From: Aquificales bacterium
Lineage (GTDB): Bacteria; Aquificota; Aquificia; Aquificales; Aquificaceae
Reading direction: 5' to 3'
DNA length: 64,000 nt
Assembly: GCA_027037055.1 (NCBI GenBank)
Contig: JALWBR010000038.1
Span: 1-64,000, forward strand
Under the pieces are notes generated by a model. That model saw nothing but the letters and a program-made list of their open reading frames with translations. It ran no database searches and was not told the DNA's origin. The translations under genes were made by a program, and so were the position numbers. Shown one piece after another: positions 1 through 64,000 of this stretch. How positions within the stretch are numbered: the first letter of the stretch is position 1; every line of letters begins with the position of its first letter.

Positions 1-1516
<1,516 letters not shown>

Positions 1517-1538
1517 GTTTATTGTATTATAGGGAATT
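1517..1538. promoter_or_regulatory. Divergent overlapping -10 boxes between der and the dehydrogenase gene
   Basis: The whole 22-bp gap between two divergent start codons. TATTAT at 1525-1530 reads toward the plus gene and TATAAT (plus-strand ATTATA 1526-1531) reads toward der. The distances from box to start codon are 8 and 9 nt, so either transcript would carry a leader of only 2-3 nt. No Shine-Dalgarno is present on either side and any -35 element would lie inside the opposite gene. Inferred from sequence only. Confidence 0.55.
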
Positions 1539-2570
1539 ATGAAAGGTGTTATACTGACAGGCTTCGGAGGAACGGAAAAGCTTGAGTACAGGGAGGATAT
1601 AAAGGAACCACCTTTAAAGCCTGGGTATGTACTCGTAAGGGTAAAAGCGGTTGCCCTTAATCATCTTGACCTCTGGGTGAGGATGGGGGCTTTAAGCATA
1701 AAACCCGAGCTTCCGCACATACTCGGCTCGGATATAAGCGGTGTTGTAGAGAAGGTGGGAGAGGGAGTTGATGGAATACAGGAAGGGGAGGAGGTTATTA
1801 TTATCCCTTCTCTGTCCTGCGAGAGGTGTTATGAATGTCAAAGGGGTGATGATAATCTTTGCAAATCTTATGATATTATCGGTTTGAGAAGTAAGGGCGG
1901 ATATGCGGAATTTATAAGCGTGCCTTCAAGAAACATAATAAGAAAGCCTCCCAACCTTTCCTTTGAGGAGGCATCAAGCTATCCACTTACTTTCTTAACT
2001 TCGTGGAATGCGGTAGTTACAAAGGGAGGATTGAAGGCGGGACAAACATTATTCGTATGGGCGGGATCCTCTGGCATAGGTGTGGCTTCCATACAGATAG
2101 GAAAACTTCTGGGTGCTACAGTTATAACAACCGCAGGCACCGAGGAGAAGATGAGGAAATGTAAAGAAATAGGGGCTGATTATGTTTTTAATCATTACAC
2201 CCAAGATGTTGTAAGGGAGGTTTTGTCCCTTTTTCCTGAGGGAGTTGATGTTGTTGTTGATCATGTAGGTGAGAAGACCTTTGACAGGAGTATATCAATA
2301 CTAAGGAAGGGAGGTGTTCTTTCCTTTCTCGGAACTACGACAGGAGACAGGGGAGGATTCAGCTTGAGGTATGCCTTCCTTAGGCAAATAAGTTTAAAGG
2401 GTGTTTATATGGGCAGAAGATCGGATCTTTTTACAATAACCGAATTGTTCTCCGCGGGTAAGTTTAAACCGATTATTGATAGAATATTTGATCTCAAAGA
2501 GGCAAGACATGCCCATAAGTATCTTGAAGATTCAAGGCATTTCGGGAAGATCGTATTGAAGGTAAGTTGA
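1539..2570 (+). CDS. Zinc-type MDR alcohol dehydrogenase / quinone reductase-like
   Basis: A 343-residue medium-chain dehydrogenase/reductase. The N-terminal GroES-like half carries the structural zinc cysteines C94, C97, C100 and C108 ('CERCYECQRGDDNLC'). The Rossmann half has 'AGSSGIGVASIQIGKLLGA' at about 175 and 'IGADYVFNH'. The usual catalytic-zinc cysteine (C-G-T/S-D) is replaced by 'LNHLDLW' and the 'GHE' region reads 'GSD'. The enzyme may therefore lack a catalytic zinc and behave like a crotonyl-CoA/quinone reductase-type enzyme; the substrate cannot be deduced. The stop TGA overlaps the ATG of glnE (TGATG), so the two genes are probably co-translated. Confidence 0.82.
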   Translation: MKGVILTGFGGTEKLEYREDIKEPPLKPGYVLVRVKAVALNHLDLWVRMGALSIKPELPHILGSDISGVVEKVGEGVDGIQEGEEVIIIPSLSCERCYECQRGDDNLCKSYDIIGLRSKGGYAEFISVPSRNIIRKPPNLSFEEASSYPLTFLTSWNAVVTKGGLKAGQTLFVWAGSSGIGVASIQIGKLLGATVITTAGTEEKMRKCKEIGADYVFNHYTQDVVREVLSLFPEGVDVVVDHVGEKTFDRSISILRKGGVLSFLGTTTGDRGGFSLRYAFLRQISLKGVYMGRRSDLFTITELFSAGKFKPIIDRIFDLKEARHAHKYLEDSRHFGKIVLKVS

Positions 2571-5371
2571 TGGAAAAATTTGAAGAATGGTTCGGACTGC
2601 CTGAGGTTAAAAACAGGCTTATTGATTGGGAATACACCCGCAGAAAATTCTTCCAGTTTATAGAAAAGCATCCAAATAAGGAGAGGATATCATCTTACCT
2701 TAACAAAAGGAGATTTATGTTGCTTCTTGATCTTCTGGATAAGTCCGCGTGTATAAGTAGATTTCTCTTGTCTCACCCTGAAGACTTTGAGCCTACCATA
2801 GACAGACTTTGGTACAGGATTAAGAGCAAGGAGGAGTATCTAAGAGAGATAAAGGAGGTTGTAGGAGAAAACGAAGAGGATGCAATTATTTCCGAAAAGC
2901 TTGCCTATTACAGACACAGAGAACTGATGAGGATCTTTTCAAAAGAAATACTGAATGTTATGCCTCTTGAAGATATACTTAGGGAATATTCCTACCTCGC
3001 GGATGCCCTTCTTGAATTTGCATATTTGATAGCTATTGATAGGGCAAGATCACGGTACGGTACACCCTTAGATGAAAAGGGCAGAGAGGCTAAAGGAGCC
3101 ATTATAGGTCTCGGCAAGCTTGGAAGCGAAGAGCTTAACTATTACTCCGACATAGATATCATGTTTATATATTCATCGGATAAGGGGAAGGCGGGTAATC
3201 TATCTCTTCCTGAGTTTTTCTCAAAGGTATTTGAACATGTTGTTAGGCTCCTAACCTCAAATACGAGGGAGGGTGTACCTTACAAGGTAGATCTTGATCT
3301 CAGACCCTTCGGAAAAATGGGTGCCATAGCGGTTTCGCTGAGAACAGCGGAGCTTTATTATGAATCTTACGGCAGGACATGGGAGAGGTTTGCCCTTCTT
3401 AGGGCAAGACCTGTGGCGGGAGACGGGGAGCTCGGAAGTAAATTTATGAAAGAGGTAGTTGATCCCTTTGTTTACAGAAAATCGGTTGATTACAGTGTTA
3501 TAGAGGAGATAAGGTTTATAAAGTCAAGGATAGATGCTGAGGCAAAGGGAAGGGTATTAAAGGATTTTGATGTTAAAAAGGGAAGGGGAGGTATAAGGGA
3601 ACTTGAGTTTGCGGTTCAGACCCTTGTTCTTCTTTTAGGGGGCAGATTTCCCTTTTTAAAGGAGGGGAACACCTTCAGGGCTATATGGAAACTGCACCAG
3701 AAGGGTGTGTTTTCCTCTGAAGAGGTTGCTTTCTTGGAAGAAGCTTATACCTTCTTGAGGAAGCTTGAACACAGGATTCAACTTTTGGGATGCATACAGA
3801 CTCAGAGACTTCCTGCTAAGGATATGGAACCCGTTGCGAAGGCTATGGGTATGAATAGGGAGGAATTCGCAGAAAAATTGGACAATTATAGGAACGGTGT
3901 ATTTGAAATATTCAAAGGGGTTTTATCCGCAAAGAGGGAGGAAGAACATGATCCCTTAAGTGAAGCCATACTGAGTATGGATAGGGTTGCGGGGGAGGAA
4001 TTGCTTAAAGATAAAGGGTTTAAAAATCCTTCCCGTGCTTTTACTCTCTTCTGTTCCTATATTCACGGTAAGCCTGGTTTGAGGCTGTCGGAGGAAGAAA
4101 GAAGGAAGCTTATGGACAGGATACCTTTTATCGTTGACGCTCTGTCTTCAAAGGCAAATCCGGACGAAGCCCTTGCCAATCTTGACAAGCTTATATCAAG
4201 TTATAACGGCAAATACATAATAAATTCGGACAGATATAAAGATCTGATAAATTTCCTTGCGGATGTGTTTTCCTTATCTTCCTATCTGTCAACAATCATA
4301 GGAAGATACCCTGACCTGCTTGAGGATGTTCTGACACTCTATCAGGATTTTCCTTCAAAGGAAGACATAGTTTCTGAACTTGAAAAGTATAAGCTTTCTT
4401 TGGGTCTTTCCTCGGAGGATGTTCTCAGAAGGCTTAAAAGGGTATGGGAGGTAAGAATAGGGCTTGTTTATTTGATGAAGGCGGAGGAAGAGTACAGAAA
4501 GCTTATAAGATTTTTTGAATCCCTTACCCTACTTGCGGATGTTGTTATGGAGGAAGTTTGGAGGCTTCATGAAATGGAGAAGATGCCCACCCTAATGCTA
4601 TCCTTAGGCAAGTACGGTAGCAGGGAACTTAACTTCGGCTCAGACCTTGACTTGGTTTTTGTAGCGGGTGATAAGGGAGATAGGGAAAATATAAGTTCTA
4701 ATGTCCAGAACATAATAAGGTTTATTACACGTCATACATCTGAAGGGTATCTTTACGATGTGGATGTGAGGTTGAGACCCATGGGTTCAAAGGGTGAAAT
4801 ATCACCTTCCCTTAGTTTTTATAAGACCTACTTTGAAAATCAGGCGCGGGTGTGGGAGAGATTTGCTTGGACAAGGGCAAGATATATAGCGGGCGATGAA
4901 GAGCTTTACGAAGAATTTGAATCCATCCTTCAAGATTTTCTTTTCGGTAAACCTGTGGGAAGGGCTGAGCTAAAAGAGATGTATGACATCAGAATGAAGC
5001 TTGAGGAGAATGCTTTCAGGAAAAAAGGGTTCATAGATTTAAAGGCTGGAAAAGGTGGACTTATGGATGCGGAATTTATCGTCCAATATCTTGTTTTGAA
5101 GGAAAAGATAAGGGAGCCTTCTATTATCAAGGCTATGGATGTGTTGAAGGAAAAGTATGCCTTTGTGAAAGATCTTAAGGATATATATATGTTTTTAAGA
5201 TTGGTTGAAACAAAATTGAGGCTCTCAAAGGAAAGGGGCACTTCTGTTATATCACCAGCTGATAAAGCTGTTATAGCATCTTCCTTGAATATGGAAGAGG
5301 GGGAATTTTTAAAGCTATTAAATGAAAGGATGGAAACCTTGCGGGGGATATTCCTTTCACTCTTTAATTAA
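2570..5371 (+). CDS. glnE: Bifunctional glutamine synthetase adenylyltransferase/deadenylase
   Basis: About 933 residues with the duplicated architecture of GlnE, which adenylylates and deadenylylates glutamine synthetase in response to PII. The first nucleotidyltransferase domain has 'GLGKLGSEELNYYSDIDIMF' with its metal-binding D-x-D; the second has 'LSLGKYGSRELNFGSDLDLV'. Each is followed by the repeated 'DLDLRPFGKMG / DVRLRPMGSKGE' and 'WERFALLRARPVAGD / WERFAWTRARYIAGD' motifs. ATG 2570 overlaps the preceding stop by one base; a TTG at 2567 is the only nearby alternative. The stop TAA shares TTAA with the hemerythrin gene stop on the minus strand. Confidence 0.95.
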   Translation: MEKFEEWFGLPEVKNRLIDWEYTRRKFFQFIEKHPNKERISSYLNKRRFMLLLDLLDKSACISRFLLSHPEDFEPTIDRLWYRIKSKEEYLREIKEVVGENEEDAIISEKLAYYRHRELMRIFSKEILNVMPLEDILREYSYLADALLEFAYLIAIDRARSRYGTPLDEKGREAKGAIIGLGKLGSEELNYYSDIDIMFIYSSDKGKAGNLSLPEFFSKVFEHVVRLLTSNTREGVPYKVDLDLRPFGKMGAIAVSLRTAELYYESYGRTWERFALLRARPVAGDGELGSKFMKEVVDPFVYRKSVDYSVIEEIRFIKSRIDAEAKGRVLKDFDVKKGRGGIRELEFAVQTLVLLLGGRFPFLKEGNTFRAIWKLHQKGVFSSEEVAFLEEAYTFLRKLEHRIQLLGCIQTQRLPAKDMEPVAKAMGMNREEFAEKLDNYRNGVFEIFKGVLSAKREEEHDPLSEAILSMDRVAGEELLKDKGFKNPSRAFTLFCSYIHGKPGLRLSEEERRKLMDRIPFIVDALSSKANPDEALANLDKLISSYNGKYIINSDRYKDLINFLADVFSLSSYLSTIIGRYPDLLEDVLTLYQDFPSKEDIVSELEKYKLSLGLSSEDVLRRLKRVWEVRIGLVYLMKAEEEYRKLIRFFESLTLLADVVMEEVWRLHEMEKMPTLMLSLGKYGSRELNFGSDLDLVFVAGDKGDRENISSNVQNIIRFITRHTSEGYLYDVDVRLRPMGSKGEISPSLSFYKTYFENQARVWERFAWTRARYIAGDEELYEEFESILQDFLFGKPVGRAELKEMYDIRMKLEENAFRKKGFIDLKAGKGGLMDAEFIVQYLVLKEKIREPSIIKAMDVLKEKYAFVKDLKDIYMFLRLVETKLRLSKERGTSVISPADKAVIASSLNMEEGEFLKLLNERMETLRGIFLSLFN

Positions 5372-5823
5372 ATATTAGTGCTTTGCCTTATCTTTACCGC
5401 AAGTCTGCTTTTTTCTTTAAGCGTTTCCGGATCTATAAATTCGTGGGCTATTGAATATAGTAGGTTGTTTTCTTTCTTTAAATGATCTTCAAGTTTTGCA
5501 CCCAAGCTGTGAACCGCGGAGAATATTTTCGGTTTATTCCCTTCAAGTATGAGGTTGTTGATTTCTTTAAGGAGGGTTTTTATCTCCTCGTGTTCTTTCA
5601 GAATAAGCTGCAGGGAAGTGGCAGATGTACCCATTTTTTTAACAAGTTCCGGGAAAAGAAGTTCTTCTTCTTCCCTCAGATGAATCAATATTTCTTTGTT
5701 GAGCTCTTCAAATAGTTTTTTCAATGCATCAATGTTATCAAGGGTTTCAACCACATCATACAACCTTTCTATCTTTGCATTTATTCCGCTGTGTTCCTCA
5801 TATAACCTTTCTACCAAATTCAT
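5368..5823 (-). CDS. Hemerythrin-like (HHE) domain protein
   Basis: A 151-residue all-helical protein with the spaced histidine/glutamate ligands of the HHE cation-binding (hemerythrin) family: 'YEEHSGINAKI' near residue 10, 'LIHLREEEELLFPEL' near 48-62, 'LKEHEEI' near 80 and 'LEDHLKKENNLLY' near 113. Such proteins bind a di-iron site and act in O2/NO sensing, iron handling or Fe-S repair; which of these applies cannot be told. No signal peptide, so cytoplasmic. A GAGGAG Shine-Dalgarno precedes the ATG. It is convergent with glnE and overlaps it by 4 bases at the stops. Confidence 0.85.
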   Translation of the reverse strand: MNLVERLYEEHSGINAKIERLYDVVETLDNIDALKKLFEELNKEILIHLREEEELLFPELVKKMGTSATSLQLILKEHEEIKTLLKEINNLILEGNKPKIFSAVHSLGAKLEDHLKKENNLLYSIAHEFIDPETLKEKSRLAVKIRQSTNI

Positions 5824-5890
5824 ATCATTACTCCTCGTATATAAAATATATCTTATCCTTAAATAAGCAAAGGTAATTGTACCAAAATGT

Positions 5891-5896
5891 TATAAT
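5891..5896 (+). promoter_or_regulatory. -10 box of the tRNA-Arg gene
   Basis: A perfect TATAAT lies 8 nt before the first base of the tRNA, so transcription would start one or two bases before the mature 5' end. No convincing -35 hexamer is visible at 16-18 bp spacing. Confidence 0.6.
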
Positions 5897-5904
5897 ATTC
5901 GGTA

Positions 5905-5981
5905 GTCCCCGTAGCTCAGCAGGATAGAGCGCGAGATTCCTAATCTCGAGGTCGGCGGTTCGAGTCCGCCCGGGGACGCCA
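5905..5981 (+). tRNA. tRNA-Arg (anticodon CCT)
   Basis: A full cloverleaf can be folded. The acceptor arm GTCCCCG (5905-5911) pairs with CGGGGAC (5971-5977), with discriminator G 5978 and encoded CCA 5979-5981. The anticodon stem CGAGA/TCTCG (5932-5936/5944-5948) encloses the loop TTCCTAA, giving anticodon CCT at 5939-5941, which reads AGG. The T arm GGCGG-TTCGAGT-CCGCC is perfect. AGG is very common in the genes of this window, so this should be a major tRNA. A PIN-domain gene on the minus strand ends 2 bases beyond the CCA. Confidence 0.97.
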
Positions 5982-5983
5982 TT

Positions 5984-6343
5984 TCAAAAGTTCTGTATCA
6001 GAACTGAAAAGCTCAAGACTTCCCTGAGGGCTTTTAAAGATATTACTATGTCTGGGAAAGAAACCTTTTTTGCATACTTCCAGAGTTCTAAAGTTTCAAG
6101 ATAAACATTGTCCTCTAAATAAACTTGTTCAAGTGTTAAAAAATCCTCCAATATTTCTATAATTTCCTCTTTTTTCTTTTTATACATATGTCTTTTGCTC
6201 ATTAAAACATATACGCACTCAATTATTACTTCTCCGCATATATAAACACCTTCGCTTTCTATAATTTCTCTAACTTTCTCAGATTTTTCTTTATCATCTT
6301 CTGTTAGGAACCTAAGTAATGCTGAGGTATCAAGCGCTTTCAT
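5984..6343 (-). CDS. PIN-domain VapC-like RNase, C-terminus probably frameshifted
   Basis: A 119-residue PIN-domain protein of the VapC toxin type. Three of the usual four acidic residues are visible: D5 ('ALDTSALL'), E42 ('IIECVYVL') and D98 ('FPDIVIS'). As read, the protein ends '...SLKALREVLSFSVLIQNF' and lacks the final acidic motif. In another frame the same DNA encodes 'SLELFSSDTELLKW', which is exactly the missing VapC-type C-terminus (Asp at about 5997-5999). An indel near 6017-6024 is therefore likely. That second frame runs on into the antisense of the tRNA. No VapB gene lies directly upstream; a divergent AbrB-domain gene does. It may be inactive. Confidence 0.72.
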   Translation of the reverse strand: MKALDTSALLRFLTEDDKEKSEKVREIIESEGVYICGEVIIECVYVLMSKRHMYKKKKEEIIEILEDFLTLEQVYLEDNVYLETLELWKYAKKVSFPDIVISLKALREVLSFSVLIQNF

Positions 6344-6399
6344 TGGGATTAATTTTAAACTTAAATTTAATTAAAATAAATGCCTTTTCAGTGCAATCA

Positions 6400-6416
6400 T
6401 TGACATTAATTGTCAA
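6400..6416. promoter_or_regulatory. Palindrome TTGACA-N5-TGTCAA, candidate operator/-35 element
   Basis: A perfect 6-bp inverted repeat with a 5-bp spacer (TTGACA TTAAT TGTCAA) in the 93-bp gap between the divergent PIN and AbrB-domain genes. Each half is also a consensus sigma-70 -35 hexamer in its own direction. Toward the plus gene a weak -10 (TAAATT, 6422-6427) lies 16 bp downstream, 9 nt before the ATG. A dimeric AbrB-type regulator bound here would block both promoters. The regulatory role is inference. Confidence 0.45.
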
Positions 6417-6436
6417 GCAAGTAAATTATTAAAAGG

Positions 6437-7117
6437 ATGAAAGGAATTAGAGCCAAAGGGAAGAAACAGGGTTTTGTTGGTAGGGTGAAAATTTATGGAA
6501 AAGGAACATTGAACATTCCTAAGGAAGTGCTTGAAATTTTGGGTGTGCACAGCGGTGAAGAGCTAATAATTTCTGCAAAAGAAGGTATGGTTGAACTAAG
6601 GAAACCTAAAAGCATAAAAGATCTTATTGGTAGTTTGAAGGGCTTAGAGATTGATGAAAAGGATGTAAGGAAGGTGAAAGAATATGCATATTATGGTCTC
6701 AGGAATGCTCTTGCTGACGCTTATGAATTTTTTGAAGACCTTAAGGGTGGAGTACCCTATGGAGGTGGCTTTATAGTGGGAGAGAGTCACGGTAAAGTTT
6801 ATCTTCAAATTGAGAAAGGGGATTTGAGAAAAACCATACATTTTTCTTATATGGAGCTTCCGCTATATCCGAACGGATTAATGACTATAGAGGGTGGTAT
6901 AAAGGAGTTTCTTGAGGAGGAGAAGGATAGGAGAATGGTAGATGGGAACAAAAAAATAATAAGAGAAGCTCTTATGGACTTAATCAATATTGAGGAATTT
7001 GGGGAAAATGGTTTTGTTTTGATCGTTGAACCTGAATTTTCACGAAAGGAAATGGCTCTTCTGGGGGTTATTGTTGAGAAAATAAGATTTCTCTCACTCC
7101 TCTCCCGGTTCTCTTAA
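6437..7117 (+). CDS. AbrB/SpoVT-like DNA-binding domain fused to an uncharacterised domain
   Basis: A 226-residue protein. Residues about 15-55 match the swapped-hairpin AbrB/MazE/VapB domain ('VKIYGKGTLNIPKEVLEILGVHSG', then 'EELIISAKEGMVELRK'), the fold used by many antitoxins. The next part ('SIKDLIGSLKGLEIDEKDVRKVKE') resembles the linker of AbrB-type VapB proteins. The remaining ~140 residues have no family I recognise; they contain 'GGVPYGGGFIVGESHGKVYLQIE' split by beta-rich stretches and a helical end. It is divergent from the PIN gene and overlaps gpsA convergently by 24 bp, an unusually deep overlap suggesting that this end was acquired or extended. It could be antitoxin-derived or an autonomous regulator. 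Confidence 0.6.
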   Translation: MKGIRAKGKKQGFVGRVKIYGKGTLNIPKEVLEILGVHSGEELIISAKEGMVELRKPKSIKDLIGSLKGLEIDEKDVRKVKEYAYYGLRNALADAYEFFEDLKGGVPYGGGFIVGESHGKVYLQIEKGDLRKTIHFSYMELPLYPNGLMTIEGGIKEFLEEEKDRRMVDGNKKIIREALMDLINIEEFGENGFVLIVEPEFSRKEMALLGVIVEKIRFLSLLSRFS

Positions 7118-8065
7118 AAGCATTTCCCTTATAACCTTGTGTAAATCTTCACCTTCCACCACCACCTTGTAAACCGCTTCGCTAACTGGGGCGTAGATAT
7201 TTTTCTCCTTTACTATGGAGTGTACCGCTTTGACTGTTTCAATTCCCTCAACGGTCTGATTGAGTTCCTTAAGGATCTCTTCCTTTGTCTTACCCTTTGC
7301 GAGCATGAATCCGAAGGTTCTGTTTCTGGAAAGATCAGAGGAAGCGGTAAGGAAAAGATCACCTGCTCCTGAAAGACCGTAAAATGTTTTTTCTTCCGCA
7401 CCCAAAGAGACCCCTATCCTTGCCATCTCTTTTAGTCCCCTCGTTATAAGGGATGCCCTTGCATTGTTTCCGAATTCCAACCCGTCCGATATACCGCATG
7501 CTATGGCTATAACATTTTTCAGTGCTCCGCCCAACTCTACCCCCTTTAAGTCTTTGCTCCTATACACCCTAAAGGTTTCCGCATTAAGTTCCTTCTGGAT
7601 TATCTTAGCCCTTTCTTCATCTTCCGAGGCAAGCACGAGGGCTGTAGGAAGACCCTTTAAAACTTCCACCGCAAAAGAGGGACCAGACAGTACAAATATT
7701 CTTGCACTTTTAAAGAAACCCTTTATAATATCCGAAATAAGTTTCTTAGTCTTTACATCAATACCTTTTGATGCTATTATCACATCCTTGTTATTAAGAT
7801 CCATATTTTTCACCGATTCTTCTATAACCTGAGTCGGTAATGCACATATTATCCTTTCTGAAAAGTTCTCCGCTTCCTTTATATCCGTTGTGCCCTTTAT
7901 GTTTTCGTTAAGTTTGAAATCTTCTATATAGGGGTGTAGTCCTCTGTTTATCCTTTCTACGGCGCTTTTGTTTATATCATATACAAGCACATACGCACCT
8001 TTCCTTGAAAGGTGAACCGCAAGGGCTGTGCCCCATCTTCCACCGCCAAGGATGGTATATCTCAT
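7094..8065 (-). CDS. gpsA: Glycerol-3-phosphate dehydrogenase [NAD(P)+]
   Basis: A 323-residue GpsA, which reduces dihydroxyacetone phosphate to sn-glycerol-3-phosphate for phospholipid synthesis. The protein opens with the dinucleotide-binding motif 'GGGRWGTALA' at residues 7-16, followed by 'ALPTQVIEE', 'SKGID', 'LSGPSFAVEV' and the catalytic/substrate region 'ELGGALKNVIAIACGI' and 'NARASLITRGLKEMARIG'. I chose the ATG at 8065 because the family starts here: the frame is open further upstream, but that extension has no family similarity. A TATAAT on the minus strand ends 7 nt before this ATG, so transcription would begin at the start codon. Confidence 0.96.
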   Translation of the reverse strand: MRYTILGGGRWGTALAVHLSRKGAYVLVYDINKSAVERINRGLHPYIEDFKLNENIKGTTDIKEAENFSERIICALPTQVIEESVKNMDLNNKDVIIASKGIDVKTKKLISDIIKGFFKSARIFVLSGPSFAVEVLKGLPTALVLASEDEERAKIIQKELNAETFRVYRSKDLKGVELGGALKNVIAIACGISDGLEFGNNARASLITRGLKEMARIGVSLGAEEKTFYGLSGAGDLFLTASSDLSRNRTFGFMLAKGKTKEEILKELNQTVEGIETVKAVHSIVKEKNIYAPVSEAVYKVVVEGEDLHKVIREMLLREPGEE

Positions 8066-8072
8066 TATGAAA

Positions 8073-8078
8073 ATTATA
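8073..8078 (-). promoter_or_regulatory. -10 box of gpsA, predicted leaderless
   Basis: TATAAT on the minus strand (ATTATA as written) separated from the gpsA ATG by 7 nt, the normal -10 to +1 distance. There is no Shine-Dalgarno. The rest of the 210-bp gap to the next gene (8066-8275) holds no other feature I can support apart from the AGGAGG ribosome binding site at 8265-8270. Confidence 0.5.
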
Positions 8079-8275
8079 TCCACAACTTCTTTTATCCGCT
8101 TGAGTGAAGATATTACCGCGGTTTGTGTTGGGCAAAGCATCCAGTCTTGATTGTGTGTTGTCAAAAAAGTAATTTGCAAGACTGAAAAAATAGGACTTAT
8201 CGTCAAATTTCTCCTAAATTTTTGCCGACTATTACCTATTTATTTAGATTAGAATTATCAATATAGGAGGTAGGT

Positions 8276-9034
8276 ATGCCGGGGAAACTTCTGTTTGACT
8301 CTCCCGACCATAAGGTGTATATGTTTGACGAGCTAACGCCTGCCAGTGCGGTGCAGTCAAATCAGTTCCTCATAGTTCACAGGGGAGAGGGTGTACTGCT
8401 TGACCCCGGGGGACATAAAGTATTTGCAAAACTGCTCTCTGATATATCAAGCTATATCCCGCCCAATAATGTTAAGTATATCTTTCTTTCCCATCAGGAC
8501 CCAGATATAGTTGCATCACTTAACGGCTGGCTTATGACCACAGGGGCGGATGCTTTTATTTCAAAGCTGTGGATGAGATTCCTTCCCCATTTCGGTTTGG
8601 ACAGCCAGTTAGAAGGAAGACTTCACCCCATTGATGATAAGGGAACAATCTTTGATCTTAACGGTTGTACACTTTATATACTTCCTGCTCATTTCCTTCA
8701 CTCCCCGGGTAACTTCCAGATTTATGATCCAGTAGGTAAGGTTCTATTCTCTGGAGATTTGGGGGCTTCTCTTGGGATTGATTATTACGAGGTATCCGAC
8801 TTTGAATCCCATAAGAAGTATATGGAATTTTTCCATAGAAGATATATAGCTTCTGGGAAGGTTTGTAAGCTGTGGGCAAGGATGGTCAGAAGCCTTGACA
8901 TAAACATCATAGCTCCTCAGCACGGAGCTATCTTTAAAGGAAGGGAGATGGTAGAGAAATTTATAAATTGGATTGAAAATCTTGAGTGCGGGGTTGATCT
9001 GCTCGGAGAGTCAAACTATAAGGTACCCTCTTAA
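8276..9034 (+). CDS. MBL-fold oxygen-binding di-iron protein (flavodiiron-like, no flavodoxin domain)
   Basis: A 252-residue metallo-beta-lactamase-fold protein whose ligands match the di-iron site of flavodiiron proteins: H73-x-D75-x-D77 ('SHQDPDIVASLNGW'), H142 ('HFLHSPGNF'), D161 ('LFSGDLGAS') and H216 ('APQHGAIF'). Full-length flavodiiron enzymes carry a C-terminal flavodoxin domain; here the protein stops after the MBL core, as in the stand-alone oxygen-binding di-iron proteins. A role in O2/NO binding, sensing or detoxification in a microaerophile is inferred. A strong AGGAGG precedes the ATG. Its stop TAA shares TTAA with the lptB stop. Confidence 0.8.
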   Translation: MPGKLLFDSPDHKVYMFDELTPASAVQSNQFLIVHRGEGVLLDPGGHKVFAKLLSDISSYIPPNNVKYIFLSHQDPDIVASLNGWLMTTGADAFISKLWMRFLPHFGLDSQLEGRLHPIDDKGTIFDLNGCTLYILPAHFLHSPGNFQIYDPVGKVLFSGDLGASLGIDYYEVSDFESHKKYMEFFHRRYIASGKVCKLWARMVRSLDINIIAPQHGAIFKGREMVEKFINWIENLECGVDLLGESNYKVPS

Positions 9035-9747
9035 AGGGTGAAGTCCGCCCCGAGATATGTCTTTCTGACCTGCTCGTTTTTAACGACTTCCGAAGGAGAA
9101 CCCTCCGCTATTATTTCACCCTCTGAAATTATATAAACCCTGTCCACAAGTTTTATTGTCTCCCTCACATTGTGATCGGTTATAAGAACTCCTATATTCT
9201 GGTGTTTAAGATCCGTTATGATTGTTCTTATTTCCTGAACAACTATAGGATCAAGACCTGCAAAGGGTTCATCAAGGAAGAGAAACCTCGGGTTGGAAAT
9301 AAGGCTCCTCGCTATCTCAAGCCTTCTCTTTTGTCCACCCGATAGGCTTCCTGCCCTTTGATTCCTTAAGCGGGATATGCCGAAATCTTCAAGGAGGGTT
9401 TCTGCTTTGGCGATTAGCTCTTCACGGCTCTTTTCAAAAAATTCAAGGAATATAAGCAGATTTTCCATTACTGTCAGATCTTCAAAAAGGGTGTGTTCTT
9501 GGGGCAGAAAGGATATGCCCTTCCTTGCCCTTTGGAATGGTGGTAGATGTGTTATGTCTTCTCCGTCTAAGGTTATATTTCCTTCATCAATCTTTATAAA
9601 CCCTATTATTGAATTAAAAAGGGTTGTTTTACCTGCTCCGTTCGGTCCGAGAAGACCCACAACCTCTCCCCTTTCAACGAACATGGATATACCTTTAAGG
9701 ATGTACCTTCCTTTAACGGACTTTTTAATATTGCTTATATTTAGCAT
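9031..9747 (-). CDS. lptB: LPS export ABC transporter ATP-binding protein LptB
   Basis: A 238-residue cytoplasmic ABC ATPase that powers transport of lipopolysaccharide by LptFG. Walker A 'GPNGAGKT' is at about 34-41, then the Q-loop 'SFLPQEHTLFEDLTVMENL', the signature 'LSGGQKRRLEIARSL', Walker B 'RFLFLDEPFAGLDPI' and the H-loop 'ITDHNVRET'. 'PFAGLDP' and the 'TVMENL' region are typical of LptB rather than of other ABC ATPases. I start at the ATG at 9747, which lies 9 nt after a TATAAT; an in-frame upstream codon at 9777 would run through the divergent promoter and into bioH. Confidence 0.92.
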   Translation of the reverse strand: MLNISNIKKSVKGRYILKGISMFVERGEVVGLLGPNGAGKTTLFNSIIGFIKIDEGNITLDGEDITHLPPFQRARKGISFLPQEHTLFEDLTVMENLLIFLEFFEKSREELIAKAETLLEDFGISRLRNQRAGSLSGGQKRRLEIARSLISNPRFLFLDEPFAGLDPIVVQEIRTIITDLKHQNIGVLITDHNVRETIKLVDRVYIISEGEIIAEGSPSEVVKNEQVRKTYLGADFTL

Positions 9748-9751
9748 TGTT

Positions 9752-9763
9752 TTATAATTATAA
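9752..9763. promoter_or_regulatory. Palindromic double -10 (TTATAATTATAA) shared by lptB and bioH
   Basis: A perfect 12-bp palindrome in the 22-bp gap between divergent genes gives TATAAT on the plus strand (9753-9758, 11 nt before the bioH ATG) and on the minus strand (9762-9757, 9 nt before the lptB ATG). Neither gene has a Shine-Dalgarno. Both transcripts would have 3-5 nt leaders. RNA polymerase can occupy only one direction at a time, so the genes may be reciprocally coupled (inference). Confidence 0.6.
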
Positions 9764-9769
9764 AGCTCT

Positions 9770-10396
9770 ATGTTCAAGAATCCCGTTTATATTCACGGCT
9801 ATGCTTTTTCATCAAAGATTTTCAAGGACTTTGTTGGCATTAAAATAGATCTGCCTTTTCACGGTAAATCCATCCTGCCCTATAAGGATTTCACTTCCCT
9901 TGCTAAAACCCTCGGTTTGACTTTACCCTGCAGGCACGATATTATAGGCTGGTCCATGGGGGCATCTCTATCTCTGTTGATAGCTTTTTTATTCCCTTCA
10001 AAGGTTAACAGATTAATATTGATAGGTGCAACACCTCATTTTTCTAAGGCATGGAAAAGATCAAGAATAGAGGCGTTTTTAAAGGGGATGAGTGCGGGGA
10101 AAAATGACTTTATTGAAAAATTCCGTATTACCGCTTTTGGCAAGCCCTTCTGGGATAGTATGGATATTAAGGGATCTTACAAATTGTTGAGAGATTTTAT
10201 AGAAATTGACCTTACTCCTGTCATTCCGTATATTAGCAAGGAGGTTGTTATTGTACACGGCGTAGGTGATCCTATAGTTCCCGTAAAAGAGGCTTTTAAA
10301 CTTGCTAACTTGTTGAAAAACGCTAAATTAAGAATTCTGCCTGGAGGTCATTTCCCTGTAAAAGATGAAAAAGATCTTATCTCTGCGGTTTTCTAA
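9770..10396 (+). CDS. bioH: BioH-type pimeloyl-ACP methyl ester carboxylesterase
   Basis: A compact 208-residue alpha/beta hydrolase. The nucleophile elbow 'GWSMGA' places Ser62. The acid is probably Asp167 ('HGVGDPIVP') and the base His194 ('PGGHFP'). The oxyanion-hole strand 'VYIHGYAFSS' is near the N-terminus. The assignment rests on the fold plus the direct overlap (32 bp) with bioC: BioC methylates malonyl-ACP so it can be elongated, and BioH removes the methyl group from pimeloyl-ACP before biotin ring assembly. The protein is shorter than E. coli BioH, and BioG-like or other biotin esterases are possible alternatives. Confidence 0.75.
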   Translation: MFKNPVYIHGYAFSSKIFKDFVGIKIDLPFHGKSILPYKDFTSLAKTLGLTLPCRHDIIGWSMGASLSLLIAFLFPSKVNRLILIGATPHFSKAWKRSRIEAFLKGMSAGKNDFIEKFRITAFGKPFWDSMDIKGSYKLLRDFIEIDLTPVIPYISKEVVIVHGVGDPIVPVKEAFKLANLLKNAKLRILPGGHFPVKDEKDLISAVF

Positions 10397-11033
10397 GGCT
10401 GTCTATACATACAATAAGTGGGCATTACCCCAGAGGGAATCCGCCCTTGTTCTATCTTCTCTCCTGACGGGGATAAGCGGTAAGATTCTTGATGTGGGGT
10501 GCGGTACGGGATTTGTGGCTGAAAATCTTGAGTCTTCCGATATTGTTGGTGTTGATATATCCCTTCCTATGTCGGTGTATTTCAAGGAGAGGTTCGGGAA
10601 GGCTGTTGTAGGTGATTGTGAATATCTCCCTTTCAAGGACAATAGCTTTGATTGGGCTGTTAGTAACTTCGTTCTACATTGGACGGATGTAGGCAAGTCT
10701 CTCGGGGAGATGATAAGGGTTTCAAAAAAGGGTGTTGGGGTTGCCATCCCCGTAGGCGGAAGCGTGGAAGTTTTCGGTTTCCCGTTCCCTAAGGCAGACG
10801 GGGTGTTTGATATCCTAATTTCTTGCGGATGCAGGATAGACAGATGGTTTATCAAGGACATTGATGTACCCTACAGGGGTTGGGATATATTGAGATTTTT
10901 CCATTATACGGGTACTTCTTACAATCCGCGGGGTAATATTACCTTTTCAAGGCATAAACTTGAGGAAAGAATAAAAGATATGACAAGTTTATATTTTAGG
11001 GTACTTTTCTTTTTGTGTAAAATTAAATCATGA
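10365..11033 (+). CDS. bioC: Malonyl-ACP O-methyltransferase BioC
   Basis: A 222-residue class I SAM-dependent methyltransferase. The N-terminus 'RFSKAVYTYNKWALPQRESA' is the diagnostic BioC opening (family form 'F..AA.tYd..A.lQ'). Motif I is 'ILDVGCGTGFVAE', then 'VGVDIS', 'YLPFKDNSFDWAVSNFVLHWTD' (the 'LQW.D'-like post-motif II) and a C-terminal lid. BioC caps malonyl-ACP as the methyl ester and so starts pimelate synthesis on the fatty acid machinery. It overlaps bioH by 32 bp, and its stop overlaps the start of the protease gene (ATGA). Confidence 0.85.
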   Translation: MKKILSLRFSKAVYTYNKWALPQRESALVLSSLLTGISGKILDVGCGTGFVAENLESSDIVGVDISLPMSVYFKERFGKAVVGDCEYLPFKDNSFDWAVSNFVLHWTDVGKSLGEMIRVSKKGVGVAIPVGGSVEVFGFPFPKADGVFDILISCGCRIDRWFIKDIDVPYRGWDILRFFHYTGTSYNPRGNITFSRHKLEERIKDMTSLYFRVLFFLCKIKS

Positions 11034-12499
11034 GGAGGAAAATATATATGCCACTTCTTTTTTCCGTTCTCATTGTCCTCCTTCTTGGATTTTACAGTTG
11101 TACGGCAAAGCCCGCCAATGGTGAAACGGAGGGGGAAGTATTACAAGATAAAGAAAGGAAGGAAGAGGTAGTAGAAGAAACGGTCATTGCGGGAAATTCG
11201 GTACTGGCACGCTTTGAGAAGGAGCTTACCGAGATTGTAAGGAAGGTTTCACCCTCTGTGGTTACTATATTTGCAACTCAGGAAGCAAGGGACGGGTTCT
11301 TTGATGATTTTGATTTTCCCTTTCCTTTTCCTTTTGATGTTCCGCGCAGGAGAAGATCGTTAGGTTCGGGTGTAATAGTTAAATACGATGAGGATAAGAA
11401 TGTATTTTATATACTTACGAACAACCATGTTGTGCAGAATGCGGATGTTATCAGGGTAAGTTTTGACAGACATACGGAAAAAAGGGGAAAGCTTGTCGGA
11501 AGAGACCCTAAAACTGATATAGCGGTTATTGAGGTTGATGCAAAGGGAATAAGTAATCCCAAGGGTAGAATAGCTAAGCTGGGAAATTCGGACAAGGTAA
11601 GGGTGGGTCAGATAGTAATAGCGATAGGCAATCCTTACGGGCTTGAGAGGACTGTTACTGTAGGTGTCGTTTCCGCCCTGAGAAGGAGTATAGGCATAAC
11701 CCAGTATGAAAACTTTATACAGACGGATGCTCCTATAAATCCGGGCAATTCCGGAGGTCCCCTGATTAATATAAGGGGAGAGGTTATAGGTATAAATACA
11801 GCCATAGTAGCTGAGGGACAGGGTCTCGGTTTTGCTATACCCATAAACCTTGCCAAATGGGTTATGGAACAGCTAATAGAAAAGGGTGAGGTTGTAAGAG
11901 GATGGCTCGGCGTTATCATTCAGGAGATAACGCCAGAGATTGCGGAAGCCATAAATGTTAAGGAAGGTATCCTTATAGCCCAGGTTATGAAGGACAGCCC
12001 TGCGGAAAAGGCGGGCTTGAAAGTTGGTGATATAATAATAGAACTTAACGGTAAGAAGATAGATAGTGTCAGGGATTTACAACTTAAAATAATGAAGACC
12101 CCTCCCGGAACTGAGGTCAGCCTAACTATCCTGAGAAAGGGTAAAAAGAAGGTTATAAAAGTTAAGGTAGGCAGGTTACCGGAGAGGAAAGTAAAGGTTT
12201 ATGATAAGGAGCAGGGTAAGGATCTTGGTATCAATATAAGAAACCTAACACCGGAAGAGAAGGCAAGGTTGGGACTTGAAGGGGGTGTAAGGGTAATAGC
12301 GGTGGCTCCTGGCAGTCTTGCATACTACAGTGGTCTTAGACCGGGTGACATTATCATATCCGTCAACAATAAATTCGTTGAGGATGTTGACGAATTTATA
12401 TCTATGGTGGAGGATTTGAAGGATGCGGGTCGCAGTAAAGCCCTTTTACTTGTAAGGAGGGGAGATACAAACATATACCTTGTTTTAAGGTTGAGGTGA
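11030..12499 (+). CDS. HtrA/DegP-family periplasmic serine protease, probable lipoprotein
   Basis: A 489-residue trypsin-fold protease/chaperone of the envelope with two PDZ domains. The N-terminal hydrophobic segment ends in 'LLGFYSC', so Cys24 may be lipidated. A charged linker follows, then a run of F/P residues near 90-103. The catalytic triad is His133 ('TNNHVV'), Asp163 ('KTDIAV') and Ser241 ('NPGNSGGPL'). PDZ1 spans roughly 285-370 and PDZ2 about 395-485. It starts with an ATGA overlap on bioC and is followed 4 bp later by a sigma factor gene. DegP/DegQ/DegS cannot be told apart from sequence, but two PDZ domains fit DegP/DegQ. Confidence 0.93.
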   Translation: MRRKIYMPLLFSVLIVLLLGFYSCTAKPANGETEGEVLQDKERKEEVVEETVIAGNSVLARFEKELTEIVRKVSPSVVTIFATQEARDGFFDDFDFPFPFPFDVPRRRRSLGSGVIVKYDEDKNVFYILTNNHVVQNADVIRVSFDRHTEKRGKLVGRDPKTDIAVIEVDAKGISNPKGRIAKLGNSDKVRVGQIVIAIGNPYGLERTVTVGVVSALRRSIGITQYENFIQTDAPINPGNSGGPLINIRGEVIGINTAIVAEGQGLGFAIPINLAKWVMEQLIEKGEVVRGWLGVIIQEITPEIAEAINVKEGILIAQVMKDSPAEKAGLKVGDIIIELNGKKIDSVRDLQLKIMKTPPGTEVSLTILRKGKKKVIKVKVGRLPERKVKVYDKEQGKDLGINIRNLTPEEKARLGLEGGVRVIAVAPGSLAYYSGLRPGDIIISVNNKFVEDVDEFISMVEDLKDAGRSKALLLVRRGDTNIYLVLRLR

Positions 12500-12503
12500 T
12501 GTC

Positions 12504-13436
12504 ATGCTTTCAGATACGGAACAGGAACTTATTAATCAGTATTTAAAAAAGATTGCTAAAATTCCTCTGCTTACGCCGGAGGAGGAAAAGGAGCTTGCCT
12601 ACAGGGCAAGGAAGGGGGACAAGGAAGCACTGCAGAAGCTTGTTGAATCAAATTTAAGATTTGTTATAAGTGTTGCAAAGCAGTATATAGGTTACGGGCT
12701 ACCCCTTTCCGAGCTTATAGCTGCGGGTAACTTGGGTCTTCTTGAGGCGGTCAAGAGGTTTGATCCGGACAGGGATGTAAAGTTTATCTCTTACGCTGTT
12801 TGGTGGATAAGACAGGCAATAATGCAGGCTCTATCTCAACAAACTGGGGCTGTAAGAATTCCCTTGAAACAGTCTCACCTTATAAGTAGGGTCAGTAATG
12901 TTTATAACGAGCTTGTCCGTCAGCTTGAAAGGGAACCTACCCCGGAGGAGGTGGCTGAAAAACTCAGCAAAGATATTATAGCCAAGGAGCTTTCTAAGGA
13001 GTTGGGCAGACAGCCTACGGAAACGGAGGTTGAGGAGGTTTTTAAAAAGGAAGGTTACAAGATCTCTCCCCAAGAGGTGGAAAAGTGTTTACAGGTTTGC
13101 AGGATACCCCTTTCCCTTGATGTACCCGTGGGGGAGAATGAAGACACATTCTTTATTGATTTCCTTACAAAGCACGGAACCGCGGAAGTAGAGGAAACCA
13201 TAGTTAGGGAGGCTATGAGCAAAGAAATATACGATATACTTGAAAAACTTCCAGAAAAGGAAAGACGGGTTATAGAACTAAGATTCGGCCTTAAGGGGGA
13301 AGAACCCAAAACCCTCAGGGAGATTGGGGAGATCCTGGGAGTTTCACGGGAGAGGGTAAGACAGCTTGAAACAAGGGCTTTAAGAAAGCTCAGAAGCCTT
13401 GCTATGAAAAGACACTTGAAAGATTTTTTAAGTTAA
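12504..13436 (+). CDS. Sigma-70 family factor (group 1/2, RpoS/RpoD-like), no region 1.1
   Basis: A 310-residue sigma factor. Region 1.2 is 'INQYLKKIAKIPLLTPEEEKEL'. Regions 2.1-2.4 are 'LVESNLRFVISVAKQYIGYG', 'LIAAGNLGLLEAVKRFDPDR' and 'ISYAVWWIRQAIMQAL', with the conserved promoter-melting aromatics. Region 4.2 is 'TLREIGEILGVSRERVRQLE'. There is no acidic region 1.1 and no non-conserved insert, so it is smaller than housekeeping RpoD and closer to a group 2 factor. Region 3 is unusually long: 'REPTPEEVAEKL' is followed about 20 residues later by a second 'GRQPTETEVEEVFKKEG', as if the region 3.0 helix had been duplicated. A GAGGTGATG Shine-Dalgarno overlaps the protease stop. Confidence 0.9.
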   Translation: MLSDTEQELINQYLKKIAKIPLLTPEEEKELAYRARKGDKEALQKLVESNLRFVISVAKQYIGYGLPLSELIAAGNLGLLEAVKRFDPDRDVKFISYAVWWIRQAIMQALSQQTGAVRIPLKQSHLISRVSNVYNELVRQLEREPTPEEVAEKLSKDIIAKELSKELGRQPTETEVEEVFKKEGYKISPQEVEKCLQVCRIPLSLDVPVGENEDTFFIDFLTKHGTAEVEETIVREAMSKEIYDILEKLPEKERRVIELRFGLKGEEPKTLREIGEILGVSRERVRQLETRALRKLRSLAMKRHLKDFLS

Positions 13437-13452
13437 AAACGGAGGTGGCGGT

Positions 13453-14736
13453 ATGGACAGGAGGAGCTTTCTAAAATTTGCGGGCATCTCCGCGGGTTTG
13501 TTTATAGGGGGTGTTTCTTTCGGTAAGGGTTCAATAAATCTTCCGAAGCCTTCTCCCAAATCTCCGCGGGTTATCGTTATAGGGGCGGGATGGTCCGGAC
13601 TTACGGTTGCAAAATATATTAAGAAGGGGAACCCGTCCGTAGATGTTGTCCTTATTGATAAAAGGGCTCACTTCTTTTCCTGTCCAGTGAGCAACCTGTG
13701 GCTTGTTGACATAGTTCCCCTTGAGATGCTTGTTCACAGCTATCTTAAAGCTGCGGATACATACGGCTACCACTTCTTACAGGCTACCGTGATTGATATA
13801 GATAGAAACAAGAGGAAGGTTTATACGGATAAAGGTGTGATTGACTACGATTTCCTTGTCCTTGCTCCCGGTATAGACTACGATTATGGAAGATGGAACA
13901 TTAAGGATCCTAAGGAGCTTGAGATAGCAAGAACAAAGTATCCTCCAGCTTTTATACCGGGATCGGAACACATTTATCTTAAGAAGAAAATACACAATTT
14001 TGAAGGGGGCGAGTTTGTAATAACCGTTCCGCCCGGTCTTGATTACAGATGCATACCGGGTCCCTATGAGAGGGCTACCCTTATAGCATGGTTCTTTAAG
14101 AAGAACAAGGTTAAGGGCAAGGTTATACTTGTGGATCCTCACTCGGATCCTCCCGTTAAGGCAAAAGGCTTCCATTATGCGTGGGAGAAAATTGTTAATG
14201 GTTATATTGATTACTACCCCAACGCGGATATAAAGTATGTGGATGTTATTAACAGGAAGGTGAGGACGGAAGCTTACGGAGATATAGACTTTACAGACGG
14301 CAACATATATCCGCCTTGTAGAGTGGCTGATATTGTCTATAAAATAGGGGGTGTGAAGAAAGGGGAGAGGTGGGCTAATATAGACCCCCTAAGGTACAAC
14401 CTTATAGGGGATGAGCGTGTTTTTGTTTCTGGAGATGCAAGGAATCAACCTTTTTCAAAAAGCGGTAATACCGCAGCAACAGAGGCAAAATATATAGCGA
14501 GGAGGGTTCTCGCCTCAATAGCGGGCAGGGATATTCCCTATAAGCCTCCCATAACCCTCTGTTACTCCGCGGTTGATGAAAATAAGGCGGTGTGGGTAAG
14601 ATTGACATATAAGTACGAGAAAGGACAGTTCAGTTTTGCAAGGGTCAGAACGGATGAAAATCCTTCCCAAAAAAACTTTAAGGCTTATATGGCATGGGCT
14701 AAAGCCTATTACAAGGATATGCTTGCTGCGGATTGA
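13453..14736 (+). CDS. Flavocytochrome c sulfide dehydrogenase-like flavoprotein (FccB/SoxF type), Tat-exported
   Basis: 427 residues. The N-terminus 'MDRRSFLKFAG' plus a hydrophobic stretch is a twin-arginine signal, so the protein should be exported folded with its FAD. The FAD-binding 'VIVIGAGWSGLTVAKYI' lies at about 41-57, followed by 'LIDKRAHFFSCPVSN' with C77 and 'LDYRCIPGPYERA' with C200. This cysteine pair and the 'PGPYER' motif are the redox-disulfide signature of sulfide dehydrogenase FccB and SoxF. The C-terminal 'GDARNQPFSKSGNTAATEAKYIA' is typical too. Periplasmic oxidation of sulfide or another sulfur compound is inferred. The next gene encodes a Rieske protein (TGATG overlap), an unusual partner in place of a c-type cytochrome. 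Confidence 0.85.
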   Translation: MDRRSFLKFAGISAGLFIGGVSFGKGSINLPKPSPKSPRVIVIGAGWSGLTVAKYIKKGNPSVDVVLIDKRAHFFSCPVSNLWLVDIVPLEMLVHSYLKAADTYGYHFLQATVIDIDRNKRKVYTDKGVIDYDFLVLAPGIDYDYGRWNIKDPKELEIARTKYPPAFIPGSEHIYLKKKIHNFEGGEFVITVPPGLDYRCIPGPYERATLIAWFFKKNKVKGKVILVDPHSDPPVKAKGFHYAWEKIVNGYIDYYPNADIKYVDVINRKVRTEAYGDIDFTDGNIYPPCRVADIVYKIGGVKKGERWANIDPLRYNLIGDERVFVSGDARNQPFSKSGNTAATEAKYIARRVLASIAGRDIPYKPPITLCYSAVDENKAVWVRLTYKYEKGQFSFARVRTDENPSQKNFKAYMAWAKAYYKDMLAAD

Positions 14737-15392
14737 TGAACAGGAGAGATTTCCTTAAAACTTGCGGTTTAATGGGCTTATTAATAGAAGGTAAAATAGC
14801 CTTTTCCCATTCTCCATCCGAAATAAGTTTCAAGGGAAGGGTTCCTTTAAAGAGAGAAGACGGAAGACCCTTTAATATTAAAGATGTGAAAAGATATGAA
14901 CCTTATATCTTCTTTTATCCTTACACTTCAACACCCTGTATCCTCGTTGATGTGGGTAAGAAGGCGGAAGGGGGTATAGGTAAGGGTAACAGTATAGTTT
15001 CCTTTTCCCTTATCTGTTCCCATCAGTGGGCTTTCCCCACTCCCTCCGAGACCTTTATAACTTACTACGGTCCTGATGAGACTTCCTTGGTTGATAGGGG
15101 GAATGTGATTCAGTGCTGTGTACACATGTCCGTCTTTGATCCCTTGAAAGGTGGAGAGGTTATTGACGGACCCGCGGATTATCCCCTTGCAAGGATTCTG
15201 CTTGATACCGATAGGGAAGGAAACCTTTATGCGGTGGGTGTGGAGGGTAAGGATCAATTCTCGGAATTCTTTCAAGCTAACCGCTCTACACTTAAAAGGC
15301 TCTACGGTTCACTTCAAAAGGCAAAGGAGATAGTTAAAGAAAGCAGGGTTATGAGACTGAAGTATTATACAAAGGAAGAGATAAAATGTTGA
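14736..15392 (+). CDS. Tat-exported Rieske [2Fe-2S] protein, partner of the FCSD-like flavoprotein
   Basis: 218 residues from the ATG at 14736, which overlaps the upstream stop by one base (a TTG at 14733 is an alternative). The N-terminus 'MNRRDFLKTCG' is a twin-arginine signal. Rieske cluster ligands are C94-S-H96 ('ICSHQW') and C127-C-V-H130 ('QCCVHMSVFD'), with about 30 residues between the boxes. The C-terminal 60 residues have no recognised domain. It is not linked to cytochrome b genes here, so it is probably the electron acceptor of the preceding flavoprotein, comparable with Rieske subunits of arsenite oxidase or a stand-alone SoxF partner (inference). Confidence 0.8.
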   Translation: MNRRDFLKTCGLMGLLIEGKIAFSHSPSEISFKGRVPLKREDGRPFNIKDVKRYEPYIFFYPYTSTPCILVDVGKKAEGGIGKGNSIVSFSLICSHQWAFPTPSETFITYYGPDETSLVDRGNVIQCCVHMSVFDPLKGGEVIDGPADYPLARILLDTDREGNLYAVGVEGKDQFSEFFQANRSTLKRLYGSLQKAKEIVKESRVMRLKYYTKEEIKC

Positions 15393-16295
15393 TTACGAGA
15401 TAAGGGTAAGTCCTTTCTTCTTGGCTGTCAGTACAGCCCTTTGGTATTCATCGTAACTTATCCTTCTGTTTATCTCCTTATATTTGTAAGCCTTGTAAAA
15501 GGGTCTGTACTGATCCATGATGTTAACGGCGGTGTTGGGGGATAGATCTTTTAGGAAATCAAGTATTTTTTCCGTTGATTCATCCATCTCGGGAAGTATA
15601 AGATGTCTGATAAGAAGCCCTTTATAAGCTATACCCCTCTCATCCGTTTTCAAGTCGCCCACCTGTTTGTACATCTCTTTGATGGCATCTTTTGCAACGG
15701 ACGGATAGTCTTTTACCTTTGAGTATGTTTCTCCGTCTTTCTCTCTCCAGTATTTAAAATCCGCAAGGTATATGTCAACTATTCCTTCAAGTAGTTTTAA
15801 AGTTTCAAGGGAATCATAAGAAGAAGTATTGTAAACTATGGGTATTTTTAATCCCTTTTCTACTGCGATAAGGAGTGCTTCAAGAATCTGGGGCACAACA
15901 TGGGAGGGTGTAACGAGATTTATGTTGTGACAACCCGCCTCTTGAAGATAGAGCATAATATGTGCAAGCTCTTCCGGAGACTTTTCCTCACCCTCTCCAA
16001 GCTGGCTTATCGTATAGTTTTGACAGTAAACACACTTCATGTTACAGTAGGAGAAAAATATGGTTCCGCTTCCATTAAAACCCCTTATGGGAAACTCCTC
16101 TCCCAAGTGGGGAAAGAAGGAGGAAACTATTACATATCTGCCGGTTTTACACTTTCCCTTCTCACCCTTAAATCTGTTAACCCCGCATTTGTGCGGACAT
16201 ACCCTACACTCTTCAAGCATGGAGAGGGCTTTCTCCACCCTCTCCTTAAGTACACCAGATCTGTAAAGATCAATATAAGAGGGAAGTTTTAGCAT
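15393..16295 (-). CDS. Radical SAM protein, PflA-like subfamily
   Basis: 300 residues. The radical SAM cluster motif is C84-NMK-C88-VY-C91 ('FFSYCNMKCVYCQN'). An N-terminal cysteine set 'CRVCPHKCGVNR...GKC' (C30, C33, C37, C49) suggests a second metal site, as in the family annotated as putative pyruvate formate-lyase activating proteins. 'NLVTPSHVVPQI', 'VYNTSSYDS', 'IYLADFKYW' and 'LLIRHLILP' are hallmarks of that family. The substrate is unknown; no PflB-type glycyl-radical enzyme is nearby. The ATG at 16295 overlaps the stop of the OmpA-like gene (TGATG). The gene ends flush against the convergent Rieske gene. Confidence 0.8.
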   Translation of the reverse strand: MLKLPSYIDLYRSGVLKERVEKALSMLEECRVCPHKCGVNRFKGEKGKCKTGRYVIVSSFFPHLGEEFPIRGFNGSGTIFFSYCNMKCVYCQNYTISQLGEGEEKSPEELAHIMLYLQEAGCHNINLVTPSHVVPQILEALLIAVEKGLKIPIVYNTSSYDSLETLKLLEGIVDIYLADFKYWREKDGETYSKVKDYPSVAKDAIKEMYKQVGDLKTDERGIAYKGLLIRHLILPEMDESTEKILDFLKDLSPNTAVNIMDQYRPFYKAYKYKEINRRISYDEYQRAVLTAKKKGLTLIS

Positions 16296-17410
16296 CAAGG
16301 TGATTGAGGTACTTTTATAACTATAAACTCAACCCTCCTGTTAGTCAACCTACCTATGGGATTATCATTTGTCTCTATATATCTCTCTTTACCAAAGCCC
16401 ACAATATCTATCTTGTTTTCGGGTACACCCTTGCTTACAAGATATCTCTTAACACTTTCAGCCCTTTTATGGGCAAGTTTAACATTGTACTCCTTAGGAC
16501 CTATGTTATCGGTGAATCCTTCTATCCTTATCCTGAAGTATGGATTTTCCTTTATGGTTTTTACAACCTCGTTAAGGATGGGTATATATTCACGCTTTAT
16601 ATTGTACTTGTCAAAATCAAAATGAATTCTTGCGGTTATCTTCAGGGGTTCCTCAACGGGTTCTTTTTTCTTTATCTCCTCCTTGACGGGGGTAGGAGGT
16701 TCTACCTTTATCTCCCTTTGTGTTACCTTTATCTCCTCCGCTTCCCTTTTCTCCGCTTCCCTCTTCTTCTTAATTGACTCTGGTACTTCTACTGTAGGAG
16801 TCTTTCCTGTATAACATTCAAGGCCATTCTCTATGGCGATCTTTACCTTTCCTTCCGCTTTAAGACTTTCCGTGTTTGCCTCATTAAAAAATTTGAGTAC
16901 CAAAGCGGGATTGGGATTTTCAAGACTTATTTCATATACGAGGGCGTCATAGAAGGCTTCCGCCCTGCCGAGCTCTACGGGTGCACATCTCTCCCCCTTG
17001 TTTTTGCGGGCAAAACTTATCCTCTGGGTAAGATTATAAAGATCCACATTTAGCTCTTTAGCTTTCTTTACAAGCTCACCGAATTCTTCTTGGCTCCTTA
17101 TGTCAATGGGGGTTAGCTTCTCTTCACCTTCGTAAACAGCGCTTATGGCAAGGGATGCGAGGTTCATTGTTCTTATGGCGAATATCTTGGAACCTATATC
17201 ATCAACTTCCGCGGCAAGCTCCGCGGATATAAGCTTATAGGACCGTGCCTTTGAATAAAGGTAAGGAGCCTTTTCATCAGCCTCAATGTCATAAGCTTTT
17301 TTGACAGCTTTTTGTGCTTCATCAATACCTTGGGTTACCCTGAAGTTGTACCCCTTTCCAAACACCGTCAGGGAAAAGGACAGTAACAAGCACAAAATTA
17401 CGGTTCTCAT
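16295..17410 (-). CDS. OmpA/Pal-domain envelope protein with helical N-terminal region
   Basis: 371 residues from the ATG at 17410, chosen because a GGAGGG precedes it by 7 nt and 'MRTVILCLLLSFSLTVFG' is a good signal peptide. The middle (residues ~20-200) is helical, resembling DUF4398-type repeats. A Lys/Glu/Pro-rich linker follows (~205-260). The C-terminal OmpA domain has 'ARIHFDFDKYNIKREY', 'IEGFTDNIGPKEYNVKLAHK' and 'GFGKERYI...NRRVEFIV', the peptidoglycan-binding core. A cell-wall-anchoring role is inferred. There is no beta-barrel, so it is not classical OmpA; an adaptor or periplasmic spacer is more likely. Confidence 0.83.
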   Translation of the reverse strand: MRTVILCLLLSFSLTVFGKGYNFRVTQGIDEAQKAVKKAYDIEADEKAPYLYSKARSYKLISAELAAEVDDIGSKIFAIRTMNLASLAISAVYEGEEKLTPIDIRSQEEFGELVKKAKELNVDLYNLTQRISFARKNKGERCAPVELGRAEAFYDALVYEISLENPNPALVLKFFNEANTESLKAEGKVKIAIENGLECYTGKTPTVEVPESIKKKREAEKREAEEIKVTQREIKVEPPTPVKEEIKKKEPVEEPLKITARIHFDFDKYNIKREYIPILNEVVKTIKENPYFRIRIEGFTDNIGPKEYNVKLAHKRAESVKRYLVSKGVPENKIDIVGFGKERYIETNDNPIGRLTNRRVEFIVIKVPQSP

Positions 17411-17444
17411 TACAGCTCCCTCCATAATACTATCATCGTCAGCA

Positions 17445-17450
17445 TATAAT
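17445..17450 (+). promoter_or_regulatory. -10 box upstream of the cytochrome c gene
   Basis: TATAAT in the 64-bp divergent gap, followed by a short leader containing GGAGG at 17463-17467 and the ATG at 17475. No clear -35 hexamer. Confidence 0.45.
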
Positions 17451-17474
17451 TTAATTTAACATGGAGGTAGAAAA

Positions 17475-17738
17475 ATGGTCAGATATTTGTGCTTAATCGT
17501 ATTCACCATTTCGTTTATTAACCTCGGATTTTCAAAGCCTGAGGGCCAAGTTCTGTTTGAGAAAAATTGTTTGAAATGCCATGGGGAAAACAGCAGAAAA
17601 CCCCTTTCTTATCTTCAAAGGGAGTACAAAGGTAAGCCGGATGAAATAAAGGAGCTGGCTAAGAGATGTCCGTGGGCAAGAGGTCTTTCTGACAAGGAGA
17701 TTGACATAATATCAAAGTGGCTTGCAGGTATGAAGTGA
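17475..17738 (+). CDS. Small periplasmic mono-heme cytochrome c
   Basis: 87 residues with an N-terminal signal peptide (to about residue 20) and one CxxCH heme site, C32-LK-C35-H36 ('NCLKCHG'). The C-terminal helix 'LSDKEIDIISKWLAGMK' is typical of class I cytochromes c. The only candidate distal Met is near the very C-terminus (Met86), so the sixth iron ligand is uncertain. A GGAGG Shine-Dalgarno is present. It probably carries electrons between a periplasmic dehydrogenase and an oxidase. It heads a plus-strand run with the DUF1232 and permease genes. Confidence 0.85.
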   Translation: MVRYLCLIVFTISFINLGFSKPEGQVLFEKNCLKCHGENSRKPLSYLQREYKGKPDEIKELAKRCPWARGLSDKEIDIISKWLAGMK

Positions 17739-17754
17739 TATAATATGTTTCCCC

Positions 17755-18135
17755 ATGCCTTGGAAGAAGGAGGAGATATTGAAAAAATACAGAATAGATG
17801 AGATAGATCCTCAGTTACTTGTTAATGAGCTTGAGCGTAAGTTGAGGGAAGTTCCTCCTACAATGGAATATCTCAGGAACCTTATACTTGATATAAGGCT
17901 TTTCTACAGGATGATTACCGATCCCGAGAGCAATCTTTCCCCTGAGGCACGGAGGGATATACTTTCCGCCATCAATTATTTTCTGGAAGACGAAGATACA
18001 ATACCTGACTGGATACCCCTCATAGGCTATATTGACGATTCAAAGATCGTAAGGTATGTTAAGAATAAGCATAAGGAGGAGATAGAAGCCTACCTGAAGA
18101 GTAAAAAGAGGCAATTTATAACAAACTATATCTAA
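17755..18135 (+). CDS. DUF1232 (YkvA-like) domain protein
   Basis: 126 residues, soluble. The C-terminal half 'ILSAINYFLEDEDTIPDWIP', followed by 'LIGYIDDSKIV', matches the DUF1232/YkvA core ('Y...P.DLIPD.IPvlG.lDD'), a short motif family often with a membrane-associated hairpin. The N-terminal half is charged and helical. No function is established. It sits 16 bp after the cytochrome gene and 3 bp before the ABC permease, so it is probably co-transcribed with both. Confidence 0.65.
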   Translation: MPWKKEEILKKYRIDEIDPQLLVNELERKLREVPPTMEYLRNLILDIRLFYRMITDPESNLSPEARRDILSAINYFLEDEDTIPDWIPLIGYIDDSKIVRYVKNKHKEEIEAYLKSKKRQFITNYI

Positions 18136-18138
18136 GTT

Positions 18139-19113
18139 ATGCTTTTATATATACTTAGAAGACTTCTTCATGCAGTACCTACCATTATAGGTGTTACCTT
18201 TATATCCTTTCTTATAATAAAACTCGCCCCGGGTGATTATCTTGACCAGCTGAAAATGAATCCCCAAATCTCTCCCGAAACCATAGAGAGGTTGAGAAAG
18301 CTGTATGGACTTGATGAGCCCCTTCTTATCCAGTACCTGAAATGGCTTAAATCCGCTATATTTTTTGATCTCGGTTATTCCTTCCAGTATCATGCTCCCG
18401 TAACACAACTTATATGGGAAAGGATCCCGAACACCCTTCTTCTTTCCGTAAGCTCCGCCCTGCTCTCTTGGTTTATTGCTGTTCCCCTTGGTATATTAGC
18501 CGCTATTAAGGAGAATACTTTAATAGATAGATCTATAAGGGTCTTCTCTTACACCTTTATGTCCCTTCCGAGTTTCTTTCTCGCCTTTTTGCTTCTGTGG
18601 TTTTCCGCTGAGACTGGTCTTTTACCTACGGGTGGTGCAAGGAGTCCCGATTATGAAAGCCTTTCCCTCTTAGGGAAGATATGGGATATAATATTACACC
18701 TTACTGTTCCCGCACTTACCCTTGCCCTTGTTTCTTTGGCTGGGCTTACCAGATTGGTAAGAAGTGCGGTTCTTGAGGTGCTTGACAGTCCTATGATGGT
18801 TATGTTGAGGGCTAAGGGAGTTTCGGATAGGGTTATCATAAAGCATGTTATAAAAAATGCCATGAACCCCTTCATTACTCTCCTCGGTTATGAGATAGCC
18901 TCTCTTATATCAGGTGCAGCCCTAATTGAAATCATAGTGGGTTGGCCCGGAATGGGTATGCTTATACTTGACGCTGTCCTATCCCAGGATCTATTTCTTG
19001 TGATGGGGAGCTTATATATAGGTACTATAATGCTGATTGTGGGTAACCTGTTTGCTGATATTATGCTTTCCCTGATAGACCCGAGGGTAAGAGAAAGGGA
19101 GGTTATGGCATGA
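18139..19113 (+). CDS. Peptide/nickel-type (DppB/OppB) ABC transporter permease, orphan
   Basis: 324 residues, six predicted membrane helices, opening with 'LLYILRRLLHAVPTIIGVTFISF', the classical DppB/OppB N-terminus. The EAA loop that contacts the ATPase is visible as 'MLRAKGVSDRVIIKHVIKNAMNP', and 'GAALIEIIVGWPGMGMLILDA' is the conserved C-terminal membrane segment. The partner permease (DppC), ATPases and binding protein are not in the window, so the substrate cannot be inferred. Its stop overlaps the start of the DJ-1 gene by 4 bp. Confidence 0.88.
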   Translation: MLLYILRRLLHAVPTIIGVTFISFLIIKLAPGDYLDQLKMNPQISPETIERLRKLYGLDEPLLIQYLKWLKSAIFFDLGYSFQYHAPVTQLIWERIPNTLLLSVSSALLSWFIAVPLGILAAIKENTLIDRSIRVFSYTFMSLPSFFLAFLLLWFSAETGLLPTGGARSPDYESLSLLGKIWDIILHLTVPALTLALVSLAGLTRLVRSAVLEVLDSPMMVMLRAKGVSDRVIIKHVIKNAMNPFITLLGYEIASLISGAALIEIIVGWPGMGMLILDAVLSQDLFLVMGSLYIGTIMLIVGNLFADIMLSLIDPRVREREVMA

Positions 19114-19658
19114 AAAAGGTTGCAATTATTTTGGCTCCAGGCTTTGAGGAGATTGAGGCTGTGGCTCCTATTGACATTTTAAGAAGGGCTGGCGTTGAAG
19201 TTATTATAGCGGGTCTGACTGGTGAACCCGTTCCCAGTGCAAGGAATGTCAAAATAGTCCCTGATGTTACCGTTGATTCCCTCAATCCGGACGAGTTAGA
19301 TCTCGTTATACTACCCGGAGGAGCAGGAGGTGTTGAAAATCTTAAAAAGGATGAGAGGGTTAAGAGGCTTATCAATTCAATGATGGAAAGGAACAAAAAG
19401 GTCGCTGCTATATGTGCTGCACCCACCGCCCTTGTAGCTTACGGTGTGCTCGGTGATAGAAAGGCTACCGTGTACCCGAGCTTAAAAGATAATTTAGGTA
19501 CCGCTACCTATGTGGATGAGAGGGTTGTGGTAGATGAGGGTGTTATTACAAGTCAAGGTCCCGGTACAGCTATAGATTTCGGACTTAAGCTTGTTGAGAT
19601 ACTTCTCGGTTACGAAAAGGCAAAGGAGGTGGCGGAAAGGTTACTTGTTGAATATTGA
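19110..19658 (+). CDS. DJ-1/PfpI superfamily protein (YajL/DJ-1-like)
   Basis: 182 residues. The reactive cysteine C102 lies in 'AAICAAPTAL' and the supporting glutamate is E16 ('GFEEIEAVAPIDILRRAG'), both in the positions of DJ-1. The C-terminus 'VITSQGPGTAIDFGLKLVEI' is also diagnostic. DJ-1/YajL proteins protect against oxidative or glycation damage; the precise activity is debated and cannot be settled from sequence. It overlaps the permease by 4 bp, and the RlmI gene begins 3 bp after its stop. Confidence 0.9.
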   Translation: MKKVAIILAPGFEEIEAVAPIDILRRAGVEVIIAGLTGEPVPSARNVKIVPDVTVDSLNPDELDLVILPGGAGGVENLKKDERVKRLINSMMERNKKVAAICAAPTALVAYGVLGDRKATVYPSLKDNLGTATYVDERVVVDEGVITSQGPGTAIDFGLKLVEILLGYEKAKEVAERLLVEY

Positions 19659-19660
19659 GT

Positions 19661-20836
19661 ATGCTACAGATAAGGGTTAAACCGGGTATAGAGGACAGAA
19701 TAAGGGGCTACTTCCCTTGGATATATAAGCCAGAGATTGCATCCTATTCCCGCAAACCCAAGAAGGGAGACATAGTTACAGTACGGGATTACGGAGGTAA
19801 ATTCCTCGGCTATGGATATATAAATCCTGAAGTAAGTATAGCGGTAAGGATACTTTCATTTGACAAGGAAGAGAAGATAAGTGATGACCTTATAAGGAAA
19901 AGGATAAAGGATGCTTACAGCTACAGGATGAGATTGAATATAGAAAGTAACGCTATGAGGATTGTCCATTCGGAGGGAGATTTACTGCCGGGTCTTGTTG
20001 TGGATAAATACGATGATTATTTGGTTGTTGAATTTACTACTTACGGTATGAATATGTTCAGGGATGTTATATTGGATGCCCTTGTTGATCTTTTAAGACC
20101 CAAGGGTATATACGAAAAGGTAAATGATTTTGCAAACAGGATAGAAGGTATTGAGGCGGAGGAGAGGATATTGTACGGTGAAGTTCCGGAGGAGCTTGTT
20201 ATATGGGAGCATGATTTAAAGTACAAGGTAAATATCCCCGAAGGGCAAAAAACCGGTTTCTTCCTTGATCAGAGAAACACGCGGAAACTTATAAGAAACT
20301 TTGTTGAGGAGGGTGATAGATGTCTTGACGTTTTTTGTCATACGGGAGGTTTCGCCCTCAATATGATCAAAGCGGGTGCAAAGGAGGTTATAGCCATAGA
20401 TATATCGGAGCAAGCCCTGAGGGTTGGCAAAGAAAATGCTGAGCTTAACGGACTTGATGGGATAATTTGGGTAAAAGAGAATGCCTTTGACTTCCTTAAA
20501 AGCTTATATAAACAGGGGGAGATGTTTGATGTTATAGTGATAGATCCGCCTTCCTTTGCCAAAAACAGGGCATCCGTACCCAACGCATTGAGGGGTTATA
20601 AGGAACTCTGTGTAAGAGGGCTTAAGTTAACAAAACCCGGTGGTTATCTTGTTATATTTTCTTGTTCATTCCATATAACGGAGAATCATCTCATGGAGGT
20701 TTTAACGGAAGCTTCTTACGATGTTAGAAGACAGGTAAGGGTGGTAGCCAAGACCTTTCAAGATCTTGATCATCCCTGGGTACTTCAGATGCCCAACACC
20801 CTGTATCTTAAAGGTATATGGGTGGAGGTTATATAA
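19661..20836 (+). CDS. rlmI: RlmI-family rRNA cytosine-C5 methyltransferase
   Basis: About 391 residues. The N-terminal PUA domain ('PWIYKPEIASYSRKPKKGDIVTV') is followed by an RNase H-like insert and a class I SAM domain: 'FFLDQRNTRKLI', motif I 'CLDVFCHTGGFALNMIKAGA', 'VIAIDIS', 'DVIVIDPPSF' and the catalytic cysteine motif 'FSCSFHI'. In E. coli RlmI methylates C1962 of 23S rRNA. I start at ATG 19661 ('MLQIRVKPG'); a TTG two codons upstream overlaps the DJ-1 stop. The stop codon abuts the convergent rlpA stop with zero bases between. Confidence 0.88.
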   Translation: MLQIRVKPGIEDRIRGYFPWIYKPEIASYSRKPKKGDIVTVRDYGGKFLGYGYINPEVSIAVRILSFDKEEKISDDLIRKRIKDAYSYRMRLNIESNAMRIVHSEGDLLPGLVVDKYDDYLVVEFTTYGMNMFRDVILDALVDLLRPKGIYEKVNDFANRIEGIEAEERILYGEVPEELVIWEHDLKYKVNIPEGQKTGFFLDQRNTRKLIRNFVEEGDRCLDVFCHTGGFALNMIKAGAKEVIAIDISEQALRVGKENAELNGLDGIIWVKENAFDFLKSLYKQGEMFDVIVIDPPSFAKNRASVPNALRGYKELCVRGLKLTKPGGYLVIFSCSFHITENHLMEVLTEASYDVRRQVRVVAKTFQDLDHPWVLQMPNTLYLKGIWVEVI

Positions 20837-21484
20837 TTATTCACCGCACCTTAAAACTTTTGCTTCATAAGGAATAACACCCTTTTTTATCATTCCGAGC
20901 TTTTTAGCTGCTCCGTAAGAGAGATCAAGATTCCTTCCCCTTATAAAGGGTCCCCTGTCTATGACCTTTACCCTTACCCTCTTTCCATTTTCCAGATTTC
21001 TTACTTCAAGGACTGTACCCAAGGGCAAGGTTCTATGTGCTGCGTACATTCCATACATATCAAAAGGTTTACCGGAAGCGGTCTTTTTCCCGTGGAAATC
21101 CGCTCCGTACCATGATGCATATCCCCTTATGAATCTCGGACAGCGTTTTACTCCTATCTTCCCGCACCTCTTTATCTCAACCTTTGCCTCTATATTTTCC
21201 CTGTTTCCGAAGAGCTTCTTATACTTCAGAGGTATGCAGTTTTCGTCTCCTTTTCTCGTTGAAAGGATTACACTTTTACCCGTGTATGTGTCCGTGATCT
21301 TCACCCTGCTGAAGGGTTGTATGAGGGGTGTGAGGAAATAGGAGGTAGGACAGAAGCTTACCTCTATATAACCCTTGACATTACATTTTGCTTCAACAGG
21401 ACCACCGTAATATATGTTGTTCCTCGGCAGTACACAGGAGGATAGACCTACCAGCAGGGCAATAAGCAGAAATTTAATCCGCAT
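20837..21484 (-). CDS. rlpA: RlpA-like double-psi beta-barrel lipoprotein
   Basis: 215 residues from ATG 21484. A lipoprotein signal 'IALLVGLSSC' places the lipidated Cys at 17. The C-terminal RlpA/DPBB domain runs from 'GYASWYGADFHGKKTASG' through 'AAHRTLPLGTVLEVRNLENG' to 'VKVIDRGPFIRGRNLDLSYG', with the catalytic-type Asp of lytic transglycosylases in 'DRGPF'. RlpA acts on denuded glycan strands of peptidoglycan. There is no SPOR domain. A TATTAT ends 10 nt before the ATG, with no Shine-Dalgarno. An upstream in-frame extension would overlap argJ and was rejected. Confidence 0.88.
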   Translation of the reverse strand: MRIKFLLIALLVGLSSCVLPRNNIYYGGPVEAKCNVKGYIEVSFCPTSYFLTPLIQPFSRVKITDTYTGKSVILSTRKGDENCIPLKYKKLFGNRENIEAKVEIKRCGKIGVKRCPRFIRGYASWYGADFHGKKTASGKPFDMYGMYAAHRTLPLGTVLEVRNLENGKRVRVKVIDRGPFIRGRNLDLSYGAAKKLGMIKKGVIPYEAKVLRCGE

Positions 21485-21502
21485 TAAACTTAAAATAATA
21501 TT
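21485..21502. promoter_or_regulatory. 18-bp divergent promoter between rlpA and argJ
   Basis: The complete gap between two start codons is A/T only except for one C. TAAAAT (21491-21496) ends 6 nt before the argJ ATG, and TATTAT on the minus strand (21500-21495) ends 10 nt before the rlpA ATG. Both would produce leaderless or 3-nt-leader transcripts. No Shine-Dalgarno is present on either side. Confidence 0.5.
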
Positions 21503-22639
21503 ATGAAAGAAATATTGATGGGAATAGGCACCGCGGGTTTGAAGCCCTCTGGGAATCCGGATGTGCTTCTCCTTTATTTTCCTACAGAATTTCCAGCCCA
21601 CTTTATATTTACCAAAAATCGTATTAAATCCGGTTCTGTTGAATACTCGCAGAAGGCTCTTGAAGAGTCGGGGGGTTATGTGAGGGCTATATTGATAAAC
21701 AGCGGAAATGCCAATTGTATGGCGGGGGACACTGTAGGAACGGCGGAGGAGATAGCTTCTTATATTAGTAAAATGTTTGATATAAGAAGGGAATATGTTC
21801 TTATATTTTCCACTGGAATAATAGGGGAGCCTTTGCCCGTTGAAAGAGTTACAAAGGCTGTGGATGATGCCTGTAAAATATTGGAACCCCTTGATCTTAA
21901 AAGGGCTTCAGAGGTTATATCAACCACCGATAGCTTTCCGAAATATGATTTTGTTAAATATGACAGGCTTGAGGTATTCGGCTTTGCGAAGGGGGCGGGA
22001 ATGATACATCCCAATATGGCTACTATGCTTGCCTTCATTTTTACCAATGCGGATATGGACCCCGGGTATATAAAGGAGCTTACAAAGAGGGTGGGCGATG
22101 TAACCTTTAATTCCATAACCGTTGACGGATGCATGAGCACCAATGACAGCTTCGGCATAATATCCTCGGGTGATATAAGGGCGGATAATAAGAGGTTAGA
22201 AGATGCGGTCACCGAAGTTGCGGAGAGACTTGCCAAGAAGATAGTGGAAGACGGTGAGGGGGCTACCAAGGTAATAAAGGTGGTGGTTAAAGGTGCTAAG
22301 GATGATTTGATGGCTAAGGATATGGCGGAGAGGGTTGCAGTTTCCCAGCTTGTGAAAACCGCTGTGCACGGTTGTGACCCTAACTGGGGAAGAATAATAT
22401 CCGCTCTCGGCACTTCACCTTATGAGTTTGATCCGAAAAGGGTTGAGATCAGGATAGGAGATATTATCCTTTATAAGGGTGAGCCGGTTTATAACAGAAA
22501 AGATGCAAGGGGATATATGATGGCAAATAAGGAGATTTTAATTGAGGTAAATCTTAATATGGGTAATGCTATGTGGATATACTATTCCTCCGATCTCACC
22601 TGTGACTATGTAAGGCTGAATTCGGAGTACACAACTTGA
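21503..22639 (+). CDS. argJ: Arginine biosynthesis ArgJ (glutamate N-acetyltransferase, autoprocessing)
   Basis: 378 residues. The self-cleavage/catalytic site is in '[21 protein letters not shown]' read in two parts: Ala173-Thr174 is the scissile bond and Thr174 the nucleophile. '[18 protein letters not shown]', '[16 protein letters not shown]' and '[15 protein letters not shown]' are ArgJ signatures. It transfers acetyl from N-acetylornithine to glutamate, the recycling step of arginine synthesis; whether it is mono- or bifunctional (also using acetyl-CoA) cannot be read from sequence. The start codon follows a TAAAAT by 6 nt without a Shine-Dalgarno. It is followed 10 bp later by the slipin gene. 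Confidence 0.96.
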
Positions 22640-22649
22640 GGGTAAAGGT

Positions 22650-23516
22650 ATGAGGGGTCTTTTGGAAGCACTGCCTTTTATACTTTTTATGCTGGGTATA
22701 ATAGCGGTAGTTCTCGGAGGAGACATATTTAAATTGATAGGGGGTTTTGTTATGGGTATATCACCTCTACTTGTATTGATAGTCCTTGTGATCATATTTT
22801 TGATTACAGCCATAAAGATAGTTCCCGAGTATGAAAGGGCGGTTATTTTCAGACTTGGAAGGGTCATAGGGGCAAAGGGTCCTGGACTTTTTATCCTTAT
22901 ACCCATTATAGATAGGATGGTGAAAGTGTCCTTAAGGACTATAACCCTTGATGTTCCTACACAGGATATCATTACAAGGGATAATGTTTCGGTAAGTGTT
23001 GATGCGGTTGTATATTTCAGAGTTGTTGATCCTGTCAAGGCAATAGTGGAGGTTGAAGATTATTTGTATGCTACATCCCAGATAGCCCAGACCACCTTGC
23101 GTAGTGTATGCGGTGAGGCGGAACTTGATGAGCTTCTATCCCAAAGAGAAAAGCTTAATATGAAACTTCAGGAGATAATAGACAAGCAAACGGATCCTTG
23201 GGGCGTTAAGGTCGTTGGGGTTGAACTTAAAAAGATAGATCTTCCCGAGGATTTAAGGAAGGCTATAGCAAGACAGGCGGAGGCGGAGAGGGAAAGGAGG
23301 GCTAAGATTATATCCGCGGAGGCTGAATATCAAGCAGCTCAAAAGCTTCTTGAGGCTGCACGTATTCTTTCAACGGAACCCATAGCCATCCAGCTCAGGT
23401 ATCTTGAAACCCTGCATACCATAGGTCTTCAGAATGCTAAGACAATCGTATTTCCCTTCCCCTTTGAGCTTATACAGTATATGGGCAAAACAAAGGAGGC
23501 AAAGGGTGATGGATAA
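22650..23516 (+). CDS. Slipin, SPFH/Band 7 membrane protein
   Basis: 288 residues. Two hydrophobic stretches (about 5-23 and 37-56) precede the SPFH domain '[22 protein letters not shown]', with '[17 protein letters not shown]' and '[19 protein letters not shown]', then a coiled-coil '[20 protein letters not shown]', the standard stomatin/slipin layout. These proteins form membrane microdomain cages and control partner proteases. Prokaryotic slipins usually sit beside NfeD; here the partner is a ClpP-fold membrane protein overlapping by 8 bp, so the pair probably forms a membrane protein quality-control complex (inference). Confidence 0.92.
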
Positions 23517-24378
23517 TGTTTACAATCCTTTTGCTTACATATTCAATATCTTCTGGATTCTCCTTTTTTTCTTCTTATTCTTAGGACCTTTCTGGAGGAG
23601 ATATGCCCTCAACAGGGCAAGGGAAGAGGTTATTGAGAAGCTTGAGCAGAAGAGGAAAAGCAGGGTTATAACTATGATACACCGTCAGGAACAGCTCGGA
23701 TTTTTCGGTATTCCCATATTCAGATACATAACCATAGAAGATTCAGAGAGGATTCTGAGGGCTATAAGGATGACCCCAAAGGACATGCCCATAGATCTTA
23801 TAATACATACGCCGGGCGGATTGGCACTTGCCGCTACTCAGATAGCCAACGCTTTGCTCAGGCATGAAGCTCCCGTGAGGGTAATTGTTCCCCATTTTGC
23901 TATGTCGGGTGGTACCCTCATAGCCCTTTCCGCTGATGAGATAATTATGGATCCCAATGCAGTCCTCGGTCCGGTGGATCCCCAGATAGGACAGATGCCC
24001 GCAGCTTCAATCCTGACTGTTCTTGAAAAGAAAGAGTACAAAGATATAGATGATCAAACCCTTATATACGCGGATGTTGCTCAAAAGGCAATAAGGCAGA
24101 TGAAGGAGTATCTTAAGAACCTGCTTGTCACCAACGGTATGGAGGAGAAGAAGGCGGAGCATATAGCGGAGGAGCTATCCGTAGGTAAATTCACCCACGA
24201 TTACCCCCTTACCGTTGATTATTTAAAGGAACTGGGCTTGAATGTTAAAACGGAGGTACCGGAAGAGGTTTATGAACTCATGGAACTCTTTGATCAGCCG
24301 ATGGGTAGTCAACCCCCATCTGTTCAGTACATACCCGTTCCTTACAGAAGCATGCCAGACCATAAAAAGCAGGCATAG
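23509..24378 (+). CDS. Membrane-anchored ClpP/SppA-fold serine protease (SDH family), slipin partner
   Basis: 289 residues from ATG 23509, inside the end of the slipin gene (8-bp overlap). One N-terminal membrane helix (about 8-28) is followed by a basic coiled segment and a crotonase/ClpP-fold domain: '[21 protein letters not shown]' (the Gly-Gly oxyanion strand), '[20 protein letters not shown]' with nucleophile Ser133, and '[15 protein letters not shown]'. This matches the serine dehydrogenase proteinase family (PF01972), related to signal peptide peptidase SppA and to NfeD N-terminal proteases. It has no NfeD OB-fold. The C-terminal tail is Pro/Gln rich. Confidence 0.85.
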
Positions 24379-24390
24379 GGGGAGCATATC

Positions 24391-24909
24391 ATGTTTAGAT
24401 TTAGTTTAATCATTTTTATACTGGCGGGCATTCTGTGGGCAGGAGAGAAAGAAGATTCAGCAGAATTTGTTCAAACTCCCTATTCCGCTCCCTTTAAAGC
24501 TGTAGTTGAATTCTACTTTGACCATCCGGAGAAGATCGGACCTGCCCTGTCTTGGGTTTCCAATATAATTATAGTACTGACAAATCCGCCTTACAGCTTT
24601 ATGCCCGATGATATAGATATCGTCGTGGTGATTCACGGCACGGAAATAGTTACTACGGTGAAGAAAAACAGGGATAAGTATAAGGAAATTGTGGAGAGGA
24701 TGGAAAGCCTCGCCATGCAGGGTGTGAAATTCAAAGTGTGCAAGATGGCTGCGGAGATGCTTTACGGTTATAAAAGGGAAGATTTTTATCCTTTTATTGA
24801 ACTTGTACCATCCGCCATAACGGAAATACTTCATTGGCAACAGAACGGCTATGCCCTTCTTATACCGAGAGTGCTTGAGAAGAAAGTTGAGAGGGAAGAG
24901 ATAAGATAG
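24391..24909 (+). CDS. Secreted DsrE-like protein
   Basis: 172 residues. A signal peptide ('FSLIIFILAGILWAGE', cleavage near 18) is followed by a DsrE/DsrF-fold domain with 'DIDIVVVIHGTEIVTTVKKN', 'AMQGVKFKVCKMAAEML' with the conserved Cys117, and 'FIELVPSAITEILHWQQNGY'. Cytoplasmic DsrE and TusD proteins shuttle sulfane sulfur on such a cysteine; periplasmic versions are common in sulfur-oxidising Aquificales and Epsilonproteobacteria but their role is not established. It is 12 bp behind the protease gene, and its stop overlaps the GTG of sfsA. Confidence 0.78.
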   Translation: MFRFSLIIFILAGILWAGEKEDSAEFVQTPYSAPFKAVVEFYFDHPEKIGPALSWVSNIIIVLTNPPYSFMPDDIDIVVVIHGTEIVTTVKKNRDKYKEIVERMESLAMQGVKFKVCKMAAEMLYGYKREDFYPFIELVPSAITEILHWQQNGYALLIPRVLEKKVEREEIR

Positions 24910-25574
24910 TGGAATTTCCACCTTTATATGAGGCTGTATTTATACGCAGGATTAACAGGTTTGTAGGGGAAATAGAAATAAAAGGCAGGAGATACAGGGC
25001 ATTAATCAGAAATACGGGGAGACTTATTGAGATTCTCTATCGCGGAAATAGGGTTTTTGTGTCAAAGAAGGACACGGGTAAATGTCCTTATGAGATAGTG
25101 CTTGCTACCGACGGGGATGTGCTTGTTTGTATTGATTCCCATATAGCACCGAAGCTTCTTGCTGAAGCTATACAAAAGGGTGTTATAAATTACGGTAAGG
25201 TGAGGGATATAAAATTTGAGGTATCTTTTAACTCTTCGCGTTTTGATATGCTCGTTGAGAGGGAAAAAGACAGGGTCTTACTTGAGGTAAAGTCTGTTAA
25301 TATAGTTAAGGCGGGTGTTGGGTTGTTTCCCGATGCTCCAACAGACAGGGGTAGAAGGCACATAAGAGAGCTTATGAAAATAAAGGGCGGTGAGATTGCC
25401 TTCGTGGTTCAGAGGGAGGACGCCCTGTGCTTTGCACCTTACACGGAAATAGATGGGGAATTTGATGCTTTGATCAGAAACTTCAAAAATGCGGGTAAAG
25501 GTGTGAGGGCATTCGTGTGCGATGTGAATTTATCTTCAATAAATATAAAAAGGGAAATACCTCTTTGTTTTTGA
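24909..25574 (+). CDS. sfsA: SfsA family nuclease
   Basis: 221 residues, GTG start overlapping the previous stop by one base. The N-terminal OB-like part has 'YEAVFIRRINRFVGEIEIKG' and 'HIRNTGRL'-like 'ALIRNTGRLIEIL'. The C-terminal PD-(D/E)xK nuclease core is 'SSRFDMLVER...VLLEVKSVN', then 'GLFPDAPTDRGRRHIRELM', which is diagnostic of SfsA. It was first called a sugar fermentation stimulation protein; the family is now considered a DNA/RNA nuclease. It sits just upstream of the ribosomal protein genes rplU-rpmA. Confidence 0.92.
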   Translation: MEFPPLYEAVFIRRINRFVGEIEIKGRRYRALIRNTGRLIEILYRGNRVFVSKKDTGKCPYEIVLATDGDVLVCIDSHIAPKLLAEAIQKGVINYGKVRDIKFEVSFNSSRFDMLVEREKDRVLLEVKSVNIVKAGVGLFPDAPTDRGRRHIRELMKIKGGEIAFVVQREDALCFAPYTEIDGEFDALIRNFKNAGKGVRAFVCDVNLSSINIKREIPLCF

Positions 25575-25580
25575 TATAAT
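25575..25580 (+). promoter_or_regulatory. -10 box for rplU-rpmA
   Basis: TATAAT begins immediately after the sfsA stop codon and 24 nt before the rplU ATG, with GGAGG at 25591-25595 between them. No good -35 hexamer at the expected position. It probably gives the ribosomal protein genes their own promoter. Confidence 0.5.
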
Positions 25581-25603
25581 AGAAAAACCCGGAGGTTACG
25601 GTA

Positions 25604-25900
25604 ATGTATGCAGTAGTAGAGCTGGGCGGTAAACAGTATATGGTATCAGAAGGGGAGAGGATTAAGGTTGAAAAGATGGATGTGAATGAACAGGAAGAGA
25701 TAACCATAAATCCCCTTATGGTTAAGAAGGATGATGGGACTCTTGAATTCGGCAAGGGGACGGTGAGGGCAAAGGTTGTTTCCCACGGTAAGCATAAGAA
25801 GGTTATAGTTTTTAAATACAAACCCAAGAAAAATTACAAGAGGTGGAAGGGTCACAGACAGCTTTATACAGAGATAAGCATAGAAAAAATAGAGGTATAA
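25604..25900 (+). CDS. rplU: 50S ribosomal protein L21
   Basis: 98 residues, the normal L21 length. 'MYAVVELGGKQYMVSEGERI' at the N-terminus and 'VIVFKYKPKKNYKRWKGHRQ' near the C-terminus are the family signatures (the basic loop contacts 23S rRNA). A GGAGG ribosome binding site precedes the ATG. It is followed 21 bp later by rpmA, the conserved L21-L27 gene pair. Confidence 0.97.
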   Translation: MYAVVELGGKQYMVSEGERIKVEKMDVNEQEEITINPLMVKKDDGTLEFGKGTVRAKVVSHGKHKKVIVFKYKPKKNYKRWKGHRQLYTEISIEKIEV

Positions 25901-25921
25901 TTTTAAACGGAGGTAAGGGCA

Positions 25922-26185
25922 ATGGCTTCCAAGGCAAGCGGAGGTTCAACACGGAATGGCAGGGATAGTAGATCAAAAAGGTTAGGTGTTAAAAGATACG
26001 GAGGGCAGGTTGTAAAGGCGGGCAACATAATAGTAAGGCAGAGGGGTACAAAGATATACCCTGGTGCAAATGTGGGTATGGGTTCTGACTTTACACTCTT
26101 TGCTCTTAAAGACGGAGTTGTTAAATTTGAAAGAAGGAAAAATAAAAAGATTGTAAGCGTTGTACCCCTTGAGGAAGCAAGTTAG
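25922..26185 (+). CDS. rpmA: 50S ribosomal protein L27
   Basis: 87 residues. '[20 protein letters not shown]' then '[20 protein letters not shown]' and '[20 protein letters not shown]' define L27, whose flexible N-terminus reaches the peptidyl transferase centre. It begins MASKASGG with no cleavable Firmicutes-type extension. GGAGGTAAGGGCA precedes the ATG. The stop TAG overlaps the stop of the minus-strand gene (TTAG, 4 bp). Confidence 0.98.
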
Positions 26186-27099
26186 AAGACTTCTGATTTC
26201 ACCTTGAACAGATTAAGTATGATATCCACGGGATCTTTTTCTTCCTGTTCCATGGCGAAGGCGGCATAGATGGCTATATCTTGAAACTTCATAGGTTTTA
26301 CGGGCTCTACAGATATCTTTATGAACTTTCCCTTTTCAATAAAGTATTTTATGTCGCTAAGCACCTTTCTGTGGGAAGGGTTATCCGTTTTACTCATCGT
26401 TTCATCAAGGGATTTCTTTATGTTTGCTTTAAATTCTTCGGGCGTTAATCCTTTATCCTTCGCCAAGTACTTTATAAATCTGTCTCTGAAATCCCTATCT
26501 TCATAAGAAAAACCTATCCTGAACAGCTTGAGTGATCCGAGTTCTGACATCATACCAACCATTTCCTCTTCTGTTAGTTCCTTCTTTTCATCAATTTTTT
26601 CCCAGAAACTTGGATCAAAGTTGCCTACATCCACAAAGAAGTCTAAGGAGAAGGCGGGATGTACTATAAGCTTGAAACTTTTTATACTTGCTTTATTTTC
26701 CTTTTTGTTCGCTTCCATATCAATATAGAGATCAAATCTTGTATCCTTATAATCAAGCTCTTTAAAGAAGTTGAGTATTTTGAGATATTCTTTTTTGTTT
26801 TGACCCTCAACCACCTTTAGGTCCTTCATGAGGATGACAAAATTAAAGGGATCATCATATCGGTACACTATCACCTCTTCCGCGAGGAAAGTGTTCTCCT
26901 CGTTATGTATAAACAGCTTCTTTATCCTTATGTTTCTGTCAATCAGCGAAAATTCAACATCCTCATATTCCACATCTCCGCTTTTTGTGAAATCATCTAT
27001 TATTTTTTTTACCTTTCTCTCCATATACTTATCAAGGGCGAATATGCCTATGATAATGATACATATAATTATTACTACCGGGATTATTATCTTTTTCAC
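26182..27099 (-). CDS. Membrane-anchored protein of unknown function
   Basis: 305 residues, GTG start 2 bp after the stop of the methyltransferase gene. Residues 1-22 are one very hydrophobic helix rich in Ile/Val ('[19 protein letters not shown]'), so the protein is an inner-membrane-anchored periplasmic protein or has an uncleaved signal. '[20 protein letters not shown]' after the anchor resembles the opening of AsmA-like/DUF748-type lipid-transport proteins, but the rest does not let me confirm this. The C-terminal half is acidic and helical ('[16 protein letters not shown]', '[16 protein letters not shown]'). No function is proposed. Co-directional with the upstream methyltransferase gene. 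Confidence 0.7.
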
Positions 27100-27101
27100 C
27101 C

Positions 27102-27758
27102 CTACACCCTCACACCAATTATTATAAGCACAGCACCCCCCAGTTTTACCGCTTTTTTCCTTGCGGCAAATCCGTGTCTTTCAAGCTCTTCCCTGATCTG
27201 ATCATAAGTAAGGCTATTTTCAAGGGAGTGGATGAAGAAATCCCACTTGTCCTTACCGAAAATAAGAATACCAGCCGGTTTAAGGATGGTTCGGGAAAGA
27301 AATTTAAGGAAGTCCGTAAGAGCTGTCTTATTAATATCAAGTATTCCTATCCTACCCCCTTCCTTGAGAACCCTGCGCGCTTCTTCTAAAAACCTGTCCC
27401 TGTCGGTAAGGTGTCTGTAAACGAGGGAAAGGGTTATAGTATCCACCTTCTCATCTCCTATGGGCATGTTTTCCGCGTCCGCCACCATAAAGTGACAATC
27501 CTTGCACTTGGGGACAGCCAACCTTAGCATCTCATAGGATAGGTCCAAACCTACAACCGTTTTGTATCCCATCCTTTTACCCTTTACCGCCACCTCACCC
27601 GTGCCCGTACCTACATCTATGAGCACTTCTCCCTTATCCGTATATTCAAGCAATTCCCCTTGCCAGCTGTGGATCCTGCGTAGGGTTACAGCGGATAGGA
27701 ATCTGTCATAAATTCCGCTGACGGAGGAGAAAATATCTCCTATGACCCTCTTATTCAT
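27102..27758 (-). CDS. UbiE/MenG-like class I SAM methyltransferase
   Basis: 218 residues. 'MNKRVIGDIFSSVSGIYDRF' followed by 'LSAVTLRRIHSWQ' resembles the N-terminus of quinone C-methyltransferases. Motif I is 'VLIDVGTGTGEVAVKG', then 'VVGLDLSYEMLRLA', 'DAENMPIGDEKVDTITLSL' and 'EEARRVLKEGGRIGILD'. The UbiE motif 'LRNVTD' reads 'YRHLTD', so the substrate (menaquinone/menathioquinone precursor or other) is uncertain. I start at ATG 27758, exactly 6 nt after a TATAAT. An upstream extension in the same frame would read through the antisense of the cobalamin riboswitch and was rejected. Confidence 0.8.
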   Translation of the reverse strand: MNKRVIGDIFSSVSGIYDRFLSAVTLRRIHSWQGELLEYTDKGEVLIDVGTGTGEVAVKGKRMGYKTVVGLDLSYEMLRLAVPKCKDCHFMVADAENMPIGDEKVDTITLSLVYRHLTDRDRFLEEARRVLKEGGRIGILDINKTALTDFLKFLSRTILKPAGILIFGKDKWDFFIHSLENSLTYDQIREELERHGFAARKKAVKLGGAVLIIIGVRV

Positions 27759-27764
27759 ACTGAC

Positions 27765-27772
27765 ATTATAAT
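27765..27772. promoter_or_regulatory. Palindromic ATTATAAT, double -10 for the methyltransferase gene and the B12 operon
   Basis: The octamer gives TATAAT on the plus strand (27767-27772, predicting a start near 27779, just before the riboswitch) and TATAAT on the minus strand (27770-27765, predicting a start at 27758, the A of the ATG). Same design as the lptB/bioH gap. Confidence 0.55.
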
Positions 27773-27784
27773 ATTCCTTAGAGG

Positions 27785-27976
27785 TTAGGTTTTGGGATGG
27801 CGGTGGGTGTCCGGGAAGTCCGGTGAAAATCCGGCCCTGACCCCGCAGCCGTGAGCAGGGAAGCCGAAAGGCGCCGAAGCCCATAAGCCACTGGCGGAAA
27901 CGGTCTTAAGGCTGTTCCGTCGGGAAGGCGGGCGGAGGTTAAACCCTGCGAGGCGGAAGACCGGCCCACCGCTGCT
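27785..27976 (+). ncRNA. Cobalamin (adenosylcobalamin) riboswitch
   Basis: The conserved B12-box elements appear in order: 'GTCCGGTGAAAATCCGGC' (27818-27834), 'CCCCGCAGCCGTGAGCAGGGAAGCC' region, the core 'AGCCACTGG' (27886-27894) and the 3' 'GGCGGAAGACCGGCC' (27952-27966). The closing helix GCGGTGGG/CCCACCGC (27800-27807/27965-27972) is perfect. Binding of coenzyme B12 normally lowers expression of the downstream genes, which here encode B12 uptake proteins and ribonucleotide reductase. The element is far richer in G+C than its surroundings. Confidence 0.96.
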
Positions 27977-27980
27977 CAGA

Positions 27981-28010
27981 ACCAAACCCTCGGGGGTGAA
28001 AGGGTTTGGT
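27981..28010 (+). promoter_or_regulatory. Riboswitch expression-platform hairpin enclosing the btuF start codon
   Basis: A perfect 10-bp stem, ACCAAACCCT (27981-27990) with AGGGTTTGGT (28001-28010), and a 10-nt loop CGGGGGTGAA. The loop holds the Shine-Dalgarno-like GGGGG, and the 3' arm contains TTG 28006-28008, the only start codon available to btuF in its frame. No U-tract follows, so this is a translational rather than a transcriptional switch. The G-rich loop may pair with a riboswitch loop when B12 is bound (inference). Confidence 0.7.
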
Positions 28011-28722
28011 AGGGTTAATAATTTTACTTATCTTACTAAATGGGCTTACTCTTGGTTGTCCGAGGATTGTAAGCTTAGCCCCTTCAGTTACGGAGACTGT
28101 TGAATATCTGGGTAAGGGTGAGTGTATAGTAGCTACAACGGTCTATTCAAAGGACCGAAGGGAAAAGATAGGGGGGCTTGTTGATCCCGATGTTGAAAAG
28201 ATAATAAGACTAAAACCTGATATAGTTATATCCTCAACCCTAACACCGGGGGACAAAATAAAAGCATTAGAAGGTGCGGGTATAAAGGTAGTTGTCCTTA
28301 GGTGGGACACGCTCGGGGATATTGAGAAGAATATAAGGATTATAGGCAAAATCCTCGGTGTAAAGGACGCGGAGAAGAAAGCAAAGCTTTTCAAGGAAGC
28401 ACTAAGCTCTGAGGAGAAGAAAAAGGGAAGCGCCCTTATATTCGTAGGGTGCAAGGAGCTTATAGTCGCGGGGAAGGGGACTTACCTCTCCGATATTTTT
28501 GAGATGAAAGGTTTTAAAAATCTTGCCACCCGCGAAGGCTGGTACAGGATAAACCTTGAGTATATCTACAAGGTCAAGCCCGATTTCATATTCACCTTCT
28601 GTGATCTGACTGTTAGGTTGCCTGAGCAAATTAAGGTAGTAAGGATTACTTCTGATAGGTTATTGAAGCCTTCTCCCTTTGTTATTTACGCTTTGAGAGA
28701 GATAGGGAGGACCCGTAGGTGA
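28006..28722 (+). CDS. btuF: Cobalamin ABC transporter substrate-binding protein BtuF
   Basis: 238 residues beginning with a TTG inside the riboswitch hairpin. The N-terminal hydrophobic stretch 'VGLIILLILLNGLTLGC' ends in a plausible lipobox (LTLGC), which would tether the protein to a membrane. The mature part begins 'PRIVSLAPSVTETVEYLG', the standard BtuF/FhuD-type (class III) binding protein opening, with 'KPDIVISSTLTPGDKIKALE' and a long backbone helix. The B12 riboswitch and the following permease/ATPase genes define it as the B12-binding component. Its stop overlaps the next gene by 4 bp. Confidence 0.88.
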   Translation: MVGLIILLILLNGLTLGCPRIVSLAPSVTETVEYLGKGECIVATTVYSKDRREKIGGLVDPDVEKIIRLKPDIVISSTLTPGDKIKALEGAGIKVVVLRWDTLGDIEKNIRIIGKILGVKDAEKKAKLFKEALSSEEKKKGSALIFVGCKELIVAGKGTYLSDIFEMKGFKNLATREGWYRINLEYIYKVKPDFIFTFCDLTVRLPEQIKVVRITSDRLLKPSPFVIYALREIGRTRR

Positions 28723-29606
28723 TTATTATCTTGATTCTGTTGGCGGTTTTGTTGTTTCTGCTTTTTACCTTTTACGGAAATCCTAACTCATACATCGTGG
28801 AAAACCTGAGGGTACCGAGGAATACTGTTGCCTTCCTCTGCGGAGGCGGTCTCGCTTTGAGCGGGGCTGTATATCAAACGGTACTTAAAAATCCCCTTGC
28901 GGAACCTTATATCCTTGGGGTTGCGGGCTTTATACTTTTGGGCTATACGATAGGTAAGCTGTTAAGGGCTGAAGAAATAGGCTTGGCACTGTCTTCGGCT
29001 TTGGCGGTACTGTCTGTTATGTATATATCAAAAAGACTGCCACCCAAACACATGCTGTTGGTTGGTGTGGGCGTTAATGCCTTCAGCGTTTCCGCTATAT
29101 TAGTGCTTTACTCCTTTCTTGATCCATACAGTCTTAAGGAATCTGTTACTAAGACGATAGGGGTTGTGCCTTATGTAAGTATATGGGTTGTTTCTATTAT
29201 TTCACTTATAACCCTTCTTATATTTTCCCTGCTTATGTTAAGATCAAGGAATCTTGATCTTCTCAGCGTCGGTGAGCTTGAAGCGATCTCCTTCGGTGTT
29301 AATCCTTTAAGGGAGAGGGTTATTTCCCTTGTGTTAACAACTGTTCTGACCGCCATATTTGTTTCACTTGTGGGTTTGGTAGGTTTCATAGGACTCGTAG
29401 TTCCTCATATTGTGAGATTTATCCATTCTTCCGTTCACTCAAAGGTGCTTCCCCTGTCCTTTCTTGTCGGAGGTATTATCTTCATGGGATCGGATTTCCT
29501 TGCGAGGACGGTTATATATCCCGCGGAGATCCCCGCAGGTGTTTTCTCTTCCTTAATGCTTTCACCCTTGTTTATCGGTGTGGTGTGGAGGTTAAGGCAT
29601 GATTGA
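28719..29606 (+). CDS. btuC: Cobalamin ABC transporter permease BtuC (FecCD family)
   Basis: 295 residues, GTG start, nine or ten hydrophobic helices. The family motifs 'LRVPRNTVAFLCGGGLALSG' and 'AVYQTVLKNPLAEPYILGVA', 'LGVNPLRERV'-like 'SFGVNPLRERVISLVLTTVL' and 'VGLVGFIGLVVPHIVRFIHS' identify a FecCD/BtuC permease; 'GFIGLVVPH' is the coupling region to the ATPase. At 295 residues it is shorter than most (320-340), with a shortened N-terminus of a single helix before the first motif. It overlaps btuF by 4 bp and btuD by 8 bp. Confidence 0.92.
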   Translation: MIIILILLAVLLFLLFTFYGNPNSYIVENLRVPRNTVAFLCGGGLALSGAVYQTVLKNPLAEPYILGVAGFILLGYTIGKLLRAEEIGLALSSALAVLSVMYISKRLPPKHMLLVGVGVNAFSVSAILVLYSFLDPYSLKESVTKTIGVVPYVSIWVVSIISLITLLIFSLLMLRSRNLDLLSVGELEAISFGVNPLRERVISLVLTTVLTAIFVSLVGLVGFIGLVVPHIVRFIHSSVHSKVLPLSFLVGGIIFMGSDFLARTVIYPAEIPAGVFSSLMLSPLFIGVVWRLRHD

Positions 29607-30276
29607 GGTTTACAACTTGTATGTAAAAAAGGGTGAGAGGGAAGTGCTTAATGGTGTGTCAATGGAGGTTGAGAGGGGTGAGACGGTTGTTCTTATAGGA
29701 GAAAACGGCTCAGGGAAAACTACACTCATAAGGGCTATAACTGGACTGGAGGATTATAAGGGTGAAATATACATAGATGGTGTGGAACCTGAAAAGGGTG
29801 GAAAGGAAAAAATATCCGTTCTGAGTCAGGATTTTAATCCTATAGCTTACCTGAAGGTTTCGGAGATTATAGGATTTTGCGATTCTGTGGATGAGGAGGT
29901 AATAAAGGAGTTGGGGCTTAATGGTATATTTAGTAGCAGGATCGGAAATCTTTCCGGCGGTGAGAGAAGGCGGGTAGGTATAGGCTTTGCGCTTATGAAT
30001 GATCGCCCTTATATAATTCTGGATGAGCCCACCGCAAACCTTGATATATCCTACATCAACAGGCTTATAAGCCTTCTAAGAAGGAAGGTTGAAGAGGGTA
30101 AGGGGTTATTAATAGCTACCCACGATCTCTTCTTCGGAAGGGAGGTGGGTGACAGGTTTGTATTTTTGAAGGATGGTAAGGTTGCGTATATAACGAATGA
30201 AAAAGGCTTTAACTATGCCTGTACGAAGGTTTTCGGGACGAACATGTACACGGAGGTAATGAAGAGGTGCGTATAG
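29599..30276 (+). CDS. btuD: Cobalamin ABC transporter ATP-binding protein BtuD
   Basis: 225 residues. Walker A 'GENGSGKTTLIRA', Q-loop 'VLSQDFNPIAYLKVSEI', signature 'LSGGERRRVGIGFALM', Walker B 'YIILDEPTANLDISYIN' and H-loop 'LIATHDLFFGREVGDR' are all intact. It energises the BtuC permease dimer. Shorter than typical siderophore/B12 ATPases (about 250). Overlaps the permease gene by 8 bp and the following binding-protein gene by 10 bp, so all are translationally coupled. Confidence 0.92.
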   Translation: MIEVYNLYVKKGEREVLNGVSMEVERGETVVLIGENGSGKTTLIRAITGLEDYKGEIYIDGVEPEKGGKEKISVLSQDFNPIAYLKVSEIIGFCDSVDEEVIKELGLNGIFSSRIGNLSGGERRRVGIGFALMNDRPYIILDEPTANLDISYINRLISLLRRKVEEGKGLLIATHDLFFGREVGDRFVFLKDGKVAYITNEKGFNYACTKVFGTNMYTEVMKRCV

Positions 30277-31025
30277 TCTGCCTTGCACCGGAGATAATAC
30301 CCATAATCAATGATTTGGGGGCTATAAACAGGGTTGTAGGAGGTGTTTACTACGGAGGGAGGTGGGAATTTAGAAGGGTGGGTACATATACAAAATGCAA
30401 TAAGGAAGAGATAAAGGCTTTAAAGCCTGATATCATATTCACTTCCACTTACTTGCAGTCGCAAATGGCGAAGGAGCTTGCCTCTGAAGGGTTTAATGTT
30501 GTTCATTTTAACCCCTTATCCCTGGGTGATATTCCGCTGACTGTAAAAACGGTAGGAGAGATCATAGGAAGAATTAGGGAGGCGGAGGTGATAATAAATA
30601 GGTGGTATGATACCATTGAAGAGATAAGGGGTATGTCCGCGTATGTAGGCGGAGTAAGGGTTTACTTTGAAGAATGGGATGATCCTCCCATATCGTGTGT
30701 AAGGTGGGTTTCAGAGGGTATTGAGCTTGCGGGGGGTGTTGATGTATTCAGAGATCTAAGGAAAGAAAGGGCTGAAGAGAGGATTGTTGATCCTATGGAG
30801 GTGGTAAGGAGAAAACCGGAGGTCATATTTGTCTCTTGGTGTGGTAAAAGATTTAAAAGGGAGAAACTGATGGAAAGGAAAGGTTGGGAAAATATACCTG
30901 CGGTAAGGGAGGGCAGGATTTTCAGAGTAGAACCTGAATATATTTTGCAACCTAATCATAGGGTTTTGGTAGGAATAAAAAAGATTCAGAGTGTTTTAAT
31001 GGAGGTAAGCCATGCTTGTTGTTAA
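30267..31025 (+). CDS. BtuF-like cobalamin-binding protein without signal peptide
   Basis: 252 residues, GTG start with a GAAGAGG just upstream, inside the end of btuD. It begins directly with '[20 protein letters not shown]', the same class III binding-protein opening as btuF but without any signal sequence or membrane anchor, so it should remain in the cytoplasm. '[20 protein letters not shown]', '[20 protein letters not shown]' and '[13 protein letters not shown]' are BtuF-type. A cytoplasmic B12-binding or trafficking protein is the simplest reading; the function of such paralogues is not established. Its end overlaps nrdA by 14 bp. Confidence 0.72.
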
Positions 31026-33309
31026 GAGGGGTGGAAGGCTTGAGGAACTGGATATAAACAAGATAAGGGTTGTACTTCAATTTGCGTGCAAGGGTCTTGA
31101 TGTAGATCCCTTAGAACTTGAAGCGGATGCACATATACAGTTTAAAGACGGTATAACAACTGAGGAGATACAACAGCTTTTAATAAGGACGGCAGCGGAA
31201 AAGATATCTCCCGAAAAGACAGATTGGCAGTATGTGGCTGCCAGATTGCTCGTGTACGATCTTTACAAGAAGGTATCAAGGGTGAGGGGATACGCCATTA
31301 AGGAGTCTGATGGAACCTTCCAGCCTTATGACAAGGGTGGGTTTTATGAGTTTATTAAAAAATATGTAGAAAAAGGTATATACGGGGAATATTTGTTAGA
31401 GAAATATAAGGAGGATGACATAAGAAAACTGGGTGAAGCTATTCGTGAAGATAGGGACCTTCTTTTCAACTATACGGGATTGAAGGTTTTAACAGACAGG
31501 TACCTTGTTAGGGATGAGGACGGAAGGATAATTGAGCTTCCCCAAGAGATGTACATGCTCATTGCCATGACCATAGCCATCCCCGAAGGAGAAAGGAAGG
31601 TTGAGTATGCTTTAAAATTTTACGAAGTCCTCTCTCAGCATAAAGTTTCCCTTGCCACGCCGACCCTCATGAATGCGAGAAGACCCCATACACAGCTTTC
31701 AAGCTGTTTTGTTCTGACCGTTGAAGACGATCTCTATGACATATTTGATAATATTCAAAAGGCTGCACAGATCTCCAAGTTTGCTGGAGGACTGGGTATA
31801 TACCTCGGTAAAATAAGGGCTTCCGGTGCTCCGATAAGGAAGTTCAAAGGGGCTTCATCAGGTGTTGTACCCGTTATAAGGGTTATAAATGATGTTATGA
31901 CCTATGTGGATCAGCTCGGGATGAGGAAGGGAAGTGCATCAATTACCCTTGATATATGGCATAAGGACATCCTTGATTTCCTTGAGGTGAAAACGAATAC
32001 GGGAGACGAAAGGAAGAAAGCCCATGATATACACCCCGCGGTAAGCATACCGGACATATTTATGAAGAGGTTGAAGGAAAGAAAGAAATGGACCCTATTT
32101 GATCCTTATTACACTAAGAATGTAAGGGATGGCAAAAACCTTGAAGATTTTTACGGTGAGGAGTTTGAGGAGCTTTATATAAAGCTGGAGAAGGAGCTTC
32201 CCCCCGAAGCTAAAAGGGAGGTTGATACCTTTGAACTGTGGAAGAGGCTTATAACCGTAGCCTTTGAAACAGGAGAACCCTATGTATTCTTCAGGGATTC
32301 TGCTAACAGGTTAAATCCTAATAAACATGCGGGAATGGTTTATTCAAGCAACCTCTGTATGGAGATTGTGCAGAATATGTCCCCTACGGTTCAAAAGGGT
32401 TGTGAGCTTGACAGGACTACGGGAGAGATAGTATGCAGGAAGAAGGCGGGTGATGTGGTTGTTTGTAATCTGGGGTCTGTTAACCTTGGAAAGGTGCATA
32501 CGGAGGAGGAGATAAGTAAAACCTTGCCACTTCTTGTCAGAATGCTTGACAATGTAATAGAACTTAACTACTACGCTGTTCCAGAAGCAGAATATACAAA
32601 CAAGCGTTACAGGGCAATAGGTATAGGTGTTTCAAATTACCATTATTGCCTCGTTAAGCACGGTATAAGATGGGAGTCGGAGGATCACCTTAAATTCGCG
32701 GATAGACTCTTTGAGCTTATAGCCTTTTACGCACTGAAGGGAAGTCTTGAGCTTGCTAAGGAGAGGGGCAAGTATTCTCTATTTGATGGGTCGGACTGGA
32801 GTAAGGGTATATTCTTCGGAAGATCTATTGAGGATATAGAAAGGGATAGCGAAAGGAACGGAAACAATCTTCCGTGGAGGGAGCTTTATGAGGATATAAA
32901 GGAGAACGGTATAAGGAACGCCTACCTGCTTGCCCTGATGCCTACGGGTTCAACATCCCTCATAATGGGAGCAACCCCTTCCGTTGATCCTATCTTTGCC
33001 AAGTATTACAAGGAAGAGAATATGAGCGGTATACTTCCTCAGGTTCCTCCAGAGGTTGACAGGTTCTTCTGGCATTACAAATCCGCCTATCTTATAGATC
33101 AGAGGTGGAGTATTGAAGCTGCTGCGGTAAGACAGAAATGGATAGATCAATCCCAGTCTCTGAATCTTTTTATAGATCCAGAAAATATAGACGGTCCCAC
33201 CCTTGCGAGCCTTTACGAGCTTGCATGGGAGAGGGGCCTTAAGACCGTTTATTATTTAAGATCAAAGTCAAAAACTGAAGTGGAGGAGTGTGAGTCATGC
33301 TCGACCTGA
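31012..33309 (+). CDS. nrdA: Class I ribonucleoside-diphosphate reductase alpha subunit
   Basis: 765 residues. An N-terminal ATP-cone ('[20 protein letters not shown]') gives dATP control. The catalytic barrel has '[20 protein letters not shown]' (C232, first of the redox pair), 'NLCMEIVQN' with the radical cysteine region, '[12 protein letters not shown]' and '[20 protein letters not shown]'. The C-terminal shuttle pair is C760-ES-C763 ('EECESCST'). It reduces ribonucleotides to deoxyribonucleotides and needs the iron protein NrdB, not B12. No intein interrupts it. It sits inside the B12-riboswitch operon, overlapping genes on both sides (14 and 13 bp). Confidence 0.97.
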
Positions 33310-34337
33310 TGACAAGGAAAAGGATTTTTAATCCGGAAGGTGACAGGGAGGTTGACAAGAGAAGGATAATAGGCGGTAACCCCACCAACATAATAGAGCT
33401 TAACAATGTAAGGTACAGATGGGCTTACGATCTTTACAGGACAATGGGCATATCCAACTTCTGGATACCTGACGAGATAGCCATGATGGAAGATAAAAAG
33501 CAGTACGAGAGCCTACTGTCGCCTTATGAAAAAAGGGCTTATGAACTTGTTCTCTCCTTCCTTATAGCCCTTGACTCCTTTCAGGTTGATATGTTAAAGG
33601 AATTTGGAAGATACTTTACCGCACCAGAGGTTGTTATGTCCGTTACCGCTCAAGAGTTTCAGGAATCAATACATGCTTACTCTTATCAGTACATCCTTGA
33701 AAGCGTTGTTGATCCCGTAAAGGCGGACGAGGTTTACAACTACTGGCGGGAGGATGAAAGGTTACTTGAGCGAAACAGTGTTATAGCGGAAGTTTATAAC
33801 AACTTTATAGAGAAGCCCACCGAAGAGAACTTTATAAAGGCAATTTTCGGCAATTATGTATTGGAAAGCCTATACTTTTATTCGGGCTTTGCCATATTCT
33901 ACACCCTCGGAAGACAGGGAAAGATGACTAACACCGTTCAACAGATAAAGTACATAAACAGGGATGAGCTTACCCATGTTACACTGTTCAGAAATATTAT
34001 CCATTCTGTGAAGGAGGAGAATCCCGATTTCTTTCCTCCTGAGATGGTAAACTGGATATATGAGTTCTTTAAATTTGCCACATATAAGGAGATAGAGTGG
34101 GGCAAGTATGTTACGGGGGGTCAGATATTGGGTATAAATGACATACTTATAGAAAGGTACATAAAATATCTGTGCAATTTGAGGCTTACACAGATAGGGT
34201 TGGATCCTTTGTTCCCCGAGATAACGGATAATCCCATGAAGTGGATAGATGAGTTCAGAAAGATAAATAATACAAAGACTGATTTCTTCCAGAGAAAACC
34301 GCAGACCTATTCAAAGGCAAGTGAATTAAAATGGTGA
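33297..34337 (+). CDS. nrdB: Class I ribonucleoside-diphosphate reductase beta subunit
   Basis: 346 residues. Di-iron ligands are D93 ('ALDSFQ'), E123 and H126 ('[10 protein letters not shown]'), E190 ('LESLYFY'), E224 and H227 ('RDELTH'). The radical Tyr corresponds to Y130. It generates the tyrosyl radical passed to NrdA. In Aquifex aeolicus the beta subunit gene is reported to carry an intein; this gene is uninterrupted. It overlaps nrdA by 13 bp and btuB by 7 bp, placing it inside the B12-sensing transcription unit. Confidence 0.96.
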
Positions 34338-36160
34338 AGATGAAAAGGCTTCTAATTCTGTTAGGATTGGGCTTGGGCTTTATAAGGGCGCAGGATCTTG
34401 AGCTTAAAAGCGTTGAAGTAAGGGCTTCGCGTCTTAGAGAAGTTGCAACCCAAGGTACGGAAGATATGATCATTATGGACAAAAGGGAAATAGAGAAAAA
34501 GAGTGTTACAAGTATCTATGAAGCCCTCTTTGACGAGATGGGAATAGACGGGGCCAGGACGGGGCTTTTCGGTGCACAATCAAGCATTTATATAAGAGGC
34601 GGAAGAAGTAGCCACATACTTTTTATGTTTGAGGGTGTACCCCTTAACGATCCTGTAGGTCTTGGAACATCTCAGTTCAGCAGGGTACCGCCCATCCTTG
34701 ACAGGATGGAGATACTGAAGGGACCTCAGAGTGTATTATACGGTTCGGATGCTATGAGCGGGCTTGTTTATCTTAGCCTTGACAGGGGAAGGGGCAAACC
34801 CGAACTTACCCTTGATTTTATGTACGGTGAGAGGGATACATTCAGAACTATGATAGGTTACAAGGGTTCCGTTGACAGGATCCATTTCAATATAAGGGGT
34901 TCTTTGATAAACACAAAGAATTATGACTTCACAAGAAGAAACGATTCCGCGGAGGATGTTGATTTTTACGGCAACTCCTCTTTAGCTTTTAAGGTAGGTT
35001 ATGTATGGGAAAGGGCTATCCTTGATGTATTCTTCCTCGGTTACGACGGAAGACTTAACTTTGACAACTGTGCGGATAGAATAGATGCAAAATGTATTGA
35101 AAATTCCCTTATGAATTCTGGCGGGGTTAAGATAAGCCTTTATCCATTAAATAATTACAATATAAAATTCACCATAGGTAGAACGGATGCGGAAAGGGTA
35201 TATTCTGGGGATGCTTCCTCCTTCGGAAGGTACAGGGGGCTTGTTTTCTATTCTGACATTGATAACTACATTAAGTTCAAGAAATTTGCCCTCTCTTTTG
35301 GTGGTACGATGAAGGAGGAATCGGGTGAAACGAGTACAATCCCTGTAACCCGTTTCAGAACTAATTCAATATATTCAAATATCCTTTTCAGACCCATAAG
35401 GTACTGGAATATTGAGGGGGGTATAAGATTTAACGACTCGGATACCTTTGAAGACAGAACCGTTTATAAAGCAGGTACATCCTTTTATGTAAGACCCCTC
35501 AATGTTATCTTTTACGGAAGTTATGCAACAGCCTACAGAACGCCCAACATTTTTGAATATACCTACGGTAATACAGAGGGATTGAAACCCGAAGAGAGTG
35601 CGGGTTATCAGGCAGGTTTGAAGGGAAGATGGTGCAGGTTGTTTGCGGGTTTCGGTATATATGAAACCTTTTACAGGAACCTTATAGATTATGATAGCAA
35701 TACATTTTCTTACATAAATCTCGGAGAGGCGAGGGCGGAAGGTAAGGAAGTATATATGGGTGTTTATATAACGAGATCCCTGACCGCCAGGGCTTTTTTT
35801 AATGATACATATTCTTACTGTTTGACAGGATGCGGATATCTCTCACCCAAGGAGCAAGTTCCCCGGATACCGAGGGAGAAGTGGGGCTTTATACTTAGAG
35901 GCACAATGGGGAATTTTGATACAAATCTCAGCTTTGTAAGGATGGGGGACAGAAAAGATGTAACATATGATAGTGGTCAACCTTCCCTTGTAAAACTTAA
36001 GGGTTACAGTTTATTGAATGCATACATAGGTTACAGGGTAGGGGAGAGATATAAGCTTTATGTGTACGGTATAAATCTTTTGAATGAAGATTATGAGGAG
36101 GTTTACGGTTATAATGTGTTAAGGAGATCCATATACGCGGGGGTGGAGGTGAATTACTGA
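34331..36160 (+). CDS. btuB: TonB-dependent outer membrane receptor, BtuB-like
   Basis: 609 residues with a short signal peptide ('KRLLILLGLGLGFIRA'). The TonB box region is followed by the plug domain: 'SSIYIRGGRSSHILFMFEGV' then 'PLNDPV', and 'LDRMEILKGPQSVLYGSDAM' with 'SGLVYLSL'. The rest is a 22-strand-type barrel of alternating aromatic strands, ending in 'SIYAGVEVNY' with a terminal aromatic, as outer membrane insertion needs. Length fits BtuB (about 600). Vitamin B12 as substrate is inferred from the riboswitch operon. ATG 34331 overlaps nrdB by 7 bp; ATG 34340 is an alternative start. Confidence 0.87.
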   Translation: MVKMKRLLILLGLGLGFIRAQDLELKSVEVRASRLREVATQGTEDMIIMDKREIEKKSVTSIYEALFDEMGIDGARTGLFGAQSSIYIRGGRSSHILFMFEGVPLNDPVGLGTSQFSRVPPILDRMEILKGPQSVLYGSDAMSGLVYLSLDRGRGKPELTLDFMYGERDTFRTMIGYKGSVDRIHFNIRGSLINTKNYDFTRRNDSAEDVDFYGNSSLAFKVGYVWERAILDVFFLGYDGRLNFDNCADRIDAKCIENSLMNSGGVKISLYPLNNYNIKFTIGRTDAERVYSGDASSFGRYRGLVFYSDIDNYIKFKKFALSFGGTMKEESGETSTIPVTRFRTNSIYSNILFRPIRYWNIEGGIRFNDSDTFEDRTVYKAGTSFYVRPLNVIFYGSYATAYRTPNIFEYTYGNTEGLKPEESAGYQAGLKGRWCRLFAGFGIYETFYRNLIDYDSNTFSYINLGEARAEGKEVYMGVYITRSLTARAFFNDTYSYCLTGCGYLSPKEQVPRIPREKWGFILRGTMGNFDTNLSFVRMGDRKDVTYDSGQPSLVKLKGYSLLNAYIGYRVGERYKLYVYGINLLNEDYEEVYGYNVLRRSIYAGVEVNY

Positions 36161-36816
36161 TGGGGGACCTTAAAAATAAAGCTCTTGCCGTTATAGAGGG
36201 GTTGAAAAATATTTATAAAGATCCGAAACTTGAGCTTGAATACAATAATCCCTTTGAATTGCTTGTGGAAGCTATATTGGCAGCTCAGGAATCGGATAAA
36301 AAGGTTAACGCTGTTATGAAGGAGTTCTTCAAAAAATACAAGGGACCTATTGATATAGCAAGTGCACCCTTAGAGGAGCTTGAAAAAGATCTTAGTTCTA
36401 TAAACTTCTATCGTAGAAAGGCAAAACTGTTAAAGAGCTGTTGTTCAGCGCTTATAGAACTTTTCGGGGGTAAAATACCTTCAAAGGTTGAGGATCTTAT
36501 AAAGCTTCCGGGCGTAGGTAGGAAAACCGCAAATATGATAGTGGGTGGTGCTTTCGGTAAGCCTGCGATAATAGTTGACAGGCATGTTATGAGAGTGTCA
36601 CAGCGTATAGGTTTTACTACGCAGAAGGACCCTGATAGGATAGAGATGGAATTGAGGGAGATAGTTCCAGAGGACAAGTGGACCTTATTTTCTTTGCTAC
36701 TTCTTAATCACGGAAAGACCATCTGTGCCGCCAAGGATCCGAGATGCGGTGAATGTCCCGTATCAAAGGAATGCGATTACTACAACCAATCTGTTTTGAA
36801 TCATAATAAGGATTAG
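36160..36816 (+). CDS. nth: Endonuclease III
   Basis: 218 residues. The helix-hairpin-helix 'LPGVGRKTANMIVGGAFG' contains catalytic Lys122 and is followed by Asp140 ('IVDRHVMRV'), matching K120/D138 of E. coli Nth. The [4Fe-4S] ligands C189-x6-C196-x2-C199-x5-C205 ('CAAKDPRCGECPVSKEC') are complete. It removes oxidised pyrimidines and nicks the abasic site. The first base of the ATG is the last base of btuB's stop, so this repair gene is the last member of the B12-riboswitch operon. Confidence 0.96.
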   Translation: MGDLKNKALAVIEGLKNIYKDPKLELEYNNPFELLVEAILAAQESDKKVNAVMKEFFKKYKGPIDIASAPLEELEKDLSSINFYRRKAKLLKSCCSALIELFGGKIPSKVEDLIKLPGVGRKTANMIVGGAFGKPAIIVDRHVMRVSQRIGFTTQKDPDRIEMELREIVPEDKWTLFSLLLLNHGKTICAAKDPRCGECPVSKECDYYNQSVLNHNKD

Positions 36817-36853
36817 TTTAAATAATAATATTTTAATAGGCGATTTTTTTTAT

Positions 36854-36859
36854 TATAAT
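36854..36859 (+). promoter_or_regulatory. -10 box of the 2-oxoacid oxidoreductase operon
   Basis: TATAAT in a very A/T-rich 75-bp gap, with TTTTAA (36831-36836) 17 bp upstream as a weak -35. The predicted start near 36866 gives a leader of about 26 nt that includes AGGAGG (36879-36884) before the ATG at 36892. Confidence 0.5.
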
Positions 36860-36891
36860 AATAAGCCCCATCCTTTTTAGGAGGCGCTGTA

Positions 36892-37134
36892 ATGTATTAT
36901 GTTGCAAAGGTTATAAATGAAGAATGCGCTAAGTACAACTGTAAACAGTGTACGCTTTTTTGTCCGGAACCCAACACTCTTATGTACAACGATGAGGAAC
37001 ACCACGCTTATGTTGTATATGATAGATGTAAAGGTTGCGCCCTCTGTGTTTATGTATGTTCCGATTTGCTTAAAAGAAATTCAATAGAAATGGTTATGGC
37101 TGAGAGTTTGGAAGAAAAAGGTGTATCAAAGTAA
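36892..37134 (+). CDS. porD: 2-oxoacid:ferredoxin oxidoreductase delta subunit (2x[4Fe-4S] ferredoxin)
   Basis: 80 residues with two four-cysteine sets: C12, C17, C20 and C24 ('ECAKYNCKQCTLFCPEPN') and C46, C49, C52 and C56 ('RCKGCALCVYVC'). It is the electron-carrying delta subunit that passes electrons between the TPP site and soluble ferredoxin. It heads a five-gene operon D-E-A-B-G. In Hydrogenobacter and Aquifex such five-subunit enzymes run CO2 fixation in the reductive TCA cycle. Whether this one uses acetyl-CoA (pyruvate synthase) or succinyl-CoA (2-oxoglutarate synthase) cannot be decided here. Confidence 0.82.
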   Translation: MYYVAKVINEECAKYNCKQCTLFCPEPNTLMYNDEEHHAYVVYDRCKGCALCVYVCSDLLKRNSIEMVMAESLEEKGVSK

Positions 37135-37149
37135 GCAGGAGGTTTGTTG

Positions 37150-37716
37150 ATGGCAACTCTGGGACCTTCACATTATTCACCTTATCCTGTAGCTGTTTAT
37201 GAAAATATTTTACCCCCTCCGCCAGGCAAGGCTTTACTATTTACAGAGGTAGTTGATGAAGAAGTAGCCATGAGAGAAGCGGCAAAGGCTATGCTAACAA
37301 GAGAAAACCCTACCATATTCCCAGGACCTCAGGTTATATATGCATGGAATGAGGAGGCAAAAGAAAAGGCAAAGCTCATAAGGGAGCTGGCGGAAGTCCT
37401 TGAAGCGAAGATAATTCCTATGGTTGATTACAGACCCAAGTATCCTAAGATAGATCCTGAGAAAGAGATAAATCCCAACCATCCTAATCTTACCATATGG
37501 CATAACAATATTAAGGCTTGTATATTTGTCGGAGTTCACTGCCACTATGCCAATGTTGCCCTTAAGATAATAAGGGCGGAGACTGATTGCTTTACAATAG
37601 CCCTGTGCAGTAATGCGGGTCATGAAGATGCGATGATAACACTTAGGGATCAGCATGCGGATGAGTTAAGGAAGTTTATTGATATCGCAAAGGAAGTTAA
37701 GAAGGAGGTGAAGTGA
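37150..37716 (+). CDS. porE: 2-oxoacid:ferredoxin oxidoreductase epsilon-type subunit
   Basis: 188 residues from ATG 37150, chosen for the GGAGG 7 nt upstream. It has no cysteine cluster. The region 'GKALLFTEVVDEEVAMREAA' and 'GPQVIYAWNEEAKEKAKLIR' followed by 'CIFVGVHCHYANVALKIIRA' resembles the Rossmann-like epsilon subunit found in the five-subunit oxidoreductases of Aquificales and the CODH/ACS epsilon family. The role of this extra subunit is not established. It lies between the delta and alpha genes; its stop overlaps the next ATG. Confidence 0.72.
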   Translation: MATLGPSHYSPYPVAVYENILPPPPGKALLFTEVVDEEVAMREAAKAMLTRENPTIFPGPQVIYAWNEEAKEKAKLIRELAEVLEAKIIPMVDYRPKYPKIDPEKEINPNHPNLTIWHNNIKACIFVGVHCHYANVALKIIRAETDCFTIALCSNAGHEDAMITLRDQHADELRKFIDIAKEVKKEVK

Positions 37717-38918
37717 TGCAAAAACTAAGCGAGGAGCTTAAAAATAGAGCGGGTCAAAAGATAGTTGACCCCGAATACCTTTTATTTGAGGCACCCAGGG
37801 AAAAGGTTTTTATGACAGGTTCAGAGGTTGTAAAGGAAGCTGTTAAAAGGGCTTCCGTTGACGCTTCCGTTTCATATCCTATAACCCCTCAGTCTGAAGC
37901 TGCACATCTGATAGGTGAGCTGTGGGTTGAAGGATATGTGGGTGTTTATTTCCGTGGTGAGTCAGAATTCGGCGTTATGTCGGAGCTGGCGGGTTGTTCT
38001 ATGGCGGGTGCCAGAACGATAACAACCACATCGGGCCCCGGCACCTTAAGGGCTATGGAGAACTTCCCTATGTGGGCGGGTTCAAGGCTTCCCATACAGC
38101 TGGTTCTAATGGCGAGGGGTATAAATTCACCCCTTTCTATTCAGCCCGATGACCTTGAGGTTTCATTCCTCCTTGATACGGGATGTATGGTCTGGTATGC
38201 GGAAAACGCCCAGGAGCTTTTTGATATGATACTGGCGGGATTCGTTGTTGCGGAACAGCCCGATGTTCATGTTCCCGTAGTAAATGTTATAAATGGTTTC
38301 TTTATTTCACATACAAGGGAAAGCGTTATGCTTCCTCCCGATGATATAGCCCTTCCTCCCTACAATCCCTACAAGGCTCCCATGCCTCCCATAGACATGG
38401 AAATGCCTCCTGGCAGATTCCTCAGAGATCCCTTTGTTATGAAATCAAACTACATCTCCTATGCAACTCACACAAGCTGGCAGTTTGAAGTAAGGGCTGC
38501 TATAGAAAGGGCAAGGCCATATATAAAGAAATATCTCGGCAGTCTAATAGAAGAATTCGGTGATCCGGAAGCAGAAATAGTTCTTGTATCAACGGGTACG
38601 GGTGCGGCTCAAGCCAAGGAGGCTGTTAGGTTGTTGGAGGATGAGGGTGTTAAAGCCAAAGTGGTAAAGCTGAGAACCATAAGACCTTTCCCCATCAACG
38701 AACTCAGAGAAGCTGTCAAGAATGCGAAGGTTATATTTGTACCGGAGTTTAATGTTGTGGGTTGGCTTGAAAGGGAGATAAGGAGATACCTTTATAAACA
38801 CAGCGATGCGGAAATTATCGGAGGACCGAGGGTTGCGGGCGGTATGACCATGCCTCCCGAGATAATAGTCAAGGATGTCTTAAATTATCTCGGAAAGGAG
38901 GTGAAGCATGTCTATTAA
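37716..38918 (+). CDS. porA: 2-oxoacid:ferredoxin oxidoreductase alpha subunit
   Basis: 400 residues, start ATG 37716 after a GGAGGTGAAG (GTG 37713 is an alternative). 'VFMTGSEVVKEAVKRASVDA', 'SYPITPQSEAAHLIGELW', 'YFRGESEFGVMSELAGCSMA' and 'TTTSGPGTLRAMENFPMWAG' are the pyrimidine-binding domain motifs of POR alpha; 'EIVLVSTGTGAAQAKEAVRL' starts domain II. It binds the aminopyrimidine of TPP at the interface with the beta subunit. The C-terminal 'LREAVKNAKVIFVPEFNVVG' is also typical. It overlaps porB by 11 bp. Confidence 0.9.
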   Translation: MQKLSEELKNRAGQKIVDPEYLLFEAPREKVFMTGSEVVKEAVKRASVDASVSYPITPQSEAAHLIGELWVEGYVGVYFRGESEFGVMSELAGCSMAGARTITTTSGPGTLRAMENFPMWAGSRLPIQLVLMARGINSPLSIQPDDLEVSFLLDTGCMVWYAENAQELFDMILAGFVVAEQPDVHVPVVNVINGFFISHTRESVMLPPDDIALPPYNPYKAPMPPIDMEMPPGRFLRDPFVMKSNYISYATHTSWQFEVRAAIERARPYIKKYLGSLIEEFGDPEAEIVLVSTGTGAAQAKEAVRLLEDEGVKAKVVKLRTIRPFPINELREAVKNAKVIFVPEFNVVGWLEREIRRYLYKHSDAEIIGGPRVAGGMTMPPEIIVKDVLNYLGKEVKHVY

Positions 38919-39768
38919 CATATTTAAGATAAATGAGGAGTTAAGAGAGTTTATACCTCAAGAGGTTATAGATCTTGAAGAAAAGGCAACATGGGGCAAC
39001 CCTAAGAGGGGGGTGATGGATCTTCCCTACGCCAAGGAGTTGTTGGAAGAGCATTCTTTGTGTGCGGGTTGTCCCGAATCAATGGCTTTCAGGTACATAT
39101 TGGCATCGCTTCCCAATCCAGAGGATACTATAATAGTCAACTCCACAGGTTGCACCTCTTTGGTGTTTCCTCATATAGCCCTACATACGGTTCACTCTCT
39201 ATTCGGTAACCAGAATGCTGTTGCTTCTGGTATCAAAAGGACCCTTGAATGGAGATTTCCGGATAAGGTTAAGGATGTTATAGTGCTTGCTGGTGACGGT
39301 GCAACCGTTGATATAGGTCTTGACTGTACATTGCAGTCCTTCTTCAGACAGGAGAAGATAACAACCATCTGTTTTGATAATGAGGTTTATGCAAATACGG
39401 GAGGTCAGGAAAGCGGAACAACTGTTCAGGGACATGTGTTTAAGATGGCACCCAAAGGCAAACAATGGCCCAAAGTTCCCATGTGGCAACTTGCTATAGA
39501 TTCGGGGTGTCATTATGTGGTGCGTATGTCCGTTTCTTCTCCGAAGAAGGTTGAGCAAGTTGTTAAAAAGGCTATATATGTAGCACGGGAAGTGGGTCCT
39601 ACCTACCTTCACTTTTATACTCCCTGTATCCTTGAGATAGGTTTAAACTCAGATGATGCCCTTATGGAAATGAGGGATAAGGATAAGGAGAGGTTTAAAT
39701 TCTTTGAATATGTGTCCCCCCAGGCGGAAGAGGTGATAGCCAAGAAGAAAGAGGAGGGCTTGTTATGA
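38908..39768 (+). CDS. porB: 2-oxoacid:ferredoxin oxidoreductase beta subunit (TPP-binding)
   Basis: 286 residues. The TPP-pyrophosphate motif is 'VLAGDGATVDIGLDCTLQSF' with 'CFDNEVYANTGGQESGTTVQ' supplying the N of the GDG-N signature and the 'TGGQ.SG' loop of POR beta. 'SLCAGCPESMAFR' near residue 52 and further cysteines (in 'STGCTSLVFP' and near 220) ligate the proximal [4Fe-4S] cluster. A GGAGGTGAAGC ribosome binding site lies inside porA. Its stop overlaps the start of porG by 4 bp. Confidence 0.9.
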   Translation: MSINIFKINEELREFIPQEVIDLEEKATWGNPKRGVMDLPYAKELLEEHSLCAGCPESMAFRYILASLPNPEDTIIVNSTGCTSLVFPHIALHTVHSLFGNQNAVASGIKRTLEWRFPDKVKDVIVLAGDGATVDIGLDCTLQSFFRQEKITTICFDNEVYANTGGQESGTTVQGHVFKMAPKGKQWPKVPMWQLAIDSGCHYVVRMSVSSPKKVEQVVKKAIYVAREVGPTYLHFYTPCILEIGLNSDDALMEMRDKDKERFKFFEYVSPQAEEVIAKKKEEGLL

Positions 39769-40481
39769 CCGAGATAAAGAGGAAGAGGGTAGGAATAAGG
39801 ATGCCTGCGATAGGCGGGCAGGGTGCTGTTACCGCCGCCCATATAATAGCTACCGCCGCGGATTATGAGGGATACCATGCGGTTTCCAATCCCTTCTTCG
39901 GTGCGGAAAAAAGAATGGCTCCTGCGGAGAGTTATGCAAGGATAGGGCTTGAACCCATATTTGACAGGGGAGAGGTGGTCTATCCAGATATAATAATGGT
40001 CTTTCATCCTCAGGTTATAACGATGGGTAAATCCTATACCATGCCTTTCTATTCTGGTATAAAGAGGAACGGGTTGATAATAATAAATTCTGAAGAAGAT
40101 CTCCTTTCTAAGGAGGACAGAGAATATCTTGAATCCTTAAATGTAAGGATATTCAGCTTCCCAGCAACTCAAATGGCTGCGGAGATTGCAGGAACCGAAC
40201 TTGCTACAAACATGGCAATGATAGGAGCCCTCTTCGGTATTACAAGGATAGTAGGTACGGAGGCGATAGAAGAGGGTATAAAGGCAAGATTCCTTAAAAA
40301 GTTTGTTGCTTCTGGAGGTACCGCTTCACTTGATTCAGCCCTTGAAAGGAAGTTTAAAAAGAAGCTTGAGCTTATAGAGAAAAATGTAAACACCGCAAAG
40401 GCAACCTATGAACTCGGGCTGAAGTGGGCTGAGGAACACGGTATAGAACCCTTCTTGCCGAGGCCCACCGCAAAGGTGTAG
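39765..40481 (+). CDS. porG: 2-oxoacid:ferredoxin oxidoreductase gamma subunit
   Basis: 238 residues. 'IRMPAIGGQGAVTAAHIIAT' opens the gamma domain, followed by 'NPFFGAEKRMAPAESYARIG' and 'LATNMAMIGALFGITRIVG'. The gamma subunit binds the CoA substrate and closes the active site. The extended C-terminus 'ATYELGLKWAEEHGIEPFLP' is typical of the five-subunit form. It completes the D-E-A-B-G operon and runs convergently into the BASS transporter gene with 19 bp between the stops and no visible terminator. Confidence 0.9.
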   Translation: MTEIKRKRVGIRMPAIGGQGAVTAAHIIATAADYEGYHAVSNPFFGAEKRMAPAESYARIGLEPIFDRGEVVYPDIIMVFHPQVITMGKSYTMPFYSGIKRNGLIIINSEEDLLSKEDREYLESLNVRIFSFPATQMAAEIAGTELATNMAMIGALFGITRIVGTEAIEEGIKARFLKKFVASGGTASLDSALERKFKKKLELIEKNVNTAKATYELGLKWAEEHGIEPFLPRPTAKV

Positions 40482-40500
40482 GAGCTTTGTGCGTAGTATT

Positions 40501-41397
40501 TTATTTTCTTCTGAGCATCAGTGAAAGTAATAAACCTGCTATATTCTGAAATAGGCTGAAAAGGGCTGGCGGTACAGATGCGTTAGGGGAAAAGTATTTA
40601 AGGGCTAATACAACTGCTAAGCCCGAGTTTTGCATACCTACTTCAATGGATAGGGCTTTTATCTTTTTACTATCAAGCTTTGCCAATTTGCCTGCAAGAA
40701 ATCCAGCGGAAAAGCCTACTATAAGGTGGAGTAATATTCCCAGATAAACTGTAGTATTAGGTTTTAGAAGAAAATCCCTGTTAAGGGAAAAGATTATTCC
40801 TATTATGAGGGAGATGGCTGAAATAGATATGTACGGAAGGAAGGTTTCTATACTTTTTAAAACTTTATCCCTTAGCAACTTTCTTATTAGCATGCCACCC
40901 AGGACGGGGAGGAGTATTATCTTTGAAGTGGTAAGCACCATAGGTAAGAAAGGCACATCTACATATTTACCAGCCAGCACTAAGGTCCAAAAGGGTGTAA
41001 GCAGGGGGGATATAAGAGTTGAAACGGTCGTCATTGATATGGAATAGGGCAGATCCCCCTTTGATAAAAATGTGATAAGATTTGAAGCCGTGCCTCCGGG
41101 GGCGGAGCCTACGAGGATAATGCCGATGGAGGTATCTATGTCTTTCGCAATCAGTAACGATATTAGGTATGCGGATAAAGGCATTACTGTAAACTGTAGC
41201 AGGGCGCCGTAAAATACGATAAATGGTTGTCTGAGGATTCTTTTAAAATCATCAAGGGAAAGGGTTATACCCATAGACAGCATTATTACCGCTAAAAGGG
41301 GAACTATAAGGAATTTTAAATCTTTAAAGTACTCATGGAATAAAAGCCCTGCGGAGGAGAGGGATATAAGAATAAGAAGGGAAATTATGCCGAACAT
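40501..41397 (-). CDS. BASS family (bile acid:sodium symporter-like) transporter
   Basis: 298 residues with nine or ten hydrophobic helices. 'IILVGSAPGGTASNLITFLSKG' split at its Gly-Gly and 'KALSIEVGMQNSGLAVVLAL' are the crossing-helix motifs of the BASS/SBF family, which moves organic anions (pantothenate, pyruvate, bile acids) with sodium. The substrate is unknown. Its start is 4 bp after the stop of the CopD-like gene, so both are probably on one minus-strand transcript. Confidence 0.85.
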   Translation of the reverse strand: MFGIISLLILISLSSAGLLFHEYFKDLKFLIVPLLAVIMLSMGITLSLDDFKRILRQPFIVFYGALLQFTVMPLSAYLISLLIAKDIDTSIGIILVGSAPGGTASNLITFLSKGDLPYSISMTTVSTLISPLLTPFWTLVLAGKYVDVPFLPMVLTTSKIILLPVLGGMLIRKLLRDKVLKSIETFLPYISISAISLIIGIIFSLNRDFLLKPNTTVYLGILLHLIVGFSAGFLAGKLAKLDSKKIKALSIEVGMQNSGLAVVLALKYFSPNASVPPALFSLFQNIAGLLLSLMLRRK

Positions 41398-41401
41398 TTA
41401 T

Positions 41402-41860
41402 CTATCCGCCGAACCTCAGTCGCGAAGCAAGATATACTATGTAGATGCTTAACAACATGTTCAATATGCCTATTGCTCTTGAAAGTCTTCTGAATTTCGG
41501 ATTATTAACGGATCTGGGTCCCGTATAAAGATCATGGATAAGGGTAAGCAAAACTACTACGAAGTATATGCCTATCTTCAGCAAAAGGGTTCTTGTATAA
41601 GGATTGTCAAGACCTTTAAATATTGTTGATATACCTGTTATAAAGTGTATGTTTATAAGTCCGGTTATAAATAGAAGGGGAAGTACGACAAAGGTGCCTA
41701 CTCCTTGATACCTTTTCCCTATATCTTGAAACATCTGGTCCCTTATAGGCAGTTTCCTTATGTACGGTCCTACAACAAGCACCATAAACAGCATACCGCC
41801 CACCCATAGGCTTGCTAATATAATATGGAGGGTAAGATTCAAATGGCTCAATACTTCCAC
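41402..41860 (-). CDS. CopD-like four-helix membrane protein
   Basis: 152 residues with four hydrophobic helices. 'HLNLTLHIILASLWVGGMLF' in the first helix and 'VVLTLIHDLYTGPRS'-type loop residues are reminiscent of CopD/DUF4149-like integral membrane proteins, in which helix histidines bind copper or heme. The fit is by motif and topology only. Conserved His residues sit in helices 1, 2 and 4. It could supply copper for a terminal oxidase (inference). Confidence 0.6.
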   Translation of the reverse strand: MEVLSHLNLTLHIILASLWVGGMLFMVLVVGPYIRKLPIRDQMFQDIGKRYQGVGTFVVLPLLFITGLINIHFITGISTIFKGLDNPYTRTLLLKIGIYFVVVLLTLIHDLYTGPRSVNNPKFRRLSRAIGILNMLLSIYIVYLASRLRFGG

Positions 41861-41864
41861 CCAA

Positions 41865-41953
41865 TCTATGTTAACACAAGGATCACATAAGTTTATTTCG
41901 TCTTTCGGGCTAATAAAATATTAGTGTAATTCACTCATATATTCTATGTTAAC
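41865..41953 (+). repeat. 11-bp direct repeat TCTATGTTAAC upstream of groES
   Basis: TCTATGTTAAC occurs at 41865-41875 and again at 41943-41953, 78 bp apart. The second copy ends 3 bp before the groES -35 hexamer. Between them lies the perfect inverted repeat CTAATA-AAA-TATTAG (41910-41924). No CIRCE element is present. These are candidate regulator sites for the chaperonin operon; the function is not established. Confidence 0.45.
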
Positions 41954-41956
41954 CAC

Positions 41957-41985
41957 TTGACTTTTTGGGTGGAAGTTAATATAAT
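41957..41985 (+). promoter_or_regulatory. Sigma-70 promoter of groES-groEL
   Basis: TTGACT (41957-41962), 17-bp spacer, TATAAT (41980-41985): the best canonical promoter in the window. Transcription should start near 41992, giving a 30-nt leader that contains AAGGAGGTGA before the groES ATG. The strength fits an abundant chaperonin. Confidence 0.85.
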
Positions 41986-42021
41986 TTTTACTACCACAAA
42001 CCAAATAAGGAGGTGACGAAA

Positions 42022-42333
42022 ATGGCTAAGCTGAAGCCCCTATACGATAAGATAGTTGTTAAAAGGTTTGAGGAGCAGGAACAGAAAACACCTTCGGGCA
42101 TTATCATACCTGATTCCGCAAAAGAAAAGCCCCAGATGGGTGAGGTTGTGGCTGTTGGTGAAGGAAAGCTTTTAAATAACGGACAGACGGTTCCTCCCAA
42201 GGTTAAAGAGGGGGATGTGGTCATTTTTGGTAAGTATGCGGGTACGGAAGTAGAACTTGAAGGTGAAAAATATCTTGTTATGTCTGAAGATGAAATTCTT
42301 GCTGTTGTAGAAGGAGCTCCGGTAGCAAAATAA
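42022..42333 (+). CDS. groES: Co-chaperonin GroES
   Basis: 103 residues from ATG 42022, preceded by AAGGAGGTGA; a GTG three codons upstream lies within the Shine-Dalgarno and is unlikely. '[20 protein letters not shown]' then '[20 protein letters not shown]' covers the mobile loop that docks on GroEL, and '[20 protein letters not shown]' the base. It is slightly longer than the usual 95-97 residues because of the C-terminal 'VVEGAPVAK'. It caps the GroEL cavity during folding. groEL follows after 19 bp. Confidence 0.98.
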
Positions 42334-42346
42334 ATAAAGGAGGTGA

Positions 42347-43993
<1,647 letters not shown>

Positions 43994-43999
43994 TGTTAA

Positions 44000-44030
44000 A
44001 AAGCCCCCACGGGGGGCTTTAATTTTTTTT
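44000..44030 (+). terminator. Rho-independent terminator of groES-groEL
   Basis: AAAGCCCCC (44000-44008), 3-nt loop ACG, GGGGGCTTT (44012-44020), then AA and eight T. A perfect 9-bp stem with a U-tract; the stem is partly bidirectional because the left side is preceded by AAA. Confidence 0.95.
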
Positions 44031-44075
44031 ATTAACTTTAAATTTTTTCTTATCCATTACGGGAGGGAAGGGTAT

Positions 44076-44081
44076 TATAAT
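44076..44081 (+). promoter_or_regulatory. -10 box of the SulP transporter gene
   Basis: TATAAT ending 12 nt before the ATG at 44094. No Shine-Dalgarno precedes the ATG, so a leader of about 5 nt is predicted, like the other short-leader promoters in the window. Confidence 0.45.
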
Positions 44082-44093
44082 AAACATTAGCCA

Positions 44094-45863
44094 ATGACCC
44101 CACCCTTTAAATTGCCTTTCTTTTCCTGGTTTCATAAGTATTCCTTTAATAGCTTTTTGAGGGATAGTATAGCGGGTTTGACCGTTGCTTCTGTCCTGGT
44201 TCCCCAGAGTATGGCTTATGCCTTACTTGCTAATGTACCTCCTATTCACGGTATATACGCAGCATCCATACCTGTGATAATAGCATCAATTTTCGGCAGT
44301 TCAAGGTTCCTTGCTACTGGACCCGTTGCTATGACTGCCCTCCTTTCCGCTTCCGTTTTGAGTACGGTGGCTGTCCCCGAATCCACCCTTTGGATAGAGC
44401 TTATGGCTCTTCTTGCCATACTCGTCGGAGTTATAAGAATAACAATAGGAGTTTTTAGACTCGGATTTGTGGTTGAACTTATATCCAACAGTGTGGTTAT
44501 AGGGTTTACAAGTGCGGGTGCGCTTGTAATAGCTCTGAGTCAGCTCGGTCATTTGTTGGGATTCAAGACTGTCCAGACAACCCATATATTTCTTATACTC
44601 GTTGATATTGCAGGTAAGATAACGAATATACACTTTTATACATTTGCCATAGGCGTATTTGCCTTTCTGATAATAAAGATTGCAAGTAGGATAAGCGGAT
44701 ACATACCTGGTGCTTTATTGGCTGTAGTTATAACCTCATTTATATCTTATATGTACGATCTTGAAGGGAAGGGTGTTGCAATAGTAGGGCATGTTCCTCA
44801 AGGATTTCCCGCCCCTTCTTTGCCCTCAATGGATTTTGAAATTGTATCAAAGCTTTTGGGAGGTGCTTTTGTAGTTGCCTTTTTCGGTCTCATAGAGGCG
44901 GTAACAATAGCAAAGACCCTTGCATTGAAGGCGGGTGACAAATGGGATCCCAATCAGGAACTTATAGGCCAGGGTTTGGCTAACATATTCGCAGGTTTTA
45001 TAAAGGGATTCCCTGTAGGCGGATCCTTTTCAAGATCTTCCCTTAATTTTTATATAGGGGCATCATCTCCCCTTTCTAACATAATAAGCGGTTTCATCGT
45101 TATACTTACACTGCTTTATATGGCACCCGCCTTTTACTATCTTCCTAAGGCTGTACTTTCCGCAATAGTTTTATCCGCTGTTATAAATCTTATAAGACCT
45201 CAGGACATATTAAAACTTTACAGGATAAATAAAATAGACGGTTTGGTAGCCTTTTTAACCTTTATATCCGTATTCTTCATGGATCTGTGGGTTGCCATAG
45301 TTCTTGGAATCATGACTTCTCTCGGGAGCTTCGTTTATAAAACTATGTACCCCCGGATAGTTGTACTTTCAAGGGATCCAGAATCTAATACCTTTGTGAA
45401 TGCGGAAAGAAGAAACTTACCCCAGTGTCCCCAAATCCTTTATATAAGACCCAATACCTCTATTTATTTCGGTAACGCCCAGTATGTTTATGACTATATA
45501 GTAAACAAGGTGATTGAGAAAAAGGAGAGAGGAAAGTTAAAGTATGTACTCATTGATATGGAGGCGGTTAACTACATAGACGCAACAGGCTCCCAGACTC
45601 TTATAAGGCTTATAAACACATTAAAGGATATGAAGGTAGAAACCGCTTTTGCCAATATAGGATGCGATGTTTATATCCTTTTGGAAAATGTAGAATTTGA
45701 TAAATATGTAAATCATGAGCTTGTGTTTGATTCAAAGGGTCATTCTATAAGGGAATTGATAAAAAGGGTTGATCATGAATACTGTCGCAACAGCTGTCCT
45801 TACACAGTCTTTAGGGAGTGTGTGGATATAAAAAAAGGAAACTTTACTTCAAATAACTTTTAA
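44094..45863 (+). CDS. SulP family anion transporter with STAS domain
   Basis: 589 residues. The membrane part begins 'FLRDSIAGLTVASVLVPQSM' then 'AYALLANVPPIHGIYAASIP', the SulP signature, and continues through 10-12 helices ('GSFSRSSLNFYIGASSPLSN'). The C-terminal STAS domain (~450-560) contains 'YVLIDMEAVNYIDATGSQTL'. The extreme C-terminus has a small cysteine cluster ('YCRNSCPYTVFRECV') that is unusual. The family carries sulfate, bicarbonate or other anions; in a CO2-fixing organism bicarbonate is as plausible as sulfate. It overlaps the flagellar gene downstream by 20 bp convergently. Confidence 0.88.
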   Translation: MTPPFKLPFFSWFHKYSFNSFLRDSIAGLTVASVLVPQSMAYALLANVPPIHGIYAASIPVIIASIFGSSRFLATGPVAMTALLSASVLSTVAVPESTLWIELMALLAILVGVIRITIGVFRLGFVVELISNSVVIGFTSAGALVIALSQLGHLLGFKTVQTTHIFLILVDIAGKITNIHFYTFAIGVFAFLIIKIASRISGYIPGALLAVVITSFISYMYDLEGKGVAIVGHVPQGFPAPSLPSMDFEIVSKLLGGAFVVAFFGLIEAVTIAKTLALKAGDKWDPNQELIGQGLANIFAGFIKGFPVGGSFSRSSLNFYIGASSPLSNIISGFIVILTLLYMAPAFYYLPKAVLSAIVLSAVINLIRPQDILKLYRINKIDGLVAFLTFISVFFMDLWVAIVLGIMTSLGSFVYKTMYPRIVVLSRDPESNTFVNAERRNLPQCPQILYIRPNTSIYFGNAQYVYDYIVNKVIEKKERGKLKYVLIDMEAVNYIDATGSQTLIRLINTLKDMKVETAFANIGCDVYILLENVEFDKYVNHELVFDSKGHSIRELIKRVDHEYCRNSCPYTVFRECVDIKKGNFTSNNF

Positions 45864-46092
45864 ATCTATTCATGTTTACTACCGTATTTGCCATCTCAGT
45901 CTTTTCCTTCTCCGCGGTTTCAATAAGGTGGTTTATTATCCTCAAGCATTCCTTTGCCTCTTCAACCGACATGCCTTCCGATCCGAAATCAATCTCTTTT
46001 ATTCTCTGGCATGTCTTTATTAGATCATCAAATTTCCTTTCTTTTAGTAGCAGTTCGCATTCAAGTAGCAGATCTTTGAGCGTTTTCCTCAT
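45844..46092 (-). CDS. FliT-like flagellar chaperone candidate
   Basis: 82 residues from ATG 46092, picked for a GGAG 8 nt upstream; an in-frame start at 46119 would overlap fliS further. All-helical and charged: 'LKDLLLECELLLKERKFDDL', 'RIKEIDFGSEGMSVEEAKEC' and 'LRIINHLIETAEKEKTEMAN'. FliT genes normally follow fliD-fliS, and the size and helical pattern fit, but sequence similarity is too weak to be certain. It overlaps fliS by 32 bp and the convergent SulP gene by 20 bp. Confidence 0.55.
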   Translation of the reverse strand: MRKTLKDLLLECELLLKERKFDDLIKTCQRIKEIDFGSEGMSVEEAKECLRIINHLIETAEKEKTEMANTVVNMNRFKSYLK

Positions 46093-46468
46093 GCCTTTTC
46101 TCCAGTTCAGCCCAAACACTTCTTAGGTCTTCAAATATCTTTATCATCTCTTCAATAGATTTTACATCATTTTCAACATTTATCCTTATGAGTTCTTGAA
46201 TGAAAGCTTCATATATACTTTTTAGGTTTACCGCTATCTCTCCACCCTTTTCCGTATCAAGGATGGCTTGAAGAAATATTACTATATCCGTAGCCCTTGA
46301 TAGACTTTCCGCTTTTGTTTTTAAATTTTCCATATCATCAAGTCCCGTCTCTATGGCGGATTTTGCATTATGTAAGAGGTTTATGACCTTATCGTAGAGC
46401 ATTACTATAAGCTGAACCGGAGAAGCTGTCGTTACCATGCTTTCAAGATATGCGTCCGCGGGATTCAT
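46061..46468 (-). CDS. fliS: Flagellin export chaperone FliS
   Basis: 135 residues. 'PADAYLESMVTTASPVQLIV' and 'MLYDKVINLLHNAKSAIETG' followed by 'KTKAESLSRATDIVIFLQAI' and 'LDTEKGGEIAVNLKSIYEAF' are the FliS signatures (family form 'Y....V.tasP..Ll.mLYdgai'). It binds the C-terminus of flagellin and prevents its premature polymerisation. Overlaps fliD by 4 bp, as in the conserved fliD-fliS pair. Confidence 0.95.
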   Translation of the reverse strand: MNPADAYLESMVTTASPVQLIVMLYDKVINLLHNAKSAIETGLDDMENLKTKAESLSRATDIVIFLQAILDTEKGGEIAVNLKSIYEAFIQELIRINVENDVKSIEEMIKIFEDLRSVWAELEKRHEENAQRSAT

Positions 46469-47799
46469 TTTTTCTCACCTCCTGCCATTTGGGAAAGGGT
46501 GAGGGTGAACTGTTGTAGGCGCTGTCTTATATCGTTCATCTCCGCTATGAAAGATTCTATCTTTGAAAATTGGTATCTAAGGAACTCTTCTTCTTTTGCA
46601 AGCCTCTCAGCCAGTTCCCTTGCCCTTTCTTCTAAGGACCTTATCCTGTCATCAAAGAAGGATTTGTAAACATCAATACTACTTTTTTCCCTTTCAAGGT
46701 ACTTGCCAAATATGTCTTTCATATTGTTAATAAGATCTTTTACCTTATCCTTATCATTGGTTATGAGATTATTGAGATTTTCTGTTTTTAAAGATATTTC
46801 ACCCGTATTGGAGTTATAATCCACAAGGTCTTCATTGATGAGAAGATTAAGAAAGTTCGCCAGATTGCTCTTTACTGTCTTTATAGTGTTGTCGCCTATG
46901 AATATACCTTCGTTAAGATCGGTGAGCTGGTTTACCATGGATATAACACCGTTGTACTTCTCAACAAAATCATTGAAAAACTTGGTTATGGGAGAATTGT
47001 CATCCTCTACGGTAACCGTTGCGGTGCCCGTATTTTTCACCGTTATACTTAACCCGCTTATAACATCCTGGAAGGTGTTGGAAGGGCTTGTTATGGGAGA
47101 TCCGTTTCCTATGGTTATGCTTGCATTCTTTGCATTCTGGAGTGTATCGAGTCCTGTACCGAGCTCCGTCGGGAGCGATCCTACTATTTCTATGGCATAG
47201 GTATTTGTAGTTGTGTCAGTTTCAATATCCGAATCCTCCGGTCTTTTTTCGGATAACATGAGCTTGTATGTGGATCCGTCAAAATAAACGGATGCCTTTA
47301 CATAGTCCTGAGCTGAATTTATCCTGTTTACAAGATCTTCAAGGGTTTCACCTACATTGTAGTCTATTGTAAACTCCTCATAGGTGGAGGAAGATTTATT
47401 GAATCTTAATGTAAAGCTACCGCTTGAAGCAAAGGTATCACTCAAACTATTGAAACCGCCGTTGGATACCCTTATCTCAGTTTGTGCCAAGCTGTTTACT
47501 GTAACATTGAAGGATATGTTGGGTGCATCTTCGGTTGCTGTTGCTGTCAAAACATCCTTATCGGAAGATGTTGCTTTTTTCCCTTTAAACAGATCGTCCA
47601 CATTAAGATTATCAAAAAGGGATAGAAAGTCATTAACAGCACCTGCAAAATTGGCAAGGGAAGATGCCTTTGCCTGAGAAAGGGCTATCTCTTGGTTTAT
47701 CTTCTGAAGGGGTATGGATTTAAGCTGTATTATTCTTTCTACAAAACCCGCTGCATCAAATTGACCTGTCAGACCTGACATAAATAGTTCACCAGCCAT
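46465..47799 (-). CDS. fliD: Flagellar filament cap protein FliD
   Basis: 444 residues. The N-terminal domain reads 'MSGLTGQFDAAGFVERIIQL' and 'KSIPLQKINQEIALSQAKAS', matching the FliD N-terminus. The centre is a Thr/Asn/Ser-rich beta region forming the cap plate. The C-terminus is a long heptad helix ('RSLEERARELAERLAKEEEF', 'LRYQFSKIESFIAEMNDI'). It assembles as a cap that inserts flagellin at the tip. Four bases overlap fliS; it starts 2 bp after the flaG stop. Confidence 0.95.
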   Translation of the reverse strand: MAGELFMSGLTGQFDAAGFVERIIQLKSIPLQKINQEIALSQAKASSLANFAGAVNDFLSLFDNLNVDDLFKGKKATSSDKDVLTATATEDAPNISFNVTVNSLAQTEIRVSNGGFNSLSDTFASSGSFTLRFNKSSSTYEEFTIDYNVGETLEDLVNRINSAQDYVKASVYFDGSTYKLMLSEKRPEDSDIETDTTTNTYAIEIVGSLPTELGTGLDTLQNAKNASITIGNGSPITSPSNTFQDVISGLSITVKNTGTATVTVEDDNSPITKFFNDFVEKYNGVISMVNQLTDLNEGIFIGDNTIKTVKSNLANFLNLLINEDLVDYNSNTGEISLKTENLNNLITNDKDKVKDLINNMKDIFGKYLEREKSSIDVYKSFFDDRIRSLEERARELAERLAKEEEFLRYQFSKIESFIAEMNDIRQRLQQFTLTLSQMAGGEKK

Positions 47800-47801
47800 G
47801 A

Positions 47802-48164
47802 CTATATCCTCTCGTTTATAATTATCCCGAGCATCTCATCTATCCTTTTCATGATGGATAGCATGTAGTCGGGAGGGATCTGCCTTATTACCTTATCCGT
47901 TTCCTTTTCAACAATCTTTATAACAGGAATGTCCAGTTCATTGTCTATGTCTATTCTAAGATATTTGTTTAAATAATCCATTTTTTTTCTTATCTCCTCA
48001 ATGATCCTTTTGAGTTCCTCTCTATCTATCTGATTATTGCTTCCGTTTGTTTCTTCCATTTTTACATCAGCCCGTTCCTTCTGTTCGGGAGGTATCTTTA
48101 TAGGGTTTTGGGTTACCTGCCTTGTCACCTCCAGTTCTTTTATGGGAACCTTTTCTATCCGCAT
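47802..48164 (-). CDS. flaG: FlaG-like flagellar protein
   Basis: 120 residues from ATG 48164 (GAGGTG 6 nt upstream; a GTG at 48173 overlaps that Shine-Dalgarno). The C-terminal half 'LRIDIDNELDIPVIKIVEKE' and 'TDKVIRQIPPDYMLSIMKRI' is the FlaG domain, which affects filament length. The N-terminal half is charged and polar. Located between fliC and fliD, the standard position. Confidence 0.88.
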   Translation of the reverse strand: MRIEKVPIKELEVTRQVTQNPIKIPPEQKERADVKMEETNGSNNQIDREELKRIIEEIRKKMDYLNKYLRIDIDNELDIPVIKIVEKETDKVIRQIPPDYMLSIMKRIDEMLGIIINERI

Positions 48165-48181
48165 GGCACCCACCTCAAATT

Positions 48182-48208
48182 AAAAAGGGGGAGGAGGACC
48201 TCCCCTTA
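48182..48208 (-). terminator. Intrinsic terminator between fliC and flaG
   Basis: On the minus strand AAGGGGAGG, a short loop and CCTCCCCCTT are followed by a T run, giving a strong stem just after the fliC stop. It would cut most flagellin transcripts while allowing some read-through into flaG-fliD-fliS, matching the much greater need for flagellin. Confidence 0.8.
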
Positions 48209-48218
48209 ATCGGAGGCT

Positions 48219-49799
48219 TTATCTCAGAAGCTGAAGCACCATTTGGGGTATGGCGTTCGCCTGAGCGAGCATTGCCATGCTTGCCTGCATCCTTACCTGC
48301 TGTTTTGTAAACTCTATCATCTCCTTAGCGAAGTCAACATTTCTTATAACATTTTCAGCTTCATTGGTGTTATCTTGAGCTACCTTTTGGTAATCTTGGA
48401 TAGCCTGCAGATTTAACATTACGGAACCTACATCCGCCCTCAGGCTGTCCACCTTCTTTATGGCAACATCAATCACTTTCATTGCAAGTTCTGCTCCTTG
48501 GTTGTCCGTTACATCTATGGAGTACAGGTTGAAGAGGCTTGCGGATACGGAAGTACCTGCAGCTATTGTATTACCACTAACATCTTGGAAAGTAAAGTCA
48601 TCAACGCCGTTGTGTTCAAATGTATAGGAGTTTTCACCCAGTATTGTGAGTTCTCCAACTTTTACGGCATACCCATCTGTATTTGTTCTATCAACAGTTC
48701 CTGAGGCGTCTTTTATAAATTTTGCAAGATCTACTGAGGTGGTGTTATCTGCTCCAAGTGTACCCGATAGGGAAACGTCAATAGCTATGGTTTCCCCGTT
48801 TTCCGTTTCAAGAACCAATCTTCCATCTTCCGCCCTTGCTGTTATACTTACACCGTTTGCTGAAGCTTCAGTGTTTATATCAGTTACTATCTGGTCAAGG
48901 GTTATAGTTGTGCTTGCTGAAGTTGTTGCAGAATAGGTAAGTGTAAAGTCGGGGGCTCCTGTTACATCCTTGTTTCCTACAAAGAATTCCAATGTAAGGG
49001 TTACAGTTCCTGTGGTTGACATAACAGTTATTGTTCCGAAGGTTTCATTCGCCTTGCTTACGTTTTTGGCGGATGCAGTTATTCCGAGGTCCCTAAGTGT
49101 GGTGTTGTTGTTGATATTGTTAGCAACGGTTGCAGCATCTATTAGCTCTTTACCGCTTCCGTATGATAGGACTGTAATCCCTTCAACTTTAACATATTCC
49201 GTATTTGCTGTTACTAAGAAGGTTCCGGTTGCTGAACTTAAGTCTGTAGATCCTGATATTGAGTTACCTTTACCAAATATTACATAAGCACCCAAATCCG
49301 TTGCCTTAACGGAGCTTATATTAACGCTTATTGTCTGTTCCGATCTCGCACCGTAGTGGATCACCTTGTTTTTGAATGTACCGTCAAGAAGATTTATTCC
49401 GTTATATTCCGTATCCGTTGCTATCTTCTGTATGGCATCAATCAGGTTTCTGATGTCAGCTTGGAGGGCACTTCTTGCGTTGGGGTCATTTATGTCGTTG
49501 GCTGCGCTTTGAGCTTTTGTGTACATGGTCTTCAGTTTGTCATAGATCTGGGATATACCGCCTTCCGCAATTTGGAGTGCGGATATGCCCGTCTGGATGT
49601 TCCTGTTACCCTGTTCCAGTGCGGATCCTACCAAAGAGAGCTGGTCTGCTATGAAAAGACCCGCAGCATCGTCCGCCGCTGACAGAATCCTGTAACCCGT
49701 GGATAATCTCAGGAGAGATTTGTTCATTGATCTCTCCGTGTTAACAAGGGCTGTGTGGCTGGCCGCCGCCTGGTAGTTAAAATTAATTCTGAGCGCCAT
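48219..49799 (-). CDS. fliC: Flagellin
   Basis: 526 residues. The conserved D0/D1 ends are present: N-terminal 'LRINFNYQAAASHTALVNTE', 'RLSTGYRILSAADDAAGLFI' and 'ALQIAEGGISQIYDKLKTMY'; C-terminal 'NVDFAKEMIEFTKQQVRMQA' and 'SMAMLAQANAIPQMVLQLLR'. The middle (~170-430) is a Thr/Ser/Val-rich variable surface domain. It polymerises into the filament. A strong AAGGAGGTG Shine-Dalgarno and a sigma-28-like promoter lie upstream, a terminator downstream. Confidence 0.98.
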   Translation of the reverse strand: MALRINFNYQAAASHTALVNTERSMNKSLLRLSTGYRILSAADDAAGLFIADQLSLVGSALEQGNRNIQTGISALQIAEGGISQIYDKLKTMYTKAQSAANDINDPNARSALQADIRNLIDAIQKIATDTEYNGINLLDGTFKNKVIHYGARSEQTISVNISSVKATDLGAYVIFGKGNSISGSTDLSSATGTFLVTANTEYVKVEGITVLSYGSGKELIDAATVANNINNNTTLRDLGITASAKNVSKANETFGTITVMSTTGTVTLTLEFFVGNKDVTGAPDFTLTYSATTSASTTITLDQIVTDINTEASANGVSITARAEDGRLVLETENGETIAIDVSLSGTLGADNTTSVDLAKFIKDASGTVDRTNTDGYAVKVGELTILGENSYTFEHNGVDDFTFQDVSGNTIAAGTSVSASLFNLYSIDVTDNQGAELAMKVIDVAIKKVDSLRADVGSVMLNLQAIQDYQKVAQDNTNEAENVIRNVDFAKEMIEFTKQQVRMQASMAMLAQANAIPQMVLQLLR

Positions 49800-49838
49800 A
49801 TCTTTACACCTCCTTTCAGATGTAACTTCTAAGTTTTT

Positions 49839-49864
49839 ATATCGGCTAAATTTTTCTTTTTTGA
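49839..49864 (-). promoter_or_regulatory. Sigma-28 (FliA)-like promoter of fliC
   Basis: On the minus strand TCAA (49864-49861), 14-bp spacer, GCCGATAT (49846-49839), against the flagellar consensus TAAA-N15-GCCGATAA. The leader is about 30 nt and contains AAGGAGGTG. The -35 overlaps the divergent recR promoter region. Confidence 0.75.
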
Positions 49865-49866
49865 AG

Positions 49867-49872
49867 TATAAT
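49867..49872 (+). promoter_or_regulatory. -10 box of recR, predicted leaderless GTG start
   Basis: TATAAT ending 7 nt before the GTG start at 49880, so transcription would begin at or one base before the start codon. No Shine-Dalgarno. It lies 2 bp from the -35 of the fliC promoter on the other strand. Confidence 0.55.
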
Positions 49873-49879
49873 AAACCTC

Positions 49880-50497
49880 GTGCCTTCCAAGGATAAGATT
49901 CCTCCCTCCTTGAAAAAAGCAGTAGATCTTTTATCCGTGATCCCTTCCTATGGGGAGAGAAGCGCGGGAAGGTTTCTTTACAATCTACTCAAGCTTAAAA
50001 AGGAAGAAAGGATTAAGGTTGCGGAGGCAATTATGGAAGCTGTTAAAAATCTTAGGAACTGTAAAGAATGTTTCATAGTAACGGACAAAGAGGTATGTGA
50101 TATATGCGCTGACGGTGAAAGAAATAAAAGGTTTATCTGTGTTGTGGAGGAGTCTCAGGATGCTTATGCCATAGAGAAGCTCGGTAGATATACAGGGGTT
50201 TACCATGTTTTGTTGGGCAGGATTGCTCCCCTGGAAGGAATATCCCCCCAAGATCTTACCATTGATAAACTGCTTGAAAGGATAGAAAAATACGGTGTTA
50301 AGGAAGTTATATTGGCTACAAATCCCAATGTTGAGGGGGAGGCAACCGCAAATTATATAGGCGGATTGATATTAAAGAGATTTCCAGCGGTAAAGGTAAC
50401 AAGGACATCCTACGGTTTGCAGTTCGGTTCCCTAATTGAGCTTTCCGATGAGATCTCCTTGGAAAAGTCTATGGAAAACAGAAAGGAGCTACAGTAA
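49880..50497 (+). CDS. recR: Recombination mediator protein RecR
   Basis: 205 residues, GTG start. An HhH near the N-terminus ('LSVIPSYGERSAGRFLYNLL'), a zinc finger C-x2-C...C-x2-C ('CKECFIVTDKEVCDICAD') and a Toprim domain ('ICVVEESQDAYAIEKLGRYT', 'GVYHVLLGRIAPLEGISPQD') define RecR, which loads RecA with RecO/RecF at gaps. Slightly longer than usual because of a charged C-terminus that overlaps the chaN stop by 9 bp on the other strand. Confidence 0.96.
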   Translation: MPSKDKIPPSLKKAVDLLSVIPSYGERSAGRFLYNLLKLKKEERIKVAEAIMEAVKNLRNCKECFIVTDKEVCDICADGERNKRFICVVEESQDAYAIEKLGRYTGVYHVLLGRIAPLEGISPQDLTIDKLLERIEKYGVKEVILATNPNVEGEATANYIGGLILKRFPAVKVTRTSYGLQFGSLIELSDEISLEKSMENRKELQ

Positions 50498-51319
50498 CTC
50501 CTCCTCTTCTTCCTCTTCGCGGGGTATTCGTACTGGAATGACAACCATTTTATCCTTTGAAGGAATCAGTGCATACTGAATAAGGGGTCCAGCCATATTG
50601 TATAGGGCGGTGGGTATCCCCCTGCCCATGTATATGTGACCGAAACCCACTATTACAATTATCTTTTCATATTCCCCCGTCCATAAGTATCTGTATATAC
50701 TGTAAGCCATACCGTTATCCCAAGCCATCTGTATATCAAGGAAGGATTTTATGTTTTTTACCTTATGGCTTTCAAGTGCCTTAATGAGAAGTCTTTTATA
50801 AACTTCGTCAGGCTTTGTTATAACGGGGGGAAGATATTCGCTGTTTATATTTTCAAGCCCTTTCTTTCTTATTTCTCGGATCAGCTCTGTAGGAATGTTC
50901 ATTGCTATTACGGTTATTTCATTTTTTTTGGCAAATCTCCATATTCCTCTGTAAAAATCGGGATTATACTTCCACCTTTTTTTGTATTCTGTAAGCTCAA
51001 GCATTTTATCCTCATCTATCTCACACTCTATATACTGATCAAGATACTTTTGAAAGGGGGCTTGAAACATCTCCATGGCTATTGCTATGTATGGTTCCCT
51101 TTCGTATATTGCCTTTATAACTTTAAGCTGGAATTCATGTATTTCTTTATGGGTGTGGATCTCACCTATGTATATAACATCAGCTTTCATAAGCATATCT
51201 ATTAGCTTGTTAAAGGAAATGTACTCCTTTGAGGGATAATAATATATCTTTAACTCCTTGCCCCACACCACGGGGGTAATTAGCAAAATTAATAAGAGCC
51301 GTTTAAATTTTACAGTCAT
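50489..51319 (-). CDS. ChaN-like (DUF399) heme-binding/hydrolase-fold protein
   Basis: 276 residues with a signal peptide ('FKRLLLILLITPVVWG'). 'ADVIYIGEIHTHKEIHEFQL' and 'IAMEMFQAPFQKYLDQY', with 'VIVGFGHIYMGRGIPTALYN' near the C-terminus, are the conserved E-x-H, E-M-F and GxxH motifs of the ChaN/Tiki/EreA-like fold. ChaN of Campylobacter binds heme and is linked to iron uptake; the role here is unknown. It ends in a run of seven or eight acidic residues ('REEEEEEELL'). ATG 51319 lies inside the end of the upstream gene (17-bp overlap). Confidence 0.8.
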   Translation of the reverse strand: MTVKFKRLLLILLITPVVWGKELKIYYYPSKEYISFNKLIDMLMKADVIYIGEIHTHKEIHEFQLKVIKAIYEREPYIAIAMEMFQAPFQKYLDQYIECEIDEDKMLELTEYKKRWKYNPDFYRGIWRFAKKNEITVIAMNIPTELIREIRKKGLENINSEYLPPVITKPDEVYKRLLIKALESHKVKNIKSFLDIQMAWDNGMAYSIYRYLWTGEYEKIIVIVGFGHIYMGRGIPTALYNMAGPLIQYALIPSKDKMVVIPVRIPREEEEEEELL

Positions 51320-53774
51320 CAATTAACCTCTTTACATCCTCTCTGACCTTTTCGGTAATTTCGTCATATCCTTTACTATCTGGGTAAACTGGGTGTCCTA
51401 ATACTATTTTTATTTTCTTAGGTCTGGGTATTTTGTGTTTAACGGACATTACTTCAAAGGTACCGCATATTGCCACTGGTACAATGGGAACATTAAGCTC
51501 TTTGCTGAGTATGGCAAATCCCTTTTTGAAAGGTAATAGCTGTCCGTCTCTTGTTCTTGCACCTTCTGGAAATATAACTATTATCTTACCCAACCTTAAT
51601 ACCCACGATGCCTTTTGAAGGGATTCCCTTATTCCCTTTTGTACATTTACCGTTATAACATGGGCTAACTTGCCAAATGTTGATGTAAAGGGATTGCTGA
51701 AATAGGTTTCCTCTCCGAGGAAAAATGTATCTTTTGCTATTTCTTCTGGGAGGAGTGCGGACAATACAAAGGAGTCTATGTAGCTTGCATGATTGGGCGC
51801 CAATATAAAGGGTTTATCGGGCAGTTTTACATCCGGTGGTATTACAATTTCCGCCCTGTTGTATAGGATAAAAAACAGTTTAAGGATTTTTCTTCCGAGC
51901 CAGAATATGAAGGGGTAGTCTTTCAGAGGAGGTATTTCTGCATCTTTTAATATTTCCTTCCAGTTTACCGAAGTCGGCTCTTCTTTTATTTTTTTAGTTT
52001 CTATAAGATTTAAAAGGGAAGCGACGGTCATATATTTAGCCAATTCTTCCTCTTTTATCTCAACACCGAAGGTCTTTTCTATAAAGGTTTGTAGCTCTAC
52101 CTTACCCAAGGAATCCAAGCCGAGGTCAACCTCAATATGATCCTCCGGATACACCTCTTTACCCGTCAGCTTTTCAAGGAATTCCTTAAGTTTCTTTCCT
52201 GCTGGGCTTTCTAATATTTTCTCCTCAGTCTTCTTAGGTTTGGAAACGGATGTTTCGGCGAACTCCTTGAGCATAAATCTCTTTAATTTACCAAGTCTTG
52301 TTTTGGGAAGCTCTCTGTTAACTATAGTTATACCTTGTATCCTTTTCCATTCTGGTAGCTTTCTGTTAAACCTATCTATTACCTCCCATTTTATATACTC
52401 GTGAATGTTTACAACACCGAGTTCCCTTAGCTTTTCAAAGTCAGGGTATATTATTGCGTGTAGAGTGTCGTTCTGTTCAACTATTCCTACCTCTTTTATT
52501 AAGCTTGAAGCCTTTAAAAGCTCTGTTTCTATCTCCTCTGGGTTTATGTTCTTACCCGAACTAAGTACTATGATATCCTTTTTCCTCCCTGTAATGTAAA
52601 GATATCCCTCATTGTCCATGTATCCAAGATCACCCGTATAAAGCCATCCGTTTTTTATAACTTCCGCTGTTTCTTTTTCCTTCTTGTAGTAACCCTTCAT
52701 AACATTGGTTCCCCTAAGGAGAACTTCTCCCTCTTCGGAGATTCTTACCCTTACATCCCTTATGGGTATTCCTACAGAACCGAGCTTAATCCTATTTGGC
52801 GGATTTATGGTTGCTATAGGGGAGGTTTCCGTCAAGCCGTAGCCTTCTATGATGGTAAATCCGAGATCGCTCAGATCCTTGGCTATCTCTAAATCAAGTT
52901 TGGCGCCCCCGCTGACAAAATACTTTATATTACCTCCGAAGGCGTCGTGTACCTTTTTGAATACTAACCTTTTTATCTTTTTTGAGGGAATGGGTCTTAG
53001 AATTCTAAATATAGTTTTAGCCACCGGATTTTTATTTATCTCTTCAAATATTTTCCTGTGAAACAGGCGATAAAGCCTCGGTACTCCTATGAGTATTGTA
53101 ATTCTATATTTTTTAAGCTTTTCCATTATGTCTTCGGGTGTAAGCTTATCAAGGAATACTATTGTTGCACCTATGTAAAGGGGATATATCATGGATGTTA
53201 CCAAAGGGTAGGCGTGGTGAAAGGGCAATATGGCAAGGGTCCTGTCTTCCTTCGTTGCTACTTTAAAATCATCTATACCATATATGTTTGAGAGAATATT
53301 TTTGTATGTAAGCATAACACCCTTTGGTTTACCCGTGGTTCCCGATGTGTAGAGTATGAGGGCGGTATCATACTTTGACACATTTATGCTTTTTTCTGTT
53401 GGCTTGGGATAGAGGAAGTTATCAAAATTAACCGCATCAATTTTTATATCTCCTTCTTCTATAGCTTTAAACAGGGCGTCCTTGGTTGTGTCCGAATAGA
53501 ACACCATTTTCGGTGTGGCATCCTTGAGTATATACAAAATCTCTTCGGGTGAAGACATAAAGTCTATGGGTACGACAATCCCTGCCCTTTTAAGGGTGGC
53601 GAAAAAGGCATACACCCACTCGGGTCTGTTTTCCGATATTATCGCAACCCTATCCCCCGGTAATATATCAATTAGAGTATTCAGGCAGTTTATTCTGTTT
53701 ATAAGCTCCCTGTAACTTATATTTTCTCCCCCGTATATAAGGGCAGTTTTACTGTGATCTTCTATTTTTATCAT
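51303..53774 (-). CDS. Three-domain acyl ligase - acyl carrier protein - lysophospholipid acyltransferase
   Basis: 823 residues in one chain. Residues 1-500: AMP-forming ligase with P-loop 'ALILYTSGTTGKPKGVMLTY' (~140-157), 'GLTETSPIATINPP', 'YTGDLGYMDNEGYLYITGRK' and a closing 'KTRLGKLKR'. Residues ~520-600: acyl carrier protein with 'DLGLDSLGKVELQTF', phosphopantetheine Ser555. Residues ~620-823: PlsC-type acyltransferase with 'APNHASYIDSFV' (HX4D), 'FPEGARTRDGQLLPFKKG' and 'VPIVPVAI'. E. coli Aas joins ligase and acyltransferase but in another order and without its own ACP. A TATAAT ends 10 nt before the ATG. Confidence 0.9.
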   Translation of the reverse strand: MIKIEDHSKTALIYGGENISYRELINRINCLNTLIDILPGDRVAIISENRPEWVYAFFATLKRAGIVVPIDFMSSPEEILYILKDATPKMVFYSDTTKDALFKAIEEGDIKIDAVNFDNFLYPKPTEKSINVSKYDTALILYTSGTTGKPKGVMLTYKNILSNIYGIDDFKVATKEDRTLAILPFHHAYPLVTSMIYPLYIGATIVFLDKLTPEDIMEKLKKYRITILIGVPRLYRLFHRKIFEEINKNPVAKTIFRILRPIPSKKIKRLVFKKVHDAFGGNIKYFVSGGAKLDLEIAKDLSDLGFTIIEGYGLTETSPIATINPPNRIKLGSVGIPIRDVRVRISEEGEVLLRGTNVMKGYYKKEKETAEVIKNGWLYTGDLGYMDNEGYLYITGRKKDIIVLSSGKNINPEEIETELLKASSLIKEVGIVEQNDTLHAIIYPDFEKLRELGVVNIHEYIKWEVIDRFNRKLPEWKRIQGITIVNRELPKTRLGKLKRFMLKEFAETSVSKPKKTEEKILESPAGKKLKEFLEKLTGKEVYPEDHIEVDLGLDSLGKVELQTFIEKTFGVEIKEEELAKYMTVASLLNLIETKKIKEEPTSVNWKEILKDAEIPPLKDYPFIFWLGRKILKLFFILYNRAEIVIPPDVKLPDKPFILAPNHASYIDSFVLSALLPEEIAKDTFFLGEETYFSNPFTSTFGKLAHVITVNVQKGIRESLQKASWVLRLGKIIVIFPEGARTRDGQLLPFKKGFAILSKELNVPIVPVAICGTFEVMSVKHKIPRPKKIKIVLGHPVYPDSKGYDEITEKVREDVKRLIDDCKI

Positions 53775-53785
53775 ACATTTAAGAA

Positions 53786-55843
53786 TTATATGAGTTTTTC
53801 AACGGGCATACCCAGGTAAAAGCCTTGTGCATAATTTATACCTATTTTCTTCAATATTTCAAGTGTTTCCTTATTTTCCACACATTCCGCTATTGTCTTT
53901 ATATTAAGTTTTGAACATAAAAACTGGATACTTTCAACAAAGGCGATATCTTTATCCCCTCCGAGATAAAGCTCCTTTATGAACTCCCCGTCTATCTTTA
54001 CAAAGGATGCGGGTATGTATTTAAGGTAGTAAAAGGAAGAGTATCCACTTCCGAAGTCATCAATGGCAAGTTTAAATCCTTTATTTGTAAGGTTTACCCT
54101 AATATCTTGAAGAACGAGCAAAACATCTACAGCCGTCTTTTCTGTAATTTCAAAAACAATTTCTTCAGGCTTTACTTTATACTCTTCAACGATATTAGCT
54201 ATGTACTCCATGAAATCCTTATCCTTTATTTCCCTTCCAGAAAGGTTTATAAATAGTAGTTTGTCAAAATTTGTTTCTACTTTCTGTTCAAGGGCTTTCC
54301 TTATTATTATCCTGTCAATGTCCCTTATGGTTCCCAATCTTTCCGCCATATCAATGAACCTGCTTGCACTTGCCACATACCCTTCATGGTCTATGAGCCT
54401 TGACAGAACTTCATATCCTATTACCGAGTGATTTTCAATGTTAAAGATGGGTTGGAAGAATGGCATTAGCTTACTTTCATCTATACTTCTGAGTATAAGT
54501 CTGTATTTTTCGTTTTGATTTTCAAGGGAGAATTTAATATTCTGCGGATCCAATATAATAACCATATTTTTACCCATATCTTTTGCCTTGTACATAGCCA
54601 AATCTGCGGCTCTTACAAGTTCTTTGCTTGTTGTACCGTGGGTAGGAAATTCAACTACTCCTATGGATGCCCTTATAGATATAAGGTTTCCATCAGGCAC
54701 CGCAACTTTTTTTTCATTAAAAGCCTTCAGTATCCTTTGAGCAACCTGCTTTGCTTTATCTATGGGTGTTTCACTGAGAATTACACCGAATTCATCACCG
54801 CCTATCCTCGCTACTATATCGCCTTCCCTGAGAACCTGTTTTAAAACGCTGGCTACTTCTTTTAAAAACAGATCACCTATATGATGCCCGTAAGCGTCAT
54901 TTACATATTTAAAATTATCAAGGTCTATCATCATGAGGGAGAATCTGTAGCCTTTCCTTTTTGCCCTTGTTATTTCGTAATTTAAGAAACTATCAAACAC
55001 TCTGCGGTTAAAGAGTTCGGTAAGGGCATCCCTTTCCGCCAAAAATTCAAGCTCGGATATTGCGGTACTTAACGCCTTGGAAGAGCCTATAATAAGGCTC
55101 ATTAGCGATATAATAAAATTCACCGCTTCCTCTTCCTTGGGTAGAAGGGGTTTCTCAATAAATTTACCTATTCCCAAAACTCCTCCCACATTAGGAAACT
55201 CGGGTAAGAACTCCCTGAACTTTATATATATCTCACCACTTTTAGGTACTTCCTCTCCACCTACATGTCTGTTTATCCACTTTACCTTTGTATTTTTTGT
55301 ATCTGTGAACATCCTTATTATCTTAAGAATCTCCTTCTTTACCGGTTTTATGTCTTTTATATCCGCAAAACACATGAGATGGACCTTCACCATATCTTCC
55401 GAAGGTTTGAAAATACCGAAGAAGAAGTGAAAATCAAAAATACTTCTGAGATCTCTTAAAATCTTTTCCGAGAATTTTTCCCAGTTATCAATATTGTCCT
55501 TTGAAAATATAATGTTCTTTATAAGATCATTTTCCTTTTGAAGTAGCTCCTTTTCTATATAACTATCCTTAAGCAATTTTAATATGAAAAGGGACTTTTT
55601 AAGTCCATCCCTTACCAGATCTATATTAGAAAGGGTTGTATCCTTTACATGATCAATAATCGTATCCATACCTTTTTCTAAGCAGATCTCAATATTGCCG
55701 TTACCTGATTCAAGACACTCTTTTAGGGTTATCTTAAATCCTTCAACTACGGAAATATCCCTTAGCATATTCTCAAGGGCTCTGCCGAATTTGTAGGATA
55801 TTTCCTCCTCAAGCTGTTCAAATCCCAAGTTACCGTTTTTCAT
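53786..55843 (-). CDS. Bifunctional GGDEF-EAL cyclic di-GMP protein with N-terminal sensor region
   Basis: 685 residues from ATG 55843 (GGAG 9 nt upstream; a TTG two codons earlier is possible). N-terminal ~270 residues: helical bundle then a GAF-like segment with no ligand residues I can name. GGDEF domain: intact 'ARIGGDEFGVIL' at 348-352. EAL domain: 'EVLSR' at 478-480 in place of EAL, but the metal and catalytic residues remain ('FINLSG', 'VFEITEKT', 'AIDDFGSGYSS', 'VKIDG', 'AECVEN', 'AQGFYLG'). Both activities may be functional. No membrane helix, so cytoplasmic. Confidence 0.93.
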   Translation of the reverse strand: MKNGNLGFEQLEEEISYKFGRALENMLRDISVVEGFKITLKECLESGNGNIEICLEKGMDTIIDHVKDTTLSNIDLVRDGLKKSLFILKLLKDSYIEKELLQKENDLIKNIIFSKDNIDNWEKFSEKILRDLRSIFDFHFFFGIFKPSEDMVKVHLMCFADIKDIKPVKKEILKIIRMFTDTKNTKVKWINRHVGGEEVPKSGEIYIKFREFLPEFPNVGGVLGIGKFIEKPLLPKEEEAVNFIISLMSLIIGSSKALSTAISELEFLAERDALTELFNRRVFDSFLNYEITRAKRKGYRFSLMMIDLDNFKYVNDAYGHHIGDLFLKEVASVLKQVLREGDIVARIGGDEFGVILSETPIDKAKQVAQRILKAFNEKKVAVPDGNLISIRASIGVVEFPTHGTTSKELVRAADLAMYKAKDMGKNMVIILDPQNIKFSLENQNEKYRLILRSIDESKLMPFFQPIFNIENHSVIGYEVLSRLIDHEGYVASASRFIDMAERLGTIRDIDRIIIRKALEQKVETNFDKLLFINLSGREIKDKDFMEYIANIVEEYKVKPEEIVFEITEKTAVDVLLVLQDIRVNLTNKGFKLAIDDFGSGYSSFYYLKYIPASFVKIDGEFIKELYLGGDKDIAFVESIQFLCSKLNIKTIAECVENKETLEILKKIGINYAQGFYLGMPVEKLI

Positions 55844-55876
55844 ATCCAAGCTCCGCTACCCGCGAGGTACTTCCTT

Positions 55877-57046
55877 TTATAATTTATCTTCAAGAAAGGC
55901 AAAGACAATGATAAACCAGAGAATACCCACCCCTATGTTTGTTATAAGCATAAGGCTTACGCCGTATTTTAGGGCTAAACCACCCGCCATACTTCCTACA
56001 AATGCTCCTATAAACTGGCTCGTGTTATAAATACCTGTGGAGAGACCTCTTACATGTTGTGGTGAAAACTTTGAGAGTAAAGAAGGGAGAACCGGTTCAA
56101 GCATGTGAAATCCTATCAAAAACAGGATTATGGTTGCCACCGCTGATATTAATGTTTCCGTAAAAAGGTAGGGTAGCGCGGAAAGGGACAGTACCCCTAT
56201 TCCTATTATTATTGCTTCCTTTAGTTTTTTCCTTTTTTCAGCCCATATTGTAAAAGGTACCATTATAAATATGGAGATTAGTATGGCGGGCAGGTATATC
56301 TCCCAATGCTTTCCTTTTGGCATACTGTGTTTATCTATAAGCTCTATGGGCATTACAACGAATATGCCTACCAATAGTATTCTTTCCAGTAAGGTTGAAA
56401 GGTAGAGTATAAGCAATCTTTTATCCCTGAGAAGTAAACTTATATTCTTTAAAGATACATCTGTGTGATTGTAATGTTTTTCCGGCTCCGGTATTTGGAA
56501 AATAAGGTAAAGTAGAGCTATGAGGGAAAACAAGCCCGTAATAAGGAATATAAAGGGTACCCCGAATTTGCCAGCAAGTAGGGGAGCTATGGTGAGGCTT
56601 ATGCCAAAGGCAAGCCCTATGGTTGAACCTATGAGTGCAAAGGCTCTTGTCCTCGTCTCTTCTTTTGTCAGATCAGCAGCAAGAGCCACCGCGGTTGATG
56701 ATATGGCACCCATACCTTGTATAGTTCTTCCGAGAATGAGTAGCAATATATCCTTTGCCCAAGCTCCTATGAAGCTTCCGATAGCATAAACTATCAATCC
56801 TATACCTATTATTATTTTCCTGCCGTATTTATCAGAAAGGTGTCCGAGCGGTATCTGAAATATAGCCTGTGTAAGACCGTATATGCCTACAGCCAGACCT
56901 ACGAGTATGGGGGAACTTCCCTCCATATCCTTGGCATAAGGGGCGAGGACCGGTAACAACAGAAAAAGGCCCAACATCCTTATGACAGAAATAAGTGATA
57001 TGCCTAAGATGACCTTTCTTTCTTCCTTTGAGAAGCCTTTGAACAT
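55877..57046 (-). CDS. Major facilitator superfamily transporter
   Basis: 389 residues with twelve hydrophobic helices. Motif A appears as 'GHLSDKYGRKIIIGIGLIVY', and 'LGRTIQGMGAISSTAVALAA' resembles drug:H+ antiporter DHA1 proteins such as YajR, but without the C-terminal ferredoxin-like extension of YajR. The substrate is unknown. It starts 3 bp after the stop of the GTPase gene, so it is probably the last gene of the conservon-like operon. Confidence 0.85.
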   Translation of the reverse strand: MFKGFSKEERKVILGISLISVIRMLGLFLLLPVLAPYAKDMEGSSPILVGLAVGIYGLTQAIFQIPLGHLSDKYGRKIIIGIGLIVYAIGSFIGAWAKDILLLILGRTIQGMGAISSTAVALAADLTKEETRTRAFALIGSTIGLAFGISLTIAPLLAGKFGVPFIFLITGLFSLIALLYLIFQIPEPEKHYNHTDVSLKNISLLLRDKRLLILYLSTLLERILLVGIFVVMPIELIDKHSMPKGKHWEIYLPAILISIFIMVPFTIWAEKRKKLKEAIIIGIGVLSLSALPYLFTETLISAVATIILFLIGFHMLEPVLPSLLSKFSPQHVRGLSTGIYNTSQFIGAFVGSMAGGLALKYGVSLMLITNIGVGILWFIIVFAFLEDKL

Positions 57047-57049
57047 TCG

Positions 57050-57598
57050 CTATTGAGACTCCAAATGTTTCTTAATTATATTCAGAAGGGTGAGTAGAAC
57101 ATTTTTTACACTCTCCTTATCTATGGCGGATACACCGACAACGGGAATACCTTCATCATCTTCTATATCAAGGGCTATCTTTACATCTTCTGGGGACCAT
57201 GCATCGGGTAAATCTTGTTTGTTTGCACCGACAACGGTGGGTACGGGAAACCTTGACTGGAAAAAGTTTATTATCTTCCTTGCCTCATGAAAGGAGGCGG
57301 GATCAGTGGAATCTACGAGTATTATAATTCCGAGGGCACCTTCACCCAATATCTCCCACATAAAATCAAATCTCGCCTGTCCGGGGGTGCCGAACAGGTA
57401 AAGTTCATGTTCATCATCTATCTTTATCTTTCCGAAATCCATGGCTACGGTTGTATGGTCTTTTATCTTACTTTCTTCCCCCCTCGTCTTTTTCTCCGTT
57501 GTAACCGTCTTTATCTCGCTTACCGTATTTATAAACTGTGTTTTACCTGCAGCAAATAGACCGGAAATGACGATTTTTATCTTTTTTATTCCCTTCAT
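57050..57598 (-). CDS. Small Ras-like GTPase, conservon CvnD-like
   Basis: 182 residues. P-loop 'SGLFAAGKTQF' (residues 12-22), switch I 'DHTTVAMDFGKI', G3 'LYLFGTPGQARFDFMWEILG', G4 'GANKQDL' and G5 'VGVSAID'. The 'TTVAMDFG...LFGTPGQ.RF.FMW' pattern is that of the GTPases of Streptomyces conservons (CvnD) and the COG2229 group related to MglA. Its neighbours are a DUF4388 protein (4-bp overlap), a roadblock protein (the usual GAP/adaptor fold) and a coiled-coil membrane protein, so this is a signalling or polarity switch rather than a translation GTPase. Confidence 0.87.
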   Translation of the reverse strand: MKGIKKIKIVISGLFAAGKTQFINTVSEIKTVTTEKKTRGEESKIKDHTTVAMDFGKIKIDDEHELYLFGTPGQARFDFMWEILGEGALGIIILVDSTDPASFHEARKIINFFQSRFPVPTVVGANKQDLPDAWSPEDVKIALDIEDDEGIPVVGVSAIDKESVKNVLLTLLNIIKKHLESQ

Positions 57599-58287
57599 AA
57601 CACTTTTATCTTCTCAATAATCTTAGTCAGCAGATCAAGGGTTATGGATAGTTTGGGTTTAACCTCCCTTTTCTTCCTTCTTATAAACCCTGCCGCAAGC
57701 AAGCCGTACAACGCCCTTCCTACGGTGAGATCATCCATTTCCGCAATCCTTTTAATCTCTCCTACGGTTCTTTCACCGTCAACCAAGGATAGCACCTTTT
57801 CTTCTTCTGGTGTCAGTTTTACCTTGCCGAGCTTTTCCTCTACATCCGCGGAGGTTTCAAAGGTAAGCATCTCATCCGATATCTTTCTTTCTATTTCCTC
57901 CGGGGTGAGGGTCCTTGAAGCCCTCATTATAAGTTCTTCTATATGTATATATACGGGTACATCCGAATCATACTTTATAAATCCGAGGGTAAAAGAGAAT
58001 ATACCCTCCCTGTTGTTTAATCTCGGCAAAAAGAATTTTTCAATGGTTTTATATAGTTTATCTTTTGATATTCTTAATTTATTAAGCAGAGAATCAAAAT
58101 GCCTTTCCGCGTAAACCCTGTAAACCTTATCAACGGGTCTTGCGAAGACAAGCTCTCCGTCTTTGACATAATAAGCTACCGTCATATCTTTCCATTCAAC
58201 CATAAGTATTCCACTTTTTCTGTCCCTTGCTATAACCTGAAATATATCAACAAAGTTAAAGGTTGACAGGTCTCCCGTTAGCGCCAT
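57595..58287 (-). CDS. DUF4388 (PATAN-like) protein of the GTPase module
   Basis: 230 residues. The N-terminal ~100 residues begin 'MALTGDLSTFNFVDIFQVIA' and 'RDRKSGILMVEW', the signature opening of DUF4388/PATAN domains often fused to regulators of surface motility and GTPase systems. The C-terminus has a winged-helix-like segment 'LSLVDGERTVGEIKRIAEMD' and 'LTVGRALYGLLAAGFIRRK'. No enzymatic motif. It overlaps the GTPase gene by 4 bp and directly follows the roadblock gene. Confidence 0.8.
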   Translation of the reverse strand: MALTGDLSTFNFVDIFQVIARDRKSGILMVEWKDMTVAYYVKDGELVFARPVDKVYRVYAERHFDSLLNKLRISKDKLYKTIEKFFLPRLNNREGIFSFTLGFIKYDSDVPVYIHIEELIMRASRTLTPEEIERKISDEMLTFETSADVEEKLGKVKLTPEEEKVLSLVDGERTVGEIKRIAEMDDLTVGRALYGLLAAGFIRRKKREVKPKLSITLDLLTKIIEKIKVL

Positions 58288-58647
58288 TTAAAGCTCCATC
58301 ACCTTCCTTAAATTCTCCTGGGATCTCCTTATTTCCATAAGAAGCAATCCGAGTTTAACATTGTTGTCCGCGAGAACGGTAAGTACCGCTTCTTGTCCTA
58401 TCCCTGTGAGTATCACATATCCGGTATCTCCCTTTATCGTTATTTGTTCCAGTGTTCCCTTCTCCAATTCCTCAGCAACTCGTTCTCCGAGGGAAAGGAT
58501 TGCTGCGCTCATTGCCGCTATCCTATCTTCCTCAAAACCTGCACCGAGGGCTGACGCTATAGGGAGGCCGTCAGAACTCACAAGCGCTGCACCTTCAATA
58601 CCCGCGTTTTTTATCAGCTCCTGTAATATGGCTGAATATTTATCCAT
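58288..58647 (-). CDS. Roadblock/LC7 domain protein (MglB/CvnB-like)
   Basis: 119 residues forming a single roadblock domain: 'LIKNAGIEGAALVSSDGLPI', 'ASALGAGFEEDRIAAMSAAI' and 'GYVILTGIGQEAVLTVLADN' with the family's alternating strand/helix pattern. Roadblock proteins dimerise and act as GAP or adaptor for small GTPases of the MglA/CvnD type; the GTPase gene lies two genes away. AAGGAGG precedes the ATG. Confidence 0.9.
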   Translation of the reverse strand: MDKYSAILQELIKNAGIEGAALVSSDGLPIASALGAGFEEDRIAAMSAAILSLGERVAEELEKGTLEQITIKGDTGYVILTGIGQEAVLTVLADNNVKLGLLLMEIRRSQENLRKVMEL

Positions 58648-58660
58648 AAATTAAACCTCC

Positions 58661-59374
58661 TTATATATCCTTAAAAAATTTTAAACTATTCTCAATCTTT
58701 TCTTCTTCATATTTAAGCCTTTCTATCCTCTTCTTGAGATTTTCCACATCCTCCCTGCTCAGCGATTCGCTTTGCTTAACGGTGCTTAGTATTTCATCAA
58801 CTTCCTTTCTCATAGTTTCTATTCCTTCCTTAAGCTCCTTTAACCTTTTTCTGTATGTTTTAAGGACCATATCTGTTACCTGACCGAGGGCGCCTATGGG
58901 ATCAAGCCCTTTGGGAAGATCAACATCGGTATAACCCTCAATGGATTTGGACAAACCTTCTATTGCCTTTGAGATATTATCCGCTATTATATCCAGTTGT
59001 TCTTCAAGCTCCTCCACTTCTTTGGAGAATTTGGTCTCAAGTGTTTTAAGTGTATCATTCACACTTTCAATGATATCCACAGTTTCCTCGGGAATGGGGA
59101 TGGGAACCTCTATATCCCTTTCCTTTTCTTCCATAAGCTCAATCGTGTAAAGCAACCTCCCGACTACTTGATTTATCTTTGCTTTTATATAAACATAGAA
59201 GCTCAGAGATAAAACGAGTACAAAGGTGTAACCGAATATGACGGAGCTTACGGGATCAACCTTGGCGCCGTAATGCAGGAAGAGAGATAGTCCCGTTCCG
59301 AAGAATATCAGTACGAGTACGGAATATTTTAATATCTCACTACCTAAGGATGTAAGTCTTTTAATTTCCAGCAT
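58661..59374 (-). CDS. Coiled-coil membrane protein of the GTPase module
   Basis: 237 residues. Two predicted membrane helices near the N-terminus (~15-33 and ~43-63), then about 170 residues of long charged helix with heptad character ('TLKTLETKFSKEVEELEEQL', 'KRLKELKEGIETMRKEVDEI', 'ENLKKRIERLKYEEEKIENS'). No enzymatic motif. As the first gene of the module it may anchor the roadblock/GTPase pair at the membrane, where conservons have a sensor kinase (CvnA); this role is inference. It overlaps hemW by 31 bp. Confidence 0.65.
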   Translation of the reverse strand: MLEIKRLTSLGSEILKYSVLVLIFFGTGLSLFLHYGAKVDPVSSVIFGYTFVLVLSLSFYVYIKAKINQVVGRLLYTIELMEEKERDIEVPIPIPEETVDIIESVNDTLKTLETKFSKEVEELEEQLDIIADNISKAIEGLSKSIEGYTDVDLPKGLDPIGALGQVTDMVLKTYRKRLKELKEGIETMRKEVDEILSTVKQSESLSREDVENLKKRIERLKYEEEKIENSLKFFKDI

Positions 59375-60468
59375 AATTCCTCCCTCGGAAGTTTATTATA
59401 GCACAGCAACTCCGAGAGGATTTCATCCGCTAATAATAAATATCTTTCCTTGATTGAAATGGTGGAGTCCGAAAATTCAAAAAACTCCTTAAGATGTTCG
59501 GGAATAAAAACCGAATCTTTGTTTATCCCTCTCATAGTTCTGAGCCCCAGTATTATGTATTCGGTAAAAAGATCTTCCCGTTTAAGACCAACATAAACTT
59601 CAACTGGCTTTTCTCCCTTTTTTAATCTTTCCACATATACATTAATATTTCTTACATTACTCCACCTCTTGTTATCGGCGTAACTCCATGCGGAAACACC
59701 TATTCCCAAAAATTCCCCGCCTGTCCAGTACATGAGGTTGTGCTTGCATATATATCCATCCTTAGCCCAATTGGATATCTCGTATCTTCTGAAACCCGCT
59801 TCCCTTAACCTCTCTGTAAGTAAATTATGCATTTCCACCAATTCATCCTCGTTCCTTTTAAAATCCTTGTAAATATGGAAGAAGGGAGTATCTTTGTAAA
59901 AGGTTAAAAGGTATGCGGACAAATGTTTTAAGGGCAGGGTGATAAGTATATCTATATCCTTCTCTAAGTCTTTGGCGGTTTGATGAGGATATCCGAAAAT
60001 AATATCCGCGTTTATATTTTCTATACCCGTCTTAAAGGCATCATCCACCCCTTTTATTGCGTGCAAGGGTGTGTGTTTCCTTCCGAGGATGTAAAGGCCT
60101 CGGGGAGAAAAGGTTTGGATCCCGAAACTTATCCTGTTAATTCCTATATCCTTCAGATAGACAAAGTCATCTTTTGTGTAATCTTCTGGGTTGCATTCTA
60201 TGGATATTTCCTTAGGTATTCCCAGTTTTTTATATATATAGTTTAGAAGGGTGTCATAATACCTCGGTGAGATTATGCTCGGTGAACCACCACCTATATA
60301 CAGGGTTTTTATGTTAAATTCGTATTCCCCGAGGTAAATTTCTAATTCCTTTATCAGGTATCTTATATATTCGGAAATGTCATGATCCGATAACTTTACC
60401 GTATAAAAATCGCAGTAGGGACACTTTTCCCTGCAGAAAGGTATATGTATATAAATTCCTTCTATCAT
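59344..60468 (-). CDS. hemW: HemW-type radical SAM heme chaperone
   Basis: 374 residues. 'YIHIPFCREKCPYCDFYTVK' carries C12-x3-C16-x2-C19 followed by the Asp-Phe of HemW. 'TLYIGGGSPSIISP', 'SIECNPEDY', 'RISFGIQTFSPRGLYILGRK' and 'NADIIFGYPHQT' are family motifs. HemW differs from coproporphyrinogen III dehydrogenase HemN in lacking the N-terminal extension, as seen here, and acts as a heme-transfer chaperone. A GGAA-type ribosome binding site overlaps the rodA stop region. Confidence 0.9.
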   Translation of the reverse strand: MIEGIYIHIPFCREKCPYCDFYTVKLSDHDISEYIRYLIKELEIYLGEYEFNIKTLYIGGGSPSIISPRYYDTLLNYIYKKLGIPKEISIECNPEDYTKDDFVYLKDIGINRISFGIQTFSPRGLYILGRKHTPLHAIKGVDDAFKTGIENINADIIFGYPHQTAKDLEKDIDILITLPLKHLSAYLLTFYKDTPFFHIYKDFKRNEDELVEMHNLLTERLREAGFRRYEISNWAKDGYICKHNLMYWTGGEFLGIGVSAWSYADNKRWSNVRNINVYVERLKKGEKPVEVYVGLKREDLFTEYIILGLRTMRGINKDSVFIPEHLKEFFEFSDSTISIKERYLLLADEILSELLCYNKLPREELCWKLKDLHP

Positions 60469-61587
60469 CTATTCATAATTTATTTCCTTTTCTGACTCAA
60501 ACACTATCTTACGCGATCGGAAATCCTTTATTATGGAAAAGAGGGTTCCTATTATTAAAGAGAAGGTTATTACGGAGCTACCGCCGAAGCTTACGAAGGG
60601 TAAGGGTATCCCGACAACCGGCATAAACCCGAGGGTCATTAGGATATTTACGGACGATTGAAATAGTATAAGTGAGAAGGCACCCGCTATGAATAATCTT
60701 TCGGGATCCGTTTTTATAATGTTTGCATATAAAAGTATCCTCATCAGCAATACAAAAAAGGCTACGGTCAGTATGGAAGTACCGAAGAATCCGAGTTCTT
60801 CACCTATGAGGGAGAATATAAAGTCCGTATGTTTTTCCGGCAGAAACAAGAGGTGTGCTTGAGTACCTTGAAGTAATCCCTTTCCGAACACACCGCCCGA
60901 GCCTATGGTTATTATGGATTGAACTGTTTGGTATCCGCTACCCGTGTAGTTACTGTAAGGGTCTAAAACCGCAAAAATCCTGTCCTTTTGGTAGGGTTTC
61001 ATAAAATTCCACAAAACTGGGAGGGTTAAAAGGACGAGTATAAATCCCCCTATGAAGTATCTCATTTTTACACCTCTTGCATAAAGCATAAATATGATAG
61101 GTACTATGAAGGTAACCGCTGTACCGAGATCCGGTTGTTTTAAAGTAAGCAGGAAGGGTATTGCAATAATAACAGAGAGTATGAGGGTTTCTACACTGAG
61201 AAACTTTCTTATCTTGGGTATTGTGTTTGCTGATATAAGAAGCAAAGAAAATTTCATAAACTCTGTAGGTTGTATGTAGAAGAATCCGAGACTCAGCCAT
61301 CTTTTTGCGCCGTAAACAGTTTTACCGAAGAGAAATACGAGTATTATGAGCAAAAGGTTTATAAGGTAGATGGACAGGGATATATCAAATAAAAATTTGG
61401 GATTAATGCGCGGTATGAGTAAAATTATTGTCCACCCGAGTGTTATATAAAGTATCTGTTTGTATATAAGAAGGCTGTTTTCGGAGTAGGAAGCACTGTA
61501 TATACCTATAAGCCCGAATATCTGAATTACTAAAAGGGCTTTGATAATATAAGGATCAAATCTTTTAAGTGCCTCCAGAAATTGCAT
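60469..61587 (-). CDS. rodA: Rod-shape SEDS glycosyltransferase RodA
   Basis: 372 residues from ATG 61587 (GAGGG 6 nt upstream). About ten membrane helices with SEDS motifs: 'GAKRWLSLGFFYIQPTEFMK', 'QPDLGTAVTFIVPIIFMLYA', 'GSGGVFGKGLLQGTQAHLLF', 'LPEKHTDFIFSLIGEELGFF' and 'VGIPLPFVSFGGSSVITFSL'. RodA polymerises glycan strands for side-wall growth with PBP2. 'FLPEKHTDFIF' separates RodA from FtsW. It overlaps the ThiS-like gene by 23 bp. Confidence 0.95.
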   Translation of the reverse strand: MQFLEALKRFDPYIIKALLVIQIFGLIGIYSASYSENSLLIYKQILYITLGWTIILLIPRINPKFLFDISLSIYLINLLLIILVFLFGKTVYGAKRWLSLGFFYIQPTEFMKFSLLLISANTIPKIRKFLSVETLILSVIIAIPFLLTLKQPDLGTAVTFIVPIIFMLYARGVKMRYFIGGFILVLLTLPVLWNFMKPYQKDRIFAVLDPYSNYTGSGYQTVQSIITIGSGGVFGKGLLQGTQAHLLFLPEKHTDFIFSLIGEELGFFGTSILTVAFFVLLMRILLYANIIKTDPERLFIAGAFSLILFQSSVNILMTLGFMPVVGIPLPFVSFGGSSVITFSLIIGTLFSIIKDFRSRKIVFESEKEINYE

Positions 61588-61771
61588 TAACAACCCTCAC
61601 TGTTTCCCCATCTTTCACCCTATCCTTCTCATTTAATATAGTGTCTCCCTTTATAACTATGGAGTGGGAGGGAGAAAGATCCAGCTTCCTTAAAAGCTCG
61701 TCAACCCTTATACTTTTACCTTCAATCTCTATATCCAGCTCCTTTCCTCTATAAATAACCTTCACAGACAT
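61565..61771 (-). CDS. ThiS/MoaD-like ubiquitin-fold sulfur carrier ending in Gly-Gly-Thr
   Basis: 68 residues from ATG 61771, one base after the ferredoxin stop (translational coupling, no Shine-Dalgarno). 'SVKVIYRGKELDIEIEGKSI', 'RVDELLRKLDLSPSHSIVIK' and 'KDGETVRVVNAISGGT' match the beta-grasp of ThiS/MoaD. These proteins must end in Gly-Gly, whose carboxylate is thiolated. Here an extra Thr follows, so the protein would need trimming or be inactive. A ThiS, MoaD or tRNA-thiolation (TtuB-like) role cannot be distinguished; no ThiG, MoaE or E1-like gene is adjacent. Confidence 0.75.
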   Translation of the reverse strand: MSVKVIYRGKELDIEIEGKSIRVDELLRKLDLSPSHSIVIKGDTILNEKDRVKDGETVRVVNAISGGT

Positions 61772-61772
61772 A

Positions 61773-62297
61773 TCAGGCGGGTTTGAGATAGACATTTTCA
61801 AACAGGCTGTTTCTGTACCTTTTCATTAGGTGTCTCTCCTTGGGTATATTTTCTTCTTCCAATTCAACGAAATACAGGCAGTTGGTTACACACTTGGAGA
61901 CGCAGGAAGGAAGCAAACCGCTTTTAACCCTTTCAATACAGTAATCACATTTTTCTACTTTCATTGTGGTAGGATTGAAGGTTATAGCTCCGTAGGGGCA
62001 AGCTATTATACACGCCTTACATCCTATGCACAGGTTTTTATCAACATAGACTATACCCTTTTCACCCCTTCTCATCGCGGATGTGGGGCATGCTATTATG
62101 CAGGGTGCGGGATCACAGTGAAAGCAGTTTATAGGAAAAAATAGAGTTTCCGGTCTTCCATCCTTGGAGTAAAGTCTGAACACCTTCATAGGGCTTATGT
62201 GTATATTTTCAATTCCCTTATCCTGTTTGCAGGCAACCTCGCAGGAGAAACATCCTATGCATCTATCCAAATCTATGAGCATTACAACCCTTTTCAT
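61773..62297 (-). CDS. Four-cluster [4Fe-4S] ferredoxin subunit (DmsB/PhsB/HybA type)
   Basis: 174 residues from ATG 62297 (a TTG two codons earlier is possible). Cysteine sets: 'RCIGCFSCEVAC', 'CFHCDPAPCIIAC', 'CIGCKACIIAC' and 'KCDYC...CVSKCVTNC', the layout of electron-transfer subunits of polysulfide/DMSO/tetrathionate reductases and hydrogenases. No molybdopterin catalytic or membrane anchor subunit is next to it, so its partner is elsewhere. A TAAAAT ends 9 nt before the ATG without a Shine-Dalgarno. It is one nucleotide ahead of the ThiS-like gene. Confidence 0.85.
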   Translation of the reverse strand: MKRVVMLIDLDRCIGCFSCEVACKQDKGIENIHISPMKVFRLYSKDGRPETLFFPINCFHCDPAPCIIACPTSAMRRGEKGIVYVDKNLCIGCKACIIACPYGAITFNPTTMKVEKCDYCIERVKSGLLPSCVSKCVTNCLYFVELEEENIPKERHLMKRYRNSLFENVYLKPA

Positions 62298-62312
62298 TGT
62301 CAAACTATTTTA

Positions 62313-63686
62313 CTAAATTAGTCCTTCAAAAAATTCTTGCACCCACCACTTCAAATCCTTTCCCATAACTTCTTTTTTCATTGTTTCCATCCTTTTCTTC
62401 TTTTCTTCCGGTCCCATCTTAAGTGCTTTGTATATGGAATCTGCTGTTTTTTCTGTATCAAAGGGGTTAACCAGTATAGCTCCCCCTTTCAACTGCCAGC
62501 TTGCACCCGCAAATTTGCTCAATATCAATGCTCCCCTGTTATCAATCTGAGATGCAACAAACTCTTTGGCTACAAGGTTTAACCCGTCCATTATGGGTGT
62601 TATGAGGGCAAAATCCGCGAGTCTGTAAAATATGGCAAGTTTACTTGAGGGAAAACCTTTGTAGTAATAGTGTATAGGCACCCATCCAGGTTCTCCAAAG
62701 GATCCGTTTATTGTGCTTATTATCTGATCAATCTCTTTTTTAAGCTCCGAATACTCGTGAATCTTTGTTCTGCTCGGTACCGCCACCTGAATAAAGGACA
62801 TTTTCCCCCTGAAGGAGGGGTATTTATCAAAAAACCTGTCAATGCTTAGTAATTTCTCTTTAAGACCTTTTGTATAGTCAAGCCTGTCAACACTTAAACC
62901 TATGAATTCAACATTAAGCTCCCTCCTCATCTTTTTAACCGCCTTTAAAGTATTCTTTGAGGATGCATCCCTTTGCCATCTTTCCGCATCTATACCTATG
63001 GGAACAGCCTTTACCTTTATCTCCCTGCCCTTCCATTTTATGCTGTTGCCTTGGATCACCGCATCTGTTAATCTGTCCACACAGTCAAGGAAGTTATCAA
63101 CATACTCTTGGGTGTGAAAACCTATAACATCAGCTCCTAAGAAGCCTTCTATTATTTCCTTCCCCCACGGCAGGAATCTGTATATACAATAAGAGGGGAA
63201 AGGTATATGCCAAAAGAAGAAGATTCTGCCCTTAAATCCCTTATCCCTCATTATATTGGGTACTAAGGAAAGGTGGTAATCGTTAACCATTACCGTATCA
63301 CCACTGCGGTACATTTCTAATATGGCATTTGCAAAACGCGTATTGACCATTCTGTAAGATGTCCAGAAGGCCTTTTCAAATATTGTTCTTGAGAGAAACA
63401 TGTGGCATAGGGGCCAAAGGGTTTTATTGGAGAAACCGTAATAATAATTGGATATCGTTTTTTCGGATAAGGGGACAAACTTTATGAGAAAATTTTCATT
63501 CACTTCAAATACTTCGGGTATCCTCTGCCCTTTTCTTCCCCAACATACCCATACACCGCCGAGTGACTTTATTATGGGTTCAAGGGCTGAAACGAGACCC
63601 CCCACTGTTTTATGAAGCTTTAGTTTGTTTTCCCGAAACTCAATATCATAAGGCTCCCTGTTGGAGGCTACTATAAGTCTTCCCAT
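62313..63686 (-). CDS. otsA: GT20 glycosyltransferase, trehalose-6-phosphate synthase-like
   Basis: 457 residues. 'LIVASNREPYDIEF' opens the family (usual 'VSNRLPV'), then 'GGLVSALEPIIKSLGGVWVC', 'VMVNDYHLSLVPNIMRDKGF' (Asp of the sugar site kept, the preceding His is Asn), 'FFFWHIPFPSYCIYRFLPW' and 'FIGLSVDRLDYTKGLKEKLL', and 'LITPIMDGLNLVAKEFVA'. It would join UDP-glucose to glucose-6-phosphate, or to glycerol-3-phosphate in glucosylglycerol-phosphate synthases; the pattern does not decide. No OtsB phosphatase gene is adjacent. Compatible-solute synthesis is likely. Confidence 0.82.
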   Translation of the reverse strand: MGRLIVASNREPYDIEFRENKLKLHKTVGGLVSALEPIIKSLGGVWVCWGRKGQRIPEVFEVNENFLIKFVPLSEKTISNYYYGFSNKTLWPLCHMFLSRTIFEKAFWTSYRMVNTRFANAILEMYRSGDTVMVNDYHLSLVPNIMRDKGFKGRIFFFWHIPFPSYCIYRFLPWGKEIIEGFLGADVIGFHTQEYVDNFLDCVDRLTDAVIQGNSIKWKGREIKVKAVPIGIDAERWQRDASSKNTLKAVKKMRRELNVEFIGLSVDRLDYTKGLKEKLLSIDRFFDKYPSFRGKMSFIQVAVPSRTKIHEYSELKKEIDQIISTINGSFGEPGWVPIHYYYKGFPSSKLAIFYRLADFALITPIMDGLNLVAKEFVASQIDNRGALILSKFAGASWQLKGGAILVNPFDTEKTADSIYKALKMGPEEKKKRMETMKKEVMGKDLKWWVQEFFEGLI

Positions 63687-63693
63687 ATCACGC

Positions 63694-63711
63694 TATAATT
63701 CTATAATTATA
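63694..63711. promoter_or_regulatory. TATAAT cluster between otsA and thrS
   Basis: TATAAT occurs at 63694-63699 and 63702-63707 on the plus strand, and the overlapping ATTATA (63706-63711) gives TATAAT on the minus strand. Toward thrS the leader would be about 18-31 nt and contains GGAGGTG (63720-63726). Toward otsA it is about 12 nt without a Shine-Dalgarno. Confidence 0.45.
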
Positions 63712-63731
63712 CTTTTCCCGGAGGTGGGTTT

Positions 63732-64000
63732 GTGTTAAGGTTGAAGATTAACGGTAACGAGATAGAGGTTGAAGAGGGAATAACCCTCGCTTCCCTTTAT
63801 AAGAACTTGGGTATAAAGGATGCCATAGGAGGCTTGATAAACGGCAAAATCTTTGATCTCCAAACCCCCATTCATGAATCGGGTGAGGTAAAGCCTGTAA
63901 GAAAGGGGGATCCGGAGAGCCTTGAAATAATGAGACATTCCTTAGCCCATATTATGGCACAGGCACTTAAAGAGATTTACGGTAATGAAAGGGTACATCT
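63732..64000 (+). CDS. thrS: Threonyl-tRNA synthetase (5' end only)
   Basis: The gene runs off the window after about 89 codons. It starts at GTG 63732, 7 nt after GGAGG. The N-terminal TGS domain 'LRLKINGNEIEVEEGITLAS' is followed by 'LEIMRHSLAHIMAQALKEIY', the start of the editing domain with the HxxxH zinc/editing motif, as in all bacterial ThrRS. It charges tRNA-Thr. Confidence 0.95.
   Translation, partial: MLRLKINGNEIEVEEGITLASLYKNLGIKDAIGGLINGKIFDLQTPIHESGEVKPVRKGDPESLEIMRHSLAHIMAQALKEIYGNERVH

Follow-up and report, generated by a model that had tools for sequence, protein, structure and literature searches.

Does a single cobalamin riboswitch control both the import of vitamin B12 and the synthesis of DNA precursors in this Aquificales bacterium? 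The window, meaning the whole 64,000-nucleotide (nt) stretch analyzed, is from contig 38 of a 1.67-Mb genome with a completeness of 99.96%. In it, a riboswitch is followed by genes for B12 uptake (btu), among which lie the genes for class I ribonucleotide reductase (nrdAB). The preliminary description proposed that one RNA sensor would govern both processes. That proposal is unproven, but the leader RNA, the gene order, the enzyme content of the genome, and the relatives of the locus all bear on it.

Gene content and order of the run

The preliminary description placed eight continuously overlapping genes after the riboswitch, and the analysis bore this out. Eight plus-strand open reading frames follow in the order btuF1, btuC, btuD, btuF2, nrdA, nrdB, btuB, and nth (Table 1), and the gap is negative in all seven neighboring pairs from btuF1 to nth (−4, −8, −10, −14, −13, −7, and −1). 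Overlaps are common in the window, being found for 16 of the 41 other same-strand neighbors; thus, seven out of seven is tight yet not extraordinary. The overlaps may be read as support for an operon, not as proof of one. In compact genomes unrelated genes are often joined, which counts against reading the run as an operon for B12 scarcity.

Table 1. Positions in the window of the leader elements, the genes of the run, and the gap that follows them
Feature	Position	Strand	Basis and remarks
TATAAT-like −10 element, presumed operon promoter	27767..27773	+	Just 5′ of the aptamer; invariant in three species
Cobalamin riboswitch aptamer	27788..27983	+	RF00174, 75.5 bits (gathering score, 31.5); full model, 1-189
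L5 loop bases ACCCCG, candidate partner of L13	27840..27845	+	Sequence and RF00174 alignment; invariant in three species
P13 hairpin	27982..28009	+	9-bp stem, 27982-27990/28001-28009; loop, 27991-28000
btuF1, secreted B12-binding protein	28006..28722	+	Peripla_BP_2; hydrophobic N terminus; UUG start; BtuF NCBIfam match below cutoff
btuC, permease	28719..29606	+	FecCD
btuD, ATPase	29599..30276	+	ABC_tran; top NCBIfam match is corrinoid ABC ATPase, below cutoff
btuF2, BtuF-like protein	30267..31025	+	Peripla_BP_2; best solved match is a vitamin B12-binding protein
nrdA, class I ribonucleotide reductase alpha with ATP cone	31012..33309	+	Family searches (class I NrdA); nearest solved chain, 7agj
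nrdB, class I reductase beta	33297..34337	+	Family searches (Ribonuc_red_sm); nearest solved chain, 7ail
btuB, TonB-dependent B12 receptor	34331..36160	+	Best NCBIfam match TonB-B12, below cutoff; best solved match, E. coli BtuB
nth, endonuclease III, final gene of the run	36160..36816	+	TIGR01083, above cutoff
Gap after nth	36817..36891	+	75 nt, 95% identical in three species; TATAAT-like element before the por genes

Because the Btu proteins scored below the strict NCBIfam equivalog cutoffs, their "B12" names rest partly on the riboswitch and on their top-ranking relatives. Judged by eye, the product of btuF2, a gene that overlaps nrdA by 14 nt, lacks a signal peptide, and it may for that reason be a cytoplasmic corrinoid-binding protein. 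No tie to B12 was found for nth, and its presence in the run is probably incidental. The gap after nth probably serves as promoter for the por cluster and marks where the operon ends; riboswitch control into the por genes is unlikely, since this conserved promoter-like gap intervenes.

A stretch of 82 nt across the nrdA/nrdB junction (33247-33328) is identical in three species, whereas the other third positions of nrdA agree in 69%. A structured element there was rejected because the stretch folds no better than its shuffles do (z of 0.46).

The leader RNA

The aptamer is the only match to RF00174 in the whole genome. The −10 element just before it was missed by the consensus scan, and so its role as the operon promoter is presumed. 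The L5 bases are complementary to the sequence CGGGGGU in L13 (27991-27997), and L5 is C-rich, as in RF00174. Loop L13 contains the Shine-Dalgarno sequence of btuF1, GGGGGUGA, and the 3′ arm of P13 contains its UUG start codon. Three species have the same bases throughout the P13 stem and the two pairing segments; L007, one of the three, differs at one further loop base. P13 is followed by UAGGGUUAAUAAUUUU, has no U-run on its 3′ side, and does not appear in the list of terminators. An intrinsic-terminator riboswitch at P13 was rejected for want of the U-run.

To judge from these features, the leader looks like a canonical L5-L13 kissing-loop switch of the translational type. With the Shine-Dalgarno sequence in L13, the start codon in P13, and no intrinsic terminator, B12 most likely blocks the translation of btuF1. 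The riboswitch class points to adenosylcobalamin as the presumptive ligand. Folding of the ligand-free leader gave −110.7 kcal/mol with P13, −110.0 kcal/mol with P13 open, and a minimum of −115.9 kcal/mol, values that do not separate the ON and OFF states.

Each of seven genomes from another Aquificota family (f4) has a pair of riboswitches: one precedes btuF-btuC-(btuD)-btuB, and the other precedes a metE-like gene (identified from its N terminus and, in one genome, confirmed by a family search). The kissing pair CCCCG/CGGGG is common to the btu leaders of all seven and to the leader described here. In the f4 P13 stem, 5 of 7 pairs have changed on both sides, with a covariation score above those of all 500 shuffles; since the alignment consists of six distinct short segments picked by hand, this result is supportive only. 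The f4 metE leaders (L133, L136, L138, L139, L142, L144, and L145) have a second long hairpin after P13, and their L5 reads CCUCG, not CCCCG.

The f4 loci resemble the present one in phylum, leader architecture, and btu gene order, and in having a B12-independent isozyme behind a B12 switch. They differ in having two separate switches, metE in place of nrdAB, and no nrdAB between btuD and btuB. Relative to the f4 btu order, btuF2-nrdA-nrdB lies between btuD and btuB here, and nth comes after btuB. In Mycobacterium tuberculosis metE, conserved L5 cytidines kiss L13 and control is translational, with Rho probably augmenting it (PMC11260477). That leader is like ours in its kissing loop, its translational control, and a likely contribution of Rho; it differs in the gene controlled and in the arrangement of the expression platform.

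B12-dependent enzymes in the genome and relatives of the locus

The preliminary description predicted a B12-dependent class II reductase (NrdJ) elsewhere in the genome, and a search for nrdJ found one. Contig 22 encodes a 724-amino-acid (aa) NrdJ that matches TIGR02504 with 557.8 bits against a cutoff of 399.95. Its best structural relative is the B12-dependent enzyme of T. maritima, with which the NPC.E motif and the cysteines align. The enzyme is split: an overlapping 170-aa chain follows, with a TSCPD domain matching the C-terminal part of B12-dependent reductases. A split class II reductase is reported for Pseudomonas aeruginosa (PMC4520616). In NrdJ (L005:7168-9342, G000 contig 22), the alignment to the T. 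maritima enzyme is interrupted by about 85 residues (roughly 229-315).

The genome also encodes a class III reductase, NrdD, and thus NrdAB is not the sole B12-free backup. The adenosyltransferase BtuR is present; searches for a PduO-type adenosyltransferase and for QueG found neither. One other candidate B12 user, an apparent cysteine desulfurase (judged from its sequence) with a lone weak match to a B12-binding domain (19.4 bits, below the cutoff), was rejected. Within the searches for B12-binding domains and QueG, NrdJ was the only B12-dependent enzyme found. There is no second riboswitch near nrdJ, nrdD, or the gene for BtuR. A search of the genome found no NrdR, and control of the reductase by NrdR was rejected on that account.

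The distribution of these elements was determined among 121 genomes. The closest NrdA records are in the Aquificales metagenome-assembled genomes L006 (98%) and L007 (97%), in which the gene order is identical; because the genes flanking the run are conserved there as well, synteny alone discriminates little. Within the family, RF00174 was found in three members of this genus only. A fourth genome of the genus (G003) has no match to the riboswitch, btuC, or class I NrdA; it is 69% complete, and so the assembly probably lacks the operon. Strong BtuC matches in the family were likewise limited to this genus, with 32% matches in two genomes of g10. The genus has full-length NrdJ matches (94 to 97%) in its other three genomes, whereas the rest of the family shows only class I-like ones, at about 30%. 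Partial NrdJ matches (37 to 41%) occur in families f3 and f4. Thus, within the family, the riboswitch, a strongly matching btuC, and this NrdJ are each confined to this genus.

In about 30 other Aquificaceae loci, nrdA lacks btu, nth, and por genes in its neighborhood, although several of these contigs are short. NrdA groups with Aquificaceae, which means that nrdAB belongs natively to the family and has changed position. In several Aquificaceae (L056, L063, L064, and L068), about 1 kb of other sequence interrupts nrdA, and the same is seen for nrdB in two (L013 and L020); an intein or intron would have such an effect.

Reach of the switch to nrdAB

The direct effect of the switch, as predicted from the leader, would fall on the first gene, btuF1, only. 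The ribosome site of nrdA is a good one (about −10.7 kcal/mol with the anti-Shine-Dalgarno sequence), and the switch is 3 kb away, so independent translation of nrdA could occur; nrdB and nth, too, each have a good site. Because direct control would be confined to btuF1 and nrdA has its own ribosome site, control of nrdAB needs either coupling or Rho polarity. Rho is encoded in the genome. A scan for terminators and promoters, which also misses the likely main promoter, gave no convincing site between the riboswitch and nrdAB. The consensus scan gave no plus-strand promoter-like site from 27058 to 31012; as it also missed the presumed operon promoter, its silence before nrdA is weak evidence. 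Third-codon conservation before nrdA shows no excess over that elsewhere.

From these observations we infer ligand binding, the OFF direction of the switch, and its physiological purpose. When adenosylcobalamin is plentiful, it would bind the leader, whereupon L5 (CCCC) would kiss L13 (GGGG) and P13 would be stabilized. The stable P13 would hide the Shine-Dalgarno sequence and the UUG start codon of btuF1, and the operon would be turned down. Repression of btuF1 would then spread to nrdAB by overlap coupling, by Rho-dependent polarity, or by both. We consider it fairly likely that the run is in this way an operon for B12 scarcity, in which B12 represses the import genes and nrdAB through one leader, including the reach of 3 kb.

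It is unlikely that the switch governs the import genes only, with nrdAB and nth in the run by chance and expressed constitutively, either from internal transcription starts or because the long mRNA is translated independently at these genes. The action of the leader on the first gene, the good ribosome sites of nrdA, nrdB, and nth, the frequency of overlaps in the window, and the lack of a B12 link for nth all agree with such an arrangement. However, nrdAB does not come last in the run but is enclosed by btuD and btuB, and before nrdA there is neither a promoter candidate nor excess conservation. Furthermore, other Aquificaceae have nrdAB elsewhere, and this is the sole genus of the family with a full-length NrdJ, where repression of nrdAB by B12 makes sense. 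The preliminary description also offered the alternative that the transport genes had joined an essential operon; that import genes were inserted into an nrdAB-nth operon, which the switch tunes with no regulatory purpose, is very improbable, for although nrdA is native and groups with Aquificaceae, the roughly 30 other family loci have nrdAB without btu genes or nth nearby, and the leader and the btuF-C-D..B order, with btuF2-nrdA-nrdB sitting between its btuD and btuB, are those of the free-standing btu operons of f4.

Control of a reductase by a B12 riboswitch has precedents. A 2014 list of cobalamin riboswitch candidates includes Aquificales (PMC4227106), and nrdD of a Chlorobium is under a cobalamin riboswitch (PMC8620254). 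In Streptomyces, a cobalamin riboswitch is reported over nrdABS (PMC4991794). Streptomyces coelicolor, as described there (citing Borovok 2006), is like our case in having a riboswitch over class I nrdAB and NrdJ in the genome. As in that nrdABS type, nrdA and nrdB here are on the same strand as the switch, being the fifth and sixth genes after it, and NrdJ is in the same genome. In the same account, the S. coelicolor switch stands before the reductase operon itself and acts on transcription, whereas here the B12 importer genes come first, btuD and btuB enclose nrdAB, and the leader appears to be translational.

Two other papers place cobalamin riboswitches before reductase genes, namely nrdAB and nrdDG of Propionibacterium acnes (PMC3848588) and, in delta-proteobacteria that have NrdJ, nrdDG (PMC545781). 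Both cases resemble ours in the proposed repression of a B12-independent reductase where NrdJ is present; they differ in having separate riboswitches for the reductase and the transport genes, with no shared operon described in the passages concerned. That riboswitches repress B12-independent reductases where the genome has NrdJ is thus already known; the new element is import and reductase behind one switch. We found no description of import genes and nrdAB behind one switch in the literature searched, many subscription papers lying outside that search.

There is about an even chance that one translational riboswitch makes this run a dedicated module for B12 economy in DNA precursor synthesis, in which a single RNA both increases the import of cofactor for NrdJ and brings about production of the cofactor-free NrdAB. 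We are equally divided on whether sensing, supply, and bypass have been fused in one operon in a genus where NrdJ is the only B12-dependent enzyme detected. With this locus, control by B12 riboswitches over which ribonucleotide reductase is used would extend to thermophilic Aquificota, and a general question becomes testable, namely the distance over which a translational riboswitch can act along a lengthy operon of overlapping genes. As a compact natural example, it seems to put the supply of a cofactor and the means of doing without it under one sensor, and only one B12-dependent enzyme was found that this would serve.

Follow-up and report, generated by a model that had tools for sequence, protein, structure and literature searches.

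Four consecutive genes in the genome of an Aquificales bacterium encode a module that, judged from its sequence, is a relative of the actinomycete conservons and not a member of them. The genes lie on the minus strand at 57050-59374 of the window, which is the whole 64,000-nucleotide stretch of contig JALWBR010000038.1 that was analyzed. They encode a two-TM membrane coiled-coil protein (COIL), a roadblock protein (ROBL), a DUF4388 protein with a winged helix (PATAN-wHTH; we take PATAN to be the DUF4388 domain), and a small GTPase. We propose with moderate confidence that these proteins make up a membrane-coupled Ras-like switch, in which the roadblock protein would act as the GAP, the DUF4388 protein as a GEF-like adaptor, and the coiled-coil protein as an anchor or sensor.

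All of the open reading frames were verified, with Pfam matches for the roadblock, DUF4388, and GTPase proteins, and the succession of coiled coil, roadblock, DUF4388, and small GTPase described in the earlier note stands (Table 1). The four genes are tightly packed. COIL and ROBL are separated by 13 bp, ROBL and the DUF4388 gene by 0 bp, and the DUF4388 and GTPase genes overlap by 4 bp. At the two ends, there is a 31-bp overlap between hemW and the COIL gene, and 3 bp separate the GTPase stop from the MFS gene. The MFS and GGDEF-EAL genes do follow in the same direction, as had been noted, and both have Pfam matches. Scans for promoters and terminators gave counts near the chance level. Farther along in the window there is a gene for an 823-aa fusion of an AMP-dependent ligase, an acyl carrier domain, and an acyltransferase (51303-53774, downstream of the GGDEF-EAL gene), and a flagellin gene in the same orientation lies about 7 kb beyond the module's downstream end (48219-49799). 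The genome itself (1.67 Mb, 54 contigs, 99.96% complete) contains a single DUF4388 gene. Of its two roadblock genes, the second is part of a canonical MglB-MglA pair at C24. A lone MglA-like GTPase is encoded at C25.

Table 1. Genes of the module and its immediate neighbors, with coordinates in the window.
Feature	Coordinates	Strand	Evidence and assignment
COIL, two-TM membrane protein of 237 aa, long cytoplasmic helices	58661..59374	-	proposed anchor/sensor
ROBL, 119-aa roadblock/LC7 protein, MglB/CvnB-like	58288..58647	-	Robl_LC7 E=2.2e-20; proposed GAP
PATAN-wHTH, 230-aa DUF4388/PATAN + winged helix + terminal helix	57595..58287	-	DUF4388 E=3e-19; proposed GEF-like adaptor
GTPase, 182-aa MglA-family small GTPase	57050..57598	-	Pfam, motifs, tree, orthologues
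MFS transporter	55877..57046	-	MFS_1 E=8e-55; probably outside core
GGDEF-EAL protein, GGDEF motif intact	53786..55849	-	GGDEF E=2e-49, EAL E=3e-59; probably outside core
HemW, upstream gene	59344..60468	-	TIGR00539 E=1e-78; outside module

The cluster is not a chance arrangement, since dozens of genomes have the orthologous genes in this order. GTPase orthologues (62-100% identity) occur in 91 of 136 Aquificota genomes (G083, with a paralogue only, was left out of this count, and the G093 orthologue is in two pieces). Counted by identity and E-value, the GTPase and roadblock orthologues are concordant in 131/136 genomes (89 with both, 42 with neither), a figure that includes related genomes and does not stand for independent events. 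The five discordant genomes (G042, G048, G050, G069, and G083) are 65-90% complete. In 44 Aquificota loci, the DUF4388 gene is located immediately before the GTPase gene in every case (44/44), and the roadblock gene precedes the DUF4388 gene in 34/44. The earlier note had made its proposal depend on conservation of the order outside close relatives. This is what we find: the four-gene order occurs in four genera of one Aquificales family, and the ROBL-PATAN-GTPase core is constant in two families. In a third family (f3) the roadblock gene is unlinked, and its orthologue is still present in the genome (57-62% identical); genomes of this family are among those in which GTPase and roadblock agree. 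The genes upstream vary by genus (HemW/FtsW, acetolactate synthase subunit-like genes, an ArsP-type permease, or a 2TM-HAMP protein with a 300-aa protein). That the trio persists through these changes marks it as a functional unit. HemW, whose place is taken by other genes in other genera, is not counted as part of the module. Of the downstream neighbors, MFS is linked in two genera only and GGDEF-EAL in the own genus only; both are lineage-specific and probably not core. A second Aquificota module (L106-L108, L113, L115, L117, L119-L121) is composed of a paralogous GTPase, a roadblock protein, and usually a 77-aa small protein. A GGDEF-EAL gene follows it in L113 and L120.

Outside the Aquificota, DUF4388-GTPase pairs recur in Chloroflexota (GTPase identity 54-60%), Thermus, and Deinococcus. 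In many Anaerolineae the Chloroflexota pair is followed by genes for alpha/beta hydrolase-like, often V4R-like, and hexapeptide-repeat proteins (e.g. L037:6759-9473). Plasmids of Thermus and Deinococcus (L128-L130) carry the same three families in the order DUF4388-GTPase-roadblock. They differ from the window module in having the roadblock gene after the GTPase gene, TRQD as the G4 motif, and no COIL-type neighbor. The first gene of the Deinococcus plasmid has a weak DUF4388 match, and the three plasmid proteins together match DUF4388 proteins in a profile comparison (97%). In Thermus a protoglobin gene follows, and the resulting DUF4388-GTPase-roadblock-protoglobin operon on a Thermus thermophilus plasmid (L129:4345-6474) hints at a possible gas-sensing link.

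The GTPase matches the Ras and Arf families in Pfam (E about 1e-11 to 5e-12), and its closest named matches, 98% identical, are in 'Aquificales bacterium' MAGs. The five G motifs are intact (G1 GLFAAGKT, G2 TTVAMDFG, G3 GTPGQ, G4 NKQD, G5 SA). We built a GTPase tree whose references were CvnD (Group 2; nine conservon references, all from actinobacterial plasmids) and the own genome's Group 1-like GTPases only. In this tree, the window GTPase clusters with sequences from Aquificota and Chloroflexota (95/85), and the next branch is Deinococcota, including the plasmid GTPases (94/88). The CvnD references form a separate clade (100/99). Five groups of MglA proteins have been described, of which Groups 2-5 have GTPGQ, no Arg in G2, and an Asp-Gly pair in their roadblock partners (Wuichet and Sogaard-Andersen 2014, PMC4316618). 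According to that paper, which cites Makarova et al. 2006, Groups 1 and 5 are present in Aquificae and some of their genes are near PATAN genes. By its motifs the window GTPase fits Group 5, as it has a Thr and not an Arg in G2, GTPGQ in G3, a canonical [NT]KxD motif in G4, and a coupled roadblock protein with an Asp-Gly pair. These Group 5 traits, including the adjoining PATAN gene and the occurrence in Aquificae and Deinococcus/Thermus, are already known from PMC4316618. Compared with the Group 5 description in the accessible part of that source, the window module adds a two-TM coiled-coil gene and, in the PATAN protein, a C-terminal half like DUF742. The pairing of a small GTPase with a roadblock GAP, here a proposed one, is also that of MglAB (Group 1; Myxococcus, Thermus). 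Unlike MglAB, the window GTPase has no Arg beside the G2 Thr; the own genome's separate MglB-MglA pair (L003) carries this Arg.

COIL has two predicted TM helices (residues 14-32 and 39-57), followed by long helices. The AlphaFold2 model (pLDDT 66) has helices at 2-35, 41-86, 96-148, 159-201, and 207-236. A conserved P-x-GLDPxGAxG motif lies between helices, and residues P154, G156-D158, G161, A162, and G164 are invariant in the alignment. The gene was found in 29 genomes from four genera of one family. It is beside the roadblock gene in 29/29, always within about 120 bp upstream of it. COIL is present in 29 genomes as against 91 with the GTPase and is absent from most Aquificota with the core; the putative tether is therefore not essential to the core. 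Profile searches gave no kinase match for COIL among the best 25 of 36 Pfam matches listed, and hhalign gave no signal between COIL and CvnA. In family f2 (L094, L096-L102, e.g. L098:5191-5580), a 122-134 aa protein with two TM helices and a HAMP domain (PF00672 E=3e-11) but no kinase is encoded upstream of the module. In its layout (two TM helices, helix, short gap, helix), COIL is similar to these proteins. COIL as a degenerate HAMP protein was rejected, with an hhalign value of 0.5% against the f2 HAMP proteins and no HAMP among the best 25 of 36 Pfam matches. The 300-aa protein of f2 (f22) was considered as a second roadblock protein and rejected (2.3%). This protein, encoded upstream of the f2 roadblock gene (L097:5789-6757, L098:5595-6746), and the product of the gene after the own MglB-MglA pair (L003:2043-3194, at C24) have in common a C-terminal domain of ~76 residues ('IGPxGxFIxxKKL'; hhalign 97.2%, E=3e-11), for which no Pfam match was found.

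The DUF4388 protein is built of three parts: the DUF4388/PATAN domain (residues 4-128; 69.7 bits against a cut-off of 25), a winged helix (about 157-204) with TrmB and MarR profile matches, and, after a variable linker, a terminal helix (217-229). The C-terminal arrangement is seen in the alignment of DUF4388 proteins and in the AlphaFold2 model (pLDDT 89.7), which was folded from an alignment without the plasmid sequences. Compared by hhalign, the C-terminal half resembles DUF742 (92.6%, E=4.7e-7, 73 columns). The resemblance is also found with Aquificota sequences alone (E=4e-6) and with Chloroflexota sequences alone (9e-4). No DUF742 match was found in the own genome. The comparison score is 42-48, against at most 19 for 60 column-shuffled DUF742 profiles and 13 for the reversed profile. 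Other winged helices scored 19-21 (ArsR) and 30 (TrmB), and these controls are rough, with a few wrongly extracted short rows in the ArsR set and n=6 sequences in the TrmB set. When the terminal helix is removed, the DUF742 score falls to 30, which is the TrmB level and counts against the proposed switch. The winged helix alone is thus generic, and the excess signal lies in the shared terminal helix. Common descent of this C-terminal half and DUF742 is likely, though not proven. Given the limited literature coverage, we regard this resemblance provisionally as new. It bears on function, as MfpC, a DUF742 homologue, is in published work the likely GEF of MfpB (PMC13343842; PMC13015309). A fold search with the model against solved structures returned nothing at E<=0.001, which also counts against the proposed switch. 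Among the weak, non-significant matches, FAM91A1 and a GATOR1-KICSTOR chain have high probability over ~70-80 columns, probably the winged helix. Some of these non-significant matches, which also take in chains of GATOR1-KICSTOR and SEA complexes, span the whole query at low probability.

The roadblock protein matches Robl_LC7 with 72.6 bits (cut-off 23), and its matches in the PDB include CvnB5 (3leq), MfpD (9hef), and MglB (6izw). It contains an Asp-Gly pair (SSDGLPIAS), and this DG motif is conserved. In MfpD the pair sits near the active site (PMC13015309). The GAP role has been shown for MfpD, a conservon roadblock protein, with MfpB (PMC9769811), and roadblock GAP activity is reported in two homologous systems, MglB and MfpD (PMC13015309, PMC9769811). 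In the switch that we propose, the GTPase would alternate between GTP and GDP forms, and a roadblock dimer would be its GAP. The DUF4388 protein would bind the GTPase and promote nucleotide exchange, with the binding surface in the portion common to CvnC and MfpC, namely the winged helix at the C-terminal side and the terminal helix. The N-terminal PATAN domain may dock the switch onto a target or input protein. Such docking has a precedent in Synechocystis, where the pilus motor PilB1 is bound by the PATAN-CheY protein PixE (cited in PMC9090330). The two-TM COIL would hold the complex at the inner membrane and relay a membrane signal, in the position where a conservon has its histidine kinase.

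The module shares with conservons (CvnABCD, Mfp) the order sensor-roadblock-third protein-GTPase, with the roadblock gene second and the GTPase gene fourth. The earlier note placed the coiled-coil membrane protein in the kinase position and DUF4388 in the DUF742 position. Both placements were borne out, as the two-TM COIL precedes the roadblock protein and the C-terminal half of the DUF4388 protein has the DUF742 resemblance described above. Its claim that the switch regions match CvnD is correct for both switch regions, I (TTVAMDFG) and II (FGTPGQARF, matching FGTPGQxRF), but does not extend to the whole GTPase, which is outside the CvnD clade and has the canonical G4 NKQD and G5 SA where CvnD has NxFD and DAR. 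The name conservon could not be kept. The module is a conservon in layout only, because three defining features fail: there is no histidine kinase, the third gene is not a DUF742 gene and encodes an extra N-terminal DUF4388 domain, and the GTPase is not of the CvnD type. A true conservon might have moved into the Aquificales, with the kinase swapped for the coiled coil and CvnC for the DUF4388 protein. The equal positions of the last three genes, the common switch I and II sequences, and the winged helix and terminal helix of both third proteins would fit such a transfer. We nevertheless find it very improbable, since in the tree the window GTPase falls among proteins of Aquificota, Chloroflexota, and Deinococcota, apart from CvnD, since its G4 and G5 are not those of CvnD, and since the wide occurrence of orthologues in Aquificota argues for an old resident gene.

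Two further readings concern what the partners of the GTPase do. The DUF4388 protein could be a transcription regulator, with the winged helix binding DNA and the GTPase controlling gene expression. The TrmB/MarR profile matches agree with this, and such a role has been proposed for MglA systems of Group 3 that have a protein of the receiver-like plus winged-helix type (PMC4316618). The resemblance to DUF742 and the terminal helix common to both, however, point to a protein-binding winged helix, and the weak fold matches are to FAM91A1 and GATOR1-KICSTOR-type complexes and not to DNA-binding regulators. We therefore regard DNA binding as unlikely. Roadblock proteins can also serve as platforms. 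This counts for a reading in which the roadblock and DUF4388 proteins would not be GAP and GEF but a scaffold that localizes the GTPase as a polarity landmark. MglAB in Myxococcus is a precedent, and the DUF4388-GTPase pair stays together at loci that the roadblock gene has left. The GAP activity reported for the MglB and MfpD roadblocks and the Asp-Gly pair kept in ROBL speak against a pure scaffold, and we give it a low probability.

The likeliest output of the proposed GAP- and GEF-controlled switch would be a surface machine, e.g. type IV pili or a c-di-GMP-linked behavior, an assignment that we regard as somewhat doubtful. PilT is present in 134/136 Aquificota genomes, module-less ones included; because it is nearly universal, presence and absence give no link to pili. 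Flagella were rejected as a general function, as flagellin is missing from genus g4, which has the module, and present in genus g5, which does not have it.

Prokaryotic Ras-like switches are known mostly from Myxococcus and actinomycetes. The module described here would be an old, conserved version of such a switch in thermophilic Aquificales, in which the DUF4388 protein is linked by its sequence to the conservon protein for which a GEF role has been reported as likely. We tentatively suggest that CvnC (DUF742) may be a shortened relative of the PATAN-winged-helix C-terminal half. Conservons and the modules of Aquificota, Chloroflexota, and Deinococcota may then have branched from a single old switch (roadblock GAP, winged-helix GEF, and GTPase) in which the input part has been exchanged: a histidine kinase in actinomycetes, a coiled coil in Aquificaceae, and possibly a kinase-less HAMP protein in a second Aquificales family. 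Through the link to DUF742, a biochemical role of DUF4388 proteins becomes open to testing, and the thermophile proteins are on offer for structures of the whole GTPase-GAP-GEF set.
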